64,000 nt of DNA, from NCBI RefSeq assembly GCF_014642075.1, contig NZ_BMIK01000002.1, forward strand, positions 372,001 through 436,000, written 5' to 3'. A program made the translations under genes and the position numbers. Shown here one piece after another: positions 1 through 64,000 of this stretch (its first letter is position 1; every line of letters begins with the position of its first letter). The DNA is from Parapedobacter defluvii. Its GTDB lineage: Bacteria; Bacteroidota; Bacteroidia; Sphingobacteriales; Sphingobacteriaceae. The notes beneath the pieces were generated by a model that did no database searches, had not been told where the DNA came from, and saw nothing but the letters and a program-made list of their open reading frames with translations.

Positions 1-9
1 TGAGATTTA

Positions 10-378
10 TCAATAAGTATATCGCTCTACGGAGGCAATTTGGTTCCCCTCTTTGGTAAACACCAACACGGGTTGATAGCGGTCGGCTTCTTCTTCATTT
101 ACCGTACAGAAACTGAGGATGTGCACCGTATCGCCTACCTTGGCATGCAGCGCTGCCCCTCCGTTCATACATACCTCACCACTGCCACGTTTGCCAGGCA
201 GCACGTAGGTCATGATGCGGCTTCCATTTATTGCATTATTTACATATACCTGTTCGTATTTCTTAATTTGGGCAGCATCCAATAGATCGGCATCTACTGT
301 GATAGAACCGTTGTATTCGACATTTGCCTCTGTTACTTTAACCGTGTGGATTTTTGATTTTAAAATAGTTAACTCCAT
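10..378 (-). CDS. panD: aspartate 1-decarboxylase
   Basis: PanD makes beta-alanine from L-aspartate for pantothenate and CoA synthesis in the cytoplasm. The 122-residue product has the length of the family. It carries the self-processing site Gly24-Ser25, where the proenzyme cleaves to form the pyruvoyl cofactor, plus Arg54, Thr57 and Tyr58 at their usual numbers and the GSG...NGGAA stretch that closes the active site. The ATG at 378 gives the standard N-terminus. It runs in the same direction as the next gene upstream (start 1471, stop 410), 31 bases away, so the two may be co-transcribed. The usual partner panC is not in the window but could lie beyond the left edge. Confidence 0.96.
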   Translation of the reverse strand: MELTILKSKIHTVKVTEANVEYNGSITVDADLLDAAQIKKYEQVYVNNAINGSRIMTYVLPGKRGSGEVCMNGGAALHAKVGDTVHILSFCTVNEEEADRYQPVLVFTKEGNQIASVERYTY

Positions 379-409
379 TTGTTATGATTGTGTTTTTTTA
401 GTTTGATTG

Positions 410-1471
410 TTATGCGGTGCGTACGTAGCTTTCTGATCGTTCACACGTTTCCAGGAGAAATTGCTGTTCGCCCTGTATAATCACATGTCGTTGATAATGG
501 CAGTGATATGTGAACTGATGAGGCAGGGAGGGGTCTATTCCATCATTGGCTTGACAACTCACCTGATAATCCACTTGGCCATCCGCACCATATCTAAGTA
601 CCAGCAGGGTGCCATATTTCGGATTTGATTCCAAAGCATACCACGCTCCTTCGCCGATGCCACCCAGCCATTGGGCATTTGCAGGGATGGAGGAGGGTCT
701 CTTTGGCTCAGCCATGTTACCCGGTTCTTGGTCACAGGGTAATTTTTTTGCTTTATGGACCGATAAGTTATGAAGGAGTAAATCCACCTGAAAGCGCAGC
801 GATCGCCAGCGGGTCATCCGTTTAGATGCCAATCCCCCTTCGTGGTAGCAGTAAACAAAGCCATCTGGCGATGCATTTACGACATTACTCATCGGGCTCG
901 GTTTGAGGCTTTCCGGACGCAATACACGCCGCCTTGCAGGGTTGCCAGCGGCCCAACCGGCTAAAAGCACCTGTGCGACGAACCTGGAACAGCTATTGTT
1001 GCCCCGGGCTAAAGCCCCGTATTTAATCGGCCCTTCATCAACCAGTTTTCTTGCGAATTGGGTAGCCCTTTCGAAGGAAAGTCCGTTAGCGATGGAGAAG
1101 AACAGCCGGTCCCCTCCGTGGGTCGCATCTTCCATCCGGCGGAGTTCAGCCAAAATTGCCGGTAGATTATCAATATGACCAGTGGGGTCAATCTGTGCCT
1201 GCACCGTAATGGCAAGTCGGGGGTCGGACGCTGCGGAACGTGCACGGCCATACCCACGTGGAGTAATGTAACGGCCAAAATCGAAATAAGCCAACTGTCC
1301 CGAATGCCGCTGCACAAGTACAATAGCCGCATGTCCAACTTTGAAATTCAGGTTTTTGACAATTCCGAGTTTTTTGAGTAATGCCATCCACTGTTCATCA
1401 CCCCGGGCCGTTTTATCGGGCCAGGCAATAACCAGTGCTAAGTCTTGGTTTTCTTCCAACAAATCCTCCAT
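410..1471 (-). CDS. hypothetical protein, possible papain-fold-like (DUF6695-like)
   Basis: I do not recognise an experimentally defined function. The 353-residue product has no signal peptide or membrane segment and is probably cytoplasmic. The N-terminal half has the sequence KVGHAAIVLV around His47, then YFDFGRY near residue 62, and NNSCSRF around Cys161. A His in GHA, a FDFGRY-like strand and a Cys in NxCxRF recall permuted papain-like folds (DUF4105/LRAT-like), so a cysteine hydrolase is possible; that is inference. It resembles Bacteroidota proteins I remember under the DUF6695 label, but I could not check this. The C-terminal part (from about 260) looks like a small separate beta domain. 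It lies upstream of panD and divergent from the ThuA lipoprotein gene. Confidence 0.8.
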   Translation of the reverse strand: MEDLLEENQDLALVIAWPDKTARGDEQWMALLKKLGIVKNLNFKVGHAAIVLVQRHSGQLAYFDFGRYITPRGYGRARSAASDPRLAITVQAQIDPTGHIDNLPAILAELRRMEDATHGGDRLFFSIANGLSFERATQFARKLVDEGPIKYGALARGNNSCSRFVAQVLLAGWAAGNPARRRVLRPESLKPSPMSNVVNASPDGFVYCYHEGGLASKRMTRWRSLRFQVDLLLHNLSVHKAKKLPCDQEPGNMAEPKRPSSIPANAQWLGGIGEGAWYALESNPKYGTLLVLRYGADGQVDYQVSCQANDGIDPSLPHQFTYHCHYQRHVIIQGEQQFLLETCERSESYVRTA

Positions 1472-1724
1472 TCACAACGATTTCATTCAAAAGACCTTGT
1501 TCGTAAAGATCTCGGGAAACCGGCATTTTCATCTGCATCTCTTTTGTTTTTTTGAGTCGGATGCAGACATAGCAGGTTTCGCTGGCAGCGAAATAACCCT
1601 TAGAATCTGTAAAGAATTGGGAATTTTCGGTGCTACCACCAGAAAGATAAATTTTTATCAGCATATTTGTCGCAGAATTATCATTTTTGCAAACCAGATA
1701 TTTGCTAACGTGACAAACCGTAAC

Positions 1725-4700
1725 ATGAGAGAGTTTCTTAAAACAGCTACCGGCAAACTGCCTTTTATTTTTATCGTTGTTTTTGCCATCGTTGGCATTA
1801 GCTCCTGCAACAAACGCAGCGGCAAACCGAGGATATTGGTTTTCAGCAAAACAGCGGCGTTCTATCATGAATCTATCCCTGCTGGCAACGAAGCATTGAT
1901 CAAGCTCGGAGCGGAGAATGGGTTTGATGTCGATACGACGACCAATGCGGCGTGGTTTAACGAAGACAGCTTGAAAAAATATTCGGCTGTGGTATTTCTG
2001 AGCACAACGGGCGATGTGCTCGATTATCGTCAGGAAGCTGCATTTGAGCGTTATATACAAGCAGGAGGCGGTTTTGTAGGTATTCATGCTGCAACAGATA
2101 CCGAATACGACTGGGGTTGGTTCGGCCGGTTGGTCGGTGGTTATTTCTTAAATCATCCCCATCCTCAGGAGGCGACTTTCCATGTGTTGGATTCGCTTCA
2201 TCCGATCACCAAGGGGATGCCTGCAACGTTCAGCTACCACGACGAATGGTATAACTTCAAAAAACTCAATCCGGACAATAACGTGTTGATCACGATTGAT
2301 GAAAGTAGTTATGAAGGTGGGAAAAATGGCGAAAACCATCCCGTGGTATGGTATCACGAGTTTGATGGAGGGCGTTCATTTTATACCGCTTTGGGACATT
2401 CCTCGGAATCTTTCCAAGACCCGCTTCATCTGAAATTAATATTGGGTGGTATCCAATACGCTATTGGTAAGAACCTGAATCTCAACTACAGCAAAGCAAA
2501 AACACAACTGCCTCCTGAGCGGCAGCGTTTCGTCAAAACACAATTGTTGGAAGGAGAGCTTTTTGAACCTACCGAAATGGCCATCCTGCCCAATTTTGAT
2601 ATTTTGATTGCACAGCGTCGTGGCGAATTGATGTTATATAAGCAGGAAAGCCGTACCGTGGAACAGGTGGGGTTTCTGGATGTCTATCACCAGTCGGGTG
2701 TACCCAATGTCAATGCGGAGGAAGGATTTATGGGCTTAGCATTGGATCCTGATTTTGAAAACAACAAGTTTTTATATGCCTATTATAGCCCTGTCGATAC
2801 ATCCGTGAATCGTCTATCGCGGTTTGTGTTTGATAACGGCAAACTCGATGTCGCGTCAGAGAAGGTGATTCTCCAGTTTTATTCGCAGCGGCAGATCTGC
2901 TGCCATACAGGTGGATCGCTCGCCTTCGGTGGCAACGGATTGCTGTATCTTTCTACCGGTGATAATTCCACACCTTTTGATCAGCCTACCACGTACAAAA
3001 ATCACGGGTTTTCTCCAACCGATGGCCGGCCGGGTTTTGAACAATATGACGCCCGTCGTTCATCGGGTAATACCAACGATTTGCGGGGTAAAATTTTACG
3101 TTTAAAGATATCGCCGGATGGCAGCTATGACATTCCGGAGGGCAACCTGTTTCCAGAAGGTACAGACAAAACCCGCCCGGAAATCTATGTAATGGGTAAC
3201 CGCAACCCGTATCGGATTGCTGTTGATCAGAAGACGGGTTATCTCTATTGGGGAGAAGTGGGACCCGATGCGAATAATGATAGCTTGGATACGCGTGGTC
3301 CGCGGGGCTACGATGAAGTAAATCAAGCAAGGCAAGCCGGGTTTTTCGGATGGCCCCTATTTGTGGGTAACAACTATCCTTATCGTGCTTACGACTATGA
3401 AACCGGCCGTTCCGGTGAACCGTTTAACCCCGAAAAGCCCGAAAATAATTCACCCAACAACACGGGGTTAACGATACTACCACCCGCACAGCCGGCTTTT
3501 ATCTGGTATCCGTATGCTGCCTCGCCGGATTTTCCGCAAGTGGGTACAGGCGGGCGTAATGCAATGGCCGGCCCGGTATATTACACGGACATGTTTCCAA
3601 AAGAGACCCGTTATCCCGACTATTACAATGGCAAACTGATTATTTACGATTGGATACGCGGATGGATCAAAGCGGTGACCATGCAGCCCAACGGTGATTT
3701 TGACAAGATGGAGCCTTTTGTGGAGGGAGAATCCTTCGCAAATCCGATCGATATGGAAGTGGGCAAGGACGGTAGGTTATATATTTTGGAATATGGCAGG
3801 GGATGGTTTGCTAAAAATGCAGATGCCGGTATTGCCCGTATCGATTACATCGCAGGCAACCTGCCGCCCCAGGTAGGGCAGATTGAGCTGGAGAAATACA
3901 ACGGCAACGTGCCATTTACCATTCATGCCAAGGTAGAAGCCGCTGATCATGAAAACGATAAACTGACGTATACCTGGAAAATAGGCGAGGTGACACAGAA
4001 AACGGAGGAACCATCGCTGACCTACACCTTAGACCGGTCAGGAGAATATTCCATCACCGTGACAGTGAGTGATCCATCGGGTAATCATACCGAATCAAAT
4101 CCAGCATCCGTTTATGCAGGGAATGAGGAACCCACCGTGGAGATTGTCTTGTCCAATACCTCCGGTTATTATAAACCGGGTGAGCGCATTGAATATGAAG
4201 TGAAAGTAAACGACCAGGGCCGCGAAATTGACCCTTCGAACCTGGTGATATCTGTGGATTATGTGAAGGGTAAGGATTTAGCCGGAGCGTCATTGGGACA
4301 TCAGCAGGTATCTGAACTGATTTTGGGACGGAGCTTGATGATGGCATCTGATTGCCAGTCTTGTCACAAAATTTCTGAAAAAAGCGTTGGCCCGGCATTC
4401 ACACAGGTGGCAACCAAATACCGCGGACAAAAGGATGCACCGGCTTATCTGGTAGATAAAGTGCTGAATGGCGGAAGCGGAGTATGGGGAGAAGTCGCAA
4501 TGGCAGCGCATCCGGGTATGAAAGAAGGTGAAGCAAAACAGATTGTACAATGGATTCTGTCATTGGGAGAGGACCAGTCTGCTAAGCAAAAATCGTTGCC
4601 AGCTAAGGGAAGTATCGTGGCCAGGCAGCCCGATACCCAAGCAGAGGAAACCGTATTACGTTTTCATGCCCAATACACCAATACACCGGGTATGGGAATC

Positions 4701-4754
4701 AGGCCATTGTCGGGAACCAAAACAGTGGACTTGAAGTTGGCTCCGAAGGACTGA
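1725..4754 (+). CDS. ThuA / sugar dehydrogenase / PKD / cytochrome c lipoprotein
   Basis: A 1009-residue multidomain envelope protein. A lipoprotein signal ends at the lipobox ISSC (Cys28). Next come a ThuA-like trehalose-utilisation domain (about 34-245), a GSDH-type six-bladed propeller like PQQ-dependent sugar dehydrogenases (about 275-690, with LAFGGNGLLYLSTGD and GNRNPYRIAVD), a PKD-like beta domain (about 715-800) and a cytochrome c domain with the haem site CQSCH (Cys877, Cys880, His881). Together they suggest periplasmic oxidation of a sugar with electrons passed to the c-haem. The open frame extends upstream to 1341 across the divergent gene, but 1725 is the only start giving a lipoprotein signal. 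The product ends about 100 residues after the haem motif, next to a probable deletion scar, so its C-terminus may be shortened. Confidence 0.92.
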   Translation: MREFLKTATGKLPFIFIVVFAIVGISSCNKRSGKPRILVFSKTAAFYHESIPAGNEALIKLGAENGFDVDTTTNAAWFNEDSLKKYSAVVFLSTTGDVLDYRQEAAFERYIQAGGGFVGIHAATDTEYDWGWFGRLVGGYFLNHPHPQEATFHVLDSLHPITKGMPATFSYHDEWYNFKKLNPDNNVLITIDESSYEGGKNGENHPVVWYHEFDGGRSFYTALGHSSESFQDPLHLKLILGGIQYAIGKNLNLNYSKAKTQLPPERQRFVKTQLLEGELFEPTEMAILPNFDILIAQRRGELMLYKQESRTVEQVGFLDVYHQSGVPNVNAEEGFMGLALDPDFENNKFLYAYYSPVDTSVNRLSRFVFDNGKLDVASEKVILQFYSQRQICCHTGGSLAFGGNGLLYLSTGDNSTPFDQPTTYKNHGFSPTDGRPGFEQYDARRSSGNTNDLRGKILRLKISPDGSYDIPEGNLFPEGTDKTRPEIYVMGNRNPYRIAVDQKTGYLYWGEVGPDANNDSLDTRGPRGYDEVNQARQAGFFGWPLFVGNNYPYRAYDYETGRSGEPFNPEKPENNSPNNTGLTILPPAQPAFIWYPYAASPDFPQVGTGGRNAMAGPVYYTDMFPKETRYPDYYNGKLIIYDWIRGWIKAVTMQPNGDFDKMEPFVEGESFANPIDMEVGKDGRLYILEYGRGWFAKNADAGIARIDYIAGNLPPQVGQIELEKYNGNVPFTIHAKVEAADHENDKLTYTWKIGEVTQKTEEPSLTYTLDRSGEYSITVTVSDPSGNHTESNPASVYAGNEEPTVEIVLSNTSGYYKPGERIEYEVKVNDQGREIDPSNLVISVDYVKGKDLAGASLGHQQVSELILGRSLMMASDCQSCHKISEKSVGPAFTQVATKYRGQKDAPAYLVDKVLNGGSGVWGEVAMAAHPGMKEGEAKQIVQWILSLGEDQSAKQKSLPAKGSIVARQPDTQAEETVLRFHAQYTNTPGMGIRPLSGTKTVDLKLAPKD

Positions 4755-4780
4755 CGGTAACTGCTGCACGCAGGTAAAGG

Positions 4781-4906
4781 ATGTTGAAGGCTTACTGGAA
4801 TCAATTGGTGGATGTTGACCGTAGGCATTTGGCCGGACTGGACCACCTGCGTGCATTAGCGATTATCCTCGTTTTTTTATGCCACTATCGTGCATATGAC
4901 CGGTAA
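4781..4906 (+). pseudogene. truncated acyltransferase-3 (OafA-like) N-terminal fragment
   Basis: An ATG 26 bases after the ThuA gene stop opens a 41-codon frame ending in TAA at 4904. The peptide contains LDHLRALAIILVFLCHYR, a close match to the first transmembrane segment and catalytic-His region of acyltransferase-3 (OafA/YrhL-type) proteins, which normally continue for about 350 residues with some ten membrane helices. Here the match stops right after the HYR motif, exactly where the 3' end of the minus-strand propeller gene begins (its stop codon is at 4885). I read this as the 5' remnant of a gene lost by deletion; the family assignment rests on one short motif. Confidence 0.6.
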
Positions 4907-5643
4907 CAATATAGTTTTCCGTCGTCTTTACCGCAAAGCAGGTAATTGCCTTCTTTTTCCGATAGTGGGCCGTAGAAAAAGAGCGGGCCGCAGTCAGTCG
5001 CTAAGGTAACGTCCGTACTATCCGGCATCTCCTGGTCTCCAACGGTTGCATCGCTTGCTTCGTCTGCCCGGATGCTACGGGACTGAAGCTGTCTTCCGCG
5101 GTGGTCGAAAGAGAGGATGCGGTTGCCTGCCTGTACCTCAATGCGGATATCTTCCGTGTTTTCATACGAAGGTGTAGCACCGCGTCCGGTCGCTTTTTGT
5201 GAAAGCCGCAAAGAAAATCCGGGCAGCGGGTCGCCCGCGGTATCAATCCGGTATAGCCGTTCGGCGGTGGTAAATAAGAGACTGCTGTCGGAAAGCTGAT
5301 GGATGTTACCGACAATTGCACCGGGAAGTTGTGCATTCCATAGTTTTTCGCCACTTGCAGAAATGGCATAGAGTATATGATAGGCGTCCTGTATCAGGAC
5401 AAAGCGCTGGCGGTCATCAAAAATGCAGACGATGGGCTTACTCACCGGCTCGGCATTCAGATCAAAAGTCCACAGAGGTGCTGCGTACCCAGTGGCTCTG
5501 TCTGCAGAGGTTATCTCCTCACCAGCAATTTCTGTGTTTTCCTGCCCGGGCGGCTCATCTTTCCTCAGATTTGAAAAATAGAGGTATGAGGTAATGACGA
5601 TGGCAATGAACACAACCGACGTGATGATTATCAGATTTCTCAT
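4885..5643 (-). CDS. membrane-anchored beta-propeller (PQQ-like repeat) protein
   Basis: A 252-residue protein with one N-terminal membrane anchor (RNLIIITSVVFIAIVITSYL) followed by a linker and WD/PQQ-like propeller strands (PLWTFDLNAEPVSKP, AISASGEKLWNAQLPG, LYRIDTAGDPLPG). It should sit in the inner membrane with the propeller outside. Similar Bacteroidota proteins I recall are about 600 residues, with a large DUF3352-like domain between anchor and propeller; here the anchor runs almost directly into the propeller, so this may be an internally deleted derivative. I chose the ATG at 5643 over the one at 5691 because it starts the anchor directly. The last residues overlap the acyltransferase remnant, which supplies the stop codon. 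Confidence 0.72.
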   Translation of the reverse strand: MRNLIIITSVVFIAIVITSYLYFSNLRKDEPPGQENTEIAGEEITSADRATGYAAPLWTFDLNAEPVSKPIVCIFDDRQRFVLIQDAYHILYAISASGEKLWNAQLPGAIVGNIHQLSDSSLLFTTAERLYRIDTAGDPLPGFSLRLSQKATGRGATPSYENTEDIRIEVQAGNRILSFDHRGRQLQSRSIRADEASDATVGDQEMPDSTDVTLATDCGPLFFYGPLSEKEGNYLLCGKDDGKLYCYRSYAR

Positions 5644-5699
5644 CCCTACAAACTTAACATAAAAATGCCATAGCTGCACAGTATGCTGCAAACTATTTA

Positions 5700-5730
5700 T
5701 TGCAGATACACCTAATTATCGTTATGTTTG
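5700..5730 (+). promoter_or_regulatory. Bacteroidota promoter of the DUF423 gene
   Basis: TTG at 5700-5702, 20 bases, then TATGTTTG at 5723-5730, matching the -33/-7 consensus TTTG-N19/20-TAnnTTTG of the primary Bacteroidota sigma factor. It predicts a transcript start near 5737 and a leader of about 50 bases. Confidence 0.6.
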
Positions 5731-5787
5731 GCAAAATATTATAACATAAATTGGCCTTCAATAAATCATTTGAAAAATTGTTGACGA

Positions 5788-6177
5788 ATGAATAAACGGA
5801 TCATACTCACCGCTTCTTTTTTTGGTTTGGCCGCTGTGGTGTTGGGTGCTTTTGGAGCCCACGGTTTGGAAGGCAAAATCAGTGAGGACCAGTTGGAAAC
5901 TTGGGAGACTGCGGTCGATTACCAGTTTTACCACACGGTGGCGCTGTTATTTTTGGCTACCTTTTCAAGAGCAAAAAATACGTACATCAAATTTTCCTTT
6001 ATCACGTTTACGCTGGGAATCCTGCTGTTCTCCGGTTCATTGTATCTCTTGAGTACTTATTCGATCACTGATTTCGGTACACCGGCTATTCTTGGTCCGG
6101 TAACACCAATCGGAGGGCTATGTTTCATTTTGGGATGGCTTGGTTTGTTTATCGCGACGATTAAAAACAAGGGATAG
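5788..6177 (+). CDS. DUF423 family inner-membrane protein
   Basis: A 129-residue protein with four predicted membrane helices and the family hallmarks FGLAAVVLGAFGAHGLEGK near the N-terminus, a YHTVALL segment and a C-terminal PIGGLCFILGWLGLF segment. DUF423 (YgdD-like) proteins are small conserved inner-membrane proteins of unknown biochemical role. Its stop lies 17 bases before priA, so the two are probably co-transcribed from the promoter at 5700-5730. Confidence 0.93.
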   Translation: MNKRIILTASFFGLAAVVLGAFGAHGLEGKISEDQLETWETAVDYQFYHTVALLFLATFSRAKNTYIKFSFITFTLGILLFSGSLYLLSTYSITDFGTPAILGPVTPIGGLCFILGWLGLFIATIKNKG

Positions 6178-6194
6178 CATTATCCATTTTTACC

Positions 6195-8678
6195 ATGCTT
6201 GAATTTACCGAAGGTAAGACCGATATACGTACTACGTTGTTCGTGGAGGTGGTATTACCCCTGGCGATTTCCAAGACCTATACCTACCGTGTACCCGGTA
6301 TGTGGAATGCAGAAGTAGAGATCGGTAAGCGGGTTATTGTTCAATTCGGAAAGAACAAAGTCTATTCAGCAGTCATTTACCGGGTGTCCAACCAAGCCCC
6401 CGAGCGTTATGAAGCGAAATATATCCTGGATATTCTGGATGACCGGCCCATTGTCGATGCCGCCCAACTCCGGCTGTGGGAGTGGATTTCATCCTACTAT
6501 ATGTGTACGCTGGGAGAAGTGATGCAAGCTGCGTTACCGGCTGCGCTGAAACTGGCCAGCGAAACGCGGATCATCGCGGCGGAAGCAGATTCGGTTGATC
6601 GGTCTACGCTTACCGACAAGGAATTCCTGATCTTGGATGCACTGGATATTTCACCGGAGCTGAAAGTAAGTGATATCGTTAAACTGCTCGGGCAGAAAAC
6701 AGTGTTTCCCATCTTGAAAAGACTATTTGATAAAGGACTAATCCTGATTTCGGAGGAGATTACACCCCGATATAAACCTAAATTAAAGACATTTATTTCG
6801 CTGCACGAAGATTATGCCGATGATTTGGGCCGGAAAACATTGCTGGATATGCTTGGTAACGCACCGAAACAACAGGATGCGGTTTTAGCTTACCTTCAAT
6901 TGAATCGACAGCTTTCAAAAATTACCAAAACAGATATTCTGGAGGCCAGTGGTTGCGGTACCGCCAGTATAACGGCTCTGGTTAAAAAAGGTGTGTTTAT
7001 TGCAAAGGAACGTGCCGTCAGCAGACTCGATGGAGAGGACGTTGAACTTACCGGAGATTTTACGCTTAGTGAGGCCCAAAGGAAGACATTTAGCAACATC
7101 AAGGAACAGTTTGAGGAAAAAGATGTTGTGCTTCTACATGGCGTCACAGCCTCAGGTAAGACCCAGGTATACATCCGCCTTATCGAAGAAGCGGTGGCTA
7201 ATGGGAAAAATGTGTTATATCTGTTGCCTGAAATTGCACTCACAACACAGATAACGGAACGTCTTCGGTTACATTTCGGTAATAAATTGGGTGTTTACCA
7301 TTCACGTTTTAACGACAACGAACGCGCAGAAGTATGGCATAAAGTGATCAATAACGAGTATCAGGTGATTGTTGGGGCACGCTCGGCTGTTTTCCTGCCT
7401 TTTCCCGCACTGGGGCTTATCGTCGTTGATGAAGAGCACGAAACATCTTACAAACAGTTTGATCCGGCACCACGTTACCACGCACGTGACACCGCAATTT
7501 ACCTTGGTCATACGCATGGTGCAAAAATCCTATTGGGGTCCGCTACCCCCGCCATAGAAAGTTATTATAATGCCAAAGCGGGCAAATATGGACTGGTCGA
7601 ATTGAAAGAACGCTTTGGAGACGCCAGGCTTCCCGAAATTGTAACCGTGCACATTGGGGAAGAAAATCGGAAAGGCAGTATGTTTTCTTATTTCAGCAGT
7701 ACACTGCTGGAGGAAATGAAGAACGCCATTGCCCAGCGGCAACAGGTCATCCTTTTCCAGAACCGGCGCGGACATACACCGCTGCTGCAATGTAAAACCT
7801 GCGGTTACATTGCAAAATGTATCCACTGTGATGTCAGCCTTACTTATCACAAAAGTAGCGGGAAACTACATTGCCATTATTGCGGTTTTTCCGAAGACCC
7901 TTTGCAGGTGTGTCCCGCTTGTGGTTCGACTCATATAGAAAGTAAGGGGTTTGGTACCGAAAGGGTAGAGGAAGAGTTGGAGACGTTGTTGCCCGATGCC
8001 CGCGTTGGCCGTCTGGATTTGGATTCCACGCGGGGCAAGCATGGGTTTGACCGTGTATTGAGCGCTTTTGATGAACGTGTTTACGACGTATTGGTGGGTA
8101 CCCAAATGGTGGCCAAAGGATTGGACTTCGGAAACGTGAGCGTGATCGGTATCATCAATGCCGATGGCTTGATCAACTACCCCGATTTCAGGGCGCATGA
8201 ACGTGCTTTTTCATTGTTAGCACAAGTGAGTGGAAGAGCGGGACGCCGTGACAGCAATGGAAAAGTGATTGTACAGTCTTATGCGCCGCATCACCGCATC
8301 ATCCAGCAGGTAATTGCCAATGATTACGACGATATGTTCATGGCCGAAGTAGCTGAACGCAAGAACTATGCATATCCGCCTTTTTTTCGATTATTCCGTA
8401 TGGATGTGAAGCATAAGGAACAACAAACGGCCTATGATGCATCCCATCGGTTAGCGGCTTCCTTGCGGGAAGTGCTGGGACACCGGGTGGTGGGACCGGA
8501 AATCCCTTTAGTGGGGCGTGTACGCAATCACTACATTTTCAGTATCCTGCTTAAAGTGGAACGTGCCGGTACCAGTGTGGGCAAAGTAAAGGAATTGGTC
8601 AGATCGGTTTTGCTGCAGTTTGAAGCCGGCAAAGTCAATCGGGGCGTCCGTGTACAGATTGATGTAGATCCCTATTAA
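6195..8678 (+). CDS. priA: primosomal protein N', replication-restart helicase PriA
   Basis: PriA recognises stalled or repaired replication forks and reloads the replisome; it is a 3'-5' superfamily-2 DNA helicase. The 827-residue product has the N-terminal DNA-binding domain (VEVVLPLAISKTYTYRVP), Walker A GVTASGKT with Lys322, the DEEH box at 412-415, a zinc-binding insertion with four pairs of cysteines (CKTCG, CIHCD, CHYCG, CPACG) and the late helicase motifs (GTQMVAKGLDF, QVSGRAGR). Length is normal for Bacteroidota PriA. It ends immediately next to the stop of the convergent gene at 8679, with no base between them. Confidence 0.98.
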   Translation: MLEFTEGKTDIRTTLFVEVVLPLAISKTYTYRVPGMWNAEVEIGKRVIVQFGKNKVYSAVIYRVSNQAPERYEAKYILDILDDRPIVDAAQLRLWEWISSYYMCTLGEVMQAALPAALKLASETRIIAAEADSVDRSTLTDKEFLILDALDISPELKVSDIVKLLGQKTVFPILKRLFDKGLILISEEITPRYKPKLKTFISLHEDYADDLGRKTLLDMLGNAPKQQDAVLAYLQLNRQLSKITKTDILEASGCGTASITALVKKGVFIAKERAVSRLDGEDVELTGDFTLSEAQRKTFSNIKEQFEEKDVVLLHGVTASGKTQVYIRLIEEAVANGKNVLYLLPEIALTTQITERLRLHFGNKLGVYHSRFNDNERAEVWHKVINNEYQVIVGARSAVFLPFPALGLIVVDEEHETSYKQFDPAPRYHARDTAIYLGHTHGAKILLGSATPAIESYYNAKAGKYGLVELKERFGDARLPEIVTVHIGEENRKGSMFSYFSSTLLEEMKNAIAQRQQVILFQNRRGHTPLLQCKTCGYIAKCIHCDVSLTYHKSSGKLHCHYCGFSEDPLQVCPACGSTHIESKGFGTERVEEELETLLPDARVGRLDLDSTRGKHGFDRVLSAFDERVYDVLVGTQMVAKGLDFGNVSVIGIINADGLINYPDFRAHERAFSLLAQVSGRAGRRDSNGKVIVQSYAPHHRIIQQVIANDYDDMFMAEVAERKNYAYPPFFRLFRMDVKHKEQQTAYDASHRLAASLREVLGHRVVGPEIPLVGRVRNHYIFSILLKVERAGTSVGKVKELVRSVLLQFEAGKVNRGVRVQIDVDPY

Positions 8679-9416
8679 TTATTTATTCATCATAGCAAAG
8701 CTATACTGTAGGGTAACGGCTGCCAAAGGGGCGAAAAAATATTCCCAACGGTAGCGTTTGGTTTGGAGGGGTGCACCGGTAAAGGAACTATTGCTATAGG
8801 TATTGATTTTCTGATACGTATAAGCTACGTTGAAATTAGCTTCGGCACTGACAGCAACCCGCGGAACGATGTATAGCTTTATGCCGACGAAAGGGGAGAA
8901 CAACAGCGCATTCTTGTTGTCTTCTGCAAAAACAGGTGTGTTATCAAATCCCTTTGTGCTAAGCTTTTGGATCATAAATCCCACATCTGCACCAAAGTAA
9001 GGCTGGAAACGTGAATAATTGATATTTTTTTCTGCACCGACCTTCACTGCTGTGTTTCGGAACTTTCCGGGTACCTTCGGAACACATCCTTCGCATTCAT
9101 TATCAAATTCGATGTTGTTGTTAAAATGTGCAGCCTGCAGCCGGTAACTGATTTGATTGTCGTTTACTTTAAATAGAAGGCCGTTGAAATAAGAGGAGTG
9201 ATAGGGCTGACCCGAAGGCTGGTTAAGCAATTGCGGGAATTGTTCGTATGCATATGCCCGCACAGCAATCGTATACCAATAGTCTGTATTGAAATGATAT
9301 GTCTTCTCTTTGGGAATAACAAGCGGAGGATAATCAACTGTGTCAATTTTTACGACCTGTGCAGACAACTGATCCGCTCCGACACACCATAAAACAGCCA
9401 AAAGAATATACCTCAT
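8679..9416 (-). CDS. secreted protein, probable small outer-membrane beta-barrel
   Basis: About 245 residues with a Sec signal (RYILLAVLWCVGADQLSAQ). The mature part consists of alternating beta-strand-like segments ending in aromatic residues (FQPYFGADVGFMIQKL, LLFSPFVGIKLYIV, VSAEANFNVAYTYQKI, APLAAVTLQYSF), as in small outer-membrane barrels of the OmpW/porin-like kind. A CEGC pair near residue 110 could form a disulfide or bind a metal. Ligand and role are unknown. I took the ATG at 9416 because it starts the signal peptide; an ATG at 9428 is an alternative. A TACTTTCG element (9439-9446, minus strand), one mismatch from the -7 consensus, lies just upstream and would overlap the divergent pcm promoter region. 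Confidence 0.75.
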   Translation of the reverse strand: MRYILLAVLWCVGADQLSAQVVKIDTVDYPPLVIPKEKTYHFNTDYWYTIAVRAYAYEQFPQLLNQPSGQPYHSSYFNGLLFKVNDNQISYRLQAAHFNNNIEFDNECEGCVPKVPGKFRNTAVKVGAEKNINYSRFQPYFGADVGFMIQKLSTKGFDNTPVFAEDNKNALLFSPFVGIKLYIVPRVAVSAEANFNVAYTYQKINTYSNSSFTGAPLQTKRYRWEYFFAPLAAVTLQYSFAMMNK

Positions 9417-9468
9417 CTGCGATAGCATTTGTATAGTGCGAAAGTAAAAATTTTTCGCCTAATCTCCG

Positions 9469-9476
9469 TATTTTTG
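9469..9476 (+). promoter_or_regulatory. -7 element of pcm, predicting a leaderless mRNA
   Basis: TATTTTTG at 9469-9476 matches TAnnTTTG. With the usual 7-base distance the transcript would start at about 9483, one base before the pcm ATG. I do not see a good -33 TTTG, so the call is moderate. Confidence 0.4.
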
Positions 9477-9483
9477 GGGCACA

Positions 9484-10140
9484 ATGGCATATAAGTTTAT
9501 TGACAACTACCGGGAACGCGGAGCGAGAAAACAATTGGTGGAACTATTGAAACGGAGAGGGATCGAAGATAAGGGGGTGTTAGCAGCGATTGGTAAAGTT
9601 CCGCGGCATTATTTTTTTGACGAAACTTTCTGGAATCAGGCTTACAAAGATATCGCTTTTCCGATCGGCGACGGGCAAACCATTTCCCAACCTTATACGG
9701 TAGCTTATCAAACCGAGTTGCTGCACATCCAGCGGGGAGATAAGGTGCTGGAGATTGGGACTGGTTCCGGATACCAAACGTGCATATTGCTCGAATTGGG
9801 AGCAAACGTATATACCATCGAGCGTCAAGCCAGTCTCTATAACCGGACTACACGCGTGTTGCCTTATATGGGGTATAAGCCGAACTTTTTCCTGGGCGAC
9901 GGCTCCAAAGGCATACCCGAACACGCCCCTTATGACAAAATTTTGGTCACGGCAGGTGCACCCTTTGTGCCCGATGTAATGCTGAAGCAACTTCGGATAG
10001 GAGGGGTGATGGTCATTCCTGTCGGAAGCGAAAAGGAACAGAAAATGGTAACCGTTCTCCGTGTCGGTGAGCAGGAATATGAGCGGATCGAATTGGATAC
10101 ATTCCGGTTTGTTCCATTGGTGGGAGATCAGGCATGGTAA
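9484..10140 (+). CDS. pcm: protein-L-isoaspartate O-methyltransferase
   Basis: Pcm methylates L-isoaspartyl residues with S-adenosylmethionine to start repair of aged proteins. The 218-residue product has the substrate-loop motif GQTISQP at 64-70, the SAM motif I VLEIGTGSGY at 88-97 and post-I motif VYTIE, all in the order and spacing of the family. It overlaps the next gene by seven bases (ATGGTAA), which suggests translational coupling with the MutS-like protein. Confidence 0.96.
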   Translation: MAYKFIDNYRERGARKQLVELLKRRGIEDKGVLAAIGKVPRHYFFDETFWNQAYKDIAFPIGDGQTISQPYTVAYQTELLHIQRGDKVLEIGTGSGYQTCILLELGANVYTIERQASLYNRTTRVLPYMGYKPNFFLGDGSKGIPEHAPYDKILVTAGAPFVPDVMLKQLRIGGVMVIPVGSEKEQKMVTVLRVGEQEYERIELDTFRFVPLVGDQAW

Positions 10141-11951
10141 CCCCTGTTTTTAATACCTACCGGAAGAACATCGCGGATACACAGACGCAGTTGATCCGGT
10201 TGCGTCGTTCTATAAACATCAATTCTCTAATCCGCTTAGCTGCCATTGTCGGTGGCGGTGCGGCAATATTTGGCGCGGTACAATCGGAACAAGTTAGTGC
10301 AGTGATGGTTGCTTTCTTTGCAGTTATCATACTTTTTACAGGGCTTGTATGGCGGCAGAGCAGATTGGAAATACGGAAGACAGCACTGGAAAATTTTCTG
10401 GCGGTCAACGAAAATGAAATAAACCTGTCAGAAGGCGAGCCCAATCGATATTCGAATGGTGCAGTGTTTGCAGATAGTCGCCATCCGTACAGTGGCGATT
10501 TGGATCTATTTGGTCCATCTTCGCTATTTGCTATGATTAACCGTGGGGCCACCCCGCAGGCCAATGCTTTGTTAGCGGAATGGTTGTTGGCACCAACAGA
10601 TGCCGGGGTTGTCAAAGCGCGGCAGCAAGCAGTCGGGGAGCTGGCAGACGATTGTACTTGGTGCCAGGAGTTTCAAGCCCGGTTGTGGTTCAATCTGCAC
10701 CATCCAATTGATTTTAAACGGCAGTTTGCGCAATTTCTGAGCAATTCAGCTATTTCATTCGGCAACAGGTTATTGCGGTTTTACGTGAAAGCGGTACCGT
10801 GGCTGATGGTAGTACTGATCATTGCCGCATTTTTTGTTCCGGTCTTTTCAGGCATTGCAGTGTTCTTCGCCATTGTACATCTGTTGGCCGCTGTTGGATG
10901 CGGCAGAAAAGTAAATCAGGTTGCGGGGATGACAGATAAGGCGGGGCGCTTATTGGGGGCTTTTGCCGCAGCATTTGAATTGATTGAAAACAGGGAGTGG
11001 CGAAGCCAGCGGGGTAAGGAGCTGTTTTCGTCACTCCGTTCGACAACTGGTGGTTCGCCCGTTTCGTCCATATTCAGGGAATTGGCGGTACTGATTGATC
11101 GGCTGGACTACCGGTTAAACATGTTGGTTGGCGCAGTACTCAATATGATGGCACTTTGGGATTTCAGACAGGTATATGCACTGATTGAATGGCGCAAAAA
11201 ATATGGAACAGATATTCTCCACGCATTCGATGCCATTGCCGAATTTGAAGTGTTGGGTAGCCTGGCGGCCGTGAGCCGGAATCATCCGGATTGGGTATTC
11301 CCAACCGTACAGGATAGCACCGAGCCGTTTTTGGCGGCTCAGGCACTTGCTCACCCATTGATTCCTGCTGATAATGCTGTCGCCAACGATTATCAAATGC
11401 GCAATCACCGGATTGCATTGATTACCGGCTCCAATATGGCAGGCAAAAGTACGTTTCTCCGTACGGTGGGGACCAATGCTGTGCTGGCATTCTGTGGAGC
11501 TCCCGTTTGCGGGCATGAAATGCACTTATCTGTCTTTCATCTGATTACGTATATGCGCATTGCAGATTCATTGAATGAAAGTACTTCTACATTCAAAGCT
11601 GAATTGAATCGCATCCAAACCGTGCTGCAAACGGTAGATAACCAACGGAATACGTTTTTTCTCATTGACGAAATGCTGCGGGGTACAAACTCGGTCGATA
11701 AATACCGGGGCTCAAAGGCTATCATAAAGAAGTTAATCAACTATGGGGGAGTCGGTATGGTTGCCACGCATGACCTACAGTTGGCTAAACTGGCTGAAGA
11801 GCACCCCGGTGTGGTACATAATTTTCATTTTGACATCCAGGTCCTTGACGGGGAAATGCTTTTTGATTACAAACTGAAGGACGGGGCATGTACCGTATTC
11901 AACGCATCGTTGCTGTTGAAAGGGATCGGTGTGGAGGTAAACGAAAATTGA
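10134..11951 (+). CDS. membrane-anchored MutS-like ATPase
   Basis: A 605-residue protein whose C-terminal third is a MutS-type ABC ATPase: Walker A TGSNMAGKST with Lys438, a Walker B-like FFLIDEMLRGTNS segment and the VATHDLQLAKL segment with the ATP-sensing His. The mismatch-recognition domain is missing. Instead there are two N-terminal membrane helices (about 32-50 and 54-73) and a further hydrophobic pair near 220-255. It is therefore not the classical mismatch-repair MutS but a membrane MutS-like family widespread in Bacteroidota, of unknown function. The start overlaps the pcm stop. It converges on smpB with 22 bases between the stops. Confidence 0.85.
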   Translation: MVTPVFNTYRKNIADTQTQLIRLRRSININSLIRLAAIVGGGAAIFGAVQSEQVSAVMVAFFAVIILFTGLVWRQSRLEIRKTALENFLAVNENEINLSEGEPNRYSNGAVFADSRHPYSGDLDLFGPSSLFAMINRGATPQANALLAEWLLAPTDAGVVKARQQAVGELADDCTWCQEFQARLWFNLHHPIDFKRQFAQFLSNSAISFGNRLLRFYVKAVPWLMVVLIIAAFFVPVFSGIAVFFAIVHLLAAVGCGRKVNQVAGMTDKAGRLLGAFAAAFELIENREWRSQRGKELFSSLRSTTGGSPVSSIFRELAVLIDRLDYRLNMLVGAVLNMMALWDFRQVYALIEWRKKYGTDILHAFDAIAEFEVLGSLAAVSRNHPDWVFPTVQDSTEPFLAAQALAHPLIPADNAVANDYQMRNHRIALITGSNMAGKSTFLRTVGTNAVLAFCGAPVCGHEMHLSVFHLITYMRIADSLNESTSTFKAELNRIQTVLQTVDNQRNTFFLIDEMLRGTNSVDKYRGSKAIIKKLINYGGVGMVATHDLQLAKLAEEHPGVVHNFHFDIQVLDGEMLFDYKLKDGACTVFNASLLLKGIGVEVNEN

Positions 11952-11973
11952 ATGTATTGCCGTGTTTGAAATA

Positions 11974-12429
11974 TCAGCCTTTCATTACCCGTGCCAACTC
12001 CCGTTTGGTATCCCGTTCTTTGATCGTTTCCCGTTTATCGAAGTCCTTTTTACCCTGGGCCAATGCGATCTCCACCTTGGCAAATCCCCGTTTACTAATA
12101 AAGATACGTAGCGGAATGATCGTGAATCCCCTTTCTTCACTTTTGGTCCTCAGTTTTTTAAGTTCCTTTTTGTTCAGCAGCAGCTGTCGGTCCCGTTTCG
12201 CCTCATGGTTATAAAACGACCCGTGTGAATACTCTGCTATGTGCATATTTCGGATGTAGAGACCGTCGTCAAAGAAGGAACAAAAAGAATCATTGATATT
12301 GGCTTTCCCTTCGCGTATGGATTTAATTTCCGTGCCTAAAAGCCGGATGCCTGCTACATACGTATCCAGGATATGGTATTCGAAATAAGCTTTCTTATTT
12401 TTGATATTGATGTCTGATGATAGTGTCAT
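11974..12429 (-). CDS. smpB: SsrA-binding protein SmpB
   Basis: SmpB binds tmRNA and carries it to stalled ribosomes in trans-translation. The 151-residue product shows the family blocks: NKKAYFEY near the start, GTEIKSIREGKANI, the HGSFYNHEAKRDRQLLL segment and the basic C-terminal tail GKKDFDKRETIKERDTKRE that mimics the missing tRNA part. It lies 11 bases downstream of the DtxR-family gene and is probably in the same transcript. The tmRNA gene is not in this window as far as I can see. Confidence 0.97.
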   Translation of the reverse strand: MTLSSDINIKNKKAYFEYHILDTYVAGIRLLGTEIKSIREGKANINDSFCSFFDDGLYIRNMHIAEYSHGSFYNHEAKRDRQLLLNKKELKKLRTKSEERGFTIIPLRIFISKRGFAKVEIALAQGKKDFDKRETIKERDTKRELARVMKG

Positions 12430-12440
12430 CTTTGTATAAA

Positions 12441-13103
12441 TTACAACGGTTTGCAGTAAATATTTTGTGCAACCTTGTCCGAAATACTGGTTTTGATACC
12501 GTCTATTTCCAACGCCATGGAATGGTCAAAAGCATATTTATGCAGTACCTTAACCTGACTGTGTATACGCATGCCGATTTCGCTTACATATTGTAGAAAA
12601 GACGGGCTGTTGTCTTTTACCGCTACGATGACATACGGCTGATGTTCCGCAGCTTCCGCCAGTGTGAGACGGGCTTCATCGATATAGTTGCCATCGGCAG
12701 TCGGAATGGCGTCACCGTGTGGATCGAACTGGGGAAACCCTAGAAACTTGTCAAGTCGTTCCACCAATTTATCCGATTTGATATGTTCGAGTTGTTCTGC
12801 AATATCGTGCACTTCGTCCCAACTGAATCCCAATTTATCAAATAGAAAGGTTTCCCAAAGCCGGTGTTTACGTATGATGGTAATTGCCAGGTCACGCCCG
12901 GTATCAGTGAGTGATATCTTTCCGTATTTTTCATAATTGACGAGTTGCTTCTCCCGAAGCTTCTTCAGCATATCAGTGGCAGTGGCCGGGCGTACATTGA
13001 GTTTCGCCGCCAATTGATTGGTGCCTGCTTCGCCACCACTGCCCTGCTCACCGGTAATCCGGAGCAATGCTTTTAGGTAATTTTCCTCGGTATCAGACAG
13101 CAT
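12441..13103 (-). CDS. DtxR/MntR-family metal-dependent transcriptional regulator
   Basis: A 220-residue metalloregulator: N-terminal winged helix (about 1-65, SDTEENYLKALLRI and NVRPATATDMLKKLREKQLV), dimerisation/metal domain (66-140) and a C-terminal SH3/FeoA-like part. Predicted metal ligands are His80, Glu84, His99, Glu103, Glu106 and His107. The place of the redox-sensitive DtxR Cys102 holds Glu103, as in manganese sensors, while the N-terminal position near Met10/Asp8 holds Asn8, so metal specificity (Mn or Fe) stays open. The open frame extends to 13157, but the promoter element overlaps that extension and the ATG at 13103 gives the family N-terminus. It heads an operon with smpB. Confidence 0.92.
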   Translation of the reverse strand: MLSDTEENYLKALLRITGEQGSGGEAGTNQLAAKLNVRPATATDMLKKLREKQLVNYEKYGKISLTDTGRDLAITIIRKHRLWETFLFDKLGFSWDEVHDIAEQLEHIKSDKLVERLDKFLGFPQFDPHGDAIPTADGNYIDEARLTLAEAAEHQPYVIVAVKDNSPSFLQYVSEIGMRIHSQVKVLHKYAFDHSMALEIDGIKTSISDKVAQNIYCKPL

Positions 13104-13108
13104 AATCG

Positions 13109-13139
13109 CAAACTTAGGTAACTTGCTAGTTATATCCAA
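13109..13139 (-). promoter_or_regulatory. promoter of the dtxR-like gene, predicting a leaderless mRNA
   Basis: Read on the minus strand: TTG (13139-13137), 20 bases, TAAGTTTG (13116-13109). The predicted transcript start (about 13102) coincides with the ATG at 13103, so no 5' leader is expected. The match to the consensus is complete except that -33 is TTG rather than TTTG. Confidence 0.6.
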
Positions 13140-13204
13140 GCAAGTTGCGGCTCTCATCCATCTTTAAAATATGCACACGGATGAAACGCAATGAATTCAA
13201 ATAG

Positions 13205-13226
13205 AAAAGGCACCTAACGGGGTGCC
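13205..13226 (-). terminator. rho-independent terminator of sucD
   Basis: On the minus strand a perfect 6-bp stem GGCACC/GGTGCC (13226-13209) with a 6-base loop is followed by TTTTC, 35 bases after the sucD stop. Confidence 0.7.
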
Positions 13227-13260
13227 TAATAGTGCTAGTGTGTTGAATGAAAAGTTATCT

Positions 13261-14139
13261 TTACGCACTTACGCCCAGTTCATCAGCCATGGCTTTGCCG
13301 ATTTCCGCCGGCGATTCCACGACGCGGATACCACATTCCCGCATAATCTTCATCTTAGCAGCAGCGGTGTCATCGGCACCGCCGACAATTGCACCGGCAT
13401 GCCCCATACGGCGTCCCGGAGGGGCAGTTTGTCCCGCGATGAAGCCAACAACCGGCTTTGTGCCATGTTCTTTGATCCAACGGGCAGCCTCCGCTTCCAT
13501 ACCACCACCGATTTCCCCGATCACAATAATTCCTTCGGTCTCCGGATCATTCATCAACAGTTCAACCGCCTCTTTGGTGGTCGTACCGATGATGGGATCG
13601 CCCCCGATACCGATTGCGGTTGTGATACCCAATCCAGCTTTTACGGTTTGATCCACCGCTTCGTAGGTTAGCGTCCCTGACTTCGACACTACCCCAACGG
13701 TACCCTTTTTGAAGATAAAACCGGGCATGATACCGATCTTTGCTTCATCGGCGGTGATGATACCCGGACAGTTTGGGCCGATCAGCCGCGAATTTTTATC
13801 GCTCAAATAAGATTTCACCTGAATCATGTCCTTGGTGGGAATACCTTCGGTAATGCATACGATAACTTCGATACCGGCAGCGGCGGCTTCCATGATCGCG
13901 TCTGCAGCAAATGCAGGCGGGACGAAGATAATGGATACATTCGCACCGGTTTTCTCCACCGCATCCTGTACGGTGTTGAAGACAGGTCGATCCAGGTGTG
14001 TCTGACCTCCTTTACCGGGGGTTACACCACCTACTACCTGCGTGCCGTATTCAATCATCTGTGAAGCATGGTAGGTGCCTTCATTGCCCGTAAAACCTTG
14101 TACGATTACTTTGGAGTCCTTATTTACTAATACGCTCAT
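13261..14139 (-). CDS. sucD: succinyl-CoA ligase, alpha subunit
   Basis: SucD is the subunit of the TCA-cycle enzyme succinyl-CoA synthetase that binds CoA and carries the phosphohistidine. The 292-residue product has the CoA-binding Rossmann start ([16 protein letters not shown]), the [16 protein letters not shown] block and the active-site segment RRMGHAGAI with His247, matching the family. The frame extends to 14193 but the ATG at 14139 gives the standard length and follows a good promoter. The beta subunit sucC is not adjacent, so the two subunits are encoded apart here. Confidence 0.97.
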
Positions 14140-14159
14140 GGTTCTGTCTTTTTGCACCG

Positions 14160-14190
14160 CAAACTTAGATAAAATTGCTTTCATATGCAA
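14160..14190 (-). promoter_or_regulatory. promoter of sucD
   Basis: On the minus strand TTG (14190-14188), 20 bases, TAAGTTTG (14167-14160). It predicts a transcript start near 14153, 14 bases before the ATG at 14139, and supports that start over the longer frame. Confidence 0.6.
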
Positions 14191-14245
14191 CATCCCTTAT
14201 TAGCTGCTGAAGAATAGATTTCAGCGACATTTAGGGCGATTGCTG

Positions 14246-14995
14246 TTACATCACGGTGAGGTTCTTTTGGATAAAGTGGGTCAATAGCGGGTCGGTAGGA
14301 TTAAGTTCAGTAATCAGGTAATTGATTTGACTGGCTGAGCAGATGTTTAACCACTTTACCGTATTTAGCTTTTCGGATATACTGATTACTGCTGTTTTCT
14401 TGGCCGATCGCATGAGTGCCTTTTTTACCTGCACAACTTCCCAATCTGCATCAGTCAGCCCTTCCTCGGATGAGAATGCATTGGCACCCAGTATGCAGAG
14501 ATCTGCTTTCAAGCCCGCCAATTGATTGACGACGCTCGCACCGATATATAAATTCGCGTTTTTGACAAGTTTGCCACCGATGCCAATGACATTCAGGTTC
14601 TCGTGTTGGGCAAGCGTGATCGCAACCTGGGGGCTAATGGTGATGATGGTGAGTTTTAATGAAGAGGGGATCATCTTGGCCAATTCAAGCATCGTGGTAC
14701 CCCCCTCGGTGATGATGACCATGTTGTTTTTGAGCAATGTAATCGCCTTCGCAGCGATTTTCTTTTTCGATTCCACGGCATAGACCACATGTTCCGAATT
14801 AAAAGGCGCTACAAATGATTTGCTGATGGCTCCGCCATGCACTTTAATGACCTTTCCTTCTTGGGCCAGCTCATGAAGGTCTCTTCGTATTGTATCATCC
14901 GAAACATTTAGCTGCTCACTAAGTTCTACAGAAAACACCTTATTATGTAAGTCAATTTCCCTAAGAATAAACTCTTGTCGTTTACTTTTTCTCAT
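14246..14995 (-). CDS. DeoR/GlpR-family transcriptional regulator
   Basis: A 249-residue regulator with the DeoR N-terminal helix-turn-helix (RQEFILREIDLHNKVFSVEL, then LNVSDDTIRRDLHEL and a KVHGGAIS wing) and a C-terminal sugar-phosphate-sensing DeoRC domain of the isomerase fold (ITEGGTTMLELAKMIP, LCILGANAFSSEEGLTD). Such proteins usually repress sugar catabolic genes until a phosphorylated sugar binds. No sugar operon is adjacent; the neighbour upstream is only a gene remnant, so the target is probably elsewhere or was lost. Confidence 0.92.
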   Translation of the reverse strand: MRKSKRQEFILREIDLHNKVFSVELSEQLNVSDDTIRRDLHELAQEGKVIKVHGGAISKSFVAPFNSEHVVYAVESKKKIAAKAITLLKNNMVIITEGGTTMLELAKMIPSSLKLTIITISPQVAITLAQHENLNVIGIGGKLVKNANLYIGASVVNQLAGLKADLCILGANAFSSEEGLTDADWEVVQVKKALMRSAKKTAVISISEKLNTVKWLNICSASQINYLITELNPTDPLLTHFIQKNLTVM

Positions 14996-15029
14996 GTTAA
15001 CAGTTTTTTCGCGGTTTTTCCCTCAACCA

Positions 15030-15037
15030 CAAAGATA
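15030..15037 (-). promoter_or_regulatory. -7 element of the deoR-like gene
   Basis: TATCTTTG on the minus strand (15037-15030) fits TAnnTTTG and predicts a leader of about 28 bases before the ATG at 14995. No clear -33 TTTG is visible. Confidence 0.4.
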
Positions 15038-15044
15038 ATTGTTT

Positions 15045-15178
15045 ATTGCGGATTGAAACGTTTTTCGGTTGCAGCCTATGAGGAAGGTGGATATGAGGCT
15101 GGACCGGCGTCCGGTGTGACAGCAGAAGCAGAAGCCGTTTTACTGGCGGCCATGAAGAAAATGCCGCAACGGGAGTGA
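15045..15178 (+). pseudogene. possible 3' remnant of a lost gene
   Basis: In the gap between the DeoR gene and the TrmH gene an open frame ends at 15178 (stop TGA). Its last 35 codons read like real protein (VAAYEEGGYEAGPASGVTAE, then an alanine/glutamate-rich helix), similar to how I remember the tails of neutral/alkaline ceramidase-like secreted proteins. There is no room for the rest of such a gene: the DeoR promoter lies at 15030. I read it as the 3' scrap of a gene removed by deletion; the left limit is a guess and the family is uncertain. Confidence 0.35.
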
Positions 15179-15207
15179 TGGAGTGACTCAGTACCCAGGC
15201 ACCTCCA

Positions 15208-15756
15208 CTATCGGGCGGTTTGCCCTTGCGCGAGGTATTTCCGGTAAAATTCCCAAAGCACGATCCCTACGGATACCGCGATATTCAACGAGTGTTTGGT
15301 GCCGGATTGGGGAATTTCCAGGCATGCATCGGCTATCTTCATTACCTCTTCTGATACTCCATGTACTTCGTTGCCGAATATCAACGCATATTTTTCTCCG
15401 GTTTCCGGCGTAAACTCCTGGAGAGGGATGCTCTCCTTGGCTTGCTCGATGGCCAGAATACGATATCCGTTTTGGCGGAGTTTCCCCACAGTTGCCGCCG
15501 TGTCAGCAGTATGCTCCCATACCACGGATTGCGTGGCCCCTAGTGCAGTTTTCTCGATTTCCCGGTGGGGTGGGGTACCGGTGATGCCACACAATACGAT
15601 CCGTTCAAGAGCAAAAGCGTCGGATGTGCGGAAGGCCGAACCCACATTGTGCATGCTACGGACATTGTCGAGTATCAAGGTGACCGGAAGTTTCGCCTGT
15701 GCCCGGAATGTTTCAACCGACGGCCGTCCCAATTGATCCATAGATAATTTCTGCAT
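15208..15756 (-). CDS. TrmH/SpoU-family RNA 2'-O-methyltransferase
   Basis: A 182-residue SPOUT methyltransferase, without the N-terminal extension of RlmB. The three signature motifs are present: motif 1 NVRSMHNVGSAFRTSDA (31-47, with Arg43), motif 2 ALIFGNEVHGV (124-134) and the knot motif 3 IPQSGTKHSLNIAVS (148-162). It should transfer a methyl group from SAM to a ribose 2'-OH in tRNA or rRNA; the exact nucleotide cannot be told from sequence. I kept the ATG at 15756 because the MQKLSM start fits close relatives. It would be leaderless (see 15762-15769). Confidence 0.92.
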   Translation of the reverse strand: MQKLSMDQLGRPSVETFRAQAKLPVTLILDNVRSMHNVGSAFRTSDAFALERIVLCGITGTPPHREIEKTALGATQSVVWEHTADTAATVGKLRQNGYRILAIEQAKESIPLQEFTPETGEKYALIFGNEVHGVSEEVMKIADACLEIPQSGTKHSLNIAVSVGIVLWEFYRKYLAQGQTAR

Positions 15757-15761
15757 GGATG

Positions 15762-15769
15762 CAAAGATA
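15762..15769 (-). promoter_or_regulatory. -7 element of the trmH-like gene, near-leaderless
   Basis: TATCTTTG on the minus strand (15769-15762). The predicted start (about 15755) coincides with the ATG at 15756. If the internal ATG at 15741 were used instead, the leader would be about 14 bases. No -33 match seen. Confidence 0.4.
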
Positions 15770-15845
15770 TGAAATATGAAGTTAAGGGGTATAGCTTACG
15801 AAATGCGGAGTTGCAAGTACGATGTTAAAAATTTGAGATATTTGT

Positions 15846-15876
15846 TTTGGATATTAAAAAGAAGGTGGTATCTTTG
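15846..15876 (+). promoter_or_regulatory. promoter of rpsT
   Basis: TTTG at 15846-15849, 19 bases, TATCTTTG at 15869-15876: a full match to the Bacteroidota consensus. It predicts a start near 15883 and a 31-base leader. Confidence 0.75.
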
Positions 15877-15913
15877 CGGACTGAAAAATAGAAGAAAAAA
15901 TTAGCTAAGATAA

Positions 15914-16168
15914 ATGGCAAATCATAAATCAGCACTTAAAAGAATCCGCTCAAACGCTGCGAAGCGCCTGCGGAACCGTTACCAAGCTAAAACAACCCGT
16001 AATGCGATAAAGAAATTGAGGGGGACTACCAATTCCGAAGAGGCAAAGGCGCTGTTGCCACGGGTGATTTCCATGCTTGACCGCTTGGCCAAGAAAAATG
16101 TCATTCATAAAAACAAAGCTTCCAACAACAAATCAAAGTTGACGAAGTACGTAAACGGCTTGTCATAA
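15914..16168 (+). CDS. rpsT: 30S ribosomal protein S20
   Basis: S20 is a primary 16S rRNA-binding protein of the small subunit. The 84-residue, Lys/Arg-rich product starts [21 protein letters not shown] and ends with the [13 protein letters not shown] tail typical of the family. It is a single-gene unit with a strong promoter upstream and a terminator 21 bases downstream. Confidence 0.98.
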
Positions 16169-16189
16169 TAAATACTACAGATACAATAG

Positions 16190-16223
16190 AAAGCCGCCCT
16201 GAAAACTCAGAGCGGCTTTTTTT
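16190..16223 (+). terminator. rho-independent terminator of rpsT
   Basis: Stem AAAGCCGC/GCGGCTTT extended inside by CTGA/TCAG with one mismatch and an AAAC loop, followed by a run of seven T. It separates rpsT from the convergent DUF1080 gene. Confidence 0.85.
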
Positions 16224-16246
16224 GTGCCCTTACCCAACACAGGCGG

Positions 16247-17104
16247 TTACTCCGCCTGCTCGTTTCTCAGTTGTTTAAGTACTTGCTGTAACTTGGTCTG
16301 ATCCTGTATATAAGGTGCCAGGTCAAGCAACTCCACCTTTCGGAAATCAATGGGATGACTTTCGCTCTGCAGGGAAATGTAGCCGCTTTTTAACGGTTTG
16401 CCGTCCACCTTAACAGCAGGATCGTAGTTTGATACACTGCCGCCTCCGATCTGTGGTTTGTAGTAAGTAAGTACCGTGTCACCTTCAAGGATATGATGCA
16501 CTACAGAGTCTGTCAGCACGAGAAATTCTGCAGTTACCCATTGGTCACCGTGATAAGTCTTTGAAGTCGAATTGGTGCAATGGGGCGTAAACAGTTCGCC
16601 ATCCACCTCCATCAATACATTAGTTCCCGGCGTACAAAGATTGCTCGTAGTCCGTTCATGGGTCCCATCGCCACCAAGCAGTTGCCCTTCAATGGATATC
16701 GGGAAATCTTGATCCTTCAGCATCGAGTGCGGATCCTGTCCGTGCAACATGGCACCGCTGTTGCGCCAGGCCCATCCTTCGCCTCCAGGGGCCTGTTCTC
16801 CCACAAAACGGTATTCCACACGCAGTAGATAGGCCGAAAAAGGTGTGTTATAATGTATATGACCGTACTGGAAATCGAAATCGGTATAGCCATCATACCG
16901 TACCTTCAGCAGACCATCTTCCACACGGAACGTGTTGGCATAATTTTCGCCCACTTCATGTTTGGCGATTTTCACTGTCCAGTCATTGAGATCCTTTCCG
17001 TTAAAAAGCTGGATCCATTCCAACTGATCCGCTTTCTTGGCAGCACTGGTACATGCGGCGGTTGACAACGTTGCCACAAATGCGATGATAAAAAGTGTTT
17101 TCAT
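16247..17104 (-). CDS. DUF1080 (3-keto-disaccharide hydrolase-like) lipoprotein
   Basis: A 285-residue lipoprotein (lipobox TAAC, Cys18) with one DUF1080 concanavalin-like domain: the opening WIQLFNGKDLNDWTVK and the middle blocks EYRFVGEQAPGG, NSGAMLHGQDP and QDFPISIEGQLLGG are characteristic. Some members of this family hydrolyse 3-keto-glycosides in the envelope; others are uncharacterised. It is followed upstream by an AraC regulator on the same strand (16 bases between that gene's stop at 17121 and this start), so the regulator and this gene may form one transcript. A second, more distant DUF1080 gene lies at 20734. Confidence 0.9.
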   Translation of the reverse strand: MKTLFIIAFVATLSTAACTSAAKKADQLEWIQLFNGKDLNDWTVKIAKHEVGENYANTFRVEDGLLKVRYDGYTDFDFQYGHIHYNTPFSAYLLRVEYRFVGEQAPGGEGWAWRNSGAMLHGQDPHSMLKDQDFPISIEGQLLGGDGTHERTTSNLCTPGTNVLMEVDGELFTPHCTNSTSKTYHGDQWVTAEFLVLTDSVVHHILEGDTVLTYYKPQIGGGSVSNYDPAVKVDGKPLKSGYISLQSESHPIDFRKVELLDLAPYIQDQTKLQQVLKQLRNEQAE

Positions 17105-17120
17105 TGATTGAATAGTTGAA

Positions 17121-17945
17121 TTACTGTTGTTTTATGGGGGACCAAAGCCCTCTGTGCTTTACATATTCACTTGGCCGTACGCCTATTATTTTAGTAAACG
17201 TATTGCTGAAGGTCGGTAAGCTGCTGTAACCTACTTTCGCTGCCACATCGTTGATGCTTAGTTTATCATCCAGCAGTAACTTCAATCCCTTAAGCATGCG
17301 CAAAATAGTAAAATATTGGATAAAAGACATATTCAATTCTTTTTGGAACAGGCGGGCTAATGATCGCTCACTGATGCCAAATACATCGGCTACCTGTTTG
17401 AAGCTAATGCTGTCTGCAATGTGCCTGTCCAGGTATTCGACGATCTTCAAAAGCCGGGCATCGTCAGGATAGGGGAGTGCCAATGGAAGTGCTCCTTTGC
17501 TCAGTTCGGGAAGTAACATCTTGAATGCTTTGGCGATGCTGTACCTGTTTTCCTCTTGGGGATGGATGTTACCGTTCCAACGATTGGTGAACATCATCAA
17601 CTCCATCAGCAGGTCGTCAACGGGATAAATGGCCGTTTGTGCAAAGAACGCATCGTCACATTCGTAGACGGGGAAGTACAGGTTTCGCATAATGACTTCC
17701 GGCGTGCTGGGGTGGATACTATGCCGAATACCCGCGGGAATCCAGATGTAGTGCCTGGCAGGTAGGAAGTACGATCGCTGGGGAGTGTTAAGGTATACGA
17801 CACCGCCTTCTGTGTACAGGAATTGGCCCTTTTTATGCACGTGCTCGGGAATGAATTTCTCTCCCATGACAGCATGGTGGCAGTAAATAGTATCCGGATA
17901 CCGGTCCACTTCCGTGATATAATACCTGTTTACATATTGTCTCAT
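17121..17945 (-). CDS. AraC-family transcriptional regulator with cupin sensor
   Basis: A 274-residue regulator with an N-terminal cupin-like sugar-sensing domain (EHVHKKGQFLYTEGGVVYLN, then HYIWIPAGIRHSIHP) and a C-terminal double helix-turn-helix (about 168-265: FKQVADVFGISERSLARLF and INDVAAKVGYSSLPTFSNTF, ending in the family motif GVRPSEY). It probably activates nearby glycan genes; the most likely target is the DUF1080 lipoprotein gene 16 bases downstream. The ligand is unknown. Confidence 0.92.
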   Translation of the reverse strand: MRQYVNRYYITEVDRYPDTIYCHHAVMGEKFIPEHVHKKGQFLYTEGGVVYLNTPQRSYFLPARHYIWIPAGIRHSIHPSTPEVIMRNLYFPVYECDDAFFAQTAIYPVDDLLMELMMFTNRWNGNIHPQEENRYSIAKAFKMLLPELSKGALPLALPYPDDARLLKIVEYLDRHIADSISFKQVADVFGISERSLARLFQKELNMSFIQYFTILRMLKGLKLLLDDKLSINDVAAKVGYSSLPTFSNTFTKIIGVRPSEYVKHRGLWSPIKQQ

Positions 17946-18118
17946 CTGTTGAATCGATCAGCCTGGCAGGCTGATCGCCGGCAAAAATAACGAGAAAATA
18001 CGGAGTTTTGTCTAAAATGGATAAATTTATGACCTAAAGCAATAAGCATGGTCCGTATATAACCGTTAATATTGCTGTTGCAATATGTGTAGAAATAATG
18101 TGAACAAATTTATCGGAA

Positions 18119-19609
18119 ATGTCATACGGAAGGATTAAAGCGACGCAATTGATTGATAAGGTAACCACGGCGGATGAGGCCGCAAGGCTGTTTGAGCATG
18201 GCATGGTCATAGGTGCGAGCGGATTCACGAAAGCGGGCGACAGCAAGGCGGTACTGGATGCCCTGGCCAGACGGGCTGAAAAAGAAGAGTTGAAAATCAC
18301 GCTAATGACCGGTGCATCGCTGGGTCATGATACCGATGCCAAACTGACCCGTGCCGGCGCATTGGCAAAACGGATGCCTTTTCAGGTTGACCGCGTGCTC
18401 CGCGAAGCAATTAACCGGGGCGAGGTACTATTTGTCGACCAGCATCTCAGCGAAAGTGCCGAACTGTTGCACAACAATTGCCTGCCCCCGGTTGATATTG
18501 CAGTGATTGAGGCGGCGTTTATTGAAGCGGATGGCAGTATTGTGCCTACCACGTCCGTGGGAAATTCCGTAACGTTTGCCGCATTGGCAAAAAGGGTCAT
18601 TATCGAAATCAATACGCGTGTTCCGGAGGCTATTTACGGCCTCCACGACATCTTCCAGCCTGACAATTACCCGCATCGTAATGTAATTCCGATTGTGGCC
18701 CCAGAGAACCGTATCGGCCGCAGATCGATACCTGTGGATATCAATAAAATTGCTGCCATCGTATTTACGGATATTCAGGATAGTCCTGCGGATATCGCTC
18801 CACCGGATGCCAAAACCATTGCCATAGCGGGACATCTGCTTAGATTTTTTGAGGACGAAGTGAAAAAGGGACATCTTACGGACCGGCTGCTGCCATTGCA
18901 GGCAGGAATCGGTAAAGTGGCCAACGCCGTGCTTTCTGGTTTTAAAGACAGCAATTTCTATGACCTCCGTATGTTTTCGGAGGTATTGCAGGACAGCACT
19001 TTTGATTTGCTGGACAGCGGTAAATTGAGTTTTGCTTCGGCATCGTCCATTACGCTTTCAGCCGACTGCTATGATCGGGTGTTCGCTAACCTGCAGAAGT
19101 ATAAGGACCGCGTTGTCCTTCGGCCGCAGAATATCAGCAACACACCCGGGCTGATCCGGCGCCTCGGTGTCATCGCGATCAATACAGCCATTGAATTCGA
19201 TATCTATGGCAATGTCAATTCCACACATATCGGTGGTACAAATATCATGAATGGCATCGGCGGATCCGGTGATTTTGCCCGTAATGCATACCTGAGTATT
19301 TTCGTGACGCAAGCGGCTTCAAAAGATAATCGGATTTCCCACGTACTGCCAATGGTCTCTCACGTCGATCATACGGAGCACGATGTAGATATTTTGGTGA
19401 CTGACATCGGATTGGCCGATTTGCGCGGGTTGGCTCCCCGCGAGCGGGCAGATCGCATCATCCGAAATTGTGTGCATCCCGAGTACCGGGAGTCACTGCG
19501 ATCCTATTTTGATCGTGCCTGTCAGTTACGCGGTGGGCATACCCCTCACATGCTCGAAGAGGCGTTCAGCTGGCATAACCGGCTTAGGGAAAACGGAAGT
19601 ATGAAATAA
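18119..19609 (+). CDS. acetyl-CoA hydrolase/transferase family (Cat1/AarC-like CoA-transferase)
   Basis: A 496-residue CoA-transferase closely resembling succinyl-CoA:acetate CoA-transferases (AarC, Cat1). The motifs NVNSTHIGGTNIMNGIGGSG, the FKDSNFYDLRMFSEVLQD block with the predicted acyl-CoA-forming Glu288, VDHTEHDVDILVTD and the C-terminal HTPHMLEEAFSWH segment line up with that family. It would swap CoA between succinyl-CoA and acetate (or hydrolyse acetyl-CoA), linking acetate metabolism to the TCA cycle; sucD lies 4 kb away. Substrate choice cannot be proved from sequence. oxyR starts 37 bases after the stop but has its own promoter element. Confidence 0.93.
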   Translation: MSYGRIKATQLIDKVTTADEAARLFEHGMVIGASGFTKAGDSKAVLDALARRAEKEELKITLMTGASLGHDTDAKLTRAGALAKRMPFQVDRVLREAINRGEVLFVDQHLSESAELLHNNCLPPVDIAVIEAAFIEADGSIVPTTSVGNSVTFAALAKRVIIEINTRVPEAIYGLHDIFQPDNYPHRNVIPIVAPENRIGRRSIPVDINKIAAIVFTDIQDSPADIAPPDAKTIAIAGHLLRFFEDEVKKGHLTDRLLPLQAGIGKVANAVLSGFKDSNFYDLRMFSEVLQDSTFDLLDSGKLSFASASSITLSADCYDRVFANLQKYKDRVVLRPQNISNTPGLIRRLGVIAINTAIEFDIYGNVNSTHIGGTNIMNGIGGSGDFARNAYLSIFVTQAASKDNRISHVLPMVSHVDHTEHDVDILVTDIGLADLRGLAPRERADRIIRNCVHPEYRESLRSYFDRACQLRGGHTPHMLEEAFSWHNRLRENGSMK

Positions 19610-19619
19610 AGGTAATTCT

Positions 19620-19627
19620 TATCTTTG
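19620..19627 (+). promoter_or_regulatory. -7 element of oxyR
   Basis: TATCTTTG at 19620-19627, in the gap after the CoA-transferase stop, predicts an oxyR start near 19634 and a 13-base leader. No convincing -33 element. Confidence 0.45.
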
Positions 19628-19646
19628 TATTCTTTTCTTCGCTATT

Positions 19647-20585
19647 ATGACCCTGATACAATTGGAATATATTATAGCGGTTGACACGTACCGTAGTTTT
19701 GTGGCAGCCGCAGAGAAGTGTTTTGTGACCCAGCCTACACTGAGTATGCAAATCCAAAAATTGGAAGAATCCATCGGTGCACGAATATTCGACCGTAGCC
19801 GGCAACCGATTATTCCCACAGATGTGGGAGTCGAAATTATCAAGCAGGCGCGTGTGGTGCTTACGGAAAGCCGCAAAATCATCGAACTGGTACAGACGCA
19901 AAAAGGTGAACTGGAAGGTGAATTTCGTATTGGGGTGATTCCTACCATCGCTCCTTACTTGCTGCCGAAGGTACTGGGTAATTTCATGCAACGGTTTCCC
20001 AAGCTGCAGCTGCAGATTTGGGAATATACGACCGAAAAAATTATTCATGAATTGAAAGTCGGGCTGCTGGATTGCGGAATTCTGTCAACACCAGTATATG
20101 ATACGGCATTGGCGGAACGTCCGATGTTTTATGAACCATTTGTTGCCTATGTATCGGCCGATAGCCCGATGCTTGCCAAAAAGGAAGTGACTTCAGAAGA
20201 TGTATTGGGTGATAAGCTGTGGTTGCTAACTGAAGGGCATTGCATGCGGGGGCAGGTACTGAATATCTGTCAGCGCAAACGGAGCATGGAACCTGAAGGA
20301 ACTTTCGAATACAATACAGGAAGTGTAGAAACTTTGAAACGGATGGTTGATAACAACGCGGGAACAACCATTTTGCCGGAGTTAAGCATTGAAGACTTTG
20401 ACGAAGACCAGCTGGCGCGTGTCCGCTATTTCAGGTCGCCCGAACCTGTGCGGGAAATAAGTTTAGTTACACCCCATAATTTCCTGAAAAAACAAGCCGT
20501 CGACGCGTTGGAAAAAGAAATCAAGGAATCTGTTCCAAAGCGGTTCCGATCTAAGAAAAAGAAAGATGTGATGGGGTTTGAATAG
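19647..20585 (+). CDS. oxyR: hydrogen-peroxide-sensing LysR regulator OxyR
   Basis: A 312-residue LysR-type regulator. The N-terminal winged helix (LEYIIAVDTYRSFVAAAEKC, TQPTLSMQIQKLEESIG) is followed by an effector domain that has two cysteines at exactly positions 199 and 208 (CMRGQVLNIC), the same numbers as the redox-active pair of E. coli OxyR. This supports peroxide sensing by disulfide formation. Expected targets such as katG/ahpCF/dps are not adjacent; the basic tail after residue 295 (KRFRSKKKKD) is a lineage-specific extension. Confidence 0.95.
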   Translation: MTLIQLEYIIAVDTYRSFVAAAEKCFVTQPTLSMQIQKLEESIGARIFDRSRQPIIPTDVGVEIIKQARVVLTESRKIIELVQTQKGELEGEFRIGVIPTIAPYLLPKVLGNFMQRFPKLQLQIWEYTTEKIIHELKVGLLDCGILSTPVYDTALAERPMFYEPFVAYVSADSPMLAKKEVTSEDVLGDKLWLLTEGHCMRGQVLNICQRKRSMEPEGTFEYNTGSVETLKRMVDNNAGTTILPELSIEDFDEDQLARVRYFRSPEPVREISLVTPHNFLKKQAVDALEKEIKESVPKRFRSKKKKDVMGFE

Positions 20586-20596
20586 GGGTCAATGAG

Positions 20597-20717
20597 GGTG
20601 TCTAAAACAAGAAGATAGAACGCTGATGACGCAGATAAAAAGGATTTTCGCTAATTAATAATCCGTGTTGATCTATTCGATCCGTGTCATCTGTGTGCCG
20701 CTTCCTTTTTAGACACC
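20597..20717. repeat. palindromic intergenic repeat, nested inverted arms
   Basis: An 11-bp perfect inverted repeat (GGTGTCTAAAA at 20597-20607 and its complement at 20707-20717) encloses a second, imperfect inverted repeat: CGCTGATGACGCAGAT (20621-20636) against ATCCGTGTCATCTGTGTG (20680-20697). It lies between the convergent oxyR and DUF1080 genes, without protein-coding signal. The core ATCCGTGT-ATCTG occurs again at 59532-59545. It resembles widespread REP-like palindromic elements. Confidence 0.55.
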
Positions 20718-20733
20718 TTCATAAACAATTAAA

Positions 20734-21474
20734 TTACAGTGATTTGATGCGGATATTGCGGTAAGCTACCAAGTTTCCATGATCCTGTAATGCGATTTTG
20801 CCTTTCGGGTACTTGGCAAAACCTTCCCAGTCTTTGAATTTGCTGGCGTTCAATACTTGCTCCCATTCGGGAGTGCCGATGGTTACATCTGCAGTTTGCA
20901 CACCGTTAAGCCACAGCGTGATCTGTCCATTATTCTTACGGATACGGGCCTGATTCCACTCGCCAACGGGTTTGGGTTTGGATACTTCTTTGCTGCCAAT
21001 CATGTCGTAAAGTGAACCGGCCAAGTGATTTTCAATCTTGTTGTCGCCAGCATCGATGTTGTCCAGCACCTGCATTTCGATACCGGTTTGATACGTCGCG
21101 CTAAACTTGGGATCTTCATGGACACTGAAAATGATACCGCTATTACCACCGGACGATATTTTCCATTCCAATTCAAGTTCGTAATTTTCATATTCCCCAT
21201 CGGTAACGATATCTCCGCGTTGCTCACGGGGCACGTCCGGATTGAAACTCAATGCACCGTCCTCCACTTTCCACGCGTCGGAGACTGTATCTCTCAGGTA
21301 AGTATGCCAACCGTTGGTAGTTTGCCCATCAAACAAGGATACCCATCCGTCATTTTCCACAGCGGTTTCAGTCGCCGTAGAATCCTGACCACCATCTGTT
21401 TTCTGGCCCGACCCACAGGCAGTTACGACAATAGCCGTGAACGCAACTGATAACGTTTTTTTTAAATTTTTCAT
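20734..21474 (-). CDS. DUF1080 (3-keto-disaccharide hydrolase-like) lipoprotein
   Basis: A roughly 246-residue lipoprotein (lipobox VTAC, Cys20) with a DUF1080 domain: GWVSLFDGQTTNGWHTYL at the start, then YELELEWKISSGGNSGIIF, GIEMQVLDN and GKIALQDHG, in family order. It is the shorter, canonical version of the domain compared with the one at 16247. It is predicted to sit in the envelope and act on glycosides or oxidised (3-keto) sugars; substrate unknown. An ATG at 21480 two codons upstream is equally possible. A -7-like TAAGTTTG at 21533-21526 (minus) would give a leader of about 45 bases. Confidence 0.9.
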   Translation of the reverse strand: MKNLKKTLSVAFTAIVVTACGSGQKTDGGQDSTATETAVENDGWVSLFDGQTTNGWHTYLRDTVSDAWKVEDGALSFNPDVPREQRGDIVTDGEYENYELELEWKISSGGNSGIIFSVHEDPKFSATYQTGIEMQVLDNIDAGDNKIENHLAGSLYDMIGSKEVSKPKPVGEWNQARIRKNNGQITLWLNGVQTADVTIGTPEWEQVLNASKFKDWEGFAKYPKGKIALQDHGNLVAYRNIRIKSL

Positions 21475-21480
21475 GTTCAA

Positions 21481-21798
21481 AATTCTGAGATGTTTTGATT
21501 TACAAGTTTTTTGGGGTCAATACTACAAACTTAATTTTTAAAAATGGCTGTTTTTGATAGATTATTTTGTAACAACTTAGTCTATTCCCAACAGCCAATG
21601 GCTACAGAAATGCTCACATAATTAATCAATGAAGGGCCTCCAACCGACAAATACATTGATTTTCATGATTTTTTAAATGGATTTTATTGGTCTGATATAC
21701 AGTTTGTTGTGATAATTTGGCTGTGTTGTCCGACTGGCTAGCAATAAAATATGTTTTTACCGGCGGTTAATTGGCATAAAGCGTGTAATATTGTAGGC
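21481..21798. other. divergent intergenic region between DUF1080 and TonB-receptor genes
   Basis: AT-rich gap of 318 bases. The only signal I can support is the minus-strand -7 element TAAGTTTG (21533-21526) for the DUF1080 gene. No RNA gene, repeat or convincing plus-strand promoter for the receptor is visible. Confidence 0.5.
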
Positions 21799-24138
21799 AT
21801 GTTCCTTACTCGGTTTCGCAGGTATCGTTTCATTTTCATAGCCTTACTTATTTCTGCTCCGTTTCACCTGTTTTCTCAACATCTTTTTACAATTAGCGGT
21901 CATATCCGTGATGCGCTGACCGGCGAAACACTGATTGGAGCAAGCATTCGATTGAAAGCCCATCCTGGTACCGGCACACGGACCAACAATTATGGTTTTT
22001 TTTCGCTTACCGTTCAGGGGGGAACCCATCTATTGGTCGTTTCGCATGTAGGTTACCAAACACAAGAAGTATCGGCAGATATCGTAAAAGATACGTCGTT
22101 AACGGTAGACCTTCACAGTGGCGAATTGTTGGAAGAAGTGGTAATCAGTCAATCGGCGCACCGGGAAAACGTACGCAGTCCGCAGATGGGGATTGCCCGG
22201 GTAGATGTGAATGAAATCAAGCATGTACCGGTCTTGATGGGCGAAAAGGATGTGTTGAAAACCATCCAGTTGCTGCCCGGAGTGCTTTCGGGGGGAGAGG
22301 GCAGCAGCAGCTTTTATGTGCGTGGAGGAACGGGTGATCAGAATCTGATTTTACTGGATGAAGCGATGGTATACAACGCATCCCATCTTTTCGGCTTTTT
22401 CTCTACGTTCAATTCAGACGCAATCAAAGAAGTGAACCTGTATAAGGGAGGAATGCCGGCACAGTATGGTGGCAGGATATCTTCTGTACTGGATATTACG
22501 ATGCTGGATGGCAATAAAAAGAATTTTGGGGCAGAAGGTGGACTCGGTCTGATCGCATCTCGGCTGAAGGTGGATGGACCGATTGTGAAAGACCGGGGTT
22601 CATTTATGATCAGTGGTCGCCGGACGTATGCCGACCTGTTTCTTAAGCTGTCTAACGACGAGGATGTCAACAAAAGCCGGCTTTATTTCTACGACCTGAA
22701 TGCCAAGGCGAATTACCGGATCAACGAAAAAAATACAGTCTTTCTTTCAGGGTATTTCGGCCGGGATGTACTTGGCTATTCTAACCTCTTTGGTTTTGAC
22801 TGGGGTAATGCAACAGGAACGTTCCGCTGGAACCGTGTACTGAACAGCCGCTTGTTTTCGAATACGACCCTTGTTTATAGTAATTTTAACTACAACGTAA
22901 GCATCGAAAACGATGAATTTAGTTTCGTCATCGCGTCCCGTATTCAGAATTACAACCTGAAACAGGATTTTCAGCTTTTCTCGTCGAGCAAGAGTACATG
23001 GCATTTTGGTGTGAATCTGCTGCACCAGGGGATTTCTCCCGCCAACATCGACGCAGACGAAAATACAGCCGTAAATAGCCTGCAATTGGAAGACCGTAAG
23101 GGAATGGAACTAGCGGGATATCTTGCTCATGAGTGGACGCCTATTGACCGGCTGAGTTTAATTTACGGGCTACGCCTGAGTAACTTTTTGCTGTTCGGTC
23201 CGGGTACATTTTATGCATATGATGAAGAAGGAGACATTGTGGAACATACAGAATACCGGCGTGGAGAGGTGGTGAAGCATTATTTGAATTTGGAACCCCG
23301 TTTGTCTTTGAGTTACCAGTTGCAGGGTAACAACAGTATTAAGTTGTCATACAACCGGAACAGTCAAAACCTGCATCAATTATCCAACTCCACTTCGAGT
23401 CTACCCACCGATGCATGGGTAATGAGCAGCAACAACATTAAACCCCAGATTGCCGATCAGGCAGCGTTGGGATACTATCAGAACTTTGATAACGACCGGT
23501 ATGAATTTTCGATCGAATCGTATTACAAATACATGCAAAATCAGATAGATTACCGCAATGCGGCCGATTTGCAGGCTAACGAACACATTGAATCGGAGTT
23601 GCTGTTCGGTATTGGCCGGGCGTATGGGGTGGAGGTGTTTTTGAAAAGGCGGGAGGGCCGCTTGAATGGGTGGTTGAGTTATGCACTTTCGCGCAGTGAG
23701 CGGCAATTTGATGGGATTAACGGCGGAAACTGGTTTGCTGCACGTCAGGATCGTACACACGATGCATCTGTAGTGGGCATGTATCAATTGACGCCTCGAT
23801 GGAATCTGTCAGCCACTTTTGTGTACAGTACAGGAAATGCCGTGACTTTCCCCAGCGGAAAGTATACGGTGGATGGGCGTACCCTTTGGTATTATACCGA
23901 GCGCAATGGTTACCGGATGCCTGATTACCATCGACTGGATTTGGGTGCCACTTGGGAGTCGGCGTCGTCGAAACGTTTTAAATCCAGCTGGACATTCGGA
24001 ATTTACAATGTATACAACCGAAAAAATGCATTTATCATTGATTTCAGAGAGAATGCAGATAATCCCAACGTTACCGAAGCATATCGGATAGCTTTGTTTG
24101 GTATTATTCCCTCGGTTACTTGGAATTTTAAGTTTTAG
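21799..24138 (+). CDS. TonB-dependent outer-membrane receptor with CarboxypepD_reg domain
   Basis: A 779-residue receptor: signal peptide (RFRRYRFIFIALLISAPFHLFSQ), a carboxypeptidase-regulatory-like beta domain (about 30-110, SGHIRDALTGETLIGASI), a TonB plug with LKTIQLLPGVLSGGEGSSSF and YVRGGTGDQNLILLDEAMVY, and a C-terminal barrel ending in an aromatic-rich strand (SVTWNFKF). It imports an unknown ligand across the outer membrane. The DUF4249 lipoprotein gene starts 2 bases after the stop, the usual pairing for this receptor class. The frame extends to 21751, but the ATG at 21799 begins a standard signal peptide. Confidence 0.95.
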   Translation: MFLTRFRRYRFIFIALLISAPFHLFSQHLFTISGHIRDALTGETLIGASIRLKAHPGTGTRTNNYGFFSLTVQGGTHLLVVSHVGYQTQEVSADIVKDTSLTVDLHSGELLEEVVISQSAHRENVRSPQMGIARVDVNEIKHVPVLMGEKDVLKTIQLLPGVLSGGEGSSSFYVRGGTGDQNLILLDEAMVYNASHLFGFFSTFNSDAIKEVNLYKGGMPAQYGGRISSVLDITMLDGNKKNFGAEGGLGLIASRLKVDGPIVKDRGSFMISGRRTYADLFLKLSNDEDVNKSRLYFYDLNAKANYRINEKNTVFLSGYFGRDVLGYSNLFGFDWGNATGTFRWNRVLNSRLFSNTTLVYSNFNYNVSIENDEFSFVIASRIQNYNLKQDFQLFSSSKSTWHFGVNLLHQGISPANIDADENTAVNSLQLEDRKGMELAGYLAHEWTPIDRLSLIYGLRLSNFLLFGPGTFYAYDEEGDIVEHTEYRRGEVVKHYLNLEPRLSLSYQLQGNNSIKLSYNRNSQNLHQLSNSTSSLPTDAWVMSSNNIKPQIADQAALGYYQNFDNDRYEFSIESYYKYMQNQIDYRNAADLQANEHIESELLFGIGRAYGVEVFLKRREGRLNGWLSYALSRSERQFDGINGGNWFAARQDRTHDASVVGMYQLTPRWNLSATFVYSTGNAVTFPSGKYTVDGRTLWYYTERNGYRMPDYHRLDLGATWESASSKRFKSSWTFGIYNVYNRKNAFIIDFRENADNPNVTEAYRIALFGIIPSVTWNFKF

Positions 24139-24140
24139 TA

Positions 24141-24914
24141 ATGAGTTGTTACAGGTATTTTATGGGGTTACTGGTTGTTTTCGGAACCGCATGCGAAGAC
24201 GTCATCGATGTGGATCTGAAAGACGTTACTCCACAACTGGTGATCGTCGGTGAAGTAAGCAACCGGTTGGAAGACCAATATGTAACCATCAGCCGGACAG
24301 TCGCATTCAGTGCTGCAGATCCTTTTGATGCAGTATCGGATGCAGAGGTTACCGTATTTGACGATAGGGGCAAAGCGTTTGAATTTGTTGAGAATACGCC
24401 GGGGCGGTATCAAAGCAGATTCAGGGGCGAGGTAGGGCGTCGGTATCGGCTGCAGGTACGCGTGGATGGGCAAACATTTGAAGCCGTATCCAGCATGCCC
24501 GAATCCGTGTTAGCGGACTCGATCGGAACCGGTATCCGGAATGTATTCAATGAAGAGCAGAAGTTCATCAGTGTCAAGTATCAGGACCCCATCGGTGTAT
24601 CAAATTACTACCGCTATTTGTGGAGTATAAACGGAGCCCCCCCTAAAATGGTCAGGGTTTCCAATGACAAGTTCACCGATGGTAAATACGTAAGCGAAGA
24701 TGTAACCGACTTCGAAACCGAATTGGATACGGGCGATTCGGTGTCTATATGGATGCAGTGTATTGATAAAGCTACATTTGATTTCTGGAACGCCGTGCAG
24801 GCAAATAATCCCGGTAACGCCGCACCTGCCAATCCACCTTCGGCTTTTGGAAACGGTGCATTAGGTTATTTCAGTGCGCAGGCTGTCGCAGAATATTTTA
24901 TAACGGTTCAGTAG
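24141..24914 (+). CDS. DUF4249 outer-membrane lipoprotein
   Basis: A 257-residue lipoprotein (lipobox GTAC, Cys18) with the DUF4249 opening EDVIDVDLKDVTPQLVIVGE and SDAEVTVFDD, typical of this Bacteroidota family. These proteins are encoded just after a CarboxypepD_reg TonB receptor, as here, and are thought to be its surface partner, somewhat like SusD for SusC, though the role is not established. The length is near the short end for the family. Confidence 0.92.
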   Translation: MSCYRYFMGLLVVFGTACEDVIDVDLKDVTPQLVIVGEVSNRLEDQYVTISRTVAFSAADPFDAVSDAEVTVFDDRGKAFEFVENTPGRYQSRFRGEVGRRYRLQVRVDGQTFEAVSSMPESVLADSIGTGIRNVFNEEQKFISVKYQDPIGVSNYYRYLWSINGAPPKMVRVSNDKFTDGKYVSEDVTDFETELDTGDSVSIWMQCIDKATFDFWNAVQANNPGNAAPANPPSAFGNGALGYFSAQAVAEYFITVQ

Positions 24915-24929
24915 CAACTCGGCTAATCT

Positions 24930-25538
24930 TTACAGGACGCCAAATTCATATCCTTCAGCCAGCCAATGTTCAATCGCCCGGGGCAGGGCATATGTGACAC
25001 GGGGAATCGCTTTGATATTATCGTGAAATACGACGATGGAGCCATTCCGGGTATACCGAAGTACATTCCGTAAGCATTGCTCAGGTGCAAGTTTACGGTC
25101 AAAGTCTCCACTCAGTACGTCCCACATAATGATATCATATTTTTTTTTTAGTTCGGTATATTGCGAATGCTTGCCGCGGCCGTAAGGAGGGCGGAATAAC
25201 GACGTTCCCGTCAGTTGCTGGCAGCGGTCAATGTTCAACAGATAGACCTCGTCTGGCGTTTTCCAGCCGTTGAGATGGTTGTAAGTATGGTTGCCGATGC
25301 GATGCCCATTTTCTAAGAGGCGATCAAATAAATCAGGATGTTTTTTTATATTTTCGCCCACACAGAAGAAAGTAGCCTTGATGCCGTAATTATTTAGCGT
25401 ATTTATGACAAACGGTGTAACATCCGGTATCGGCCCGTCGTCAAAGGTAAGGAAAATACGTTTTTCGGTACGGTTGCGATGCCATATAAGTGAAGGATAA
25501 AGCCAGGATAGAATGAAGGGAGCTTTGACGGTATACAT
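24930..25538 (-). CDS. polysaccharide deacetylase (NodB-like, CE4)
   Basis: A 202-residue carbohydrate esterase 4 domain. The metal and catalytic motifs are all present: TFDDGP (31-36, catalytic Asp33 and metal Asp34), HTYNH (84-88, metal His84 and His88) and RPPYG (116-120). It removes N-acetyl groups from an aminoglycan such as peptidoglycan or chitin oligomers. A hydrophobic stretch near the N-terminus may anchor it weakly; no clear cleavable signal. The frame extends to 25601, overlapping the divergent tolC-like start; ATG 25538 is preferred. Confidence 0.93.
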   Translation of the reverse strand: MYTVKAPFILSWLYPSLIWHRNRTEKRIFLTFDDGPIPDVTPFVINTLNNYGIKATFFCVGENIKKHPDLFDRLLENGHRIGNHTYNHLNGWKTPDEVYLLNIDRCQQLTGTSLFRPPYGRGKHSQYTELKKKYDIIMWDVLSGDFDRKLAPEQCLRNVLRYTRNGSIVVFHDNIKAIPRVTYALPRAIEHWLAEGYEFGVL

Positions 25539-25582
25539 CAGCTGTTGCAAATAAAGGAAGTAAAGATACGATTTTGAAGATA

Positions 25583-26962
25583 ATGAAAAAAAGTTTCTCA
25601 TGCCTGGCCTGTTTGATCACTTGCTTATGTACGGTGCTGTTACCCAAGCAGGGTGCCGCGCAGCAATTGGTTCCCATCAAAGAGGCGATTTACCATGCTT
25701 TAGAAAACAACCTGCAAGTTAAACAGGCACAGTTTCAGGCTGCATTGTCAGAGGAAGACTTAAAACAGGCTAAAAGTCAGTTTTATCCCTCGTTGAATGC
25801 GCAGGTAGGTGGAAATATGCGATTTGGTAGGTATTTTGACCAAACAACGGGGCAATTGGTGCCGTCAGTAAATACAGCTAACGCAGGGGCATCAGCGGAT
25901 GTTCCGATCTTTCAGGGGTTCCAACGTATCAATCAGATATTGGCAAATAAGAATCAACTTGCCGCGGATCAAAGCAACATTGAAAAAGTGAAGAATGACC
26001 TGGTGCTATCTGTGGCTACTACGTATCTGGAGGCATTGACCAATCAGGATTTGCTGACCGCGGCTGAGCAGCAATTAAATCTTTCCCGGCAACAATTGGA
26101 AGTTGCAGAGGCAAATTATGAGGTAGGAAACAACACATTAGCCGATTTGTCACAGGCAAAAAGTCAGGTAGCAACGGATGAATTGAATGTGACTTCAGCC
26201 CAGAATGCCTTTGAGTTGTCCATGCTGAATTTAAAGCAACTTATGGAGCTGGATCCTGCCGCGGATATTGCATTGGAAAAGCCACCCGTTGCCGATATCG
26301 AGCAAATAGAAAGCCCTTATACCGCGGCAGAGATTTATCAACGAGCGTTGAAAGCACAACCTGACATAGAAACTGCTGTTTTTTCAACGGCCTTAGCCAA
26401 AAACAATATCGATATTGCCAAGGGAGGGTACTATCCCACGCTGGGCTTTGGTGCAGGTTATGGTACCAGCGTATCATCCGTAGCATCGCAACCGATCGCA
26501 TTTGATGCCGAGGGGCGGCCTACCGAATACGGACGGGTATCTTTTGGTGATCAGCTTCGAGCCAACGAAAGCCCCTATATCGGCTTAACGCTCAATATCC
26601 CGATTTTCAATCGGTTTCAAGTCAGAACAGCCGTAAACAAGGCAAAAATTAATTACCAAAATGCATTGACGAATGAGCAACTAGCCAAAAATAACCTGAA
26701 CAAGATCGTAAATCAAGCGGTACTCGATCTCCGTTCTGCCAGCAAGCGTTATGCCTCTACGGAAACCGCCTTTGAGTCGGCAAAAGATGCTTTTGAAGTC
26801 ATCCGCCAGCGGTACGAAGTAGGACTGGCCAATTCGGTTGAACTTTTTACGGCACAGACGACAATGAACAAGGCAGAGTTTGACCATATCCAGGCAAGGT
26901 ATGACCTGCTGTTCAGGAGTAAAGTGATCGACTTCTACCTGGGCAATGAAATAAATTTCTAA
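25583..26962 (+). CDS. TolC-family outer-membrane efflux protein
   Basis: A 459-residue outer-membrane channel: signal peptide ending at GAAQQ, then the two repeated coiled-coil/strand halves of OEP proteins (ENNLQVKQAQFQAALSEEDL, and later AKNNIDIAKGGYYPTLGFGA and RQRYEVGLANSVELFTAQTT). It would export small molecules or peptides together with a periplasmic adaptor and an inner-membrane pump. The adaptor gene follows 34 bases later. A TTG at 25574 could also be a start, but the ATG at 25583 begins directly with the signal peptide. Confidence 0.95.
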   Translation: MKKSFSCLACLITCLCTVLLPKQGAAQQLVPIKEAIYHALENNLQVKQAQFQAALSEEDLKQAKSQFYPSLNAQVGGNMRFGRYFDQTTGQLVPSVNTANAGASADVPIFQGFQRINQILANKNQLAADQSNIEKVKNDLVLSVATTYLEALTNQDLLTAAEQQLNLSRQQLEVAEANYEVGNNTLADLSQAKSQVATDELNVTSAQNAFELSMLNLKQLMELDPAADIALEKPPVADIEQIESPYTAAEIYQRALKAQPDIETAVFSTALAKNNIDIAKGGYYPTLGFGAGYGTSVSSVASQPIAFDAEGRPTEYGRVSFGDQLRANESPYIGLTLNIPIFNRFQVRTAVNKAKINYQNALTNEQLAKNNLNKIVNQAVLDLRSASKRYASTETAFESAKDAFEVIRQRYEVGLANSVELFTAQTTMNKAEFDHIQARYDLLFRSKVIDFYLGNEINF

Positions 26963-26996
26963 ACTAACGAATAACGAGCAACAGCATAGACAGACT

Positions 26997-28343
26997 ATGG
27001 CAAGGAAAAAAAATACACTTAAATACGTACTGATCGGGGCGGTAATCTTGGTAATAGGGGTAATTGTCGCCAATAAGATGGGATGGATCGGTCAAGGGGA
27101 TGTAATCAAAGTAGCTACCGATAAGGTGGAGAAAAAAACCGTAAACGAGCAAGTATCGGCCAGTGGCAAGATCCATCCCGAAGTGGAAGTGAAGCTGAGT
27201 TCCGAAGTTTCCGGTGAAATCGTCGAACTTACTGTCAAGGAGGGGGATGTGGTAACCAAGGGACAGATTCTGTGCCGCATACGGCCGGACATCCTGCAGT
27301 CGGGCTACGAGCGGGCAGTTGCTTCACTGAATGCGCAACGGGCCAGTTTGGCCATGGCTGAGCAGCAATTGAAACAACAGGAAGCAAATTTTGCGAACAT
27401 TGAAGCCAACTTCAAACGTAATCAGGAATTATTTGAACGGAAGGTGATTTCAGTAGCTGAATTTGATCAGATCCGTGCGGATTATGAGAGCGCACGGGCA
27501 AACCTGGAAGGACAACGGCAGAATGTATTGGCCACCCGGTATGGAATAGATCAATCGCAGGCAACGGTAAAGGAAGCGGGTGACAACCTGGCCCGTACCA
27601 CAATTTATGCGCCGGTAGATGGCGTTATCTCGTTGCTACAGGTAGAATTGGGCGAACGTGTGGTTGGCACAGCGCAAATGGCCGGTACTGAAATCATGCG
27701 TATTGCAAATATGGAAACGATGGAGGTGGTCGTGGAAGTGAATGAAAATGATATCAACCGGGTGGCACTCAATAATGAAGCCTCAATCGAGATTGACGCG
27801 TTCCAAAACCGGAAATTTAAAGGAATCGTTACGGAAATAGCCAGCTCGTCTACCACGGCGGCTACGACGACAACTACAACAGCCGGAACCGATCAGGTCA
27901 CCAATTTCAACGTAAAAGTCCGCATTTTGCCCGATTCGTATGCCGATTTATTGAAGAAAGATCAGCCGAATCCATCGCCTTTCCGTCCGGGATTATCGGC
28001 CACAGTGGACATCCACACACAGCAAGACACCGGTCTTGCCGTGCCCATACAAGCTGTCACAACCCGAGAACCCGCAGGCGCAGATACTACAAAAGCAACC
28101 GATACGACCACGGGAAACGTAGCTGCGGGAGTACCAAAGATGAAAGAGTATGTGTTTGTTTACAACGGAGGTACCGTAAAGCAGGTTGAAGTGAAAACCG
28201 GCATACAGGATGATATGAACATCCGCATTCTTTCGGGACTCAACGAGGGGGATGAGGTGGTATCCCGGCCGTTTAATGCCATCAGTAAACTGTTGAAAGA
28301 TGGTAGCAAAGTAGAAAAAGTAGATAAGAACAGCTTGCTTTAG
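26997..28343 (+). CDS. HlyD/MacA-family periplasmic adaptor of an efflux system
   Basis: A 448-residue membrane-fusion protein: N-terminal membrane anchor (about 9-27), barrel-sandwich lipoyl-like halves (GEIVELTVKEGDVVTKGQIL and TTIYAPVDGVISLLQVELGE), a long alpha-helical hairpin between them (about 100-190, rich in Gln/Glu/Ala) and a C-terminal beta-barrel/membrane-proximal part. It bridges an inner-membrane transporter and the TolC-like protein encoded just upstream. A MacB-type ABC transporter or RND pump would be expected next, but the following gene is a regulator on the other strand, so the pump component must be elsewhere. Confidence 0.94.
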   Translation: MARKKNTLKYVLIGAVILVIGVIVANKMGWIGQGDVIKVATDKVEKKTVNEQVSASGKIHPEVEVKLSSEVSGEIVELTVKEGDVVTKGQILCRIRPDILQSGYERAVASLNAQRASLAMAEQQLKQQEANFANIEANFKRNQELFERKVISVAEFDQIRADYESARANLEGQRQNVLATRYGIDQSQATVKEAGDNLARTTIYAPVDGVISLLQVELGERVVGTAQMAGTEIMRIANMETMEVVVEVNENDINRVALNNEASIEIDAFQNRKFKGIVTEIASSSTTAATTTTTTAGTDQVTNFNVKVRILPDSYADLLKKDQPNPSPFRPGLSATVDIHTQQDTGLAVPIQAVTTREPAGADTTKATDTTTGNVAAGVPKMKEYVFVYNGGTVKQVEVKTGIQDDMNIRILSGLNEGDEVVSRPFNAISKLLKDGSKVEKVDKNSLL

Positions 28344-28351
28344 GAGTCGGT

Positions 28352-28594
28352 TTACTCGATTTCTCCCTTCTCTAGGTCATGCCGGAGCAGGATTGTGCAT
28401 TCGATATCCAGTACGTCGGCGATTTGGAAGAACCTTTCCAATGACAATTTGTGGGACCCTAATTCGAGCTTGCTGTAGGCATTTTGGGATATTCCAATTT
28501 TCCCCGCGACGTATTCCTGGGTATAGTTTCTGAGTGCCCGAACGCGCCGTATATTCTTCACTACCAATTTTGCTTTGGCCTCAGGCTTCATCAT
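28352..28594 (-). CDS. XRE-family helix-turn-helix DNA-binding protein
   Basis: An 80-residue protein made of a single Cro/C1-type helix-turn-helix: NYTQEYVAGKIGISQNAYSK with the second helix pair LSLERFFQIADVLDI. No sensor domain is attached. It converges on the efflux adaptor gene with 8 bases between stops. It may be a small transcriptional regulator of unknown target; there is no partner toxin beside it. An ATG one codon downstream could equally be used. Confidence 0.88.
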   Translation of the reverse strand: MMKPEAKAKLVVKNIRRVRALRNYTQEYVAGKIGISQNAYSKLELGSHKLSLERFFQIADVLDIECTILLRHDLEKGEIE

Positions 28595-28725
28595 AGTTAC
28601 TATATGGGTTTTTCATGTGCGGCCAAAATAATAAGCCGAATCAATAGTTAATTGTGGTTTTTTGTTCATTTTATTCAAGTAACACCCTCGAAGGCATTGT
28701 GTTTTTAGGTAAAAATTAGTTTAAG

Positions 28726-28756
28726 TTGGACTGATTATAAATAATGTGTATATTCG
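28726..28756 (+). promoter_or_regulatory. promoter of the DUF6686-like gene
   Basis: TTG at 28726-28728, 20 bases, TATATTCG at 28749-28756 (one mismatch from TAnnTTTG). The ATG at 28746 lies upstream of or within this element, so the start at 28785 is preferred, with a leader of about 22 bases. Confidence 0.5.
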
Positions 28757-28784
28757 CCACCGATTAATAGAAAAGGTTTTGACC

Positions 28785-29147
28785 ATGGTTTGTCCTTTGG
28801 CTAATTTTGAGGAACTTTATCGAACGGATCACGGCGCTGTATATCAATGCAGTAGACAGAATTGTTATTGGTTGGAATTCGCTGGAGATACCACCGCCTT
28901 CAAGGTTGGGGACTTCTTGAGTTTCAAGAAAAAGATCGACGCTATTGATGTATCGGCAATGATTATTAATCCTTCTCGTACCGCTGATTTTACAATCGTA
29001 ATGCCCTTTCGTACTCCGCGTTGTTTTGTGCTGTATATCAACGATGTATTGAATCTGAGGGAGTTATTGAATGGTGCGAAGTTTATGATCGAGCTCAATA
29101 GTGTGGTCAATGAGTGCCTGAAAAGAACCCCCCATAGTTTGGTCTGA
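28785..29147 (+). CDS. small conserved hypothetical protein (DUF6686-like)
   Basis: A 120-residue cytoplasmic protein without membrane segments. It opens with a possible metal-binding part (YRTDHGAVYQCSRQNCYWLEFAG, with a CxxxxC arrangement) followed by a FKVGDFLSFKKKIDAIDVSA stretch, which resembles small Bacteroidota proteins I know as DUF6686. These lie near iron or regulatory genes in some genomes, and here the ferritin gene follows, but function is unknown. I use the ATG at 28785 because the predicted promoter overlaps the earlier one. Confidence 0.78.
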   Translation: MVCPLANFEELYRTDHGAVYQCSRQNCYWLEFAGDTTAFKVGDFLSFKKKIDAIDVSAMIINPSRTADFTIVMPFRTPRCFVLYINDVLNLRELLNGAKFMIELNSVVNECLKRTPHSLV

Positions 29148-29156
29148 ATGATCCGC

Positions 29157-29190
29157 GTCACTCATTACTGATCACCCACCGCTGATCACA
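29157..29190. repeat. short-unit simple repeat, CACTCAT/GATCAC type
   Basis: A run of CACT/GATCAC/CACC units right after the DUF6686-like stop. Its units match the CA-rich arm of the elements at 44981-45055 and 48688-48740, so it looks like a single-armed copy of that family. Confidence 0.4.
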
Positions 29191-29248
29191 ATAATTTAGA
29201 CTGAATTTGTATTGTTTTTATTTTGAGAGTTTTACCGCTCTATTTTCG

Positions 29249-29256
29249 TACTTTTG
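29249..29256 (+). promoter_or_regulatory. -7 element of the ferritin gene
   Basis: TACTTTTG at 29249-29256, predicting a start near 29263 and a 50-base leader. The nearest TTTG (29222-29225) is 23 bases upstream, a little too far. Confidence 0.45.
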
Positions 29257-29312
29257 TAGGGTAAAATACGGGCAATTATCTGCTCGTCTTCGAACATATA
29301 AATATACGTATC

Positions 29313-29837
29313 ATGAAAGATCTATTGCGGTTAAAAACTTCGTTGAACGAAGAAATAGAAAACATATTAAATGCTCAGATTAAGGTGGAAGCACATTCTT
29401 CCTCCATTTATTTGGCGATGTCATCCTGGTGTGATGATCAGGGTTATGATTTCAGTGCGGGTTTCTTTGCCAAGCAATCGGAAGAAGAGCGGAAGCATAT
29501 GATGAAGCTCTTTAATTACGTAAACGATCGGGGTGGCAAAGCGATTTCTCCGGAGATTGTGAATATTCCCGCGGATTTTGAGTCTTTCCGCAGCGTTTTT
29601 GAACAAATGCTTGAACAGGAAATGTATGTTACCCAGCAATTCAATCACATTGCCGAGAAGTGCATCAAGCTGAAGGACTTTGTCACTTTCCAGTTTATCC
29701 AGTGGTTCCTCGAAGAACAAATCGAAGAAGAATATGTGGCAAGGCGCATCCTTGAAATGTTTGATGTAATCGGTGAAGAAGGTATCGGACGTTGGGAAAT
29801 TGACAAACATATTCCCAAAGTGAGTTACGAAGGTTAG
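29313..29837 (+). CDS. ferritin, non-haem iron storage protein
   Basis: A 174-residue four-helix ferritin of the bacterial FtnA type; 24 subunits form an iron-storing cage. Ferroxidase residues can be placed at Glu26, Glu59, His62, Glu103 (approximate) and Gln136 in the helices KVEAHSSSIYLAMSSW, SEEERKHMMKL and FLEEQIEEE. No haem-binding Met is placed as in bacterioferritin. It is a single-gene unit with a -7 element upstream and a strong terminator downstream. The regulator that controls it cannot be told from the sequence. Confidence 0.96.
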   Translation: MKDLLRLKTSLNEEIENILNAQIKVEAHSSSIYLAMSSWCDDQGYDFSAGFFAKQSEEERKHMMKLFNYVNDRGGKAISPEIVNIPADFESFRSVFEQMLEQEMYVTQQFNHIAEKCIKLKDFVTFQFIQWFLEEQIEEEYVARRILEMFDVIGEEGIGRWEIDKHIPKVSYEG

Positions 29838-29864
29838 CCGCCGGAAGTAATCCAGTATTTCAGG

Positions 29865-29899
29865 CGGGTTGTCTTTTTAAAGGCAACCCGTTTTTTTTT
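29865..29899 (+). terminator. rho-independent terminator of ferritin
   Basis: Stem CGGGTTG/CAACCCG extended by CTTT/AAAG with one mismatch and a TT loop, followed by nine T (29891-29899). The end of the T-run also forms the -33 element of the next gene's promoter. Confidence 0.88.
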
Positions 29900-29928
29900 G
29901 CACACATACGGATAATATACTATCTTTC
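29898..29928 (+). promoter_or_regulatory. promoter of the outer-membrane barrel gene
   Basis: TTG at 29898-29900, 20 bases, TATCTTTC at 29921-29928 (one mismatch from TAnnTTTG). Its -33 element is built from the last bases of the ferritin terminator. Predicted transcript start near 29935. Confidence 0.45.
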
Positions 29929-29981
29929 GTTCCTTGTATAAGGAACAAGTATATCGATTAGTTAGCTATCCCGAGATAAAG

Positions 29982-32717
29982 TTGCCATCAATAACGATCC
30001 ATAGATTATTCGTTTTTTTATTTCTTTTGGTGTCGGTGCAAGCAGTTGCTCAGCACCACCGAAAGGAAATAAGCGGCGTCGTAATTGACACGGCAGGTAC
30101 ACCCCTGTCGGGTGTGAATGTACGGCTTACCACGATACTTGACACGGTACTGGCTGTTACAGACGGCAATGGGGCTTATCGGTTTACGGATATCATCGGC
30201 CCGGAATTCCGGCTTACATTCAGCATGATTGGCTACAAGATATTAGACAAATCGTATCCATTCAATTTTCCCGGGCCGGTTGTGCAGTTACTTCCTACAG
30301 TGTTGCCCCCGCAGCAGACATTGCTCAAGGAGATTGTCATCAACCGTGTACAGCCTATTGTGATCAAGGAAGATACCGTGCAGTATAATATGGACGCCTT
30401 TAATGTACGGCAGAATTCGTTGCTGGAAGAAGCATTAAAACTTCTGCCCAACGTGCAGGTGCGGCGTGATGGAACGGTGATTGCCCATGGCAAGCAGATC
30501 AGCCGGGTGCAGGTGGATAGCAAAAATTTCTTCGGGGGGGAGGTGCTAACCGCTACCCGCAACCTGCCCGCTGAATTTATTCAGTCCATTCAGGTGATTG
30601 ATTATTATGGAGACATGGCCAACAGCACGGGGATTAAAGATTCCGAACCGGAGAAGATACTAAATATTGTGTTAAAAGAGGACAAAAAACGCATCCTTTT
30701 CGGTCAGGTAACCGGTGGTGGCGGTACGGTGGACCGCTATATCGGCAGCCTGGGTATCAATAATTTTAACGACGGTCAGGAATTTTCGGTACTTGGATCC
30801 CTGAATAATACCAATACCAGCCTTTTCAGCTATGGGGCTCCAACGGGAGCAGGTGCCAGGGAACGTGGCAATAGCGATCTGACCGGAATGATAGACCCCG
30901 AGGATGGCGTAAACACAACCAATTCTGTCGGGGTGAGTTATTCCGATGATGTATCGGACAAAGTGAGTATCTATGGAAAGTACACGTTTACAAACCGAAA
31001 GAACCGGACGTTGGGAAATTCGGAGACAACAAGTGTTCTTGAAGGTTATTCAATTGTTAATCAGGAAGATAAAGAAATAAATACCGATAATATCAATCAC
31101 TTGATGGCATGGGATATCGAGGCGCAGTTAAATGATCGTAATTATTTGAAAATCAGTCCAAATATCTCATATAGCGAGGTTGGTTCCCAGCATGCCAGCA
31201 ACAATATCTACCGGCGGGGTCATGAGCAGATCCTTACTGACCGGAATTACCTGGCGGATGAGAATGTCTCGACGCCCAATTTTGACATGGACGTGCTGTA
31301 CTCCCGTGCATTTCGTAAACCGGGAAGAAAGTTTGTGGTTAATATGCAGGGCAAATACGCACAGCGGGATAAGTTGGAAGACATCAGCGACGTATCCCGA
31401 AACATCAGCATGGTAACCGGAGAGCCCGTGACGGGAGGCGTCGACGTTTACGACCTTACACAGGAAGTAAAGAGTGACAACCAGAACCGGGTGGGCCGGC
31501 TGAAAGCGTCTTATGTAGAGCCCATCGACAATAGCAGCATATTGGAGATTAGCTACGAATATAATTATACAGCAATTGACAGTCGCCGCAGTGTTTGGGA
31601 CCTAGACAAAGAACGGTTTGTGGATTCACTGGGCATTGACTATTCCTATTTTTTTGAAAGCAACCGGGTGGGGTTGGTTTATCAGATGGAACAAAGCAAA
31701 CGGTTCCGGTATACACTGGGATTTGCCGTGCAACCGTTACTCTTGCAGGGGCAGACCATGGATATCGACACCACTACCCAGCACCGGAATGTCAATTTGA
31801 TACCCAGCGCAGGCTTCCGGTTCCGTATCAACGACGAAAGTGAATGGTCAATCGAATACCTGGGCACCAATAATCAGCCCAATTTCTCACAGATACAGCC
31901 AATCCGCGACGTAACCAACTCACAGAATATTATTATCGGAAATGCCGAACTGAAGGCGGAGTTTGTTAACCGGATCACGACACGCTTCCGTCAGACCAAA
32001 TTGGGAAAGAACCGATTTTTTGAAGCGCAGTTGGCGCTCAACCAGGTGCAGAATAAAATTGTGACCAACCGGCGGAACCCGAGCAACACGGTCCAGGAAA
32101 CCAGCTTCCGCAATACTTCTGGATATTTTGACGCACGTGGATATTACATGTACAGCACCTCGATGATCAACGATAATTTTCAGCTGAACCTGAACGGAAC
32201 AACGGACTATGTCAACAACGTGTCTTACATCAATGACGAGAAGAATTTCGGCCGGAATTTTATCTATTCACAGGCCGTACAAATGCGGTTTATGCTAGAA
32301 GACATGATCGAGACCGAACTGAATACGAGCTACACATTTAACCGTACCCGTTATTCCCTGCGGCAGATTGATGGCATCAATGCCAACTCTTTCTTGGTTG
32401 GATTCGCCGGCAAAGGTTACCTTTCGGATAACTGGGCATTTGGTTTTGACCTCTCGCACCGGCTCAACAGTGGCTACAGTGCTTTTGTCAACGCCAATCC
32501 CACCTTACTAAATGCCTACATCGAATATACATTTCTCAATAACAACATGGCGTTGCTGCGCTTACAGGGCTTTGACCTGTTCAATCAGAATACCGGAGTG
32601 ACGCGGGAGGTGTCGGGTACCGATATCCTGGATATGCGCAACAACCGGCTGACTAGGTATTTCATGCTGTCTCTGAATATCCGCCTGCAAAAATACCCGT
32701 CAAAGAAATCGGGATGA
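29982..32717 (+). CDS. TonB-receptor-like outer-membrane beta-barrel protein, non-ATG start
   Basis: About 911 residues: signal peptide (HRLFVFLFLLVSVQAVAQ), CarboxypepD_reg-like domain (GVVIDTAGTPLSGVNVRL), a plug-like domain with the signature LPNVQVRRDGTVIAHGKQIS, FFGGEVLTATRNLPAEFIQS and IQVIDYYGDMANSTGIKD, and a large barrel (OMP_b-brl_3 type). Function is unknown; such proteins are common in Bacteroidota outer membranes. No in-frame ATG exists before the signal peptide: the possible starts are TTG at 29934 or TTG at 29982. I prefer 29982, because the predicted transcript begins near 29935. The next gene follows after 20 bases. Confidence 0.87.
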   Translation: MPSITIHRLFVFLFLLVSVQAVAQHHRKEISGVVIDTAGTPLSGVNVRLTTILDTVLAVTDGNGAYRFTDIIGPEFRLTFSMIGYKILDKSYPFNFPGPVVQLLPTVLPPQQTLLKEIVINRVQPIVIKEDTVQYNMDAFNVRQNSLLEEALKLLPNVQVRRDGTVIAHGKQISRVQVDSKNFFGGEVLTATRNLPAEFIQSIQVIDYYGDMANSTGIKDSEPEKILNIVLKEDKKRILFGQVTGGGGTVDRYIGSLGINNFNDGQEFSVLGSLNNTNTSLFSYGAPTGAGARERGNSDLTGMIDPEDGVNTTNSVGVSYSDDVSDKVSIYGKYTFTNRKNRTLGNSETTSVLEGYSIVNQEDKEINTDNINHLMAWDIEAQLNDRNYLKISPNISYSEVGSQHASNNIYRRGHEQILTDRNYLADENVSTPNFDMDVLYSRAFRKPGRKFVVNMQGKYAQRDKLEDISDVSRNISMVTGEPVTGGVDVYDLTQEVKSDNQNRVGRLKASYVEPIDNSSILEISYEYNYTAIDSRRSVWDLDKERFVDSLGIDYSYFFESNRVGLVYQMEQSKRFRYTLGFAVQPLLLQGQTMDIDTTTQHRNVNLIPSAGFRFRINDESEWSIEYLGTNNQPNFSQIQPIRDVTNSQNIIIGNAELKAEFVNRITTRFRQTKLGKNRFFEAQLALNQVQNKIVTNRRNPSNTVQETSFRNTSGYFDARGYYMYSTSMINDNFQLNLNGTTDYVNNVSYINDEKNFGRNFIYSQAVQMRFMLEDMIETELNTSYTFNRTRYSLRQIDGINANSFLVGFAGKGYLSDNWAFGFDLSHRLNSGYSAFVNANPTLLNAYIEYTFLNNNMALLRLQGFDLFNQNTGVTREVSGTDILDMRNNRLTRYFMLSLNIRLQKYPSKKSG

Positions 32718-32737
32718 AAACGAATAATTATTTTTGA

Positions 32738-33712
32738 ATGAATGCAGCAGTCATAACCACGCATGGAGGGCCCGAGGGTTTGGTACTTGCAAAGCGCCCG
32801 GTGCCAGTGCCCCTGCATAACGAAGTGTTGATCAGGGTGCATGCTGCAGGTGTCAATCGGCCCGACATTTTTCAACGAAAAGGTCACTATCCTGCGCCTG
32901 CAGGTGTGGTGCCGGATATTCCCGGACTGGAGGTAGCGGGCGTAGTAGAAGCGTGCGGCAAGGATGTGACGCGATGGATACCGGGTGATCGGGTATGTGC
33001 ACTTACGGTGGGAGGAGGATATGCCGAATACGTAGCTGTGAACGCAGCACATTGCCTGCCGGTTCCCGATAATCTCAGTTTCACCGAGGCTGCGTGCCTA
33101 CCTGAAACGGTGTTTACAGTATGGCATAATGTGTTCCAGCGCGGTAGGCTGGAAGTGGGGGAAGCACTGTTGGTTCATGGAGGTAGCGGTGGTATCGGCA
33201 CTATGGCCATTCAACTCGGGGTACAATTTGGTGCTACTGTATATGCCACGGCGGGCTCGGATGAAAAATGCCGTTTCTGTGAACAACTTGGGGTGGTACG
33301 GTGTGTCAATTACCGGGAAATGGATTTTGCAAATGTGCTGTCGGAAATTCGGATCGATGTGATACTGGATAGCATCGGAGCACCCTATTTTGAGCGTCAT
33401 GTGTCATTATTGGCGGAGGAGGGTAGGCTGGTATTCATCAACGCCATGGAAGGCAGATATGCTCAACTGGATGTCATGAAGTTGATGCAACGGCGTCTTA
33501 CGCTTACGGGCAGTACATTGCGGGCACGGGATGCAGGTTTCAAAAGTAACCTTAGGGAATCCATCGAACGACAAGTATGGCCGTTAGTGGAAACAGGAAC
33601 GCTACGCCCAGTGATATACCAAGCCTTTCCATTGGCACAGGCTTCCGAAGCACATCGGTTGATGGAATCCGGTGATTTTATCGGTAAGCTGGTACTGTTT
33701 GTTACCTCATAG
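32738..33712 (+). CDS. zinc-independent NAD(P)H quinone oxidoreductase (QOR/PIG3-like)
   Basis: A 324-residue medium-chain oxidoreductase of the PIG3/quinone-oxidoreductase branch. It shows the catalytic-domain block GVNRPDIFQRKGHYP, the domain-linking GDRVCALTVGGGYAEY and the NADPH-binding fold with VHGGSGGIGTMAIQL. The zinc-binding cysteine cluster of alcohol dehydrogenases is absent. It probably reduces quinones or other electrophiles with NADPH in the cytoplasm. It starts 20 bases after the barrel gene and may be co-transcribed, without an obvious functional link. Confidence 0.94.
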   Translation: MNAAVITTHGGPEGLVLAKRPVPVPLHNEVLIRVHAAGVNRPDIFQRKGHYPAPAGVVPDIPGLEVAGVVEACGKDVTRWIPGDRVCALTVGGGYAEYVAVNAAHCLPVPDNLSFTEAACLPETVFTVWHNVFQRGRLEVGEALLVHGGSGGIGTMAIQLGVQFGATVYATAGSDEKCRFCEQLGVVRCVNYREMDFANVLSEIRIDVILDSIGAPYFERHVSLLAEEGRLVFINAMEGRYAQLDVMKLMQRRLTLTGSTLRARDAGFKSNLRESIERQVWPLVETGTLRPVIYQAFPLAQASEAHRLMESGDFIGKLVLFVTS

Positions 33713-33812
33713 TGCAGCTAAACACTTTTAGCATTCTGTTTTACCAATATTTTTCTCATATTAGCACCCGGAACACATTGGTATTATAAACCCATAAACG
33801 AATCTCACTGAC

Positions 33813-36101
33813 ATGAGGCGATCATTGATTTTATTGTTTACGATAGTTTTGCAGTCGGCGCAGGCGCAGGACGTAACCCACGTAGAACACCCATTGGATT
33901 ATGTAAATATACTCATGGGCACACAGTCGGTACATTTATTGTCTAATGGAAATACCTATCCGGCCATAGCACGTCCGTGGGGCATGAATTTCTGGTCGCC
34001 CCAAACCGGAAAAATGGGCGATGGATGGATGTATATGTACACAGCCGATAAGATCCGTGGATTCAAGCAGACCCATCAGCCTTCTCCATGGATGAACGAT
34101 TATGGGCAGTTTTCAATCATGCCCATTACGGGAAAGCGTACATTTGACGAGAACGAACGCGCAAGTTGGTTTTCGCATAAGGCCGAAGTAGCGCAACCGA
34201 ACTATTACCGCGTTTACCTGGCGGATCATGACGTGACAACGGAGCTTACCCCCACGGAGCGGGCTGCGCGGTTCCGTTTTACCTTTCCGGATACCGATAG
34301 TGCTTATGTGGTCATTGATGCATTTGATAAAGGGTCGTATGTAAAGGTCATTCCCGGCGAAAATAAAATCATCGGATACACCACCCGTAACAGCGGGGGG
34401 GTACCAGACAATTTTAAGAATTATTTTGTGATGGTATTTGATCAACCCTTTGCCAACGTGGGAACGTTCGCTGATTCTGTGCTGGTCGATGACCGGATGG
34501 AAATACAGGCCAATCATGTGGGAGCTATTGTAGGTTTCCATATCGGTAACAGGGGTGAGCAAGTGCAGGCCAAGGTAGCTTCTTCATTCATCAGTTTCGA
34601 GCAGGCCGAGTTAAACCTGAATGAAATCGGCAACCGCGATTTCGAAACTATCAAGCAGGAGGGAGCCGACCGTTGGAATGCCGAACTCGGAAAAGTTAAG
34701 GTGGAAGGCGGCAGCATTGATCAGGTACGGACTTTTTACTCCTGCCTGTACCGGACAATCTTGTTTCCGCGGATGTTCTATGAATACGACGCCAATGGCA
34801 ATGTGGTGCATTACAGTCCGTACAATGGACAGGTACTTCCCGGCTATATGTTTACCGATACGGGTTTCTGGGACACCTTCCGGGCATTGTTTCCTTTCCT
34901 GAACCTGGTTTATCCTGAGATGAACCAACAGATGCAGGAAGGACTCGTGAATGCCTATAAAGAAGGGGGATGGTTGCCCGAATGGGCCAGCCCGGGATAC
35001 CGCAACATCATGGTGGGCAATAATTCGGCTTCAGTGGTTGCGGATGCATATATCAAAGGGTTGCGGGGCTACGACATTGAGAAGCTGTATGAAGCACTGT
35101 TGAAAGGCGCAAACAATCCGGGGCCGATCACAGCTGTAGGCAGGGCTGGTGCGGAATATTACACAACACTTGGTTATGTGCCCTATGACGTTAAAATAAA
35201 CGAAAATGCAGCCCGTACGCTAGAATATGCATACGATGATTTCGCCATTTATCAATTGGCAAAAGCATTGGGCCGGCCTGCAGATGAAATTGCGCTGTAT
35301 CGGGAACGTAGCTTCAACTACAAGAAACTATTTGACAAGGAAACAGGCTTGATGCGCGGAAAAAATAAAGATGGTAATTTCCAAAGCCCCTTTAATCCGT
35401 TTAAATGGGGAGACGCCTTCACCGAAGGAAATAGCTGGCATTATTCCTGGTCTGTATTTCAGGATGTGGAAGGATTGGCGCAGTTGATGGGCGGACACGA
35501 CGCTTTTGTGCAGAAGCTTGATTCCGTGTTTTTCCTGCCTCCGGTGTTCGACCACAGCTATTATGGGTTTACCATTCATGAAATCCGTGAAATGCAGATT
35601 GCCAACATGGGACAGTATGCCCATGGCAATCAGCCTATCCAACATATGATTTACCTGTACAATTACGTGGGTGCGCCCTGGAAAGCGCAGTATTGGATAC
35701 GGGAAACCATGGAACGTATGTATCTACCCACACCCGATGGATATTGCGGCGATGAGGATAACGGCCAGACTTCGGCCTGGTATGTCTTCTCTGCGTTAGG
35801 TTTCTACCCTGTGACGCCGGCTACCGATGAATATGTGGTAGGGGCGCCGCTATTTAAGAAAGTAACGGTTCAGTTGGGGGAAGGTAAGACCATCGAGATA
35901 CAGGCACCTAACAACAGCAAGGAGAACCGGTATATTCAATCCGCAACATTTAACGGCAGTACCTATAACAAAAACTACATCAAGCATGATGACCTGGTAA
36001 AGGGAGCTGTTATACATTTCGATATGACGGATACACCCAATACAAGCCGGGGCACAAAAACAGAAGATTTTCCATTTTCGCTGAGCCTGGAGGAGAATTG
36101 A
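33813..36101 (+). CDS. glycoside hydrolase family 92 (exo-alpha-mannosidase family)
   Basis: A 762-residue secreted GH92 enzyme: signal peptide to AQAQ, N-terminal beta-sandwich (LLSNGNTYPAIARPWGMNFW) and a C-terminal (alpha/alpha)6 domain. GH92 enzymes are calcium-dependent inverting exo-mannosidases. The two catalytic-base Asp residues are seen as Asp647 and Asp649 (CGDEDNGQTSAWY). At the general-acid position, where many members read GNEP, this protein reads GNQP with Gln607, which may indicate a substrate with a good leaving group (see findings). It faces the fucose operon regulator; the stops are 17 bases apart. Confidence 0.94.
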   Translation: MRRSLILLFTIVLQSAQAQDVTHVEHPLDYVNILMGTQSVHLLSNGNTYPAIARPWGMNFWSPQTGKMGDGWMYMYTADKIRGFKQTHQPSPWMNDYGQFSIMPITGKRTFDENERASWFSHKAEVAQPNYYRVYLADHDVTTELTPTERAARFRFTFPDTDSAYVVIDAFDKGSYVKVIPGENKIIGYTTRNSGGVPDNFKNYFVMVFDQPFANVGTFADSVLVDDRMEIQANHVGAIVGFHIGNRGEQVQAKVASSFISFEQAELNLNEIGNRDFETIKQEGADRWNAELGKVKVEGGSIDQVRTFYSCLYRTILFPRMFYEYDANGNVVHYSPYNGQVLPGYMFTDTGFWDTFRALFPFLNLVYPEMNQQMQEGLVNAYKEGGWLPEWASPGYRNIMVGNNSASVVADAYIKGLRGYDIEKLYEALLKGANNPGPITAVGRAGAEYYTTLGYVPYDVKINENAARTLEYAYDDFAIYQLAKALGRPADEIALYRERSFNYKKLFDKETGLMRGKNKDGNFQSPFNPFKWGDAFTEGNSWHYSWSVFQDVEGLAQLMGGHDAFVQKLDSVFFLPPVFDHSYYGFTIHEIREMQIANMGQYAHGNQPIQHMIYLYNYVGAPWKAQYWIRETMERMYLPTPDGYCGDEDNGQTSAWYVFSALGFYPVTPATDEYVVGAPLFKKVTVQLGEGKTIEIQAPNNSKENRYIQSATFNGSTYNKNYIKHDDLVKGAVIHFDMTDTPNTSRGTKTEDFPFSLSLEEN

Positions 36102-36118
36102 TCTGCAACCAAAAAAAA

Positions 36119-37027
36119 TCATTTCAGGTAAGCCCGTTGATAATTTAACGGGCTTTTGCCTGTTATCTGCTTGAAGTATTTATGGAATCCAGCAAAATTG
36201 TGAAACCCGCTTTCATAACAAACCTGTTTAACATTCATGTTGTTTTCGATAAGTAATTTGCAGGCATGCCCTACGCGTATTTCGATGAGAAACTGCGAGA
36301 ATGTTTTGCCCGTGCGCGACTTGAAATAGCGGCAAAAGGCGTTACTGCTCATACCTGCAATCTCTGCCACCTCATCCAACGCAATCCGCTGCCTGAAATG
36401 TTGCAGGGCAAAATCATAAATATTATTGATCCGGTCTTTTTCGCCGTGCTGGAAATGCGGGTTGAAACCGACAGATGACAGCAATTGGATCTCCTTTGTC
36501 TGTGCGATGGCCGTAAGTGCTTCAATCAACAGTATGATCCGCTTGGTGCCTTCGGTCGTAATTAACTCTTCCAACAGTTTACGTACCTGAATACGGGCTG
36601 CGCCCTGCACGGATATCCCCTGCTTGGCTTGTTGAAGCAGCTGTTTGATGTGCGTATTTTCTGGCAGGTTTAGAAAATCCATGCCCCAGAAATCCTCGTT
36701 GAAATGTGCTACACGAACATCCGCATCCGTTTGATTACTGGAATTAAAGTAAGCGCTGTCAAAGCTCCAGTAATGAGGTAAATTGGAGCCAATAAGCACC
36801 ACATCACCGGATGAAAAATTGCATATGCTGTCCCCGATGAATTGAGTGCCATTCCCTTTTTCAAAATGGATGAGTTCAATTTCCCGGTGATAATGCCAAC
36901 GGTTGTTCGCATAAGGTATGGTATCCCGCCGTGCGCTGAACGAATGAGCGGGACTGGTGCTTACTTTTAGTAGTTGCGGTTTCATCAGCTTCGTTACGTA
37001 TGTGTTCAATGCCTGATGAATCTCCAT
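36119..37027 (-). CDS. AraC-family regulator, probable regulator of the fucose operon
   Basis: A 302-residue regulator with an N-terminal cupin-like sensor (RWHYHREIELIHFEKGNGTQ and SSGDVVLIGSNLPHYW) and a C-terminal AraC double helix-turn-helix (about 200-300: LDEVAEIAGMSSNAFCRYF, VKQVCYESGFHNFAGFHKYF, ending GKSPLNYQRAYL). It is divergent from the fucose operon, 189 bases between the two starts, which suggests it senses L-fucose or an intermediate and activates that operon; this role is inferred from position only. Confidence 0.92.
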   Translation of the reverse strand: MEIHQALNTYVTKLMKPQLLKVSTSPAHSFSARRDTIPYANNRWHYHREIELIHFEKGNGTQFIGDSICNFSSGDVVLIGSNLPHYWSFDSAYFNSSNQTDADVRVAHFNEDFWGMDFLNLPENTHIKQLLQQAKQGISVQGAARIQVRKLLEELITTEGTKRIILLIEALTAIAQTKEIQLLSSVGFNPHFQHGEKDRINNIYDFALQHFRQRIALDEVAEIAGMSSNAFCRYFKSRTGKTFSQFLIEIRVGHACKLLIENNMNVKQVCYESGFHNFAGFHKYFKQITGKSPLNYQRAYLK

Positions 37028-37216
37028 GCTCTTCGCATTTTGTATTGCATACGGACATAGCAGCGTTCCATTCAGTCAAAAGAACATAATATTTAGCAAT
37101 TCTACCAAAAATACGTTAATATAGTTGAATACATCGCTAGTATGTGCGCAGCTTTTATGTGGGTTGTTTGCTTACTTTGCTTGATTTATATACTAACCGA
37201 TATCGAAAAACTAGCA

Positions 37217-38476
37217 ATGGCGAAACAGCAATCGATGATTCCGGTGATTTTGGTCACCTCTTTATTTTTCCTTTGGGGATTTGCTCACAACTTGAACCCC
37301 ATACTGATTCCACACCTGAAGAAGGCCTGCCAATTGTCGGACTTTCAGTCCGCGTTTATTGATTCGGCTTTTTTTATTGCGTACTTTGTCATCGCCCTGC
37401 CCGCGGGTTATTTCATGAAACGATTTGGCTACAAACAAGGGATCGTTTTCGGGCTACTGCTGTTTGCCGTCGGCGCCTTTTTGTTTTTTCCTGCCGCCAG
37501 TACCCGTGAATATGGTTTTTTCCTTGGCGCCTTGTTTGTCATTGCCAGCGGATTAACGTTTTTGGAAACTGCGGCTAATCCGTATATCAGCGTATTAGGC
37601 AGTCCGGAAACTGCCGCCCAGCGGCTCAACCTGGCACAATCTTTCAACGGGCTGGCGGCAACATTAGCCCCCTTCATTGGCGGGCATTATATATTGTCCG
37701 GCAAAACGTTGACCGCGGCCGAGCAGACGGCTATGCCTACGGCCGACTTGACTGCCTATCTGCAATCAGAAGCGGATGCAGTTAAATTGCCTTATATCGT
37801 GATCGGTGTAATCGTATTGCTGATTGCTTGGGTGGTCCGTCGCACTTCACTACCTGAAATCAACGAAGAAACGCTGTCGCATGACGACCGGTCAATGGGA
37901 AAATCACTTTGGTCTAATGGAAATTTTGTATTCGGGGTGATTGCGTTATTTTTGTATGTAGGAGCACAGGTGGGAGTAGTTAGTTTTTTTATCCGTTTTT
38001 CAGAACAAGTTGCCGGGGTGCAGGAAAAAGCAGCTGCGAACCTGCTTTCCGTCGCACTGTTAGGCTTTATGCTGGGGCGCTTCGTGGGAACATTCCTCAT
38101 GCGTTTTATTACACCCGCCAGGTTGCTGGCTATCTTCGCATTGCTCAGTGTTGCCTTTACCCTGCTATCGGCCGGAGTGAATGGCATGTTTGCGGTCTAC
38201 GCCATGGTGGGGGTTACGTTTCTGATGTCTATCATGTTTCCGACTATTTTTTCACTTGCAATCAGCGGATTGGGTAAAAATACAAAACAGGGATCATCCA
38301 TTTTGATTATGTCCATCGTGGGAGGGGCCATCGTCCCATTGGCCATGGGGCGGTTGTCCGATTGGTTCGGCATGCAAAGTGCATACGTTGTGCCGGCGGC
38401 GTGCTTTTCGGTTGTACTGTTATTTGCATTACGAAATGTAAATAATAAAGTTATTCAGGTTGCTGCGGCACATTAA
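37217..38476 (+). CDS. fucP: L-fucose:proton symporter, FucP family
   Basis: A 419-residue major facilitator transporter with about 12 membrane helices, in the FHS/FucP branch: LFFLWGFAHNLNPILIPHLKK, SAFFIAYFVIALPAGYFMKR and FLETAANPYISVLG are family signatures. It imports L-fucose with protons and is the first gene of the fucose operon. The frame extends to 37142; the ATG at 37217 gives the standard N-terminus. The mutarotase gene follows after 54 bases. FucP relatives can carry other sugars, but all neighbours fit fucose. Confidence 0.95.
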   Translation: MAKQQSMIPVILVTSLFFLWGFAHNLNPILIPHLKKACQLSDFQSAFIDSAFFIAYFVIALPAGYFMKRFGYKQGIVFGLLLFAVGAFLFFPAASTREYGFFLGALFVIASGLTFLETAANPYISVLGSPETAAQRLNLAQSFNGLAATLAPFIGGHYILSGKTLTAAEQTAMPTADLTAYLQSEADAVKLPYIVIGVIVLLIAWVVRRTSLPEINEETLSHDDRSMGKSLWSNGNFVFGVIALFLYVGAQVGVVSFFIRFSEQVAGVQEKAAANLLSVALLGFMLGRFVGTFLMRFITPARLLAIFALLSVAFTLLSAGVNGMFAVYAMVGVTFLMSIMFPTIFSLAISGLGKNTKQGSSILIMSIVGGAIVPLAMGRLSDWFGMQSAYVVPAACFSVVLLFALRNVNNKVIQVAAAH

Positions 38477-38530
38477 ACAGGGAGATTCGCAGATTTGAAA
38501 AAAAATACAAACTTAGTTAAAAATAAGCAG

Positions 38531-38884
38531 ATGAAACGATATGCATTAGCGCTCGACTTGCAAGACGATGAGCAGCTGATCGCTGAATATGAGCGATTGC
38601 ACCGAAATGTGGCACCTGAAATCCAGCAGTCCATCAAAGACTCGGGCATAACCCGAATGGACATCTACCGATTTGCCGACCGGATGTTTATGATGATCGA
38701 GGCCGATGATGACTTTTCGTTTGTCGAAAAAGCCGCAGCGGATGCCAAGAATCCTTTGGTGCAAGCGTGGGAAGAGCTTACCTGGAAATATCAAAAAGCG
38801 ATACCCGGATCCAAACCGGAAGAAAAGTGGGTGGTCATGAATAAGATTTTTGAACTTAGTAGCACCGGACGCAACGATGGATAG
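38531..38884 (+). CDS. L-rhamnose/L-fucose mutarotase family protein
   Basis: A 117-residue RhaM-family (DUF718) mutarotase, which interconverts sugar anomers. Family marks are the YALALDLQDD start, YERLHRNVAPEIQQSIKDSG, ITRMDIYRFADRMFMMIEAD and the NPLVQAWEELTWKYQ block. Its place between fucP and the dehydratase indicates L-fucose as substrate, making the anomer that the dehydrogenase uses. It overlaps the next gene by 8 bases (ATGGATAG). A TTG at 38495 is in frame; the ATG at 38531 is preferred. Confidence 0.93.
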   Translation: MKRYALALDLQDDEQLIAEYERLHRNVAPEIQQSIKDSGITRMDIYRFADRMFMMIEADDDFSFVEKAAADAKNPLVQAWEELTWKYQKAIPGSKPEEKWVVMNKIFELSSTGRNDG

Positions 38885-40535
38885 ACAGCTATTTTTACGG
38901 ATACATCCCAATGATAACGTGCTAGTTGCTTTGCAAGACCTTGCGCCGGGCACGGAAATCTCGTTTGAGGACAAGCGTTTTTTGGTGGTAAGTGGGGTAA
39001 AAGCAAAGCATAAGTTTACATTGGAACCGTTGGATGAGGGCGACGAAATACGGATGTATGGAGTATTGGTGGGGAAGACCCGTATGCCCCTGCCGCAGGG
39101 GGAAACCATTACTACACAGAATATTTACCATGCCGCAAATCCATTTACGTTGGGTGAACGTAAACTTGATTGGAAGCAGCCGGATGTGTCAGCATTCACG
39201 AATAGGACCTTCCTCGGATATCACAGAACGAACGGAACGGTCGGTACAGCCAACTATTGGTTGGTTATCCCGTTGGTGTTTTGTGAAAACCGCAATGTGC
39301 TGGTAATGAAACGTGCGTTGGAAGAGAAGTTGGGCTACCGAAAACGGTCGCGGGACTACGAACCTGAAGTGGACCGGCTGATTAGTTTATATCAAGAGGG
39401 GGCAACGATAGCGGATATTTTGTCTGCAGATATTGAAATTGACCGCGAGCAGGAGGAGGGAAGTCGGCTGTTTGAAAGCGTAGACGGTGTCAATTTTCTA
39501 AACCATGAAATGGGTTGTGGCGGTACGCGGATCGATTCGGATGCACTTTGCGGACTGTTGGCCGGATACATTACCCATCCAAACGTCGCAGGAGCTACGG
39601 TACTCAGCCTCGGATGCCAACATGCGCAGGCTTCCATACTGCGTGCGGAAATTGAGAAGCGCGATCCGAATTTCGACCGGCCATTGTATATTTTTGAGCA
39701 ACAACTGATGGGGACGGAAACTAACCTGCTTCAGCAGGCGCTGAAACATACCTTTGCCGGCCTGATGAAAGCCAACGAGCAGCGGCGTGCGCCTGCACCG
39801 TTGGACAAACTGTGTATAGGTTTGGAATGCGGAGGTTCAGATGGATTCTCCGGTATTTCGGCCAATCCGGCACTGGGTTACGTTTCGGATATGCTGGTAG
39901 CGATGGGTGGCTCGGTCATCTTGTCCGAGTTTCCCGAACTATGCGGTGTAGAGCAGGAGTTGAGCGATCGCTGTGTAGATGAGTCTAAAGCACTGCGATT
40001 CATGGAGCTTATGAAAAGCTACAATGCAAAAGCGGAAGCGGATGGATCTGGTTTTTATGCCAATCCTTCTCCAGGCAACATACGCGACGGGTTGATTACC
40101 GATGCCATCAAATCAGCAGGAGCTGCAAAAAAAGGGGGTACGTCACCGGTGGTTGATGTAGTGGATTATCCCGGGGTAGCTAATACACCGGGACTGAACT
40201 TGCTGTGTACACCGGGCAATGATGTGGAAAGTACCACAGCAGAAGTGGCTGCAGGAGCTAATGTGGTATTGTTTACCACGGGATTGGGTACGCCTACAGG
40301 GAATCCCATTGCGCCGGTCATCAAGCTGGCTACCAATACAAAACTGTTTGAGCGGATGCCGGATATCATTGATATCAATTGCGGTACAATCATCGAAGGA
40401 ACAGAAACCATCGAGCAAAATGCACATCGGATATTGGAATTTGTCATCCAGGTGGCCAGCGGAATTACGCAACCCAAAGCGGTGCGGTTAGGACAGGATG
40501 ATTTTATTCCCTGGAGAAGGGGTGTGTCTTTGTGA
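38877..40535 (+). CDS. altronate dehydratase family (UxaA), likely L-fuconate dehydratase
   Basis: A 552-residue full-length UxaA-type dehydratase: an N-terminal SAF domain (LRIHPNDNVLVALQDL) and a large C-terminal domain with NHEMGCGGTRIDSDA, IGLECGGSDGFSGISANPA and TTGLGTPTGNPIAPVIKL. The family is iron-dependent. Here the operon context (fucP, dehydrogenase, lactonase, KDF dehydrogenase, FAH hydrolase) points to L-fuconate as substrate rather than altronate, giving 2-keto-3-deoxy-L-fuconate. No enolase-type fuconate dehydratase is in the operon, so this gene is the only candidate for that step. It overlaps the mutarotase stop. Confidence 0.92.
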   Translation: MDRQLFLRIHPNDNVLVALQDLAPGTEISFEDKRFLVVSGVKAKHKFTLEPLDEGDEIRMYGVLVGKTRMPLPQGETITTQNIYHAANPFTLGERKLDWKQPDVSAFTNRTFLGYHRTNGTVGTANYWLVIPLVFCENRNVLVMKRALEEKLGYRKRSRDYEPEVDRLISLYQEGATIADILSADIEIDREQEEGSRLFESVDGVNFLNHEMGCGGTRIDSDALCGLLAGYITHPNVAGATVLSLGCQHAQASILRAEIEKRDPNFDRPLYIFEQQLMGTETNLLQQALKHTFAGLMKANEQRRAPAPLDKLCIGLECGGSDGFSGISANPALGYVSDMLVAMGGSVILSEFPELCGVEQELSDRCVDESKALRFMELMKSYNAKAEADGSGFYANPSPGNIRDGLITDAIKSAGAAKKGGTSPVVDVVDYPGVANTPGLNLLCTPGNDVESTTAEVAAGANVVLFTTGLGTPTGNPIAPVIKLATNTKLFERMPDIIDINCGTIIEGTETIEQNAHRILEFVIQVASGITQPKAVRLGQDDFIPWRRGVSL

Positions 40536-40580
40536 GATGTGAGATATGAGATATGAGATGTGAGATTTGAGATGTGGGAT
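40531..40580. repeat. TGAGAT short-unit tandem repeat, single arm
   Basis: About six 8-base units of the type TGAGATNT, starting within the stop codon of the UxaA-family gene. It is a one-armed copy of the element at 62581-62655 and lies inside the fucose operon. Confidence 0.65.
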
Positions 40581-40660
40581 TATTTTTTGTTTCTTTACGG
40601 GCGTCAACGCCGCCCTGGGCGGCTGGGAGGTATCCGATTAGATTTAGCAAATTTTAACTG

Positions 40661-41431
40661 ATGTCAAATAAGAGATTAACTGGAAAAACAGCCGTCATTA
40701 CGGGGGGTGGAAGCGGAATAGGTCGGGCAATCAGCCTGTTATTCGCAAAAGAGGGCGCTTTTGTACACATCCTTGAATTGAATACAGAAGGTGCCGATTC
40801 GTTGGTTGACGAAATCAGGGCGTCCGGAGGCCAAGCGAGGGCACATAGCTGCGATGTAAGCAAACAGCAATCGGTATTGGATATAGTGGATGGTATTGGC
40901 ACCATTCACATTTTAGTGAACAATGCGGGCATAGCGCACGTAGGGGATGTCGAGCATACCAGCGAGGCGGATTTCGACCGTATTTACACGGTCAATGTAA
41001 AGGGTGCGTACAACCTATTATATGCGGTCGTACCCCGGATGAAACAACAAGGAGGTGGGGCCATTCTGAATATGGCGTCGATCGCTGCGTTGGTTGGAAT
41101 CACAGACCGGTTTGCCTATTCGACAAGCAAAGGGGCCATTTATGCAATGACATTATCCATAGCACGTGATTACCTGCACCACGGTATCCGGTGCAACAGC
41201 ATTTCGCCTGCTCGTGTGCATACACCTTTTGTGGATGGTTTCATCGCCAAGAACTATCCGGGTCAAGAGGCGGAAATGTTTGAAAAACTAGCTAAGACCC
41301 AGCCCATCGGCCGTATGGCAAAACCCGAAGAGATCGCTTCGATGGCACTTTTCCTTTGCTCGGACGAGGCTGGATTTATTACCGGAAACGATTATCCCGT
41401 AGACGGTGGATTTGTTAAGTTGAATAATTAA
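40661..41431 (+). CDS. SDR dehydrogenase, probable 2-keto-3-deoxy-L-fuconate dehydrogenase
   Basis: A 256-residue classical short-chain dehydrogenase: cofactor loop GGGSGIG (15-21), NNAG (87-90), catalytic Ser140, Tyr153 and Lys157 (YSTSK). The full catalytic set is present. Neighbours and the closing PVDGGFVKL suggest the second oxidation of the fucose route, 2-keto-3-deoxy-L-fuconate to 2,4-diketo-3-deoxy-L-fuconate with NAD. The exact step is inferred from the operon. It is 5 bases upstream of the FAH-family gene and follows a gap holding the TGAGAT repeat. Confidence 0.9.
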   Translation: MSNKRLTGKTAVITGGGSGIGRAISLLFAKEGAFVHILELNTEGADSLVDEIRASGGQARAHSCDVSKQQSVLDIVDGIGTIHILVNNAGIAHVGDVEHTSEADFDRIYTVNVKGAYNLLYAVVPRMKQQGGGAILNMASIAALVGITDRFAYSTSKGAIYAMTLSIARDYLHHGIRCNSISPARVHTPFVDGFIAKNYPGQEAEMFEKLAKTQPIGRMAKPEEIASMALFLCSDEAGFITGNDYPVDGGFVKLNN

Positions 41432-41436
41432 AAAAT

Positions 41437-42291
41437 ATGAAATTAATCCGATATGGCGATCCCGGCCGTGAAGCAATAGGGGTACAGATTGATGGTGTGA
41501 ATTATGACGTCTCTGCCTTTGGAGGTGATTATAATGAGGAATTTTTTGAGAATGAAGGGTTAGCAAGGCTGGAGGAATTTGTAAAAGCGAATGAAGGTGA
41601 TTTTGTCGTTGTTCCCGAAGGCACGAGGTTGGGAAGCCCCATTGCGCGTCCTTCAAAAATCCTCTGCATCGGGCTTAATTACCGGGATCATGCGGCGGAA
41701 ACCGGAGCGACGATTCCCAGTGAGCCGATTCTTTTTATGAAATCAACCACCTCACTTAGCGGCCCGTTTGATGACATCATAATCCCCAAAAATTCCGCAA
41801 AAACGGACTGGGAAGTGGAGTTTGGTGTGGTCATAAGCAAAACAGCCCGTTATGTAAATGCCTCAGATGCGTTTAACTATGTGGCTGGATATGTTTTACA
41901 TAACGACGTGTCTGAACGGGAATTTCAATTGGAACGGGGTGGTACCTGGGATAAAGGAAAGGGATGTGACACGTTTGCACCAATGGGCCCCTTTATGGCT
42001 ACCAAAGACGAAATTGCCGATATAAACAATGTGCGGCTATGGCTCACCGTAAATGGCAAGACCTATCAAGATGGAACCACGCGGGATCTGATTTTCGACG
42101 TACCATTCATCATCAGTTATGTCAGCCAGTTTATGACGCTGCTACCCGGTGATGTTATTTCCACCGGAACGCCTGCTGGTGTCGGACTGGGATTCAATCC
42201 GCCTATATACCTCAAACCGGGCGACGTAGTCGAACTGGGAGCCGATGGATTAGGCACTTCACGTCAGGTGGTAAAAGCATATCAGGGCTAA
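41437..42291 (+). CDS. fumarylacetoacetate hydrolase family, probable 2,4-diketo-3-deoxy-L-fuconate hydrolase
   Basis: A 284-residue FAH-superfamily enzyme: CIGLNYRDHAAETGA, the metal-binding DWEVEFGVVI and GDVISTGTPAGVG blocks are diagnostic. In this operon it should cleave 2,4-diketo-3-deoxy-L-fuconate to pyruvate and L-lactate, the last step of the oxidative fucose route. It belongs to the same broad group as ureidoglycolate lyase and FAHD1-type proteins; the assigned substrate rests on context. Confidence 0.92.
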   Translation: MKLIRYGDPGREAIGVQIDGVNYDVSAFGGDYNEEFFENEGLARLEEFVKANEGDFVVVPEGTRLGSPIARPSKILCIGLNYRDHAAETGATIPSEPILFMKSTTSLSGPFDDIIIPKNSAKTDWEVEFGVVISKTARYVNASDAFNYVAGYVLHNDVSEREFQLERGGTWDKGKGCDTFAPMGPFMATKDEIADINNVRLWLTVNGKTYQDGTTRDLIFDVPFIISYVSQFMTLLPGDVISTGTPAGVGLGFNPPIYLKPGDVVELGADGLGTSRQVVKAYQG

Positions 42292-42308
42292 AAGGCATAC
42301 AGGGAGGT

Positions 42309-43148
42309 ATGGAGCGAATCGATGCACATCAGCACTTTTGGAAATACCACCCGAAGCGGGATGCATGGATAACCGATGATATGGCGGTTATCCAACGGGA
42401 TTTTCTGCCGTATGATCTGAAACCGGTTTTGGAGGCTAATGGTGTATCCGGATGCATAGCGGTACAAGCAGACCAATCGGAAGAGGAAACCCTGTTTTTG
42501 CTGAACTTGGCTGAGCAAGCCCCCTTTATCAGGGGTGTGGTGGGATGGGTGGATCTGCAGGCGGCCGATGTTGACGGACGGTTGGCTTATTTTCGCCGGT
42601 ATCCCAAACTAAAAGGATTCCGACACATTGTTCAAGGTGAGCAAGATCCCGATTTCTTGCTTCGTCCGGTGTTTCTCAATGGCGTAGAGGCGTTGGGAAA
42701 ACGGGGATATACCTATGACCTGTTGGTGAAGCCGCATCAACTGGATGCTGCACTTGAATTTGTCCGCTCTTTACCCAATCAACCCTTGGTAATCGACCAT
42801 TTGGCTAAACCTTATATCCAAGCCGGAATACGCGAACCATGGGCTACACAGATGGCAGCCATTGCGGAATACGAACACGTGTATTGCAAATTGTCCGGTA
42901 TGGTTACCGAAGCCGACTGGAAACGATGGAAGCCAGTGGATTTCCTGTTCTATATACAACATATACTTCAGGTATTTGGTCCCCGGCGGGTTATGTTCGG
43001 GTCTGATTGGCCGGTATGTTTAGTTGCAGCAGACTATGCACGGGTAGTCGAATTGGTAGCGGAGGCAATCGACAGTTTTACGGATAGCGAACAACAGATG
43101 GTATGGCATCAATCTGCAACCGATTTTTATGGATTACTAAGTATATAA
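42309..43148 (+). CDS. amidohydrolase (COG3618), probable L-fuconolactonase
   Basis: A 279-residue TIM-barrel amidohydrolase of the 2-pyrone-dicarboxylate-lactonase-like group: the HxH motif DAHQHFW (His7, His9), VIDHLAKP, KLSGMVTEADW and FGSDWPVC with the catalytic Asp. In the fucose operon it should open L-fucono-lactone to L-fuconate. It sits 17 bases after the FAH-family gene and 6 bases before the next SDR gene. Confidence 0.93.
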   Translation: MERIDAHQHFWKYHPKRDAWITDDMAVIQRDFLPYDLKPVLEANGVSGCIAVQADQSEEETLFLLNLAEQAPFIRGVVGWVDLQAADVDGRLAYFRRYPKLKGFRHIVQGEQDPDFLLRPVFLNGVEALGKRGYTYDLLVKPHQLDAALEFVRSLPNQPLVIDHLAKPYIQAGIREPWATQMAAIAEYEHVYCKLSGMVTEADWKRWKPVDFLFYIQHILQVFGPRRVMFGSDWPVCLVAADYARVVELVAEAIDSFTDSEQQMVWHQSATDFYGLLSI

Positions 43149-43154
43149 GCTAAT

Positions 43155-43937
43155 ATGGATCTGAAGTTGAACGGCAAAGTTGTAATGGTCACGGGCGGGG
43201 CCAAAGGGATTGGCAAGGGGATTGTGTTGGCATTGGCGGCGGAAGGAGCTATTCCCGTAATTGTGGGGCGGAGACAATCTGACAATCGACTGGTGCAGGA
43301 AGAAGTTGAATCAGGAGGCGGGAGGGCATACTGTGTCGAAGCTGAATTGACCCGCGCGGAAGAATGTGAACGGGCTGTCAGGGAAACCTTGGCCGAGTTT
43401 GGACGCGTGGATGGCTTAGTAAACAACGCGGGGGTAAACGACGGAGTGGGGCTGGAGAATGGGAATTACCAGAAATTTGTAGACAGCCTTCATAAATCGC
43501 TTATCCATTACTATCTGATGGCACATCATGCACTCCCGGCATTGAAGAAGAGCAGGGGGAGTATCGTGAATATTGGTTCTAAAACCGGGGAAACCGGGCA
43601 GGGAAATACATCGGCTTATGCTGCTGCCAATGGTGGGCGTAATGCGTTGACACGTGAGTGGGCGGTAGAATTATTGAAATATGGTATCCGGGTAAATGCA
43701 GTGATTGTAGCAGAATGTTACACTCCACTGTACGATACCTGGATTAAAACTTTGTCCAATCCAGCCGAAATCCTTGAAAAAATTACGCGGCGTATTCCGT
43801 TGGGCAACCGGATGACCACCGCAGAAGAAATAGCAGATATGGTGACATTTTTGCTGTCTGAACGGTCGAGCCATACGACAGGTCAATTAATCCATGTGGA
43901 TGGAGGATACGTACATTTGGATCGTGCAATTGATTGA
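43155..43937 (+). CDS. SDR dehydrogenase, probable L-fucose dehydrogenase, Lys-to-Asn at YxxxK
   Basis: A 260-residue short-chain dehydrogenase with the cofactor loop GGAKGIG (14-20), NNAG, and the segments GNTSAYAAANGGRNALTREW and RVNAVIVAECYTPLYDTW, which match the L-fucose dehydrogenase branch. Tyr155 is present, but the usual catalytic Lys four residues later is Asn159. I recall the same YAAAN pattern in other Bacteroidota homologues, so it may define a subgroup rather than a dead enzyme. In the pathway it would oxidise L-fucose to the lactone. Last gene of the operon; it converges on accA with a 15-base gap. Confidence 0.87.
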   Translation: MDLKLNGKVVMVTGGAKGIGKGIVLALAAEGAIPVIVGRRQSDNRLVQEEVESGGGRAYCVEAELTRAEECERAVRETLAEFGRVDGLVNNAGVNDGVGLENGNYQKFVDSLHKSLIHYYLMAHHALPALKKSRGSIVNIGSKTGETGQGNTSAYAAANGGRNALTREWAVELLKYGIRVNAVIVAECYTPLYDTWIKTLSNPAEILEKITRRIPLGNRMTTAEEIADMVTFLLSERSSHTTGQLIHVDGGYVHLDRAID

Positions 43938-43952
43938 TAATCAATTTGCTTG

Positions 43953-44906
43953 TTATTCAATTACAACACCCATTTTGCTGAACTTTTCAATGCGTTCAGC
44001 AACCAGTTGGCTCGCTGGCCGGGCTTTCAGGATGGCCAAGTCGGTAAGCAATTGCTGTTTAACAGATGATGCAATTTCCGTCGGATTATGATGTGCTCCG
44101 CCCAAAGGCTCCCGGATAATGCCATCAATGAGGCCGTTTTTCAACATATCATCGGCCGTCAATTTCAGCGCTTCGGCCGCCCTTTCCTTGTAATCCCAGC
44201 TTCTCCAAAGGATTGATGAGCACGATTCGGGGGATATAACAGAATACCAGGTGTGTTCGAGCATGTATACGCGGTCGCCTACACCGATGCCCAACGCGCC
44301 ACCCGATGCCCCTTCGCCGATGATAACACAGATAATAGGTACTTTCAATACCGACATCTCCATTAAATTGCGGGCAATTGCCTCACCCTGCCCCCGTTCC
44401 TCTGCTTCGATACCCGGGTAAGCACCCATCGTGTCGATCAGCGTGATTACCGGCTTATTGAATTTTTCTGCCAATTTCATCAACCGCAATGCCTTCCGAT
44501 ACCCTTCGGGATTGGCCATGCCAAAATTGCGGAACTGCCTTTCTTTGGTGTTTTTACCTTTTTGATGGCCGATAATCATAACCGACTGACCGTCTATCGA
44601 GGCAAAGCCACCCACAATTGCTTTGTCGTCCTTTACATTTCGATCCCCGTGCAGTTCGATGAACTCGTCGCAGATTTGATTGACATAATCCAACGTCTGA
44701 GGTCGGTCCGGATGCCTTGACATCTGTACTTTTTGCCAACCGGTCATGTTGCTGTATATTTCATGCTTGGTTCTTTCCAATTTTTCCTGTAATTCAGCCA
44801 GCGTAGCGCTCATGTCCACTTTGGTTTTTTCGGCAACCTGGTTTACTTTGTCAATCTGCATTTGCAGATCGGCAATCGGCTTCTCAAAATCAAACGTTGT
44901 CTCCAT
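43953..44906 (-). CDS. accA: acetyl-CoA carboxylase carboxyltransferase, alpha subunit
   Basis: AccA with AccD transfers the carboxyl group from biotin to acetyl-CoA, making malonyl-CoA for fatty acid synthesis. The 317-residue product has standard length and blocks: [33 protein letters not shown]-like segment, [35 protein letters not shown] and the [18 protein letters not shown] motif. It is monocistronic here and separated from accD, as usual in this phylum. Confidence 0.97.
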
Positions 44907-44919
44907 ATGGGGTTGTTTG

Positions 44920-44927
44920 CAAAATTA
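44920..44927 (-). promoter_or_regulatory. -7 element of accA
   Basis: TAATTTTG on the minus strand (44927-44920), predicting a start near 44913 and a leader of about 7 bases before the ATG at 44906. No -33 match. Confidence 0.4.
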
Positions 44928-44980
44928 GTGCGCTAAGTTAGGGAATTGTATCGCTTTTTTAAAATGTGATTGGTAGGGCG

Positions 44981-45055
44981 GTCGGTGGTCAGTGGTCGGT
45001 GTTCGGTGGTCAGTGTTCGGTGTTCGGTTTGCCATCACCGTTCACTCATCACCGT
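44981..45055. repeat. two-armed short-unit repeat, GGTCAGT/GGTGTTC type
   Basis: A left arm of 7-base units (GGTCGGT, GGTCAGT, GTTCGGT; 44981-45029) is followed by a short right arm of the complementary type (CACCGTTCACTCATCACCG; 45035-45053). In frame this gives a spurious N-terminal extension to the following gene. Same family as 48688-48740. Confidence 0.65.
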
Positions 45056-45119
45056 TAATGGCTTGGTTTTTGCGAGGATTTCTTCGGTTCAAAACGATCA
45101 ACAGTATTCACTGAGGCTT

Positions 45120-47285
45120 ATGGTTAGAAATATTACCCTGTTTTTTTTAGTTTTTCTGAAAAGCATACTGCTAGCGACAGCCGACACCTATCCCGAGGTT
45201 TTGTTCGAAAACAGTATATTGAACGGAAATTATGCGTATAGCCAGGTAAATCATGAAGCCGGTAGTTGGGTGGAAAATGTGAGTGGGAAATTGCCTGTTT
45301 CGGATTCTGTGTTTTTTACACCTGGCAATGCCTTATCGCTCAAATACATATCCGTTGCAAATGGTGCATGGTGCGTACAGGTCAATTATCCCCCTGGCTC
45401 GCGCTACTATCAATTCAGGGCAAATGATGTCCTCACATTTAAGTTGTTTGTGGCTTCCAATACAGCGATCAATGCATTGCCTCATGTACGATTGACACAA
45501 AAAGACAAGACGAGTGTTGCGGTAGATTTGGCGAAATACATTACTGATTTTCAGTCAAACATGTGGTTGAATGTGCAGATACCGTTGCATGATATCCAGG
45601 GTTTGGATGCCGATACGCCTGTTTATGGCATGCAATTTTTGCAGGGAGAAGCAACTGAGGGAACCCATTGGCTTTATGTTGATCAGATTGAATTTCTACC
45701 GGCTAATCCACCGCGCGTAAAACTTTCTTCACCGGCGGTGTTATCCACCGCCGTGGCTTACGATCGGCATGTAGACTTAACATGGCAATTGCCATTGACA
45801 CCGAGTATCCGTTATATAAAAATTTATCGGTCGGAGGATAACGAGCATTTCCATCCCGTCGCTATCCGGCCCATTTTTGTACAGAAGTGTACGGATTTCG
45901 TACCTTATTCTGACCGGAAATATTATTACAAAATTGCCTGGGTAGACTATGGCTATCTTGAATCGCCATTTTCTAATGTATTGGAAGCTTCCCCAAAAAC
46001 AGGCAGTGATGAGAAAATGCTGGATTTCATTCAGGCTGCACATGTCAATTACTTTGTGGAACGGACGGAAATAAACAGCGGTATGCATGCGATTCATTTC
46101 GGCGTAGACGATGCAACGGTATCGGTAAGGGAAACCGGTCTTAGCATACTGGCTTATGTAGTGGGGGTCGAGCGTGGAATCATATCCCGGACGTCGGCTA
46201 TTGGCAGGCTTCAACGGATGGTGGATTTTTTGGGTAATGTAGAGCGATATCACGGCGCTTTTCCTGAAAAGATAGATGGACGTACGGGAAAAGGAGTCTT
46301 TACGACCGATACCGTACCAGAAGGCGATTTAAAGGCTACGGCATTTTTGATGCAAGGGTTGCTTGTGGCACAGCAATATTTTCAGGCAGACAGCGCAGAA
46401 ACGGGATCATTAATGGAAAAGATCGATTCCTTATGGAATACGGTTGAATGGGATCGGTTTGTTATGGAAGGACAGGAAAATATCCTTTTGGATCGCTGGT
46501 CGCCCACGGTCGGATTCAAAGATGCCTCACCGCTTGGCGGCTTTGGAGAGGATTTTATCTGTTATGTGCTTGCGTTGGCCTCGCCCCAACACCCTATTCC
46601 GCGCGATGCTTACACAACGGGGTTGGGGCTCGGAAGAAAACTTGCCGACTCAACTCACGTAATGGAATTGACCAACAACCCATCGTTCTCCGTTAAGCTC
46701 CATACGACCGGTGGCAGTGCTATGCCTCGTTTTATTGAGTTTCCGTATGCAAATGATACAACCCTGTATAGTCTTCCCGTCACCGTCGGATCCATAGATA
46801 CATCCTTACTAGAGGCCTATAAACCTTTTTTGGCTTTTGACCCCCGCGCGAAGCGGGATACATTTGCCAATTATTTTGTCAATAACATCAATCTTACCAA
46901 TGCTTACAAGAATCGCGATAAAGAAAAAGGATATGGAGGATTTTCACGGGATATTTGGGGTGCTGAAATTTTGGTGGATTCGTTGGATACGGTTTGTACC
47001 GTGAACCCCGCTATTGCATGTGCCAGTTACGCATACCTTCCTCAGGATGCAATACAATCAATGAGGGCGTTTTACGACCGTTTCGGTGATGCATTGTTTA
47101 CCGAATATGGGTTTCGTAGGAGGATTGACATCGATGATAATGCGGTGGCCGATGCATACGATGCCGAAAATCAGGCAGCTGTGGCAGTTATGATCGAAAA
47201 TGGCCGCAGTGGATTGGTTTGGGACCTGTTTTCCAGCAATCCGGGAATACAGAAGGTTGTTGAAAATTATTTTAGTACTGAGTAA
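45120..47285 (+). CDS. secreted glucoamylase-family (GH144-like) glycoside hydrolase
   Basis: A 721-residue exported protein: signal peptide (RNITLFFLVFLKSILLATAD), N-terminal jelly-roll-like domain (about 30-240), a fibronectin-III-like segment (about 245-340) and a C-terminal (alpha/alpha)6 catalytic domain from residue 350. The catalytic part resembles glucoamylase-like GH144 enzymes (ERTEINSGMHAIHFGV, PLGGFGEDFICYVLALASP, YKPFLAFDPRAKRDTFANYF). GH144 acts on beta-1,2-glucan, but the match is divergent and substrate is unproven. The frame extends to 44970 through a simple repeat; the ATG at 45120 starts the signal peptide. Confidence 0.86.
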   Translation: MVRNITLFFLVFLKSILLATADTYPEVLFENSILNGNYAYSQVNHEAGSWVENVSGKLPVSDSVFFTPGNALSLKYISVANGAWCVQVNYPPGSRYYQFRANDVLTFKLFVASNTAINALPHVRLTQKDKTSVAVDLAKYITDFQSNMWLNVQIPLHDIQGLDADTPVYGMQFLQGEATEGTHWLYVDQIEFLPANPPRVKLSSPAVLSTAVAYDRHVDLTWQLPLTPSIRYIKIYRSEDNEHFHPVAIRPIFVQKCTDFVPYSDRKYYYKIAWVDYGYLESPFSNVLEASPKTGSDEKMLDFIQAAHVNYFVERTEINSGMHAIHFGVDDATVSVRETGLSILAYVVGVERGIISRTSAIGRLQRMVDFLGNVERYHGAFPEKIDGRTGKGVFTTDTVPEGDLKATAFLMQGLLVAQQYFQADSAETGSLMEKIDSLWNTVEWDRFVMEGQENILLDRWSPTVGFKDASPLGGFGEDFICYVLALASPQHPIPRDAYTTGLGLGRKLADSTHVMELTNNPSFSVKLHTTGGSAMPRFIEFPYANDTTLYSLPVTVGSIDTSLLEAYKPFLAFDPRAKRDTFANYFVNNINLTNAYKNRDKEKGYGGFSRDIWGAEILVDSLDTVCTVNPAIACASYAYLPQDAIQSMRAFYDRFGDALFTEYGFRRRIDIDDNAVADAYDAENQAAVAVMIENGRSGLVWDLFSSNPGIQKVVENYFSTE

Positions 47286-47316
47286 ATTTTTTATTTTTAT
47301 AGCTTCATAGGTAGAC

Positions 47317-47853
47317 ATGAAATTCTATACCCTTTTTTCATCGGTTTCGTTGGTACTGGTAATATCGCTGGCCGCCAGTTCCTGTAAAAACAAGCAAATA
47401 GCTGTCAATCCCGGTGCGCAGGTAACCATTGACGGGACCAAAGACGGCTTGAAGCACGTACAGCGTGATTTTGAAGATGCTGCGGTGACCGATAGGGGTA
47501 TCGTGGTTACGTTTGATTCCGATGTGTTGTTTCCACTTAACTCTTCCTATTTGACGGATCAGGCAAAAAGCGAACTTGATAAATTGGTCAAGTTACTGGA
47601 TGATTATCCCGGTGCTTCATTGATTGTGGATGGACATACCGATGCGACGGGTACTGAGGAATATAATCAATGGTTGTCCGAAAAAAGGGCAGAATCCGTG
47701 AAAAAATATGCGGTAGGAAAAGGGCTTGCAGAAAACCGGATTACAACACACGGGTATGGTCAAAGCAAGCCCATTGCACCCAATAATACCAAAGAAGGCA
47801 GGCAGCAGAACCGCCGGGTGGAAGTCACAATCGTAACCGATAAGAAGAAATGA
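47317..47853 (+). CDS. OmpA-family peptidoglycan-associated lipoprotein
   Basis: A 178-residue lipoprotein (lipobox ASSC, Cys23) with a C-terminal OmpA domain (about 60-175). The peptidoglycan-binding pair is intact: Asp109 in GHTDATG and Arg124 in SEKRAESV. It anchors the outer membrane to the cell wall, like Pal. It lies 31 bases after the GH144-like gene; the murI gene converges on it with a 1-base gap between the stops. Compare the second OmpA-type lipoprotein at 57248, which lacks the Asp. Confidence 0.95.
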   Translation: MKFYTLFSSVSLVLVISLAASSCKNKQIAVNPGAQVTIDGTKDGLKHVQRDFEDAAVTDRGIVVTFDSDVLFPLNSSYLTDQAKSELDKLVKLLDDYPGASLIVDGHTDATGTEEYNQWLSEKRAESVKKYAVGKGLAENRITTHGYGQSKPIAPNNTKEGRQQNRRVEVTIVTDKKK

Positions 47854-47854
47854 G

Positions 47855-48676
47855 TTAGGCCAGCACGTTCAGCTCGCTGGCTTTAATGGATTGACCATAG
47901 AATCTTCCTGCTTTTTCTTCAAAAGCAACCGCATTGTCCGTAGTGAAAAATTGAATGCTTCCGCCTTTTGTGCAAAGAGCTTCTATGTCAGGATGCCTCG
48001 TTAAGTAGTCTGCCAAACTATTGGCGACCAATTTTCCTTGGGCCAATACTTGAATATGGGGTGGAACAAAGCGCTTGATGAGCGGCAGAAGCAACGGATA
48101 ATGGGTACAAGCCAAGACGATTGTATCAATATTTGGCGATTGTTTGAGCAGGCGTTTCATATCCATTTCCACAAAGTAAGCCGCTCCCTCCGAATCCAAT
48201 TCATTGTTTTCAACCAAAGGGACCCATAGTGGACAGGCTTGCTGGTAGACCGTTATGTCGGGAAAAAATTTCCGGATTTCAATGGGGTAGGAGGCCGACT
48301 TGACGGTACCCGGTGTTGCTAAAACACCTACATGCCGTGTATGCGTATAATTACCGATCACCTCTGTGGTCGGCCGGATGACACCCAATACCTTGCGAAC
48401 ATCGGAATGGAGTGGGAGGTCATGCTGCTGAATGGTACGGAGCGCTTTTGCAGAAGCCGTATTGCAGGCTAATACCACAAGATGACAATTCATGGCAAAA
48501 AGTTTTTCCACACATTCTTTGGTATACGCATACACCGTTTCGAACGATCGTGTGCCATAAGGTACCCGGGCATTGTCTCCCAGATATATGTAATCGTATT
48601 GGGGTAATTTAGCCACGATTTCCCGGAATACGGTCAACCCACCATAGCCTGAATCAAATATTCCTATTGGTCCCAT
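47855..48676 (-). CDS. murI: glutamate racemase
   Basis: MurI makes D-glutamate for peptidoglycan. The 273-residue product has Asp8 in IGIFDSGYGG, the two catalytic cysteines Cys71 (VVLACNTASA) and Cys190 (VLACTHYP, with His192), all at normal spacing. It ends one base from the stop of the convergent OmpA lipoprotein gene. A short-unit repeat precedes its start codon, and the GH125 gene on the same strand is about 65 bases upstream. Confidence 0.97.
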   Translation of the reverse strand: MGPIGIFDSGYGGLTVFREIVAKLPQYDYIYLGDNARVPYGTRSFETVYAYTKECVEKLFAMNCHLVVLACNTASAKALRTIQQHDLPLHSDVRKVLGVIRPTTEVIGNYTHTRHVGVLATPGTVKSASYPIEIRKFFPDITVYQQACPLWVPLVENNELDSEGAAYFVEMDMKRLLKQSPNIDTIVLACTHYPLLLPLIKRFVPPHIQVLAQGKLVANSLADYLTRHPDIEALCTKGGSIQFFTTDNAVAFEEKAGRFYGQSIKASELNVLA

Positions 48677-48687
48677 GTTTTAATTGT

Positions 48688-48740
48688 GTTCGGTGGTGAG
48701 TAGTCGGTAATCACTCACCACCGGTCAACCCATCACCGAT
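48688..48740. repeat. two-armed short-unit repeat with perfect 11-bp hairpin
   Basis: CGGTGGTGAGT (48691-48701) and its exact complement (48713-48723) with an 11-base spacer, flanked by further GTCGGT and CATCACCGAT units. It fills the gap between the GH125 stop and the murI start. Its units match those at 44981-45055 and, for one arm, 29157-29190. Confidence 0.65.
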
Positions 48741-48741
48741 C

Positions 48742-50160
48742 CTACTTCAGCAAATATGGCTTTTCTTTATAGGTTTTCCATAAAAATTCACCAAATAGTG
48801 TATTCGCCCAGGCAAACCATTTGCGTGTGAATTTTTTAGGATCGTCCTTATGAAACGATTCATGCATGAATCCGGTATCGCCATGCGTGTTTTTCAAGGT
48901 TTCGATGCAGGCTTTTATCTCGTGATCGTCCGTGGATGTCAACCCTCGCATCGTAATGGCCATAGGCCAGATCATATCGCGACCGATGTGAGGGCCTCCA
49001 ATGCCTTCTGCAGCAGAACCCTTAAAGAAAAACGGATTGTTTTCCGACAGCACAAAGGCGCGCGTACGTTGGTATACGGCGTCGTTGACATCTACTGCAC
49101 CCAAATAGGGCAACGACAGGAGGCTGGGAACATTTGCATCGTCCATTGTAATGAAGCTTCCGAATCCGTCCACTTCGAATGCGTAAATACGGCCGTGTGC
49201 AGGGTGATCGATGATACCGTATTCGTTGATTGCTGTTTCTACTTCACCTGCCAAATTAAGCATCTCTTCGGCCAGTTCCCGTTCGTTGGCCACCTGTGTA
49301 AGCAGAGTCGCTGACTGCCGCAAACTGGTTACCGCAAATAAGTTGGAAGGTATCAGGAATGAGAGCAACGTGGAGTCATCGCTTGGCCGGAAGCCTGAGC
49401 AGATCAAACCGACCGGATTGACCGGATAACCGTATCCATCCACTTGGAGTGTATCCGAACCGCGCGCTGTAGTGCGCTCGAAGCGGTAAGGCCCCAAGCT
49501 CTCTTTACGCTGCTGTTCTTTGAATGTTTTGAGAATATTGCGCTGTGCAGCAACCCACTCCGTATCAAAAGGAGATTTATCGCCCGTAGCGCTCCAATAT
49601 CCGTAAGCAAGACGTATGGTGTAACAAAGGGAATCGATTTCCCATTTACGTTCATGGATGCCAGGTTTCATGTCTGTGTGGTCGCTCCCCCATTCGCCCA
49701 CACGGGAGGGGTCGTTGTAGAACGCATTGGCGTAAGGATCGATGTTGATGCACTGGCTTTGCTTGTTGACCAGTCCCGCAACCAGTCGTTGTAATTTGCT
49801 GTCTTCCTTCATAAAAGGTAGGTAGGGCCAAACTTGTGCACAGCTGTCACGGAGCCACATTGCATCGATATCACCGGTGATGACATACGTATAAGGCTTT
49901 CCATTCTTTTCTTCCGGAAATACCGTCGTATCCAACGTGTTGGGGAAGCAATTGCCGAATAACCAGCCCAGTTCCTTGTCTTTTACATGTTGCTGAAAAG
50001 CCTTGATAGCCTGTTCTATGGACTCACTGGAAAAATGCCGTTGGCTTTTCGGTACACGGACTACCGGATAGTCTGGTTTAGCAGATGCAAGTGAAAGGTT
50101 GCCGGCCCACATTCCCGTGCCTAATACGGCAGCATGCTGAATGAATGTTCTTCGTTTCAT
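48742..50160 (-). CDS. glycoside hydrolase family 125 (exo-alpha-1,6-mannosidase family)
   Basis: A 472-residue exported GH125 enzyme. The N-terminus KRRTFIQ plus a hydrophobic stretch ending ASAKPD is a twin-arginine-like signal. The (alpha/alpha)6 domain carries GDIDAMWLRDSCAQVWPY, SGFRPSDD (256-262) and MHESFHKDD with Glu434, matching the two catalytic-site regions of the family. GH125 members remove terminal alpha-1,6-mannose, for example from N-glycans. It complements the GH92 gene, but they are 12 kb apart. A 21-base near-palindrome lies upstream at 50194-50214. Confidence 0.94.
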   Translation of the reverse strand: MKRRTFIQHAAVLGTGMWAGNLSLASAKPDYPVVRVPKSQRHFSSESIEQAIKAFQQHVKDKELGWLFGNCFPNTLDTTVFPEEKNGKPYTYVITGDIDAMWLRDSCAQVWPYLPFMKEDSKLQRLVAGLVNKQSQCINIDPYANAFYNDPSRVGEWGSDHTDMKPGIHERKWEIDSLCYTIRLAYGYWSATGDKSPFDTEWVAAQRNILKTFKEQQRKESLGPYRFERTTARGSDTLQVDGYGYPVNPVGLICSGFRPSDDSTLLSFLIPSNLFAVTSLRQSATLLTQVANERELAEEMLNLAGEVETAINEYGIIDHPAHGRIYAFEVDGFGSFITMDDANVPSLLSLPYLGAVDVNDAVYQRTRAFVLSENNPFFFKGSAAEGIGGPHIGRDMIWPMAITMRGLTSTDDHEIKACIETLKNTHGDTGFMHESFHKDDPKKFTRKWFAWANTLFGEFLWKTYKEKPYLLK

Positions 50161-50475
50161 TAGAAATAATTATTGAGTCGTTATTTGTTGTTTAACGGCC
50201 TCAATGAGACCGTTTCGCTAAGTTTGCTTTTAGGGGTCTAATGGAACCTGTCTTTTCGAAAAGAAAGTGTATTCCCTATTTAATGATAGTCTATCTATTC
50301 AGCCTGCAATATGCAAAAAAAATGAATACAAATATCTGCATATTCGTTTTAGCAGGTTTATTTTTGATGTTTTTAATACTTTTAACAGGTAAATTTTGCT
50401 TCCGGTTATTAGGAATGGCTTAATTCTTGGTGAGCAATGCTATCTTTGCTGACTGATTTTTTATGTTTTTATGTA
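50161..50475. other. intergenic region with near-palindrome and a doubtful small ORF
   Basis: AT-rich gap of 315 bases between GH125 and the Wzi-like gene. It holds a near-palindrome AACGGCCTCAATGAGACCGTT (50194-50214, one mismatched pair), a TAAGTTTG element (50219-50226, plus strand) and the -7 element of the Wzi-like gene (50441-50448). A 60-codon frame at 50241-50423 encodes a very hydrophobic peptide; I do not call it a gene. Confidence 0.4.
50441..50448 (+). promoter_or_regulatory. -7 element of the Wzi-like gene
   Basis: TATCTTTG at 50441-50448, predicting a transcript start near 50455 and a leader of about 21 bases to the ATG at 50476. It overlaps the upstream ATG at 50437, which argues against that start. 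Confidence 0.45.
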
Positions 50476-52134
50476 ATGATAAGTCTTGTATCCGTTAGAG
50501 GGTTGCAATTGGCTGCTTTGGCAACGCTTTGCTGCGGTGTGCCGCATGTAGGGGCGCAGTCCGCTTACCAACCCTATTCCTATCATTTCTATCAAAAGAT
50601 GAACGATGTGCTGTATGATTCAGATACGCGGTTGCATACGTCCTTGAAACCTTTGATTATCGATAGCGCCTTGCAGCCTCGGTATGAATCACTGATGCGG
50701 TTGAGAGAGCGGGGGCAGCTTTCTTGGGGGGAGCGCAAGCTTTACAACGAACATTTGATAGAAGTAAAGAAAGCAACTTATACTTTCTATGCCGATTTCC
50801 TGCCCGATTTCCAGATCGGTCGCGATTTTGCCGGCTCAGGGCGCACCACTTGGGTAAATACCCGGGGCGCACAGGCCGGTGTAACCATTGAAGATAAGTT
50901 TTCGGTATACGTTAATTTCTTTGAAAACCAGGCAGTGTTTCCCGCCTATTTAAACGAGTACGTCTTTGAGCAAGCCATCGTTCCCGGACAGGGGCATGGG
51001 AAGACTTCGTATTCCAATCCGAAAATAAGCGATTGGATGTATTCATCGGCGGTCGCGTCTTACACTGTAAACCAATACCTCAACATTACATTGGCTTATG
51101 ATAAGCATTTCATTGGCGATGGGTATCGTTCGCTATTGCTTTCGGATGCCTCATCCAACTATACGGCATTGAAGTTGACAGGGAAACTGGGGAATGTCCA
51201 ATATATGAGTATGTGGACCTATATGATGGACCCGGTTCATCCACGATCGTATACCTATGACCCTATTACTGGGCTGCCCACCCGGGGAGGAGATAATTGG
51301 AAATGGGGCGCTTTTCAGTATCTCGACTGGAACGTGGATAATCGATTCTCGATCGGCCTGTTTCAATCAGTCATATGGGGAGCTAGAAATGCTGCTGGAC
51401 AGAGGGGCTTTGATTTCAATTACTTCAATCCCATTATTTTCATGCGGCCGGTTGAGTTAACCAATACTTCTTCCCCCGATAAAATGCACCTCGGATTGAA
51501 TGCAAAATACAAAGCGTTGAAGAACCTGTCGGTATATGGGCAATTTCTACTGGGCGAATTTGTGGCCAAGAATTTCTTTTCTACCAATGGACACGTAACC
51601 AATAAATGGGGAGCTCAGTTCGGTTTTCGTGGGTATGATGCGTTCGGTGTTAAAAACCTCAATTTCCTGACTGAGTACAATACAGTCCGTCCGTATACCT
51701 ATGCACATTTTGATCCTGTGAGCAATTACAGTAACTATGGGCAGCCTTTGGCTCATCCCTGGGGGGCTAATTTCAGGGAATTGGTTGGCATATTGAACTA
51801 TTCCTATGGACAGTTTGATTTTTCTTTTCAGGGCACTTGGGGGCAATTTGGGGCCGATCCGGATTCGGCCTCTAATTTTGGAGGCGATATATTCAAATCG
51901 TATTTGACACCGATAAACGAATATGATAACTACATCGGCCAAGGCATAAAAAATACACTGCTATTTGCGGATGGCCGGATATCGTATCTTCTCAATCCCA
52001 AATATAACCTGAGGATAGAAGCAGGTGCTACTTATCGAAGGCATGGTATTCCCGAAAAGGGATCGCATCATCAGACCGGCATGTTTACCCTGGGTTTACG
52101 GTCTTCCTTCCGTAATTTTTATTACGATTTTTGA
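50476..52134 (+). CDS. capsule assembly Wzi-like outer-membrane protein
   Basis: A 552-residue outer-membrane protein: signal peptide to VGAQ, a helical N-terminal part (about 30-110, LYNEHLIEVKKATYTFYADF) and a barrel of many short strands (SVYVNFFENQAVFP, NITLAYDKHFIGDGYRSLL, FGFRGYDAFGVKNLNFLTEY), ending RSSFRNFYYDF. This resembles Wzi-like/RemB-type proteins of Bacteroidota; some are linked to surface polysaccharide or gliding, but this genome segment shows neither locus. Its stop region also contains the -33 element of aroQ. Confidence 0.86.
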   Translation: MISLVSVRGLQLAALATLCCGVPHVGAQSAYQPYSYHFYQKMNDVLYDSDTRLHTSLKPLIIDSALQPRYESLMRLRERGQLSWGERKLYNEHLIEVKKATYTFYADFLPDFQIGRDFAGSGRTTWVNTRGAQAGVTIEDKFSVYVNFFENQAVFPAYLNEYVFEQAIVPGQGHGKTSYSNPKISDWMYSSAVASYTVNQYLNITLAYDKHFIGDGYRSLLLSDASSNYTALKLTGKLGNVQYMSMWTYMMDPVHPRSYTYDPITGLPTRGGDNWKWGAFQYLDWNVDNRFSIGLFQSVIWGARNAAGQRGFDFNYFNPIIFMRPVELTNTSSPDKMHLGLNAKYKALKNLSVYGQFLLGEFVAKNFFSTNGHVTNKWGAQFGFRGYDAFGVKNLNFLTEYNTVRPYTYAHFDPVSNYSNYGQPLAHPWGANFRELVGILNYSYGQFDFSFQGTWGQFGADPDSASNFGGDIFKSYLTPINEYDNYIGQGIKNTLLFADGRISYLLNPKYNLRIEAGATYRRHGIPEKGSHHQTGMFTLGLRSSFRNFYYDF

Positions 52135-52160
52135 ATCAAATCGATTGTTTCCTAAGTTTG
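52130..52160 (+). promoter_or_regulatory. promoter of aroQ, predicting a leaderless mRNA
   Basis: TTTG at 52130-52133, 19 bases, TAAGTTTG at 52153-52160: full consensus match. The predicted start (about 52167) is one base before the aroQ ATG. The -33 element overlaps the stop codon of the Wzi-like gene. Confidence 0.65.
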
Positions 52161-52167
52161 TAGTCAT

Positions 52168-52590
52168 ATGAGCAACATCATCATCATCAACGGTCCGAAC
52201 CTGAACCTGTTAGGAGTACGGGAAAAGGGAATCTATGGTGACCAGGATTTCCATTCGTATTTTGAAACACTCCGTCAATCCTATGATGGTGTGACATTAA
52301 CCTATTTCCAAAGCAACCACGAGGGAGCAATCATCGATAAAATACATGAGGTCGGCTTTTCTGTGGATGGTATTGTACTTAACGCGGGAGCCTATACGCA
52401 CACGTCATTGGCCATTTCTGATGCCATTGCGGCTGTCACCGCACCGGTGGTAGAGGTACATATTTCCAACGTATACGCACGTGAATCGTTTCGGCACCAT
52501 TCCTACCTGGCAAAGAATTGCAAGGGGGTTATCTGTGGCTTTGGTCTGAACGGGTACCGGCTGGCAATCGAGAGCCTGCTAACAAAATAA
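52168..52590 (+). CDS. aroQ: type II 3-dehydroquinate dehydratase
   Basis: AroQ catalyses the third step of the shikimate pathway. The 140-residue product has the type II signature NGPNLNLLGVRE with Arg18 and Tyr23, Asn72 in LNAGAYTHTS, and His98 in VEVHISN, all in standard positions. Its 3' end overlaps the convergent MFS gene by 62 bases. Its promoter lies at the end of the Wzi-like gene. Confidence 0.97.
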   Translation: MSNIIIINGPNLNLLGVREKGIYGDQDFHSYFETLRQSYDGVTLTYFQSNHEGAIIDKIHEVGFSVDGIVLNAGAYTHTSLAISDAIAAVTAPVVEVHISNVYARESFRHHSYLAKNCKGVICGFGLNGYRLAIESLLTK

Positions 52591-53746
52591 ACAAGCTCAG
52601 ACAGGCACACCCCGCCATAGTTGCTGCCATGGGCACGGTCGTTTCGTTGTGGAAATAACTGACCAACCCGGATGAAAGTGCTCCGCAAGCCATTTGTAAG
52701 CCACCTAGTAACGCCGAAGCACTACCGGCCAGTCGGCTGAACGGCGCAAGTGCCAATGCCGAAGTATTGGGAAATACAAAACCCTGGGAACCGAGAAATA
52801 GAAAAATCAATGCAATCATTACCAACAGGTTGATCGCACCGGCTACACAGAGAATAGCCAGTAGCAATCCCAAAGACGACTGAACCATTAACGCCACTTT
52901 TGCCACTTTTTCGCTGCTGTATCGGTTGAGTAGGTATCGGTTCAGCTGGCTAGCTGTAATCAGCGCAGATGCAATCAAGGCAAATACCAATCCGTATTGC
53001 TTCTCGCTGAGACCATATAGCGTGATCATGATATAGGGTGACCCTGCGAGATAGGCGTACAAACCCGAGGAAGCCAGCCCTCCTGCAAAGGAATAGGTGA
53101 AAAACTGCCTGGTTTTGAACACCTGCCAGTAGGATTGAGCAATGGGGCGGGGCATGAGGGAAATCGCTGGATTGGATCCCCTGCTTTCCGGGAGGAAAAA
53201 GATAACTGCAAGCAGTATACATGTGGTAATGATGGCCAATACCAGGAAGATGCCATGCCAGTCCCAGCGGCTGATGACAAAACTGCCTACCGTTGGAGCC
53301 ACAATGGGCGAGATGCCGATTACCAGCATCAACAAAGAGAAGATCTTGGCGCTTTCCCTGGGGCCATAAAAATCCCGCACCATGGCCCTTGATGCCACCA
53401 TGCCGCCGCAACTGCCCAAAGCCTGCACAAATCGGTACGCAATGAGGTAATCGGCTGAGTTGGTCAGCATGCAGCTGATCGACGCTGCGATGTAGATAAC
53501 CAAACCGACAATGAGCGGAATTTTGCGGCCAAAACGGTCCAGCAGTGGCCCATAGATGAGCTGGCCCGAAGCGATGCCGATGAAAAAGGAGGTAAGCGAT
53601 AGCTGGATGTGCGAAACGGTTGTATCGAGGCTATCAGCAATTGCGTCAAACCCCGGCAGATACATGTCGATGGAAAAGGGACCAATAGCCGAGAGCAGTC
53701 CCAGTGTGATTAAAATAAAAAGGCGATGTCTTTGCGTTGACGTCAT
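52529..53746 (-). CDS. Bcr/CflA-type major facilitator drug exporter
   Basis: A 405-residue exporter with about 12 membrane helices: GPFSIDMYLPGFDAIADSL, the MFS motif A GPLLDRFGRKIPLIVG and SCGGMVASRAMVRDFYG, as in Bcr/CflA drug-resistance proteins. It would export small molecules with proton exchange. The last residues (GSRLPAGTRSDQSHR) are read antisense through the end of aroQ, so the two coding regions overlap by 62 bases. It follows lgt on the same strand after 46 bases and has a -7 element of its own. Confidence 0.92.
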   Translation of the reverse strand: MTSTQRHRLFILITLGLLSAIGPFSIDMYLPGFDAIADSLDTTVSHIQLSLTSFFIGIASGQLIYGPLLDRFGRKIPLIVGLVIYIAASISCMLTNSADYLIAYRFVQALGSCGGMVASRAMVRDFYGPRESAKIFSLLMLVIGISPIVAPTVGSFVISRWDWHGIFLVLAIITTCILLAVIFFLPESRGSNPAISLMPRPIAQSYWQVFKTRQFFTYSFAGGLASSGLYAYLAGSPYIMITLYGLSEKQYGLVFALIASALITASQLNRYLLNRYSSEKVAKVALMVQSSLGLLLAILCVAGAINLLVMIALIFLFLGSQGFVFPNTSALALAPFSRLAGSASALLGGLQMACGALSSGLVSYFHNETTVPMAATMAGCACLSLFILLAGSRLPAGTRSDQSHR

Positions 53747-53754
53747 TAAGAACG

Positions 53755-53762
53755 CAAAGTTA
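53755..53762 (-). promoter_or_regulatory. -7 element of the MFS gene, near-leaderless
   Basis: TAACTTTG on the minus strand (53762-53755). It predicts a start about 2 bases before the ATG at 53746. No -33 match seen, so it may be secondary to the upstream operon promoter. Confidence 0.35.
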
Positions 53763-53792
53763 CAGCTTTGTTTCGGCTTTGGAAAACACTTA

Positions 53793-54623
53793 CTACTTGC
53801 CGTCCTTCTTACGGTAGGGCCTGAACAGCAGGTAAAACCCTAACGCGACAAAGGGTATACTCAGTAATTGCCCCATGTTGAATTTCATCCCTTCTTCAAA
53901 GGCTTCCTGATTTTCTTTGATAAATTCCAGTCCGAAGCGGGCACCGAACAGCAGAATCAGAAACAGACCGAAAATAAAGCCGGGTTTCAGTTGGGATTTT
54001 CGCTGGTAAATAGTCCATAGAAGGATAAAAATGAGTACATAGCTCAGTGCTTCGTAAAGTTGCGCGGGGTGCCGGGGTATCTGATCTACCTGTTCGAAAA
54101 CGACTGCCCAGGGTAGATCCGACGGCAAACCGATGATTTCGGAATTGAAAAAGTTGCCAAGACGGACAAACGCCCCCGCCAGTGGAATGACGATGACCAA
54201 TCGGTCGGTAATCCATAGAAAATCGGTTTTAGTTTTCCGGCAAAAGAGAAATATACCAACCAATATACCAATGGCGCCCCCATGGCTGGCTAACCCATGA
54301 AAACCCGTAAGCGTGAATTTGCCGTTTACATAGGTATAGGGGAGTATCATTTCCAGCAGGTGGTCTTTGTAATAGTCAAATTCGTAGAACAGACAATGCC
54401 CGAGGCGTGCACCGAGCAGTGTGCCCAGAAAAATATAGATACTCAGTTGGTCAAGCAGTTCCTGGGGTTTGTTCTCACGCTTAAAAATGCGGAGCATCAA
54501 TACATAACTGCTGATGAACGCCAGCAGGAAACACAACGTATAGTACCGGACTTCGAAACTTCCTATACTGAATATTTCCGGGCGGACATTCCAATGGATC
54601 GCAGCTAACAGGGTGTCTATCAT
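53793..54623 (-). CDS. lgt: prolipoprotein diacylglyceryl transferase
   Basis: Lgt adds diacylglycerol from phosphatidylglycerol to the lipobox cysteine of prelipoproteins in the inner membrane. The 276-residue protein has several membrane helices, the HGLASHGGAIGILVGIF block, the signature GNFFNSEIIGLPSDLPWAVVFEQ-like region and PRHPAQLYEALSY. It serves the many lipoproteins in this window. It lies between rimK (53 bases upstream) and the MFS gene (46 bases downstream), probably in one transcript. Confidence 0.97.
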   Translation of the reverse strand: MIDTLLAAIHWNVRPEIFSIGSFEVRYYTLCFLLAFISSYVLMLRIFKRENKPQELLDQLSIYIFLGTLLGARLGHCLFYEFDYYKDHLLEMILPYTYVNGKFTLTGFHGLASHGGAIGILVGIFLFCRKTKTDFLWITDRLVIVIPLAGAFVRLGNFFNSEIIGLPSDLPWAVVFEQVDQIPRHPAQLYEALSYVLIFILLWTIYQRKSQLKPGFIFGLFLILLFGARFGLEFIKENQEAFEEGMKFNMGQLLSIPFVALGFYLLFRPYRKKDGK

Positions 54624-54676
54624 GGTTATGATCTGTTTAGGTCGGTAAATATAGTGTTTATTTGCTTATTTGCGAA

Positions 54677-55603
54677 TCATAACTTCTGTCCGGCCTTCGC
54701 TTTGCGGTCTTTCCGGTTTTGCTGTTTGAGGATGTACTGCTTTTCAATAAAAGCAATGACTTCACTGGCAATGTCTTTGTGGGTAGCTTTTTCAATGCCT
54801 TCCAATCCGGGAGAGGAATTCACTTCGAGCACCAGTGGCCCACGGTCTGATGGCAGCATGTCCACCCCGCATACGGTCAATCCCAGCTCCCTGGCTGCAC
54901 GTACAGCAGTTTCGCGTTCGGTTTTGTTGAGTTTAATGACTTCTGCGCTGCCTCCCCGGTGCAGGTTAGACCGGAATTCACCTTCTTTGGCAGTACGTTT
55001 CATGGCACCTACCACCCGGCCATCCACCACAAACGCGCGTATATCCGTACCCCGTGATTCTTTGATGTATTCTTGGATAAGGATATTGTTGCCCAGACCG
55101 TAGAAGGCCTCAATAACCGATGATGCCGCCTTTTTCGTTTCAGCTAACACCACGCCGATTCCTTGGGTGCCTTCCAGTAACTTGATGACCAAAGGCGGGC
55201 CCCCGACCATTTTAATCAGGTCGTCAACATCGCGGGTACGGCGCGCAAATCCGGTGATGGGCATGCCGATGCCGGCCCCTGAAAGAATCTGCATGCACCG
55301 CAGCTTGTCCCGTGAGCGCGTGATGGATTGGCTTGGGTTGGCCGATATAACGCCCATCACTTCAAATTGACGGACGATAGCCGACCCGTAGAAGGTGACC
55401 GAAGCGCCGATACGGGGAATAATTGCATCGATATCGGACAAGTCCTGCCCTTTATAGTGGATGCTCGGCTTGCCCTGCTTGATGCCCACATAACATTGGC
55501 TATGGTCAATGACAACACATTCATGTCCGCGCATCCGCGCTGCCTCTACCAACCTGCGTGTGGAATAAAGGTTTTTGATTGTGGATAAGACTGCTATCTT
55601 CAC
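54677..55603 (-). CDS. rimK: RimK-family ATP-grasp ligase (S6 glutamate ligase type)
   Basis: A 308-residue ATP-grasp enzyme closely matching RimK, which adds glutamate residues to the C-terminus of ribosomal protein S6. Visible are the N-terminal domain ([20 protein letters not shown]), the ATP-grasp centre ([40 protein letters not shown]) and the metal-binding [18 protein letters not shown] block. The RimB-like gene is immediately upstream (34 bases), supporting the RimK assignment over other members such as LysX or cyanophycin-like ligases. The basic C-terminal tail [13 protein letters not shown] is a local extension. Confidence 0.93.
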
Positions 55604-55637
55604 GTGTGCTGAAACAAGTTATTGAAAGCTAAAACAC

Positions 55638-56054
55638 TTATTTTTTTGAAAGGTTTGCCCGCGAAACATCGACAAGGAATTTTTTACGGATGAACGAGCG
55701 GCCCAGTAACAGGGGAAATTCCATACCCGACCGGTCACGCAAGGAAAGCTCGATGGGATACATTTCGTTGAATAATCGGATTTCCGTGTTGATGATGTAC
55801 CGATTTTCCTCCTGACCAAAAGAGTTTCGGATTTTACGTTCGCTGTGAAACGGTAAGGTGTGTAACCTGTCGTGCAAGCCAAACCGATCGTCCAGCGGAC
55901 GGAATTCGACATATTGTTTCCGTCCTTTCTTTATCAGTTGGATGTGGCTGCAATGCAGCACCGACGTACGGGCCCCGGTATCCACTTTGGCGGGAATACC
56001 ATAAAGGTCCAACTCCGGTAAATCAGCCGTTTCCTTCCAGCCGATGGTCTTCAT
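55638..56054 (-). CDS. RimB-like retropepsin-fold protease (ATP-dependent zinc protease family)
   Basis: A 138-residue protein of the DUF785/ATP-dependent zinc protease family, with the aspartic-protease-like AKVDTGARTSVLHC motif (Asp25-Thr-Gly) and LLGRSFIRKKFLVD near the end. In Pseudomonas such a protein (RimB) is encoded with RimK and modulates S6 glutamylation; here too it directly precedes rimK. Despite the family name, no ATP or zinc motif is seen and the fold is retropepsin-like. Start 5 bases after purM. Confidence 0.9.
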   Translation of the reverse strand: MKTIGWKETADLPELDLYGIPAKVDTGARTSVLHCSHIQLIKKGRKQYVEFRPLDDRFGLHDRLHTLPFHSERKIRNSFGQEENRYIINTEIRLFNEMYPIELSLRDRSGMEFPLLLGRSFIRKKFLVDVSRANLSKK

Positions 56055-56059
56055 TGCAT

Positions 56060-57238
56060 TCAGTGATAAATATACGTGCCAAACGGCGATTTGACTGTCA
56101 CCTGTTTTTGGGTAGCAGGTTCAACACGACCGATAATTTGGGCAGCGATGCCATATTGCGCTGAGATTCGGATGATATCATCGGCGATTGAGGCCGGTAC
56201 ATACAGTTCCATACGATGACCCATGTTGAATACCTTATACATTTCTTCCCAGTCCGTTCCGGATTCTTCTTGGATGAGTTTGAACAGGGGAGGGATGTCG
56301 AACAAATGGTCTTTGACAACGTGGAGCGCCTCGATAAAGTGTAGTACTTTGGTCTGTGCACCACCGCTGCAATGCACCATTCCATGGATTTCCGGACGGT
56401 ATCGGTCAAGTACCTGCTTAATAACGGGTGCATACGTACGTGTAGGGGAGAGGACGAGTTTACCGGCCGTAACAGATCCGTGCCCGGGGATTTCGACTTC
56501 ATCCGTCAATCCCTTTGAGCCCCCAAACACGAGTTCGTCGGGTACCGACGGATCGTAGCTTTCCGGAAAACTTTTTGCTACTGACTTGTGGAACACATCG
56601 TGCCGGGCAGAAGTAAGCCCATTGGATCCCATACCGCCATTATATTCACGTTCATAACTCGCTTGCCCGAAGGAAGCCAGTCCGACGATCACGTCCCCGG
56701 CTTGTATGCGGTGATTGGAAATGACTTCATCACGTCTCATCCGGCAGGTAACCGTGCTGTCTACGATGACCGTGCGGACCAGATCGCCTACATCAGCTGT
56801 CTCTCCCCCGGTGGAATAAATACCGATGCCAAGTTCGCGAAGTGCTGTTAATATATCTTCTGTGCCATTGATAATCTCAGCGATGACTTCCCCAGGGATC
56901 AGGTTCTTATTGCGCCCGATGGTGGATGACAGAAGAATATTATCCGTTGCCCCGACACATAAAAGATCGTCAAGGTTCATGACAATGGCATCCTGTGCAA
57001 TACCCCTCCATACGGAAAGGTCGCCTGTTTCCCGCCAATAAACATAGGCAAGGGATGACTTCGTACCCGCCCCGTCGGCATGCATGATATTGCACCATGC
57101 ATCATCGCCCGCTAATATGTCAGGTATGATTTTACAGAATGCCTTAGGGAATAAACCCTTATCGAGGTTTTTAATTGCATTGTGTACGTCCTCTTTGGCG
57201 GCGGATACTCCCCGCAGGTTGTATTTCAAATCAGCCAT
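56060..57238 (-). CDS. purM: phosphoribosylformylglycinamidine cyclo-ligase (AIR synthase)
   Basis: PurM closes the imidazole ring in purine synthesis. The 392-residue product is the longer Bacteroidota type, with the ATP-binding part NIMHADGAGTKSSLAYVYW, VMNLDDLLCVGATDN, GGETADVGDLVRT and the C-terminal HCSGGAQTKVLHF and FNMGHRMELYVP. It is second in a minus-strand cluster: an OmpA-type lipoprotein gene 9 bases upstream and the RimB-like gene 5 bases downstream. Such close packing suggests one transcript of unrelated functions. Confidence 0.95.
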   Translation of the reverse strand: MADLKYNLRGVSAAKEDVHNAIKNLDKGLFPKAFCKIIPDILAGDDAWCNIMHADGAGTKSSLAYVYWRETGDLSVWRGIAQDAIVMNLDDLLCVGATDNILLSSTIGRNKNLIPGEVIAEIINGTEDILTALRELGIGIYSTGGETADVGDLVRTVIVDSTVTCRMRRDEVISNHRIQAGDVIVGLASFGQASYEREYNGGMGSNGLTSARHDVFHKSVAKSFPESYDPSVPDELVFGGSKGLTDEVEIPGHGSVTAGKLVLSPTRTYAPVIKQVLDRYRPEIHGMVHCSGGAQTKVLHFIEALHVVKDHLFDIPPLFKLIQEESGTDWEEMYKVFNMGHRMELYVPASIADDIIRISAQYGIAAQIIGRVEPATQKQVTVKSPFGTYIYH

Positions 57239-57247
57239 TCCCGCCTT

Positions 57248-57793
57248 CTAGTCTACATGCTTGATTTCTACCCGCCGGTTTTGTGCCCTTCCGGGTTCTG
57301 TATCGTTGGAAGCAATAGGCTTGGTTGCACCGTATCCCTTCACGGTCAGATTATTTCCATAAATTCCCGAATTGACCAAATAAAGTTTTACAGCGTTAGC
57401 CCTGTCAATAGACAATTCCATATTATATGCTGGAGTACCTTCAATAGACGCGTGGCCGTTAATGATGAATTTGGCATCGGGATCTTTCTGCATTTCCCGG
57501 GCAATCTGGTCGAGAACCGCATAGGAATCGGTTTTTAACACAGATGAATCGAACTCAAACTGGATATTGTTGAAGTTGTAATTTGGTGGTGCTACCGGGG
57601 TAGGTGTTGATTGCGTAGGTGCCGGTGTTGGCTCCTTTTTCTGAGGTTCAGCAACGACACGCTCCTCCGGAACATCTCGCTCAACTACTTCTGCTGAGGG
57701 CTGGAGAACGACCTGTTTAGGCTTGCAACCTTGATAAGAGATGGCCAACATGCCAATGCATGACATTAATATACAATTGCTTACGGTTTTCAT
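57248..57793 (-). CDS. OmpA-domain lipoprotein lacking the peptidoglycan-binding Asp
   Basis: A 181-residue lipoprotein (lipobox YQGC, Cys23), a proline-rich linker (about 50-70) and an OmpA-like domain (about 75-180). In the peptidoglycan-binding loop the usual Asp of GHTD is replaced: GHASIEGTPAYN has Ser116, while the matching Arg131 is kept. It may therefore bind the cell wall weakly or hold another ligand. The frame extends to 57820, but the ATG at 57793 starts the lipoprotein signal. It is the first gene of the purM-rimK-lgt run. Confidence 0.92.
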   Translation of the reverse strand: MKTVSNCILMSCIGMLAISYQGCKPKQVVLQPSAEVVERDVPEERVVAEPQKKEPTPAPTQSTPTPVAPPNYNFNNIQFEFDSSVLKTDSYAVLDQIAREMQKDPDAKFIINGHASIEGTPAYNMELSIDRANAVKLYLVNSGIYGNNLTVKGYGATKPIASNDTEPGRAQNRRVEIKHVD

Positions 57794-57877
57794 GTTTGAT
57801 AACTTTTCTGCTGTAAACATAGGAAATATCTGTGATTTTTACCTATACTTGGTGCTTAATATATTTCTATAAATACA

Positions 57878-58978
57878 ATGATAGTGCCAACCCATCGTTT
57901 TTCAATTTTGTTTTTTATATCCGTGCTGTTGTTTTTTAGCAGTGCATTTGCAAAAGAACCCCTGAAAGTAGCTGTGGCCGGATTGAGCCATGACCATGTA
58001 CACACGTTGCTCCGTGCTTATCAGCAACATGAAGTAGCGATATTGGGAATTGCCGAAACGGATACAGCACTGGCAAATCGCTACCGGAATCGTTATGGGT
58101 TGCCCGATTCGTTGTTTTTCCGCACGGTAACAGAAATGATGCAAGCCATCCGTCCTGATGCGGTTTTGGCCTATAATGCCATTTCCGAACATGTGGATGT
58201 AGCTGAGGTTTGTTTGCCCTTGAAGGTGCCCTTGATGGTCGAGAAGCCCCTGGCCGTTGACAACAAACAGGCAAGGCGGATTGCTCAATTGGCGGCAGAA
58301 CACCACACGCCGGTGTTCACCAACTACGAAACAACCTGGTATGACAGCAATCAAACCCTCAGGCAACTGGTGGCAGCAGGGAATATCGGTGCGTTGAAAA
58401 AAGTAATGGTAAAAGACGGTCATCAAGGGCCACGGGAAATCGGGTGCAGCGAAGATTTTTTAAGCTGGCTCACCGATCCGGAAAAGAATGGGGGAGGTGC
58501 GCTGATCGATTTCGGTTGCTATGGCGCCAATTTGATGACCTGGCTGATGAATGGAGAGCGTCCTATAGCGGTTACTGCGGTTACACGGCAGTTGAAACCG
58601 TCGATTTATCCGTTGGTGGATGACGATGCGACGATTATCTTAGAATATAAAAGCGGTACCACGGGTATTATCCAGGCATCATGGGACTGGCCCTACAGCA
58701 TCAAAGATCTACAAGTATATGGTGAAAGCACGTCGCTTCACGCCGTAGACCCAGGTACGCTGTTGCGTTATACCGGTCCGCGTAAACAGGAGCAAATTCC
58801 GTTGCAGACAGAATACTTCGATGACCAGTTATCCTATTTAAAGGCATTACTGGATGGCGAAGCGGATGGAACAGATGACCTGTCTTCTCTGTCGAACAAT
58901 TTGATTGTGGTCGAAATTTTGCAGGCGGCAAGAGAATCTGCAAAACGTGGAGAACGGATTTTGATGGATGGCCGGTAA
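57878..58978 (+). CDS. exported Gfo/Idh/MocA-family oxidoreductase
   Basis: A 366-residue protein with a Sec signal (RFSILFFISVLLFFSSAFAK), then a Rossmann domain and a C-terminal alpha/beta domain of the Gfo/Idh/MocA family. The EKP motif is seen at 122-124 (MVEKPLAV). The dinucleotide loop is unusual: AGLSHDHVHTLL instead of GxGxxG. It would oxidise sugars with a bound nicotinamide cofactor in the periplasm; such enzymes form 3-keto sugars in Bacteroidota, a possible link to the DUF1080 lipoproteins. The gene of unknown function at 58982 converges on it, with 3 bases between the stops. Confidence 0.92.
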   Translation: MIVPTHRFSILFFISVLLFFSSAFAKEPLKVAVAGLSHDHVHTLLRAYQQHEVAILGIAETDTALANRYRNRYGLPDSLFFRTVTEMMQAIRPDAVLAYNAISEHVDVAEVCLPLKVPLMVEKPLAVDNKQARRIAQLAAEHHTPVFTNYETTWYDSNQTLRQLVAAGNIGALKKVMVKDGHQGPREIGCSEDFLSWLTDPEKNGGGALIDFGCYGANLMTWLMNGERPIAVTAVTRQLKPSIYPLVDDDATIILEYKSGTTGIIQASWDWPYSIKDLQVYGESTSLHAVDPGTLLRYTGPRKQEQIPLQTEYFDDQLSYLKALLDGEADGTDDLSSLSNNLIVVEILQAARESAKRGERILMDGR

Positions 58979-58981
58979 TCG

Positions 58982-59533
58982 TTATTCAATCTTGCTTTGC
59001 AGCAATGCATCGTGCCATTCCTGCTGCAATTCCGGGGTATAGCGTTCCTGCGGGATCGACAATTCAACCGTATGCAGGGCGGTAGGCCCCTCGGCCACAT
59101 AGGTAAGCAGCACGGTTGAACCACAGGCTCCTTCCGGAGATTTGGTGGCTTTGATCGCATACAGGATGGATGTGCGGCCTTCTGCCGTTTTTCGGTCCAC
59201 GATATCAAGCAGCGCTTCCGGGCAACCGGCTTTCTCAAATTCCCATTTTTCTTCGGGCGTTCCTTCCGCTTTCATGGGATAATAGCGCCGGTCTATGGTG
59301 GTTACCGTCACGGTTTTTACCGGGGCATTTTCCTCCTCCCTGCCTTTTACGGTATAGGCAGTGCCGCGTATACCTTTTGTATCCTTGGGGATTTTGGTGC
59401 TTTTCCAGCGGTATTCCCCCGGGAAGGTGATCACAATTTTTTCTTTGCCCGGCGTAGGTTGGGCCTTGCTGCCAAACGCCCAGCATACGCAGGCTACTAA
59501 AATAAATAATGAATTTGTGAAGATCCGTAGCAT
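58982..59533 (-). CDS. secreted hypothetical protein
   Basis: I do not recognise the family. The 183-residue product has a Sec signal (RIFTNSLFILVACVCWAFGS, cleavage near AQP) and a soluble mature part with two conserved-looking cysteines (AGCPEALLD and EGACGSTVLL), which could form a disulfide. A C-terminal amphipathic helix (RYTPELQQEWHDALLQ) closes it. It is probably periplasmic. The start codon and first codons fall in a stretch sharing a core with the palindromic repeat at 20597-20717 (see findings), so the true start could be later, but no later ATG precedes the signal. Confidence 0.75.
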   Translation of the reverse strand: MLRIFTNSLFILVACVCWAFGSKAQPTPGKEKIVITFPGEYRWKSTKIPKDTKGIRGTAYTVKGREEENAPVKTVTVTTIDRRYYPMKAEGTPEEKWEFEKAGCPEALLDIVDRKTAEGRTSILYAIKATKSPEGACGSTVLLTYVAEGPTALHTVELSIPQERYTPELQQEWHDALLQSKIE

Positions 59534-59548
59534 CCGTGTTATCTGCTT
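59519..59548. repeat. half-copy of the ATCCGTGT/ATCTG palindromic repeat
   Basis: ATCCGTGTTATCTG at 59532-59545 differs by one base from ATCCGTGTCATCTG at 20680-20693, and the ATCCGTAGCATCCGT stretch beside it repeats the unit. It overlaps the start codon of the secreted hypothetical gene. Confidence 0.4.
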
Positions 59549-59557
59549 TCAATTCAT

Positions 59558-60544
59558 TTAAATAATCGGCTCAAACCGCATCGCAAACTTGTCCCGGTAA
59601 GCCTTTGGCGTCATACCGGTATTCTCTTTGAACAGTTGCCTGAAGTTTTTCATATCGTTGTATCCCGCGCACAACATAATCTCAAATAACCCCTTTTCCG
59701 TGTTTTCCAGTAATCTTTTGGCTGCTTCGATTTTCGTCTTTTGGAGGTACCGTATGGGCGTGAGGCCCGTTGCCTGTTTAAACCGGCGAACGAAATTACG
59801 CCGGCTGGCGGGAATGCCGGCGATGGCTTCTTCGATGCTTTTTAGTTCGGGAAACTGGTTTTTGATTTTGTGCTGTACACGCATAACCAATTCGTCATCG
59901 TGGGCTTCCACCGGCGAAAACTGACCAAAATACGATTGATTTTCACGATCCATGTCAATGGCGAAGTTCTTCGCAATACGGATTGCCAATTCCCTTCCGC
60001 AACACTTTTGTATGAGGGCCAGCATGACGTGAAATCCGCTGGTAGCACCTCCGCTGGTATAAATATTGGCATCGTGCGTTACGACGGCATCCTGTTCTAA
60101 TTTTATTTTGGGGAAATAAGCAGCCAATTTCTCAGCCGCATCCACATGCGTCGTTGCCCGGCGATCGTCCAATAACCCCGATGCTGCCAACAAAAAGGCT
60201 CCCGTGCAATTGCTGGCCAATGTGGCGCCCCGGGCATATTGTTCATGGAGCCAAGGAATAAAGCATTTGTTATCTTCGAGGGCCTGTGCCATATCCACCG
60301 GTCCAAAAGCAGGGATAAAAATGATGTCGTACGCTTGGCCATTACCGAGCAGTACGTAAGCAAGATGGCGGAAGTTATCAGGAATCATTGTTGTATCGGT
60401 TGCCCCGACGAAGCTGATCTCAAACAATTCCCGTTTACCCTCTTCTTTCAGGAAACGGTTGGCCGTTTCAAATACATCCACAATAGCCGCAAGGCTCAGT
60501 AACCGGTATTTACTTGTCAGAAGGATGGATAGTTGCATGGGCAT
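59558..60544 (-). CDS. GlxA-like transcriptional regulator (DJ-1/PfpI sensor plus AraC domain)
   Basis: A roughly 328-residue regulator of the GlxA family: an N-terminal DJ-1/PfpI-like domain (about 1-180), with the nucleophile-elbow Cys in ASNCTGAFLLA, followed by an AraC-type double helix-turn-helix (about 220-320: RRNFVRRFKQATGLTPIRYL and FEIMLCAGYNDMKNFRQLFKE, ending GMTPKAYRDKF). Effector unknown. The frame continues to a TTG at 60565, but that overlaps the -7 element; the ATG at 60544 (or 60538) fits. Divergent from lepA. Confidence 0.92.
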   Translation of the reverse strand: MPMQLSILLTSKYRLLSLAAIVDVFETANRFLKEEGKRELFEISFVGATDTTMIPDNFRHLAYVLLGNGQAYDIIFIPAFGPVDMAQALEDNKCFIPWLHEQYARGATLASNCTGAFLLAASGLLDDRRATTHVDAAEKLAAYFPKIKLEQDAVVTHDANIYTSGGATSGFHVMLALIQKCCGRELAIRIAKNFAIDMDRENQSYFGQFSPVEAHDDELVMRVQHKIKNQFPELKSIEEAIAGIPASRRNFVRRFKQATGLTPIRYLQKTKIEAAKRLLENTEKGLFEIMLCAGYNDMKNFRQLFKENTGMTPKAYRDKFAMRFEPII

Positions 60545-60562
60545 TGCTATATTTATTCTAAT

Positions 60563-60594
60563 CAAACTTAGAGAAATTTGCTTTTATATGCAAA
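60563..60594 (-). promoter_or_regulatory. promoter of the GlxA-like gene
   Basis: On the minus strand TTTG (60594-60591), 20 bases, TAAGTTTG (60570-60563). Full consensus match; it predicts a transcript start near 60556 and a leader of about 12 bases to the ATG at 60544. Confidence 0.65.
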
Positions 60595-60655
60595 GGCAAT
60601 TTGGGAGTATTTATCCAAAATATCGTCGCTATCGCTAAATATCCTGCCAAAAAAC

Positions 60656-60663
60656 TATCTTTG
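60656..60663 (+). promoter_or_regulatory. -7 element of lepA
   Basis: TATCTTTG at 60656-60663, predicting a start near 60670 and a long leader of about 116 bases. No clear -33 TTTG. Confidence 0.45.
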
Positions 60664-60785
60664 CCGTTTGAAGTGGATTTGTGGAAAATCTGTCTGGTCA
60701 GCACGCAACGCGAAAGCAGTAAAAGAGCCAACGAGCGAATGAAATATAAGATTCCATGAAACCGCTTCCCATAAAATTATTTTGA

Positions 60786-62576
60786 ATGAACCATATTCGC
60801 AATTTTTGTATCATTGCGCACATAGACCACGGTAAAAGTACGTTGGCAGACAGGCTGTTGGAGTTCACGAATACCATTACCCAACGCGAGGCACAGGCCC
60901 AGCTTTTGGACAACATGGATTTGGAGCGGGAGCGGGGCATTACCATCAAAAGCCACGCTATCCAGATGAACTATATAAAGGATGGACAGGAGTATGTGTT
61001 GAACCTCATCGACACACCGGGTCACGTGGATTTTTCGTATGAGGTGTCCCGGTCCATTGCCGCCTGCGAAGGGGCGCTGCTCATTGTGGATGCTTCGCAG
61101 GGAATCCAGGCACAGACCATCTCCAATCTATACCTGGCGCTTGAACATGACCTTGAAATCATCCCCGTACTCAATAAAATGGATCTGCCCGGAGCAATGC
61201 CCGAGGAGGTGAAAGACCAGATTGTGGACCTGATCGGCGGCAAGCGCGAAGATATCATCCCCGCTTCGGGCAAAACAGGCTTGGGGGTGTTGGATATCCT
61301 GAATGCGATTGTAGACCGTGTACCGGCGCCCGTTGGTGACCCCGGAGCGCCCTTGCAGGCGTTGATTTTTGACTCTGTGTTCAATTCATTCCGCGGTATC
61401 ATGGCTTATTTCAAAGTCGAAAACGGCGAGATACGGAAAGGGGATAAGGTGAAATTTATGGCTACGGGCCGTGAGTACATTGCGGACGAGATCGGGACAT
61501 TAAAGCTCAACCAAGTGCCCAAAGACGTTATCCGTACCGGCGACGTGGGGTACATCATATCCGGCATCAAAGAGGCGAGAGAAGTAAAGGTAGGAGATAC
61601 CATCACCCATGTAGCCCGCCCGAGCAAGGAGGCCATCAAAGGCTTTGAGGAAGTGAAGCCCATGGTATTTGCCGGAATCTATCCCGTAGACACGGAAGAT
61701 TTTGAGGAATTGCGTGAAAGCATGCATCGCCTGCAGCTTAACGATGCATCGCTGGTGTTTGAGCCCGAATCATCCGCGGCGCTTGGTTTTGGTTTTCGCT
61801 GCGGTTTCCTGGGAATGCTGCACATGGAGATTATCCAGGAACGGCTGGAGCGGGAATTTGACATGACGGTGATTACCACCGTACCCAACGTGTCCTATAA
61901 AGCGTACCTCACGAAAGACCAAGAAGAGATCATTGTACACAATCCATCTGATCTCCCCGATCCCAGTAAACTGGACTACGTGGAGGAACCGTATATTAAA
62001 GCCAACATTATCACGAAAGCTGAATTCGTTGGGCCGGTAATGTCACTCTGTATCCAAAAGCGGGGGATAATCATCAATCAATCCTACCTTACCGCAGACC
62101 GGGTGGAGCTGGTGTTTGAAATGCCAATGGGCGAAATCGTTTTTGATTTTTATGACAAGTTGAAGACGATCTCCAAAGGGTATGCTTCGTTTGACTACCA
62201 CCAGATTGGTTATCGGCAATCCGATCTGGTCAAGTTGGATATCCGTCTGAACGGCGAACCCGTGGATGCACTTTCTTCGCTTATCCATCGGAGCAATTCG
62301 TATGATTTCGGAAAGAAAATATGTGAGAAGCTAAAAGAGCTGTTGCCGCGGCAGCAGTTTGAAATCGCGATACAGGCATCCATCGGTGCCAAGATCATTG
62401 CCCGGGAGAATATCCGTGCATTGCGCAAAGACGTAACCGCAAAATGTTACGGAGGTGACATTTCCCGGAAACGTAAGTTGCTGGAAAAGCAAAAGAAAGG
62501 GAAAAAACGGATGCGGCAGGTGGGCAACGTGGAGATTCCACAATCCGCCTTCATGGCCGTGTTGAAGTTGGATTAG
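60786..62576 (+). CDS. lepA: elongation factor 4 (LepA), back-translocase GTPase
   Basis: LepA is a ribosome-binding GTPase that helps 30S biogenesis and stalled translation. The 596-residue product has all G motifs: AHIDHGKST (11-19), DTPGH (76-80), NKMD (130-133), the EF-G-like domains and the LepA-specific C-terminal domain with basic segments ([26 protein letters not shown]). Length is standard. A short-unit repeat separates its stop from folD. Confidence 0.98.
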
Positions 62577-62580
62577 TTGG

Positions 62581-62655
62581 TAGACATTAGATATGAGATA
62601 TCAGATATGAGACCATGGACGCCTCAAATCTCAAATCTCAAATCTCAAATCTCAA
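62581..62655. repeat. two-armed TGAGAT/CAAATCT short-unit repeat
   Basis: A left arm of AGATATGAGATATCAGATATGAGAC (written here by position: 62589-62613) faces a right arm of four CAAATCTC-type units (62624-62655) that is largely its complement, with a short GC-containing spacer. It would fold into an imperfect hairpin. It spans the lepA-folD gap and gives folD a false 15-codon N-terminal extension. Same family as 40531-40580. Confidence 0.7.
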
Positions 62656-62659
62656 AAAA

Positions 62660-63541
62660 ATGAACTTATTAGACGGTAAACTCGTATCATCGGAAATCAA
62701 GGAAGATATTAAGCAGGAAGCAGCTGCTTTTTTGGCAGAAACGGGGAGAAAACCTCACCTGGTGGCTATTTTGGTTGGTAATGATGGTGCGAGTGAGACC
62801 TATGTGGCCAGTAAAATGCGCAACTGCGAACTTGTCGGGTTCGAATCAACCAATATTCACTTCGATGCCAGTATTTCGGAAGATGAACTTTTAACCAAAG
62901 TGAAGGAACTCAATGCGGATGATAGCGTGGACGGATTAATCGTGCAGCTTCCTTTGCCAAAACACATCGACCCCGAACGAGTTACCGAAGCGATTGATTA
63001 CCGGAAGGATGTCGACGGATTCCACCCGGTCAATCTCGGGCGTATGCAGCGCAACTTACCTTGTTTTATTCCGGCTACCCCCTATGGTGTCTTACTGATG
63101 CTCGCGCATTATGGCATTGATACCTCGGGAATGCACGCAGTTGTGGTAGGACGGAGTAACATTGTGGGAAGCCCGATGAGTATTCTGTTAGCCCGGAATA
63201 GCAATCCAGGAAACTGTACCGTGACGCTTACCCATAGCCGTACCCGCAATATCAAAGAAGAGGTATTAAGGGCTGACATCGTCGTGGCGGCCATTGGAAA
63301 GAAGCATTTTATTACCGCTGATATGGTTAGGGAAGGAGCCATTGTGATCGATGTGGGAATTAACCGCGAAGTGAGTGAGGCAACCAAATCCGGATACAAA
63401 CTGTACGGCGATGTCGATTTTGAAAATGTCGCACCTAAATCGTCGTGGATAACGCCGGTCCCGGGAGGTGTGGGCTTAATGACGATCGTCGGATTGCTGA
63501 AAAATACGTTGGAAGCTGCAAAAGGGACCATTTACCCATAG
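62660..63541 (+). CDS. folD: methylenetetrahydrofolate dehydrogenase/cyclohydrolase
   Basis: FolD interconverts methylene-, methenyl- and formyl-tetrahydrofolate. The 293-residue product has the catalytic ETYVASK segment with Tyr48 and Lys52, VDGLIVQLPLPKH, DVDGFHPVNLGRM, the cofactor loop VVGRSNIVGSPMS and the closing TPVPGGVGLMTI. An in-frame ATG at 62615 only adds residues encoded by the simple repeat, so the ATG at 62660 is the true start. It is downstream of lepA and followed by a lipoprotein gene after about 100 bases. Confidence 0.97.
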   Translation: MNLLDGKLVSSEIKEDIKQEAAAFLAETGRKPHLVAILVGNDGASETYVASKMRNCELVGFESTNIHFDASISEDELLTKVKELNADDSVDGLIVQLPLPKHIDPERVTEAIDYRKDVDGFHPVNLGRMQRNLPCFIPATPYGVLLMLAHYGIDTSGMHAVVVGRSNIVGSPMSILLARNSNPGNCTVTLTHSRTRNIKEEVLRADIVVAAIGKKHFITADMVREGAIVIDVGINREVSEATKSGYKLYGDVDFENVAPKSSWITPVPGGVGLMTIVGLLKNTLEAAKGTIYP

Positions 63542-63643
63542 CCAAAAGCTGAACTCCGGTAATGGATAGCCGATTTCCGCCGGTACTCAAACATTTTGGT
63601 ATAACAATTGTTTCTTCAACATTCAATAAAAGGAATAGATAAA

Positions 63644-64000
63644 ATGAATAAAATAGCATTAATAAGCCTATTTGCCGGAGCATTGTTCTTTGCTGCCTGT
63701 AACAATGGTACGTCCGGTAACGACACACATAACCCTGATCACGCGGACCATGACCACAGTCATGAAGGGCATGATCATACTGTCGGAGAAAAAGTGGACG
63801 CAGCTTTGGATACAATAGAAAAGGTGGGGGATACCATCGGTGAAAAGGCTGAAAAGGTTGGTGAAGATGCCAAATCAACGTTTGAAGATGCCAAAGAAGG
63901 AGTCAAAGCCGGCGTAAAAAACGCGAAGGAAGAAGTGAAGGAAGCTTCCAAAGCCGCCGCTACCGACGTAAAAAATGCCGCGAAGAAGGTAGGTAACGAA
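63644..64000 (+). CDS. His-rich lipoprotein with amphipathic LEA-like repeats, partial
   Basis: A frame that starts at 63644 and runs off the right edge without a stop (119 codons seen). A lipoprotein signal ends at the lipobox FAAC (Cys19). Next comes a histidine/aspartate-rich stretch (about 30-46, with HADHDHSHEGHDH), a likely metal-binding segment. From residue 50 on it is a Lys/Glu/Ala-rich, amphipathic helix of 11-residue-like periodicity (EKVGDTIGEKAEKVGED and further units), as in LEA or apolipoprotein-like stress proteins. Function is unknown; its envelope location and His-rich part suggest metal or desiccation stress. Confidence 0.72.
   Translation, partial: MNKIALISLFAGALFFAACNNGTSGNDTHNPDHADHDHSHEGHDHTVGEKVDAALDTIEKVGDTIGEKAEKVGEDAKSTFEDAKEGVKAGVKNAKEEVKEASKAAATDVKNAAKKVGNE

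Follow-up and report, generated by a model that had tools for sequence, protein, structure and literature searches.

A Probable L-Fucose Operon With a UxaA-Type Dehydratase

Seven genes of Parapedobacter defluvii very likely constitute a single L-fucose operon of the non-phosphorylating route III, in which a UxaA-type dehydratase acts at the fuconate step and the pathway ends in pyruvate and L-lactate. They lie at positions 37217–43937 of the window (the whole 64,000-nucleotide stretch analyzed), with an AraC-family gene divergent from them, and each gene is placed as in the original prediction. The L-fucose reading made in that prediction is very probably right in view of family matches, gene order and conservation. 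Its placement of a UxaA-family protein at the fuconate step is well supported at the sequence level by gene order, conservation, an altronate-type paralog in the genome and the L-2-keto-3-deoxyfuconate (KDF) dehydrogenase signature. The operon suggests which gene is likely to carry out fuconate dehydration in many Bacteroidota, and bears on how a sugar-acid dehydratase changes its substrate and how a short-chain dehydrogenase (SDR) might work without its lysine.

In the proposed pathway, L-fucose would be imported by FucP and the RhaM-type mutarotase would provide its reactive anomer. The SDR encoded at the 3' end would convert L-fucose to L-fuconolactone, the COG3618 protein would open the ring to yield L-fuconate, and the UxaA-family iron enzyme would remove water to produce KDF. 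The first SDR would then act on C4 of KDF, and the diketo acid formed by this oxidation would be split by the FAH protein into pyruvate and L-lactate. The dehydratase would be an altronate-dehydratase relative, recruited from the breakdown of uronic acids and retargeted to L-fuconate, and such retargeting or exchange may have occurred more than once, mostly with His replacing Asn at position 249. L-fuconate and D-altronate share the C2–C4 configuration; C5 differs, and L-fuconate lacks O6.

A broader reading is possible and is put forward tentatively: on several occasions in Bacteroidota and Acidobacteria, altronate dehydratases would have turned into enzymes for L-fuconate, mainly by an Asn249-to-His change, and would have replaced one another inside existing fucose operons. 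In the fucose dehydrogenase of the operon, the catalytic positive charge would have moved from Lys159 to Arg162, making this a novel kind of SDR active site.

Gene Order and the Predicted Operator

The intergenic gaps along the operon are, in order, 54, −8 (an overlap), 125, 5, 17 and 6 bases. Most of these agree with the tight packing described originally; the exception is the 125-base gap between uxaA and the next gene, which contains a degenerate GAGATATGAGAT-type repeat. Two gene starts required slight correction: the mutarotase gene most likely begins at ATG 38531, and uxaA at ATG 38877, within the 3' end of the mutarotase gene (which ends at 38884).

The AraC-family regulator (36119–37027, minus strand; Pfam HTH_18 and AraC_binding) has a counterpart beside many related operons, not all. 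It probably switches the operon on through a predicted operator at 37115–37143 (plus strand), a direct repeat of G-N-T-A-A-T-A-T-like half-sites (37115–37122 and 37136–37143) 21 bp apart. This 21-bp-spaced repeat was recognized by eye in the AraC–fucP gaps of six of seven relatives (P. composti, P. soli, Sphingobacterium athyrii and three others; Flavobacterium rivuli is less clear). When the whole genome was scanned, the operator pattern gave one exact match and two more at three mismatches, and the reversed control pattern gave none.

Predicted Transport and Enzymes of Route III

All seven genes are on the plus strand. The fucP product (37217–38476), assigned as an L-fucose:H+ symporter, exceeds the cut-off of TIGR00885 (367 bits; cut-off 280.4) and falls below that of a second fucP model, NF007524 (327 bits; cut-off 427). 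The RhaM/YiiL-type protein encoded next (38531–38884) is taken as an L-fucose mutarotase. It matches Pfam rhaM at 96.9 bits (cut-off 23.4) and the NCBIfam L-rhamnose mutarotase model at 27.2 bits, far below the cut-off of 99.6; a sequence search at E ≤ 0.001 yielded no solved relative.

The first SDR (40661–41431), a putative L-KDF 4-dehydrogenase, aligns to the L-KDFDH of H. huttiense (8XWK) and carries the arginine ligand pattern expected for this step of route III, in its type 4 form (R-R-F-T: Arg150-Arg185-Phe194-Thr213). The same arginine pattern is described for the type 4 L-KDF dehydrogenase of Sphingobacterium mizutaii in the available passages of Watanabe 2024 (PMC11199699), where the enzyme was assayed (kcat/Km 2730 per min per mM) and is tied by gene context to an L-fucose cluster (SMI01S_RS12625). 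The FAH-family diketo acid hydrolase of route III is represented by a putative 2,4-diketo-3-deoxyfuconate hydrolase (41437–42291), whose best model is NF053535 (2,4-didehydro-3-deoxy-L-rhamnonate hydrolase; 340 bits, below the cut-off of 500) and whose best solved relative is the L-2,4-diketo-3-deoxyrhamnonate hydrolase 8GSR (E = 7.6e-75). Similarly, the COG3618-type lactonase of the route is represented by a putative L-fucono-1,5-lactonase (42309–43148; best model NF052480, 291 bits, below the cut-off of 400; solved relative 4DLF, E = 1.9e-54). The solved relatives of fitting function for the hydrolase, the lactonase and the fucose dehydrogenase support the route III reading.

Could the main physiological substrate be D-arabinose or L-galactose, which have the same C2–C4 configuration and would be oxidized by the same enzymes, with L-fucose as a side substrate? 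A UxaA-family relative works best on D-arabinonate, fuc mutants of Campylobacter jejuni also lack growth on D-arabinose according to the available literature passages, and similar clusters in marine flavobacteria include uxaB and would suit an L-galactose route. This alternative is nevertheless quite improbable, as uxaB is absent from the window operon, both FucP and the fucose dehydrogenase match their models above cut-off, the 4-dehydrogenase belongs to the type assayed on L-KDF, and the genome carries three GH29 alpha-L-fucosidase genes. A phosphorylating fucI route was also considered. For Fucose_iso_C, the genome holds one match that exceeds the Pfam threshold (38.7 bits) and a second that falls short of it; because neither has an NCBIfam match at E ≤ 1e-20, they are not counted as fucI, and a divergent fucose isomerase is possible.

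A Probable Fucose Dehydrogenase Without the SDR Lysine

The last gene (43155–43937) encodes the SDR assigned as L-fucose 1-dehydrogenase. Its active-site motif is Y155-A-A-A-N159 in place of the classical SDR YxxxK, with the Asn159 codon (43629–43631) at the place of the catalytic lysine and the Arg162 codon at 43638–43640. Arg162 is present in all 52 distinct Asn159 homologs and in none of 37 Lys159 homologs (window protein excluded), and residues 155–162 share one helix (153–176) in the predicted structure. This pairing of YxxxN with Arg162, recognized from sequence comparison, is a new observation here. Position 115, usually Asn, is Ser in the window protein; among the 52 Asn159 homologs it is Asn in 44 and Ser in 8, and never Lys.

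Complex SDRs are a named YxxxN class (PMC3144213, available passages).

In complex SDRs the lysine is shifted to the helix asparagine position. Such a Lys/Asn swap was rejected for the fucose dehydrogenase, since position 115 is never Lys.

The missing catalytic lysine and Ser115 count against the assignment, and would fit a protein that is dead or repurposed while another enzyme makes the lactone. This is unlikely: the protein scores 413 bits against the L-fucose dehydrogenase model NF052481 (cut-off 300), as route III would require, and in fold search its nearest structures are 4GKB (54% identity) and the related fucose dehydrogenase Cj0485 of C. jejuni (6DRR, 48%). In addition, the genome holds no other close copy (the next is 35%), and the invariable co-occurrence of Asn159 and Arg162 in 52 distinct homologs counts against a dead or repurposed protein.

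The UxaA/GarD-Family Dehydratase

The protein taken as L-fuconate dehydratase (38877–40535) contains all three domains of the UxaA/GarD family (COG2721), SAF, GD_AH_second and GD_AH_C, above the Pfam cut-offs (GD_AH_C, 316 bits), and none of the MR_MLE domains of the enolase-superfamily, Xanthomonas-type fuconate dehydratase. Its sole NCBIfam match is galactarate dehydratase (258 bits, below the cut-off of 731), a solved relative is GarD 6U7L (E = 1.4e-64), and the predicted model has a mean pLDDT of 84.9. Identity to E. coli UxaA is 34%, and Cys136, Cys214, Cys247 and Cys318 are invariant in a ten-row alignment that includes E. coli UxaA. Four conserved cysteines are likewise described for UxaA-family sugar-acid dehydratases in the available passages of Watanabe 2019 (Sci Rep, PMC6336799), and those of the window protein were paired by order with the described Cys134, 173, 208 and 276. 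Cys247 is proposed to be an iron ligand.

According to the same passages, the UxaA-family enzyme of H. huttiense, which belongs to the same protein family as the window dehydratase, prefers D-arabinonate. It shows low-level activity on L-fuconate, with a product apparently not expected for dehydration; this weak activity counts against the fuconate-dehydratase reading. L-KDF has been prepared from L-fuconate using a bacterial "D-arabinonate" dehydratase (PMC11199699, available passages), and the title of Watanabe et al. (2019, Mol Microbiol) ties UxaA-family enzymes to L-fucose pathways.

A second UxaA of the genome, 57% identical, adjoins uxaB and uxaC, suggesting that altronate is served elsewhere. 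It is very unlikely that the operon protein has remained a D-altronate dehydratase, with the true L-fuconate dehydratase encoded elsewhere, for example as an enolase-superfamily protein. The family name, six MR_MLE_C matches above cut-off in the genome (one more below) and three dehydratase-free Algoriphagus clusters would fit that view; against it, uxaA lies inside the operon, overlaps the mutarotase gene and adjoins it in many relatives, and uxaB/uxaC have a separate UxaA. Five of the seven enolase-type proteins were scanned as candidates: two exceed the cut-off for galactonate dehydratase, and not one of the five is named a fuconate dehydratase, for which NCBIfam may hold no model. The UxaA protein itself is the favored candidate for the L-fuconate dehydratase.

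Comparison With Known Fucose Pathways

The original prediction contrasted an enolase-type dehydratase in Xanthomonas with UxaA-family and DapA-type genes in Campylobacter, in agreement with the available literature passages. Route III of Xanthomonas campestris has the dehydrogenase, lactonase, dehydratase, 4-dehydrogenase and hydrolase in common with the window, and the predicted products pyruvate and L-lactate; the window differs in having a UxaA/GarD dehydratase and not an enolase-superfamily one, a type 4 4-dehydrogenase and a YxxxN fucose dehydrogenase. For the C. jejuni fuc locus (cj0480c–cj0489), the available passages propose that UxaA-family genes convert L-fuconate to KDF, as suggested here, but describe a DapA-type gene, an IclR-type regulator and a dehydratase split over two genes. 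The DapA-type aldolase of the Campylobacter-type KDF aldolase route is absent from the seven genes, which encode a KDF dehydrogenase and an FAH protein instead. The fuc locus of Algoriphagus marincola HL-49 has relatives of the KDF dehydrogenase, FAH protein, lactonase, fucose dehydrogenase, FucP and RhaM side by side, but its cluster has no dehydratase, and FucD is called missing in the available passages of PMC5507952.

Distribution of the Operon and Exchange of the Dehydratase

The UxaA-type fucose operon recurs across Sphingobacteriaceae, in Flavobacterium and further, and is widespread in the phylum. A survey of relatives, as had been proposed, found the same or nearly the same gene order in Parapedobacter, Sphingobacterium, Daejeonella, Pedobacter and others (best 80 of 585 relatives kept; outside the family, the top 60 of 75 listed places, leaving out the lowest 15, and 20 more from another list). 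In P. composti and P. soli the order is identical, flanking GH92 and accA included, so the gene set is not due to chance. The idea of an unusual "mixed version" of the route is not supported: many Sphingobacteriaceae, and some bacteria outside that family, have a UxaA gene next to those for a KDF dehydrogenase and an FAH protein, and the combination is neither peculiar to the P. defluvii genome nor a new kind.

The UxaA proteins in fucose context do not form one clade. AU tests on groups named after tree inspection gave p values of 3.7e-7 for F1+F2 (the two main groups), 4.7e-4 for F1+F3 and 1e-46 for all. The tree of two neighboring enzymes unites operons with different UxaA lineages (support 100/97), which suggests that in Pedobacter the UxaA was exchanged and the neighboring genes were kept. 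This polyphyly and the apparent Pedobacter exchange are new here, and depict a conserved operon in which the dehydratase would be exchanged while the remaining pathway is kept.

In three Algoriphagus fucose clusters no dehydratase is present, and these stretches contain no UxaA, RhmD-type or IlvD-type match. A hidden dehydratase was sought in nine adjacent frames, and none of these encodes one. Proteobacterial plasmids carry relatives of the dehydratase that are about 33% identical; among the three of 311 matching plasmid records examined, one has an adjacent uxaC and none places the gene in a fucose operon of the window type.

Position 249 as a Candidate Specificity Residue

The dehydratase has His249 (codon 39621–39623, plus strand) two positions after Cys247. 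In fucose-operon enzymes this position is His in 36 of 37 and Asn in one, whereas in uxaB/uxaC or galactose-like contexts it is Asn in 84 of 89 and His in five; rows with no diagnostic neighbor, counted apart, have 34 Asn, 11 His and 2 Lys. For these counts, fucose context means a 4-dehydrogenase at ≥50% (at least) on the same strand within 4 kb (the discovery set was looser); six near-duplicates and L040 were left out, and L091 and L125 (too short) were dropped from the discovery set. The exceptions in fucose context are Asn in L132 and Lys in a Hymenobacter tibetensis plasmid operon (L295), and those with His beside uxaB/uxaC are L123, L226, L228, L237 and L287. A score weighted by lineage, with the fucose lineages drawn up by hand, ranks position 249 first among 552 columns (0.90; next, 0.79).

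This His/Asn association is new here, and residue 249 may act as a fuconate/altronate switch, in which case one residue could help annotation to separate the two dehydratases. It is quite possible, though, that the pattern reflects shared ancestry or hitch-hiking with no role in specificity. The sequences are related and the contrasts few: four supported independent contrasts, six in all, with a sign test of 0.125. On average, 3.7 of the four supported contrasts show the residue that the context would predict; among the 200 random pairings listed, one has a pair reversed. Residue 249 changes 16 times on the tree and the context 6 times, showing the residue to be more labile than the context; the column was chosen after all 552 had been viewed, and several others also score high. 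A role in specificity is favored by the strongly supported separation on the tree of the fucose-context groups, nearly all with His, by the closeness of 249 to the proposed iron-ligand cysteine, and by loci fetched after the column was chosen, in which the pattern persisted (fucose context, six His and no Asn; other contexts, four His and 41 Asn).

Residue 217 (Thr/Ile) looked convergent in the ten-row alignment, yet it is absent from the best-scoring columns, and was set aside. In Algoriphagus marincola HL-49, the sole UxaA of the genome adjoins uxaB and has His249.

The L-fucose operon and its predicted pathway

The seven genes of the operon are all present on the plus strand at window positions 37217–43937, with a divergent AraC gene on the opposite strand (36119–37027), as originally predicted. 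They encode the L-fucose symporter FucP (37217–38476), a RhaM-type mutarotase (38531–38884), a UxaA/GarD-family dehydratase (38877–40535), a first SDR predicted to be the 2-keto-3-deoxyfuconate (KDF) 4-dehydrogenase (40661–41431), a FAH-family protein predicted to be the hydrolase (41437–42291), a COG3618 amidohydrolase predicted to be the lactonase (42309–43148) and a second SDR predicted to be L-fucose dehydrogenase (43155–43937).

FucP and the last SDR pass the NCBIfam cut-offs for L-fucose symporter and L-fucose dehydrogenase; the lactonase and the hydrolase have the expected best models, both with scores under the model cut-offs. In sequence comparisons with solved structures, the hydrolase comes closest to 8GSR, an L-2,4-diketo-3-deoxyrhamnonate hydrolase, the lactonase to 4DLF, taken to be the lactonase that Hobbs 2013 described from B. 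multivorans, and the last SDR to a Burkholderia multivorans SDR (4GKB), with Campylobacter jejuni Cj0485 as the next match. The L-KDF dehydrogenase 8XWK of Herbaspirillum huttiense is one of several SDRs that match the first SDR with similar scores; compared with 8XWK, the first SDR has Arg150, Arg185, Phe194 and Thr213 in place of Arg, Thr, Arg and Arg in 8XWK. R-R-F-T is the "type 4" pattern, known from an assayed enzyme of Sphingobacterium mizutaii (PMC11199699). Given these step-by-step family matches and the type 4 pattern, the best reading of the operon is the non-phosphorylating route III, with pyruvate and L-lactate as the predicted end products.

The dehydratase contains all three UxaA/GarD-family domains, resembles galactarate dehydratase 6U7L, and shares 34% identity and the four family cysteines with E. 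coli UxaA. The genome encodes a second UxaA, 57% identical, whose gene is flanked by relatives of uxaB and uxaC; altronate is thus probably handled by a separate enzyme. Of the genome's seven enolase-superfamily proteins, five were scanned, and none of these was named as a fuconate dehydratase.

The operon is flanked by a GH92 glycosidase gene and accA, and Parapedobacter composti and P. soli have an identical gene order, flanks included (UxaA identity to the window, 83 and 82%, respectively), which suggests that the window probably comes from Parapedobacter or a close relative. The GH92 gene (33813–36101) adjoins the operon in a neighborhood kept in these two species; a role in processing fucosylated glycans would be speculative. 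The AraC–fucP gap contains a direct repeat with 21-bp spacing (37115–37143), a candidate control element, which has one exact match in the whole genome; such a repeat is visible by eye in the corresponding gaps of six of seven relatives. A degenerate GAGATATGAGAT-type repeat occupies part of the widest intergenic gap (40536–40660), which separates uxaA from the gene for the 4-dehydrogenase.

Distribution of UxaA–FAH operons

UxaA relatives occur in 122 of 151 genomes of the window's family, many of which have at least two, and in 76 of 395 genomes of the phylum (E ≤ 1e-100). In all of the best 30 family loci, the window's own counted, the mutarotase gene adjoins the dehydratase gene, and most also have fucP or the 4-dehydrogenase gene within the 1.5 kb examined on each side. 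Among the best 80 of at least 585 relatives from a scan of genome contigs, the full or near-full set recurs in Parapedobacter, Sphingobacterium, Daejeonella, Mucilaginibacter, Pedobacter, Flavobacterium, Algibacter and Aestuariibaculum, and in a Candidatus Acidoferrales bacterium; many of these 80 are uxaB/uxaC loci instead. The set is also full or near-full in the later loci L229, L239 and L240 of a family coded f2, which is probably Chitinophagaceae, as its locus L212 (genome G303) and the Chitinophagaceae record L073 have identical UxaA proteins. A Hymenobacter tibetensis plasmid (L295, 5959–13632) carries most operon genes (UxaA, SDR, FAH, SDR and fucP).

The survey of related genomes suggested with the original prediction recovers the full or near-full seven-gene set repeatedly, and this recurrence across families and genera makes the "mixed" operon a common Bacteroidota form. 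UxaA is indeed combined with the FAH ending, but the combination is not special. It is also of a known kind, because UxaA has been linked to L-fucose or L-fuconate in print: in C. jejuni, genes of this family have been proposed to act on L-fuconate (PMC12566272), the family is named for L-fucose pathways in a title (Watanabe, 2019, Mol Microbiol), an H. huttiense relative prefers D-arabinonate and has low-level activity on L-fuconate, with a product apparently not as expected for dehydration (PMC6336799), and L-KDF was later prepared from L-fuconate with a "D-arabinonate" dehydratase (PMC11199699). The literature searched, which covered few subscription papers, yielded no assay of a UxaA-type fuconate dehydratase from Bacteroidota. 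The operon is ordinary; two of its enzyme features are specific and testable.

In Candidatus Sphingobacterium stercorigallinarum, a homolog of E. coli fucI (61%; L065, near 12100) is located close to an oxidative fucose operon, and both routes may thus coexist in that organism.

Origins and apparent exchange of the fucose UxaA

Judged from sequence, fucose-context UxaA is of more than one origin. A tree of 100 UxaAs requires at least five changes of the fucose context. In a more careful tree of 48 proteins, F1, the group to which the window enzyme belongs, forms one clade (support 100/99) beside a clade of uxaB/uxaC-linked enzymes, and a second group, F2, with Pedobacter sp. B4-66, Flavobacterium and others, sits among another uxaB/uxaC-linked set, which includes the second UxaA of the window genome. 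For groups defined after the first tree had been viewed, AU tests rejected monophyly of F1 with F2 (p = 3.7e-7), of F1 with a third group, F3 (4.7e-4), and of all together (1e-46).

In the tree of 4-dehydrogenase plus hydrolase, the F2-bearing loci of Pedobacter sp. B4-66 (L124) and of another member of the same family (L054) join that of Pedobacter cryoconitis (L063), which carries an F1 UxaA (100/97), and a single clade of F1-bearing operons is rejected (p = 0.012). As neighbor enzymes unite operons with different UxaA groups, the Pedobacter dehydratase appears to have been exchanged within an otherwise inherited operon. F2 may already have been a fuconate enzyme ahead of the exchange.

Position 249 as a candidate specificity switch

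At position 249 of the dehydratase, two residues past Cys247, most enzymes from fucose operons have His, and most of those linked to uxaB/uxaC have Asn. In a discovery set of 100 UxaAs, including those of the window and E. coli and assigned to contexts by a fixed rule, the fucose context had 31 His and 1 Asn, and the uxaB/uxaC or galactose-like contexts 1 His and 43 Asn (24 undiagnosed). A later set of 74 (80 further loci minus six near-duplicates) gave 6 His and no Asn for fucose, 3 His and 38 Asn for uxaB/uxaC, 1 His and 3 Asn for galactose-like, and 4 His, 18 Asn and 1 Lys for undiagnosed loci. Fisher's test, treating relatives as independent, gives p = 1.2e-5 (later set) and 6e-25 (all). 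On the tree, context changes 6 times and residue 249 changes 16 times; of six independent contrasts, four are supported, with residue and context agreeing in 3.7 of 4 on average, an opposite pair in 1 of 200 pairings, and a sign-test value of 0.125. Position 249 ranks top of 552 columns by a lineage-weighted score for which fucose lineages were drawn by hand (0.90; runner-up, 0.79).

Residue 249 is a candidate fuconate/altronate switch. D-altronate and L-fuconate have C2 to C4 in common and differ at C5 and O6, so the chemistry fits such a switch. Exceptions are Asn in L132 and Lys in the H. tibetensis plasmid operon, and His249 is present despite a uxaB or uxaC neighbor in L123, L226, L228, L237 and L287.

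In Algoriphagus marincola HL-49 (L123), the fucose cluster is devoid of a dehydratase gene and the genome's single UxaA has His249, a telling combination; Asn249 in two other Algoriphagus with dehydratase-free clusters (L107 and L128) counts against the switch. For HL-49, an earlier report called FucD missing and the fucose dehydrogenase non-orthologous (PMC5507952), whereas the present search finds a 54% relative. Three Algoriphagus fucose clusters (L161, L163 and L164) have relatives of all steps except the dehydratase. In Algoriphagus ratkowskyi (L162, 8313–8957), a fragmentary UxaA-like frame lies directly ahead of a 4-dehydrogenase gene.

Marine flavobacteria, Zobellia and others (L088, 9001–15600; L105, L112, L118, L126 and L134), have uxaA–uxaB clusters that also contain fucP and lactonase and/or fucose-dehydrogenase relatives, and these fit an L-galactose route through D-altronate. 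The UxaAs of these six loci have Asn249; in L228, a locus added later, the residue is His.

A predicted fucose dehydrogenase lacking the catalytic lysine

The active-site motif of the second SDR is Y155-A-A-A-N159, i.e., YxxxN instead of YxxxK (codons of Asn159 to Arg162, window 43629–43640). In complex SDRs, the lysine has moved to another helix. A similar shift was considered for this enzyme and rejected, as position 115 is never Lys among the 52 Asn159 homologs (Ser115 in the window). A YxxxN class is known among "complex" SDRs (PMC3144213), and no report of a fucose dehydrogenase with YxxxN and Arg162 was found in the literature listings searched. No other protein of the genome is close to this enzyme (next best, 35%).

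Among 89 distinct homologs with at least 45% identity (ten identical copies and the window left out), 52 have Asn159, all with Arg162, and 37 have Lys159, none with Arg162. The Asn159 type forms one clade (98/93), and the pairing of Asn159 with Arg162 thus looks like one event, kept since. As residues 153–176 form one helix in the predicted model, Arg162 lies one turn from residue 159.
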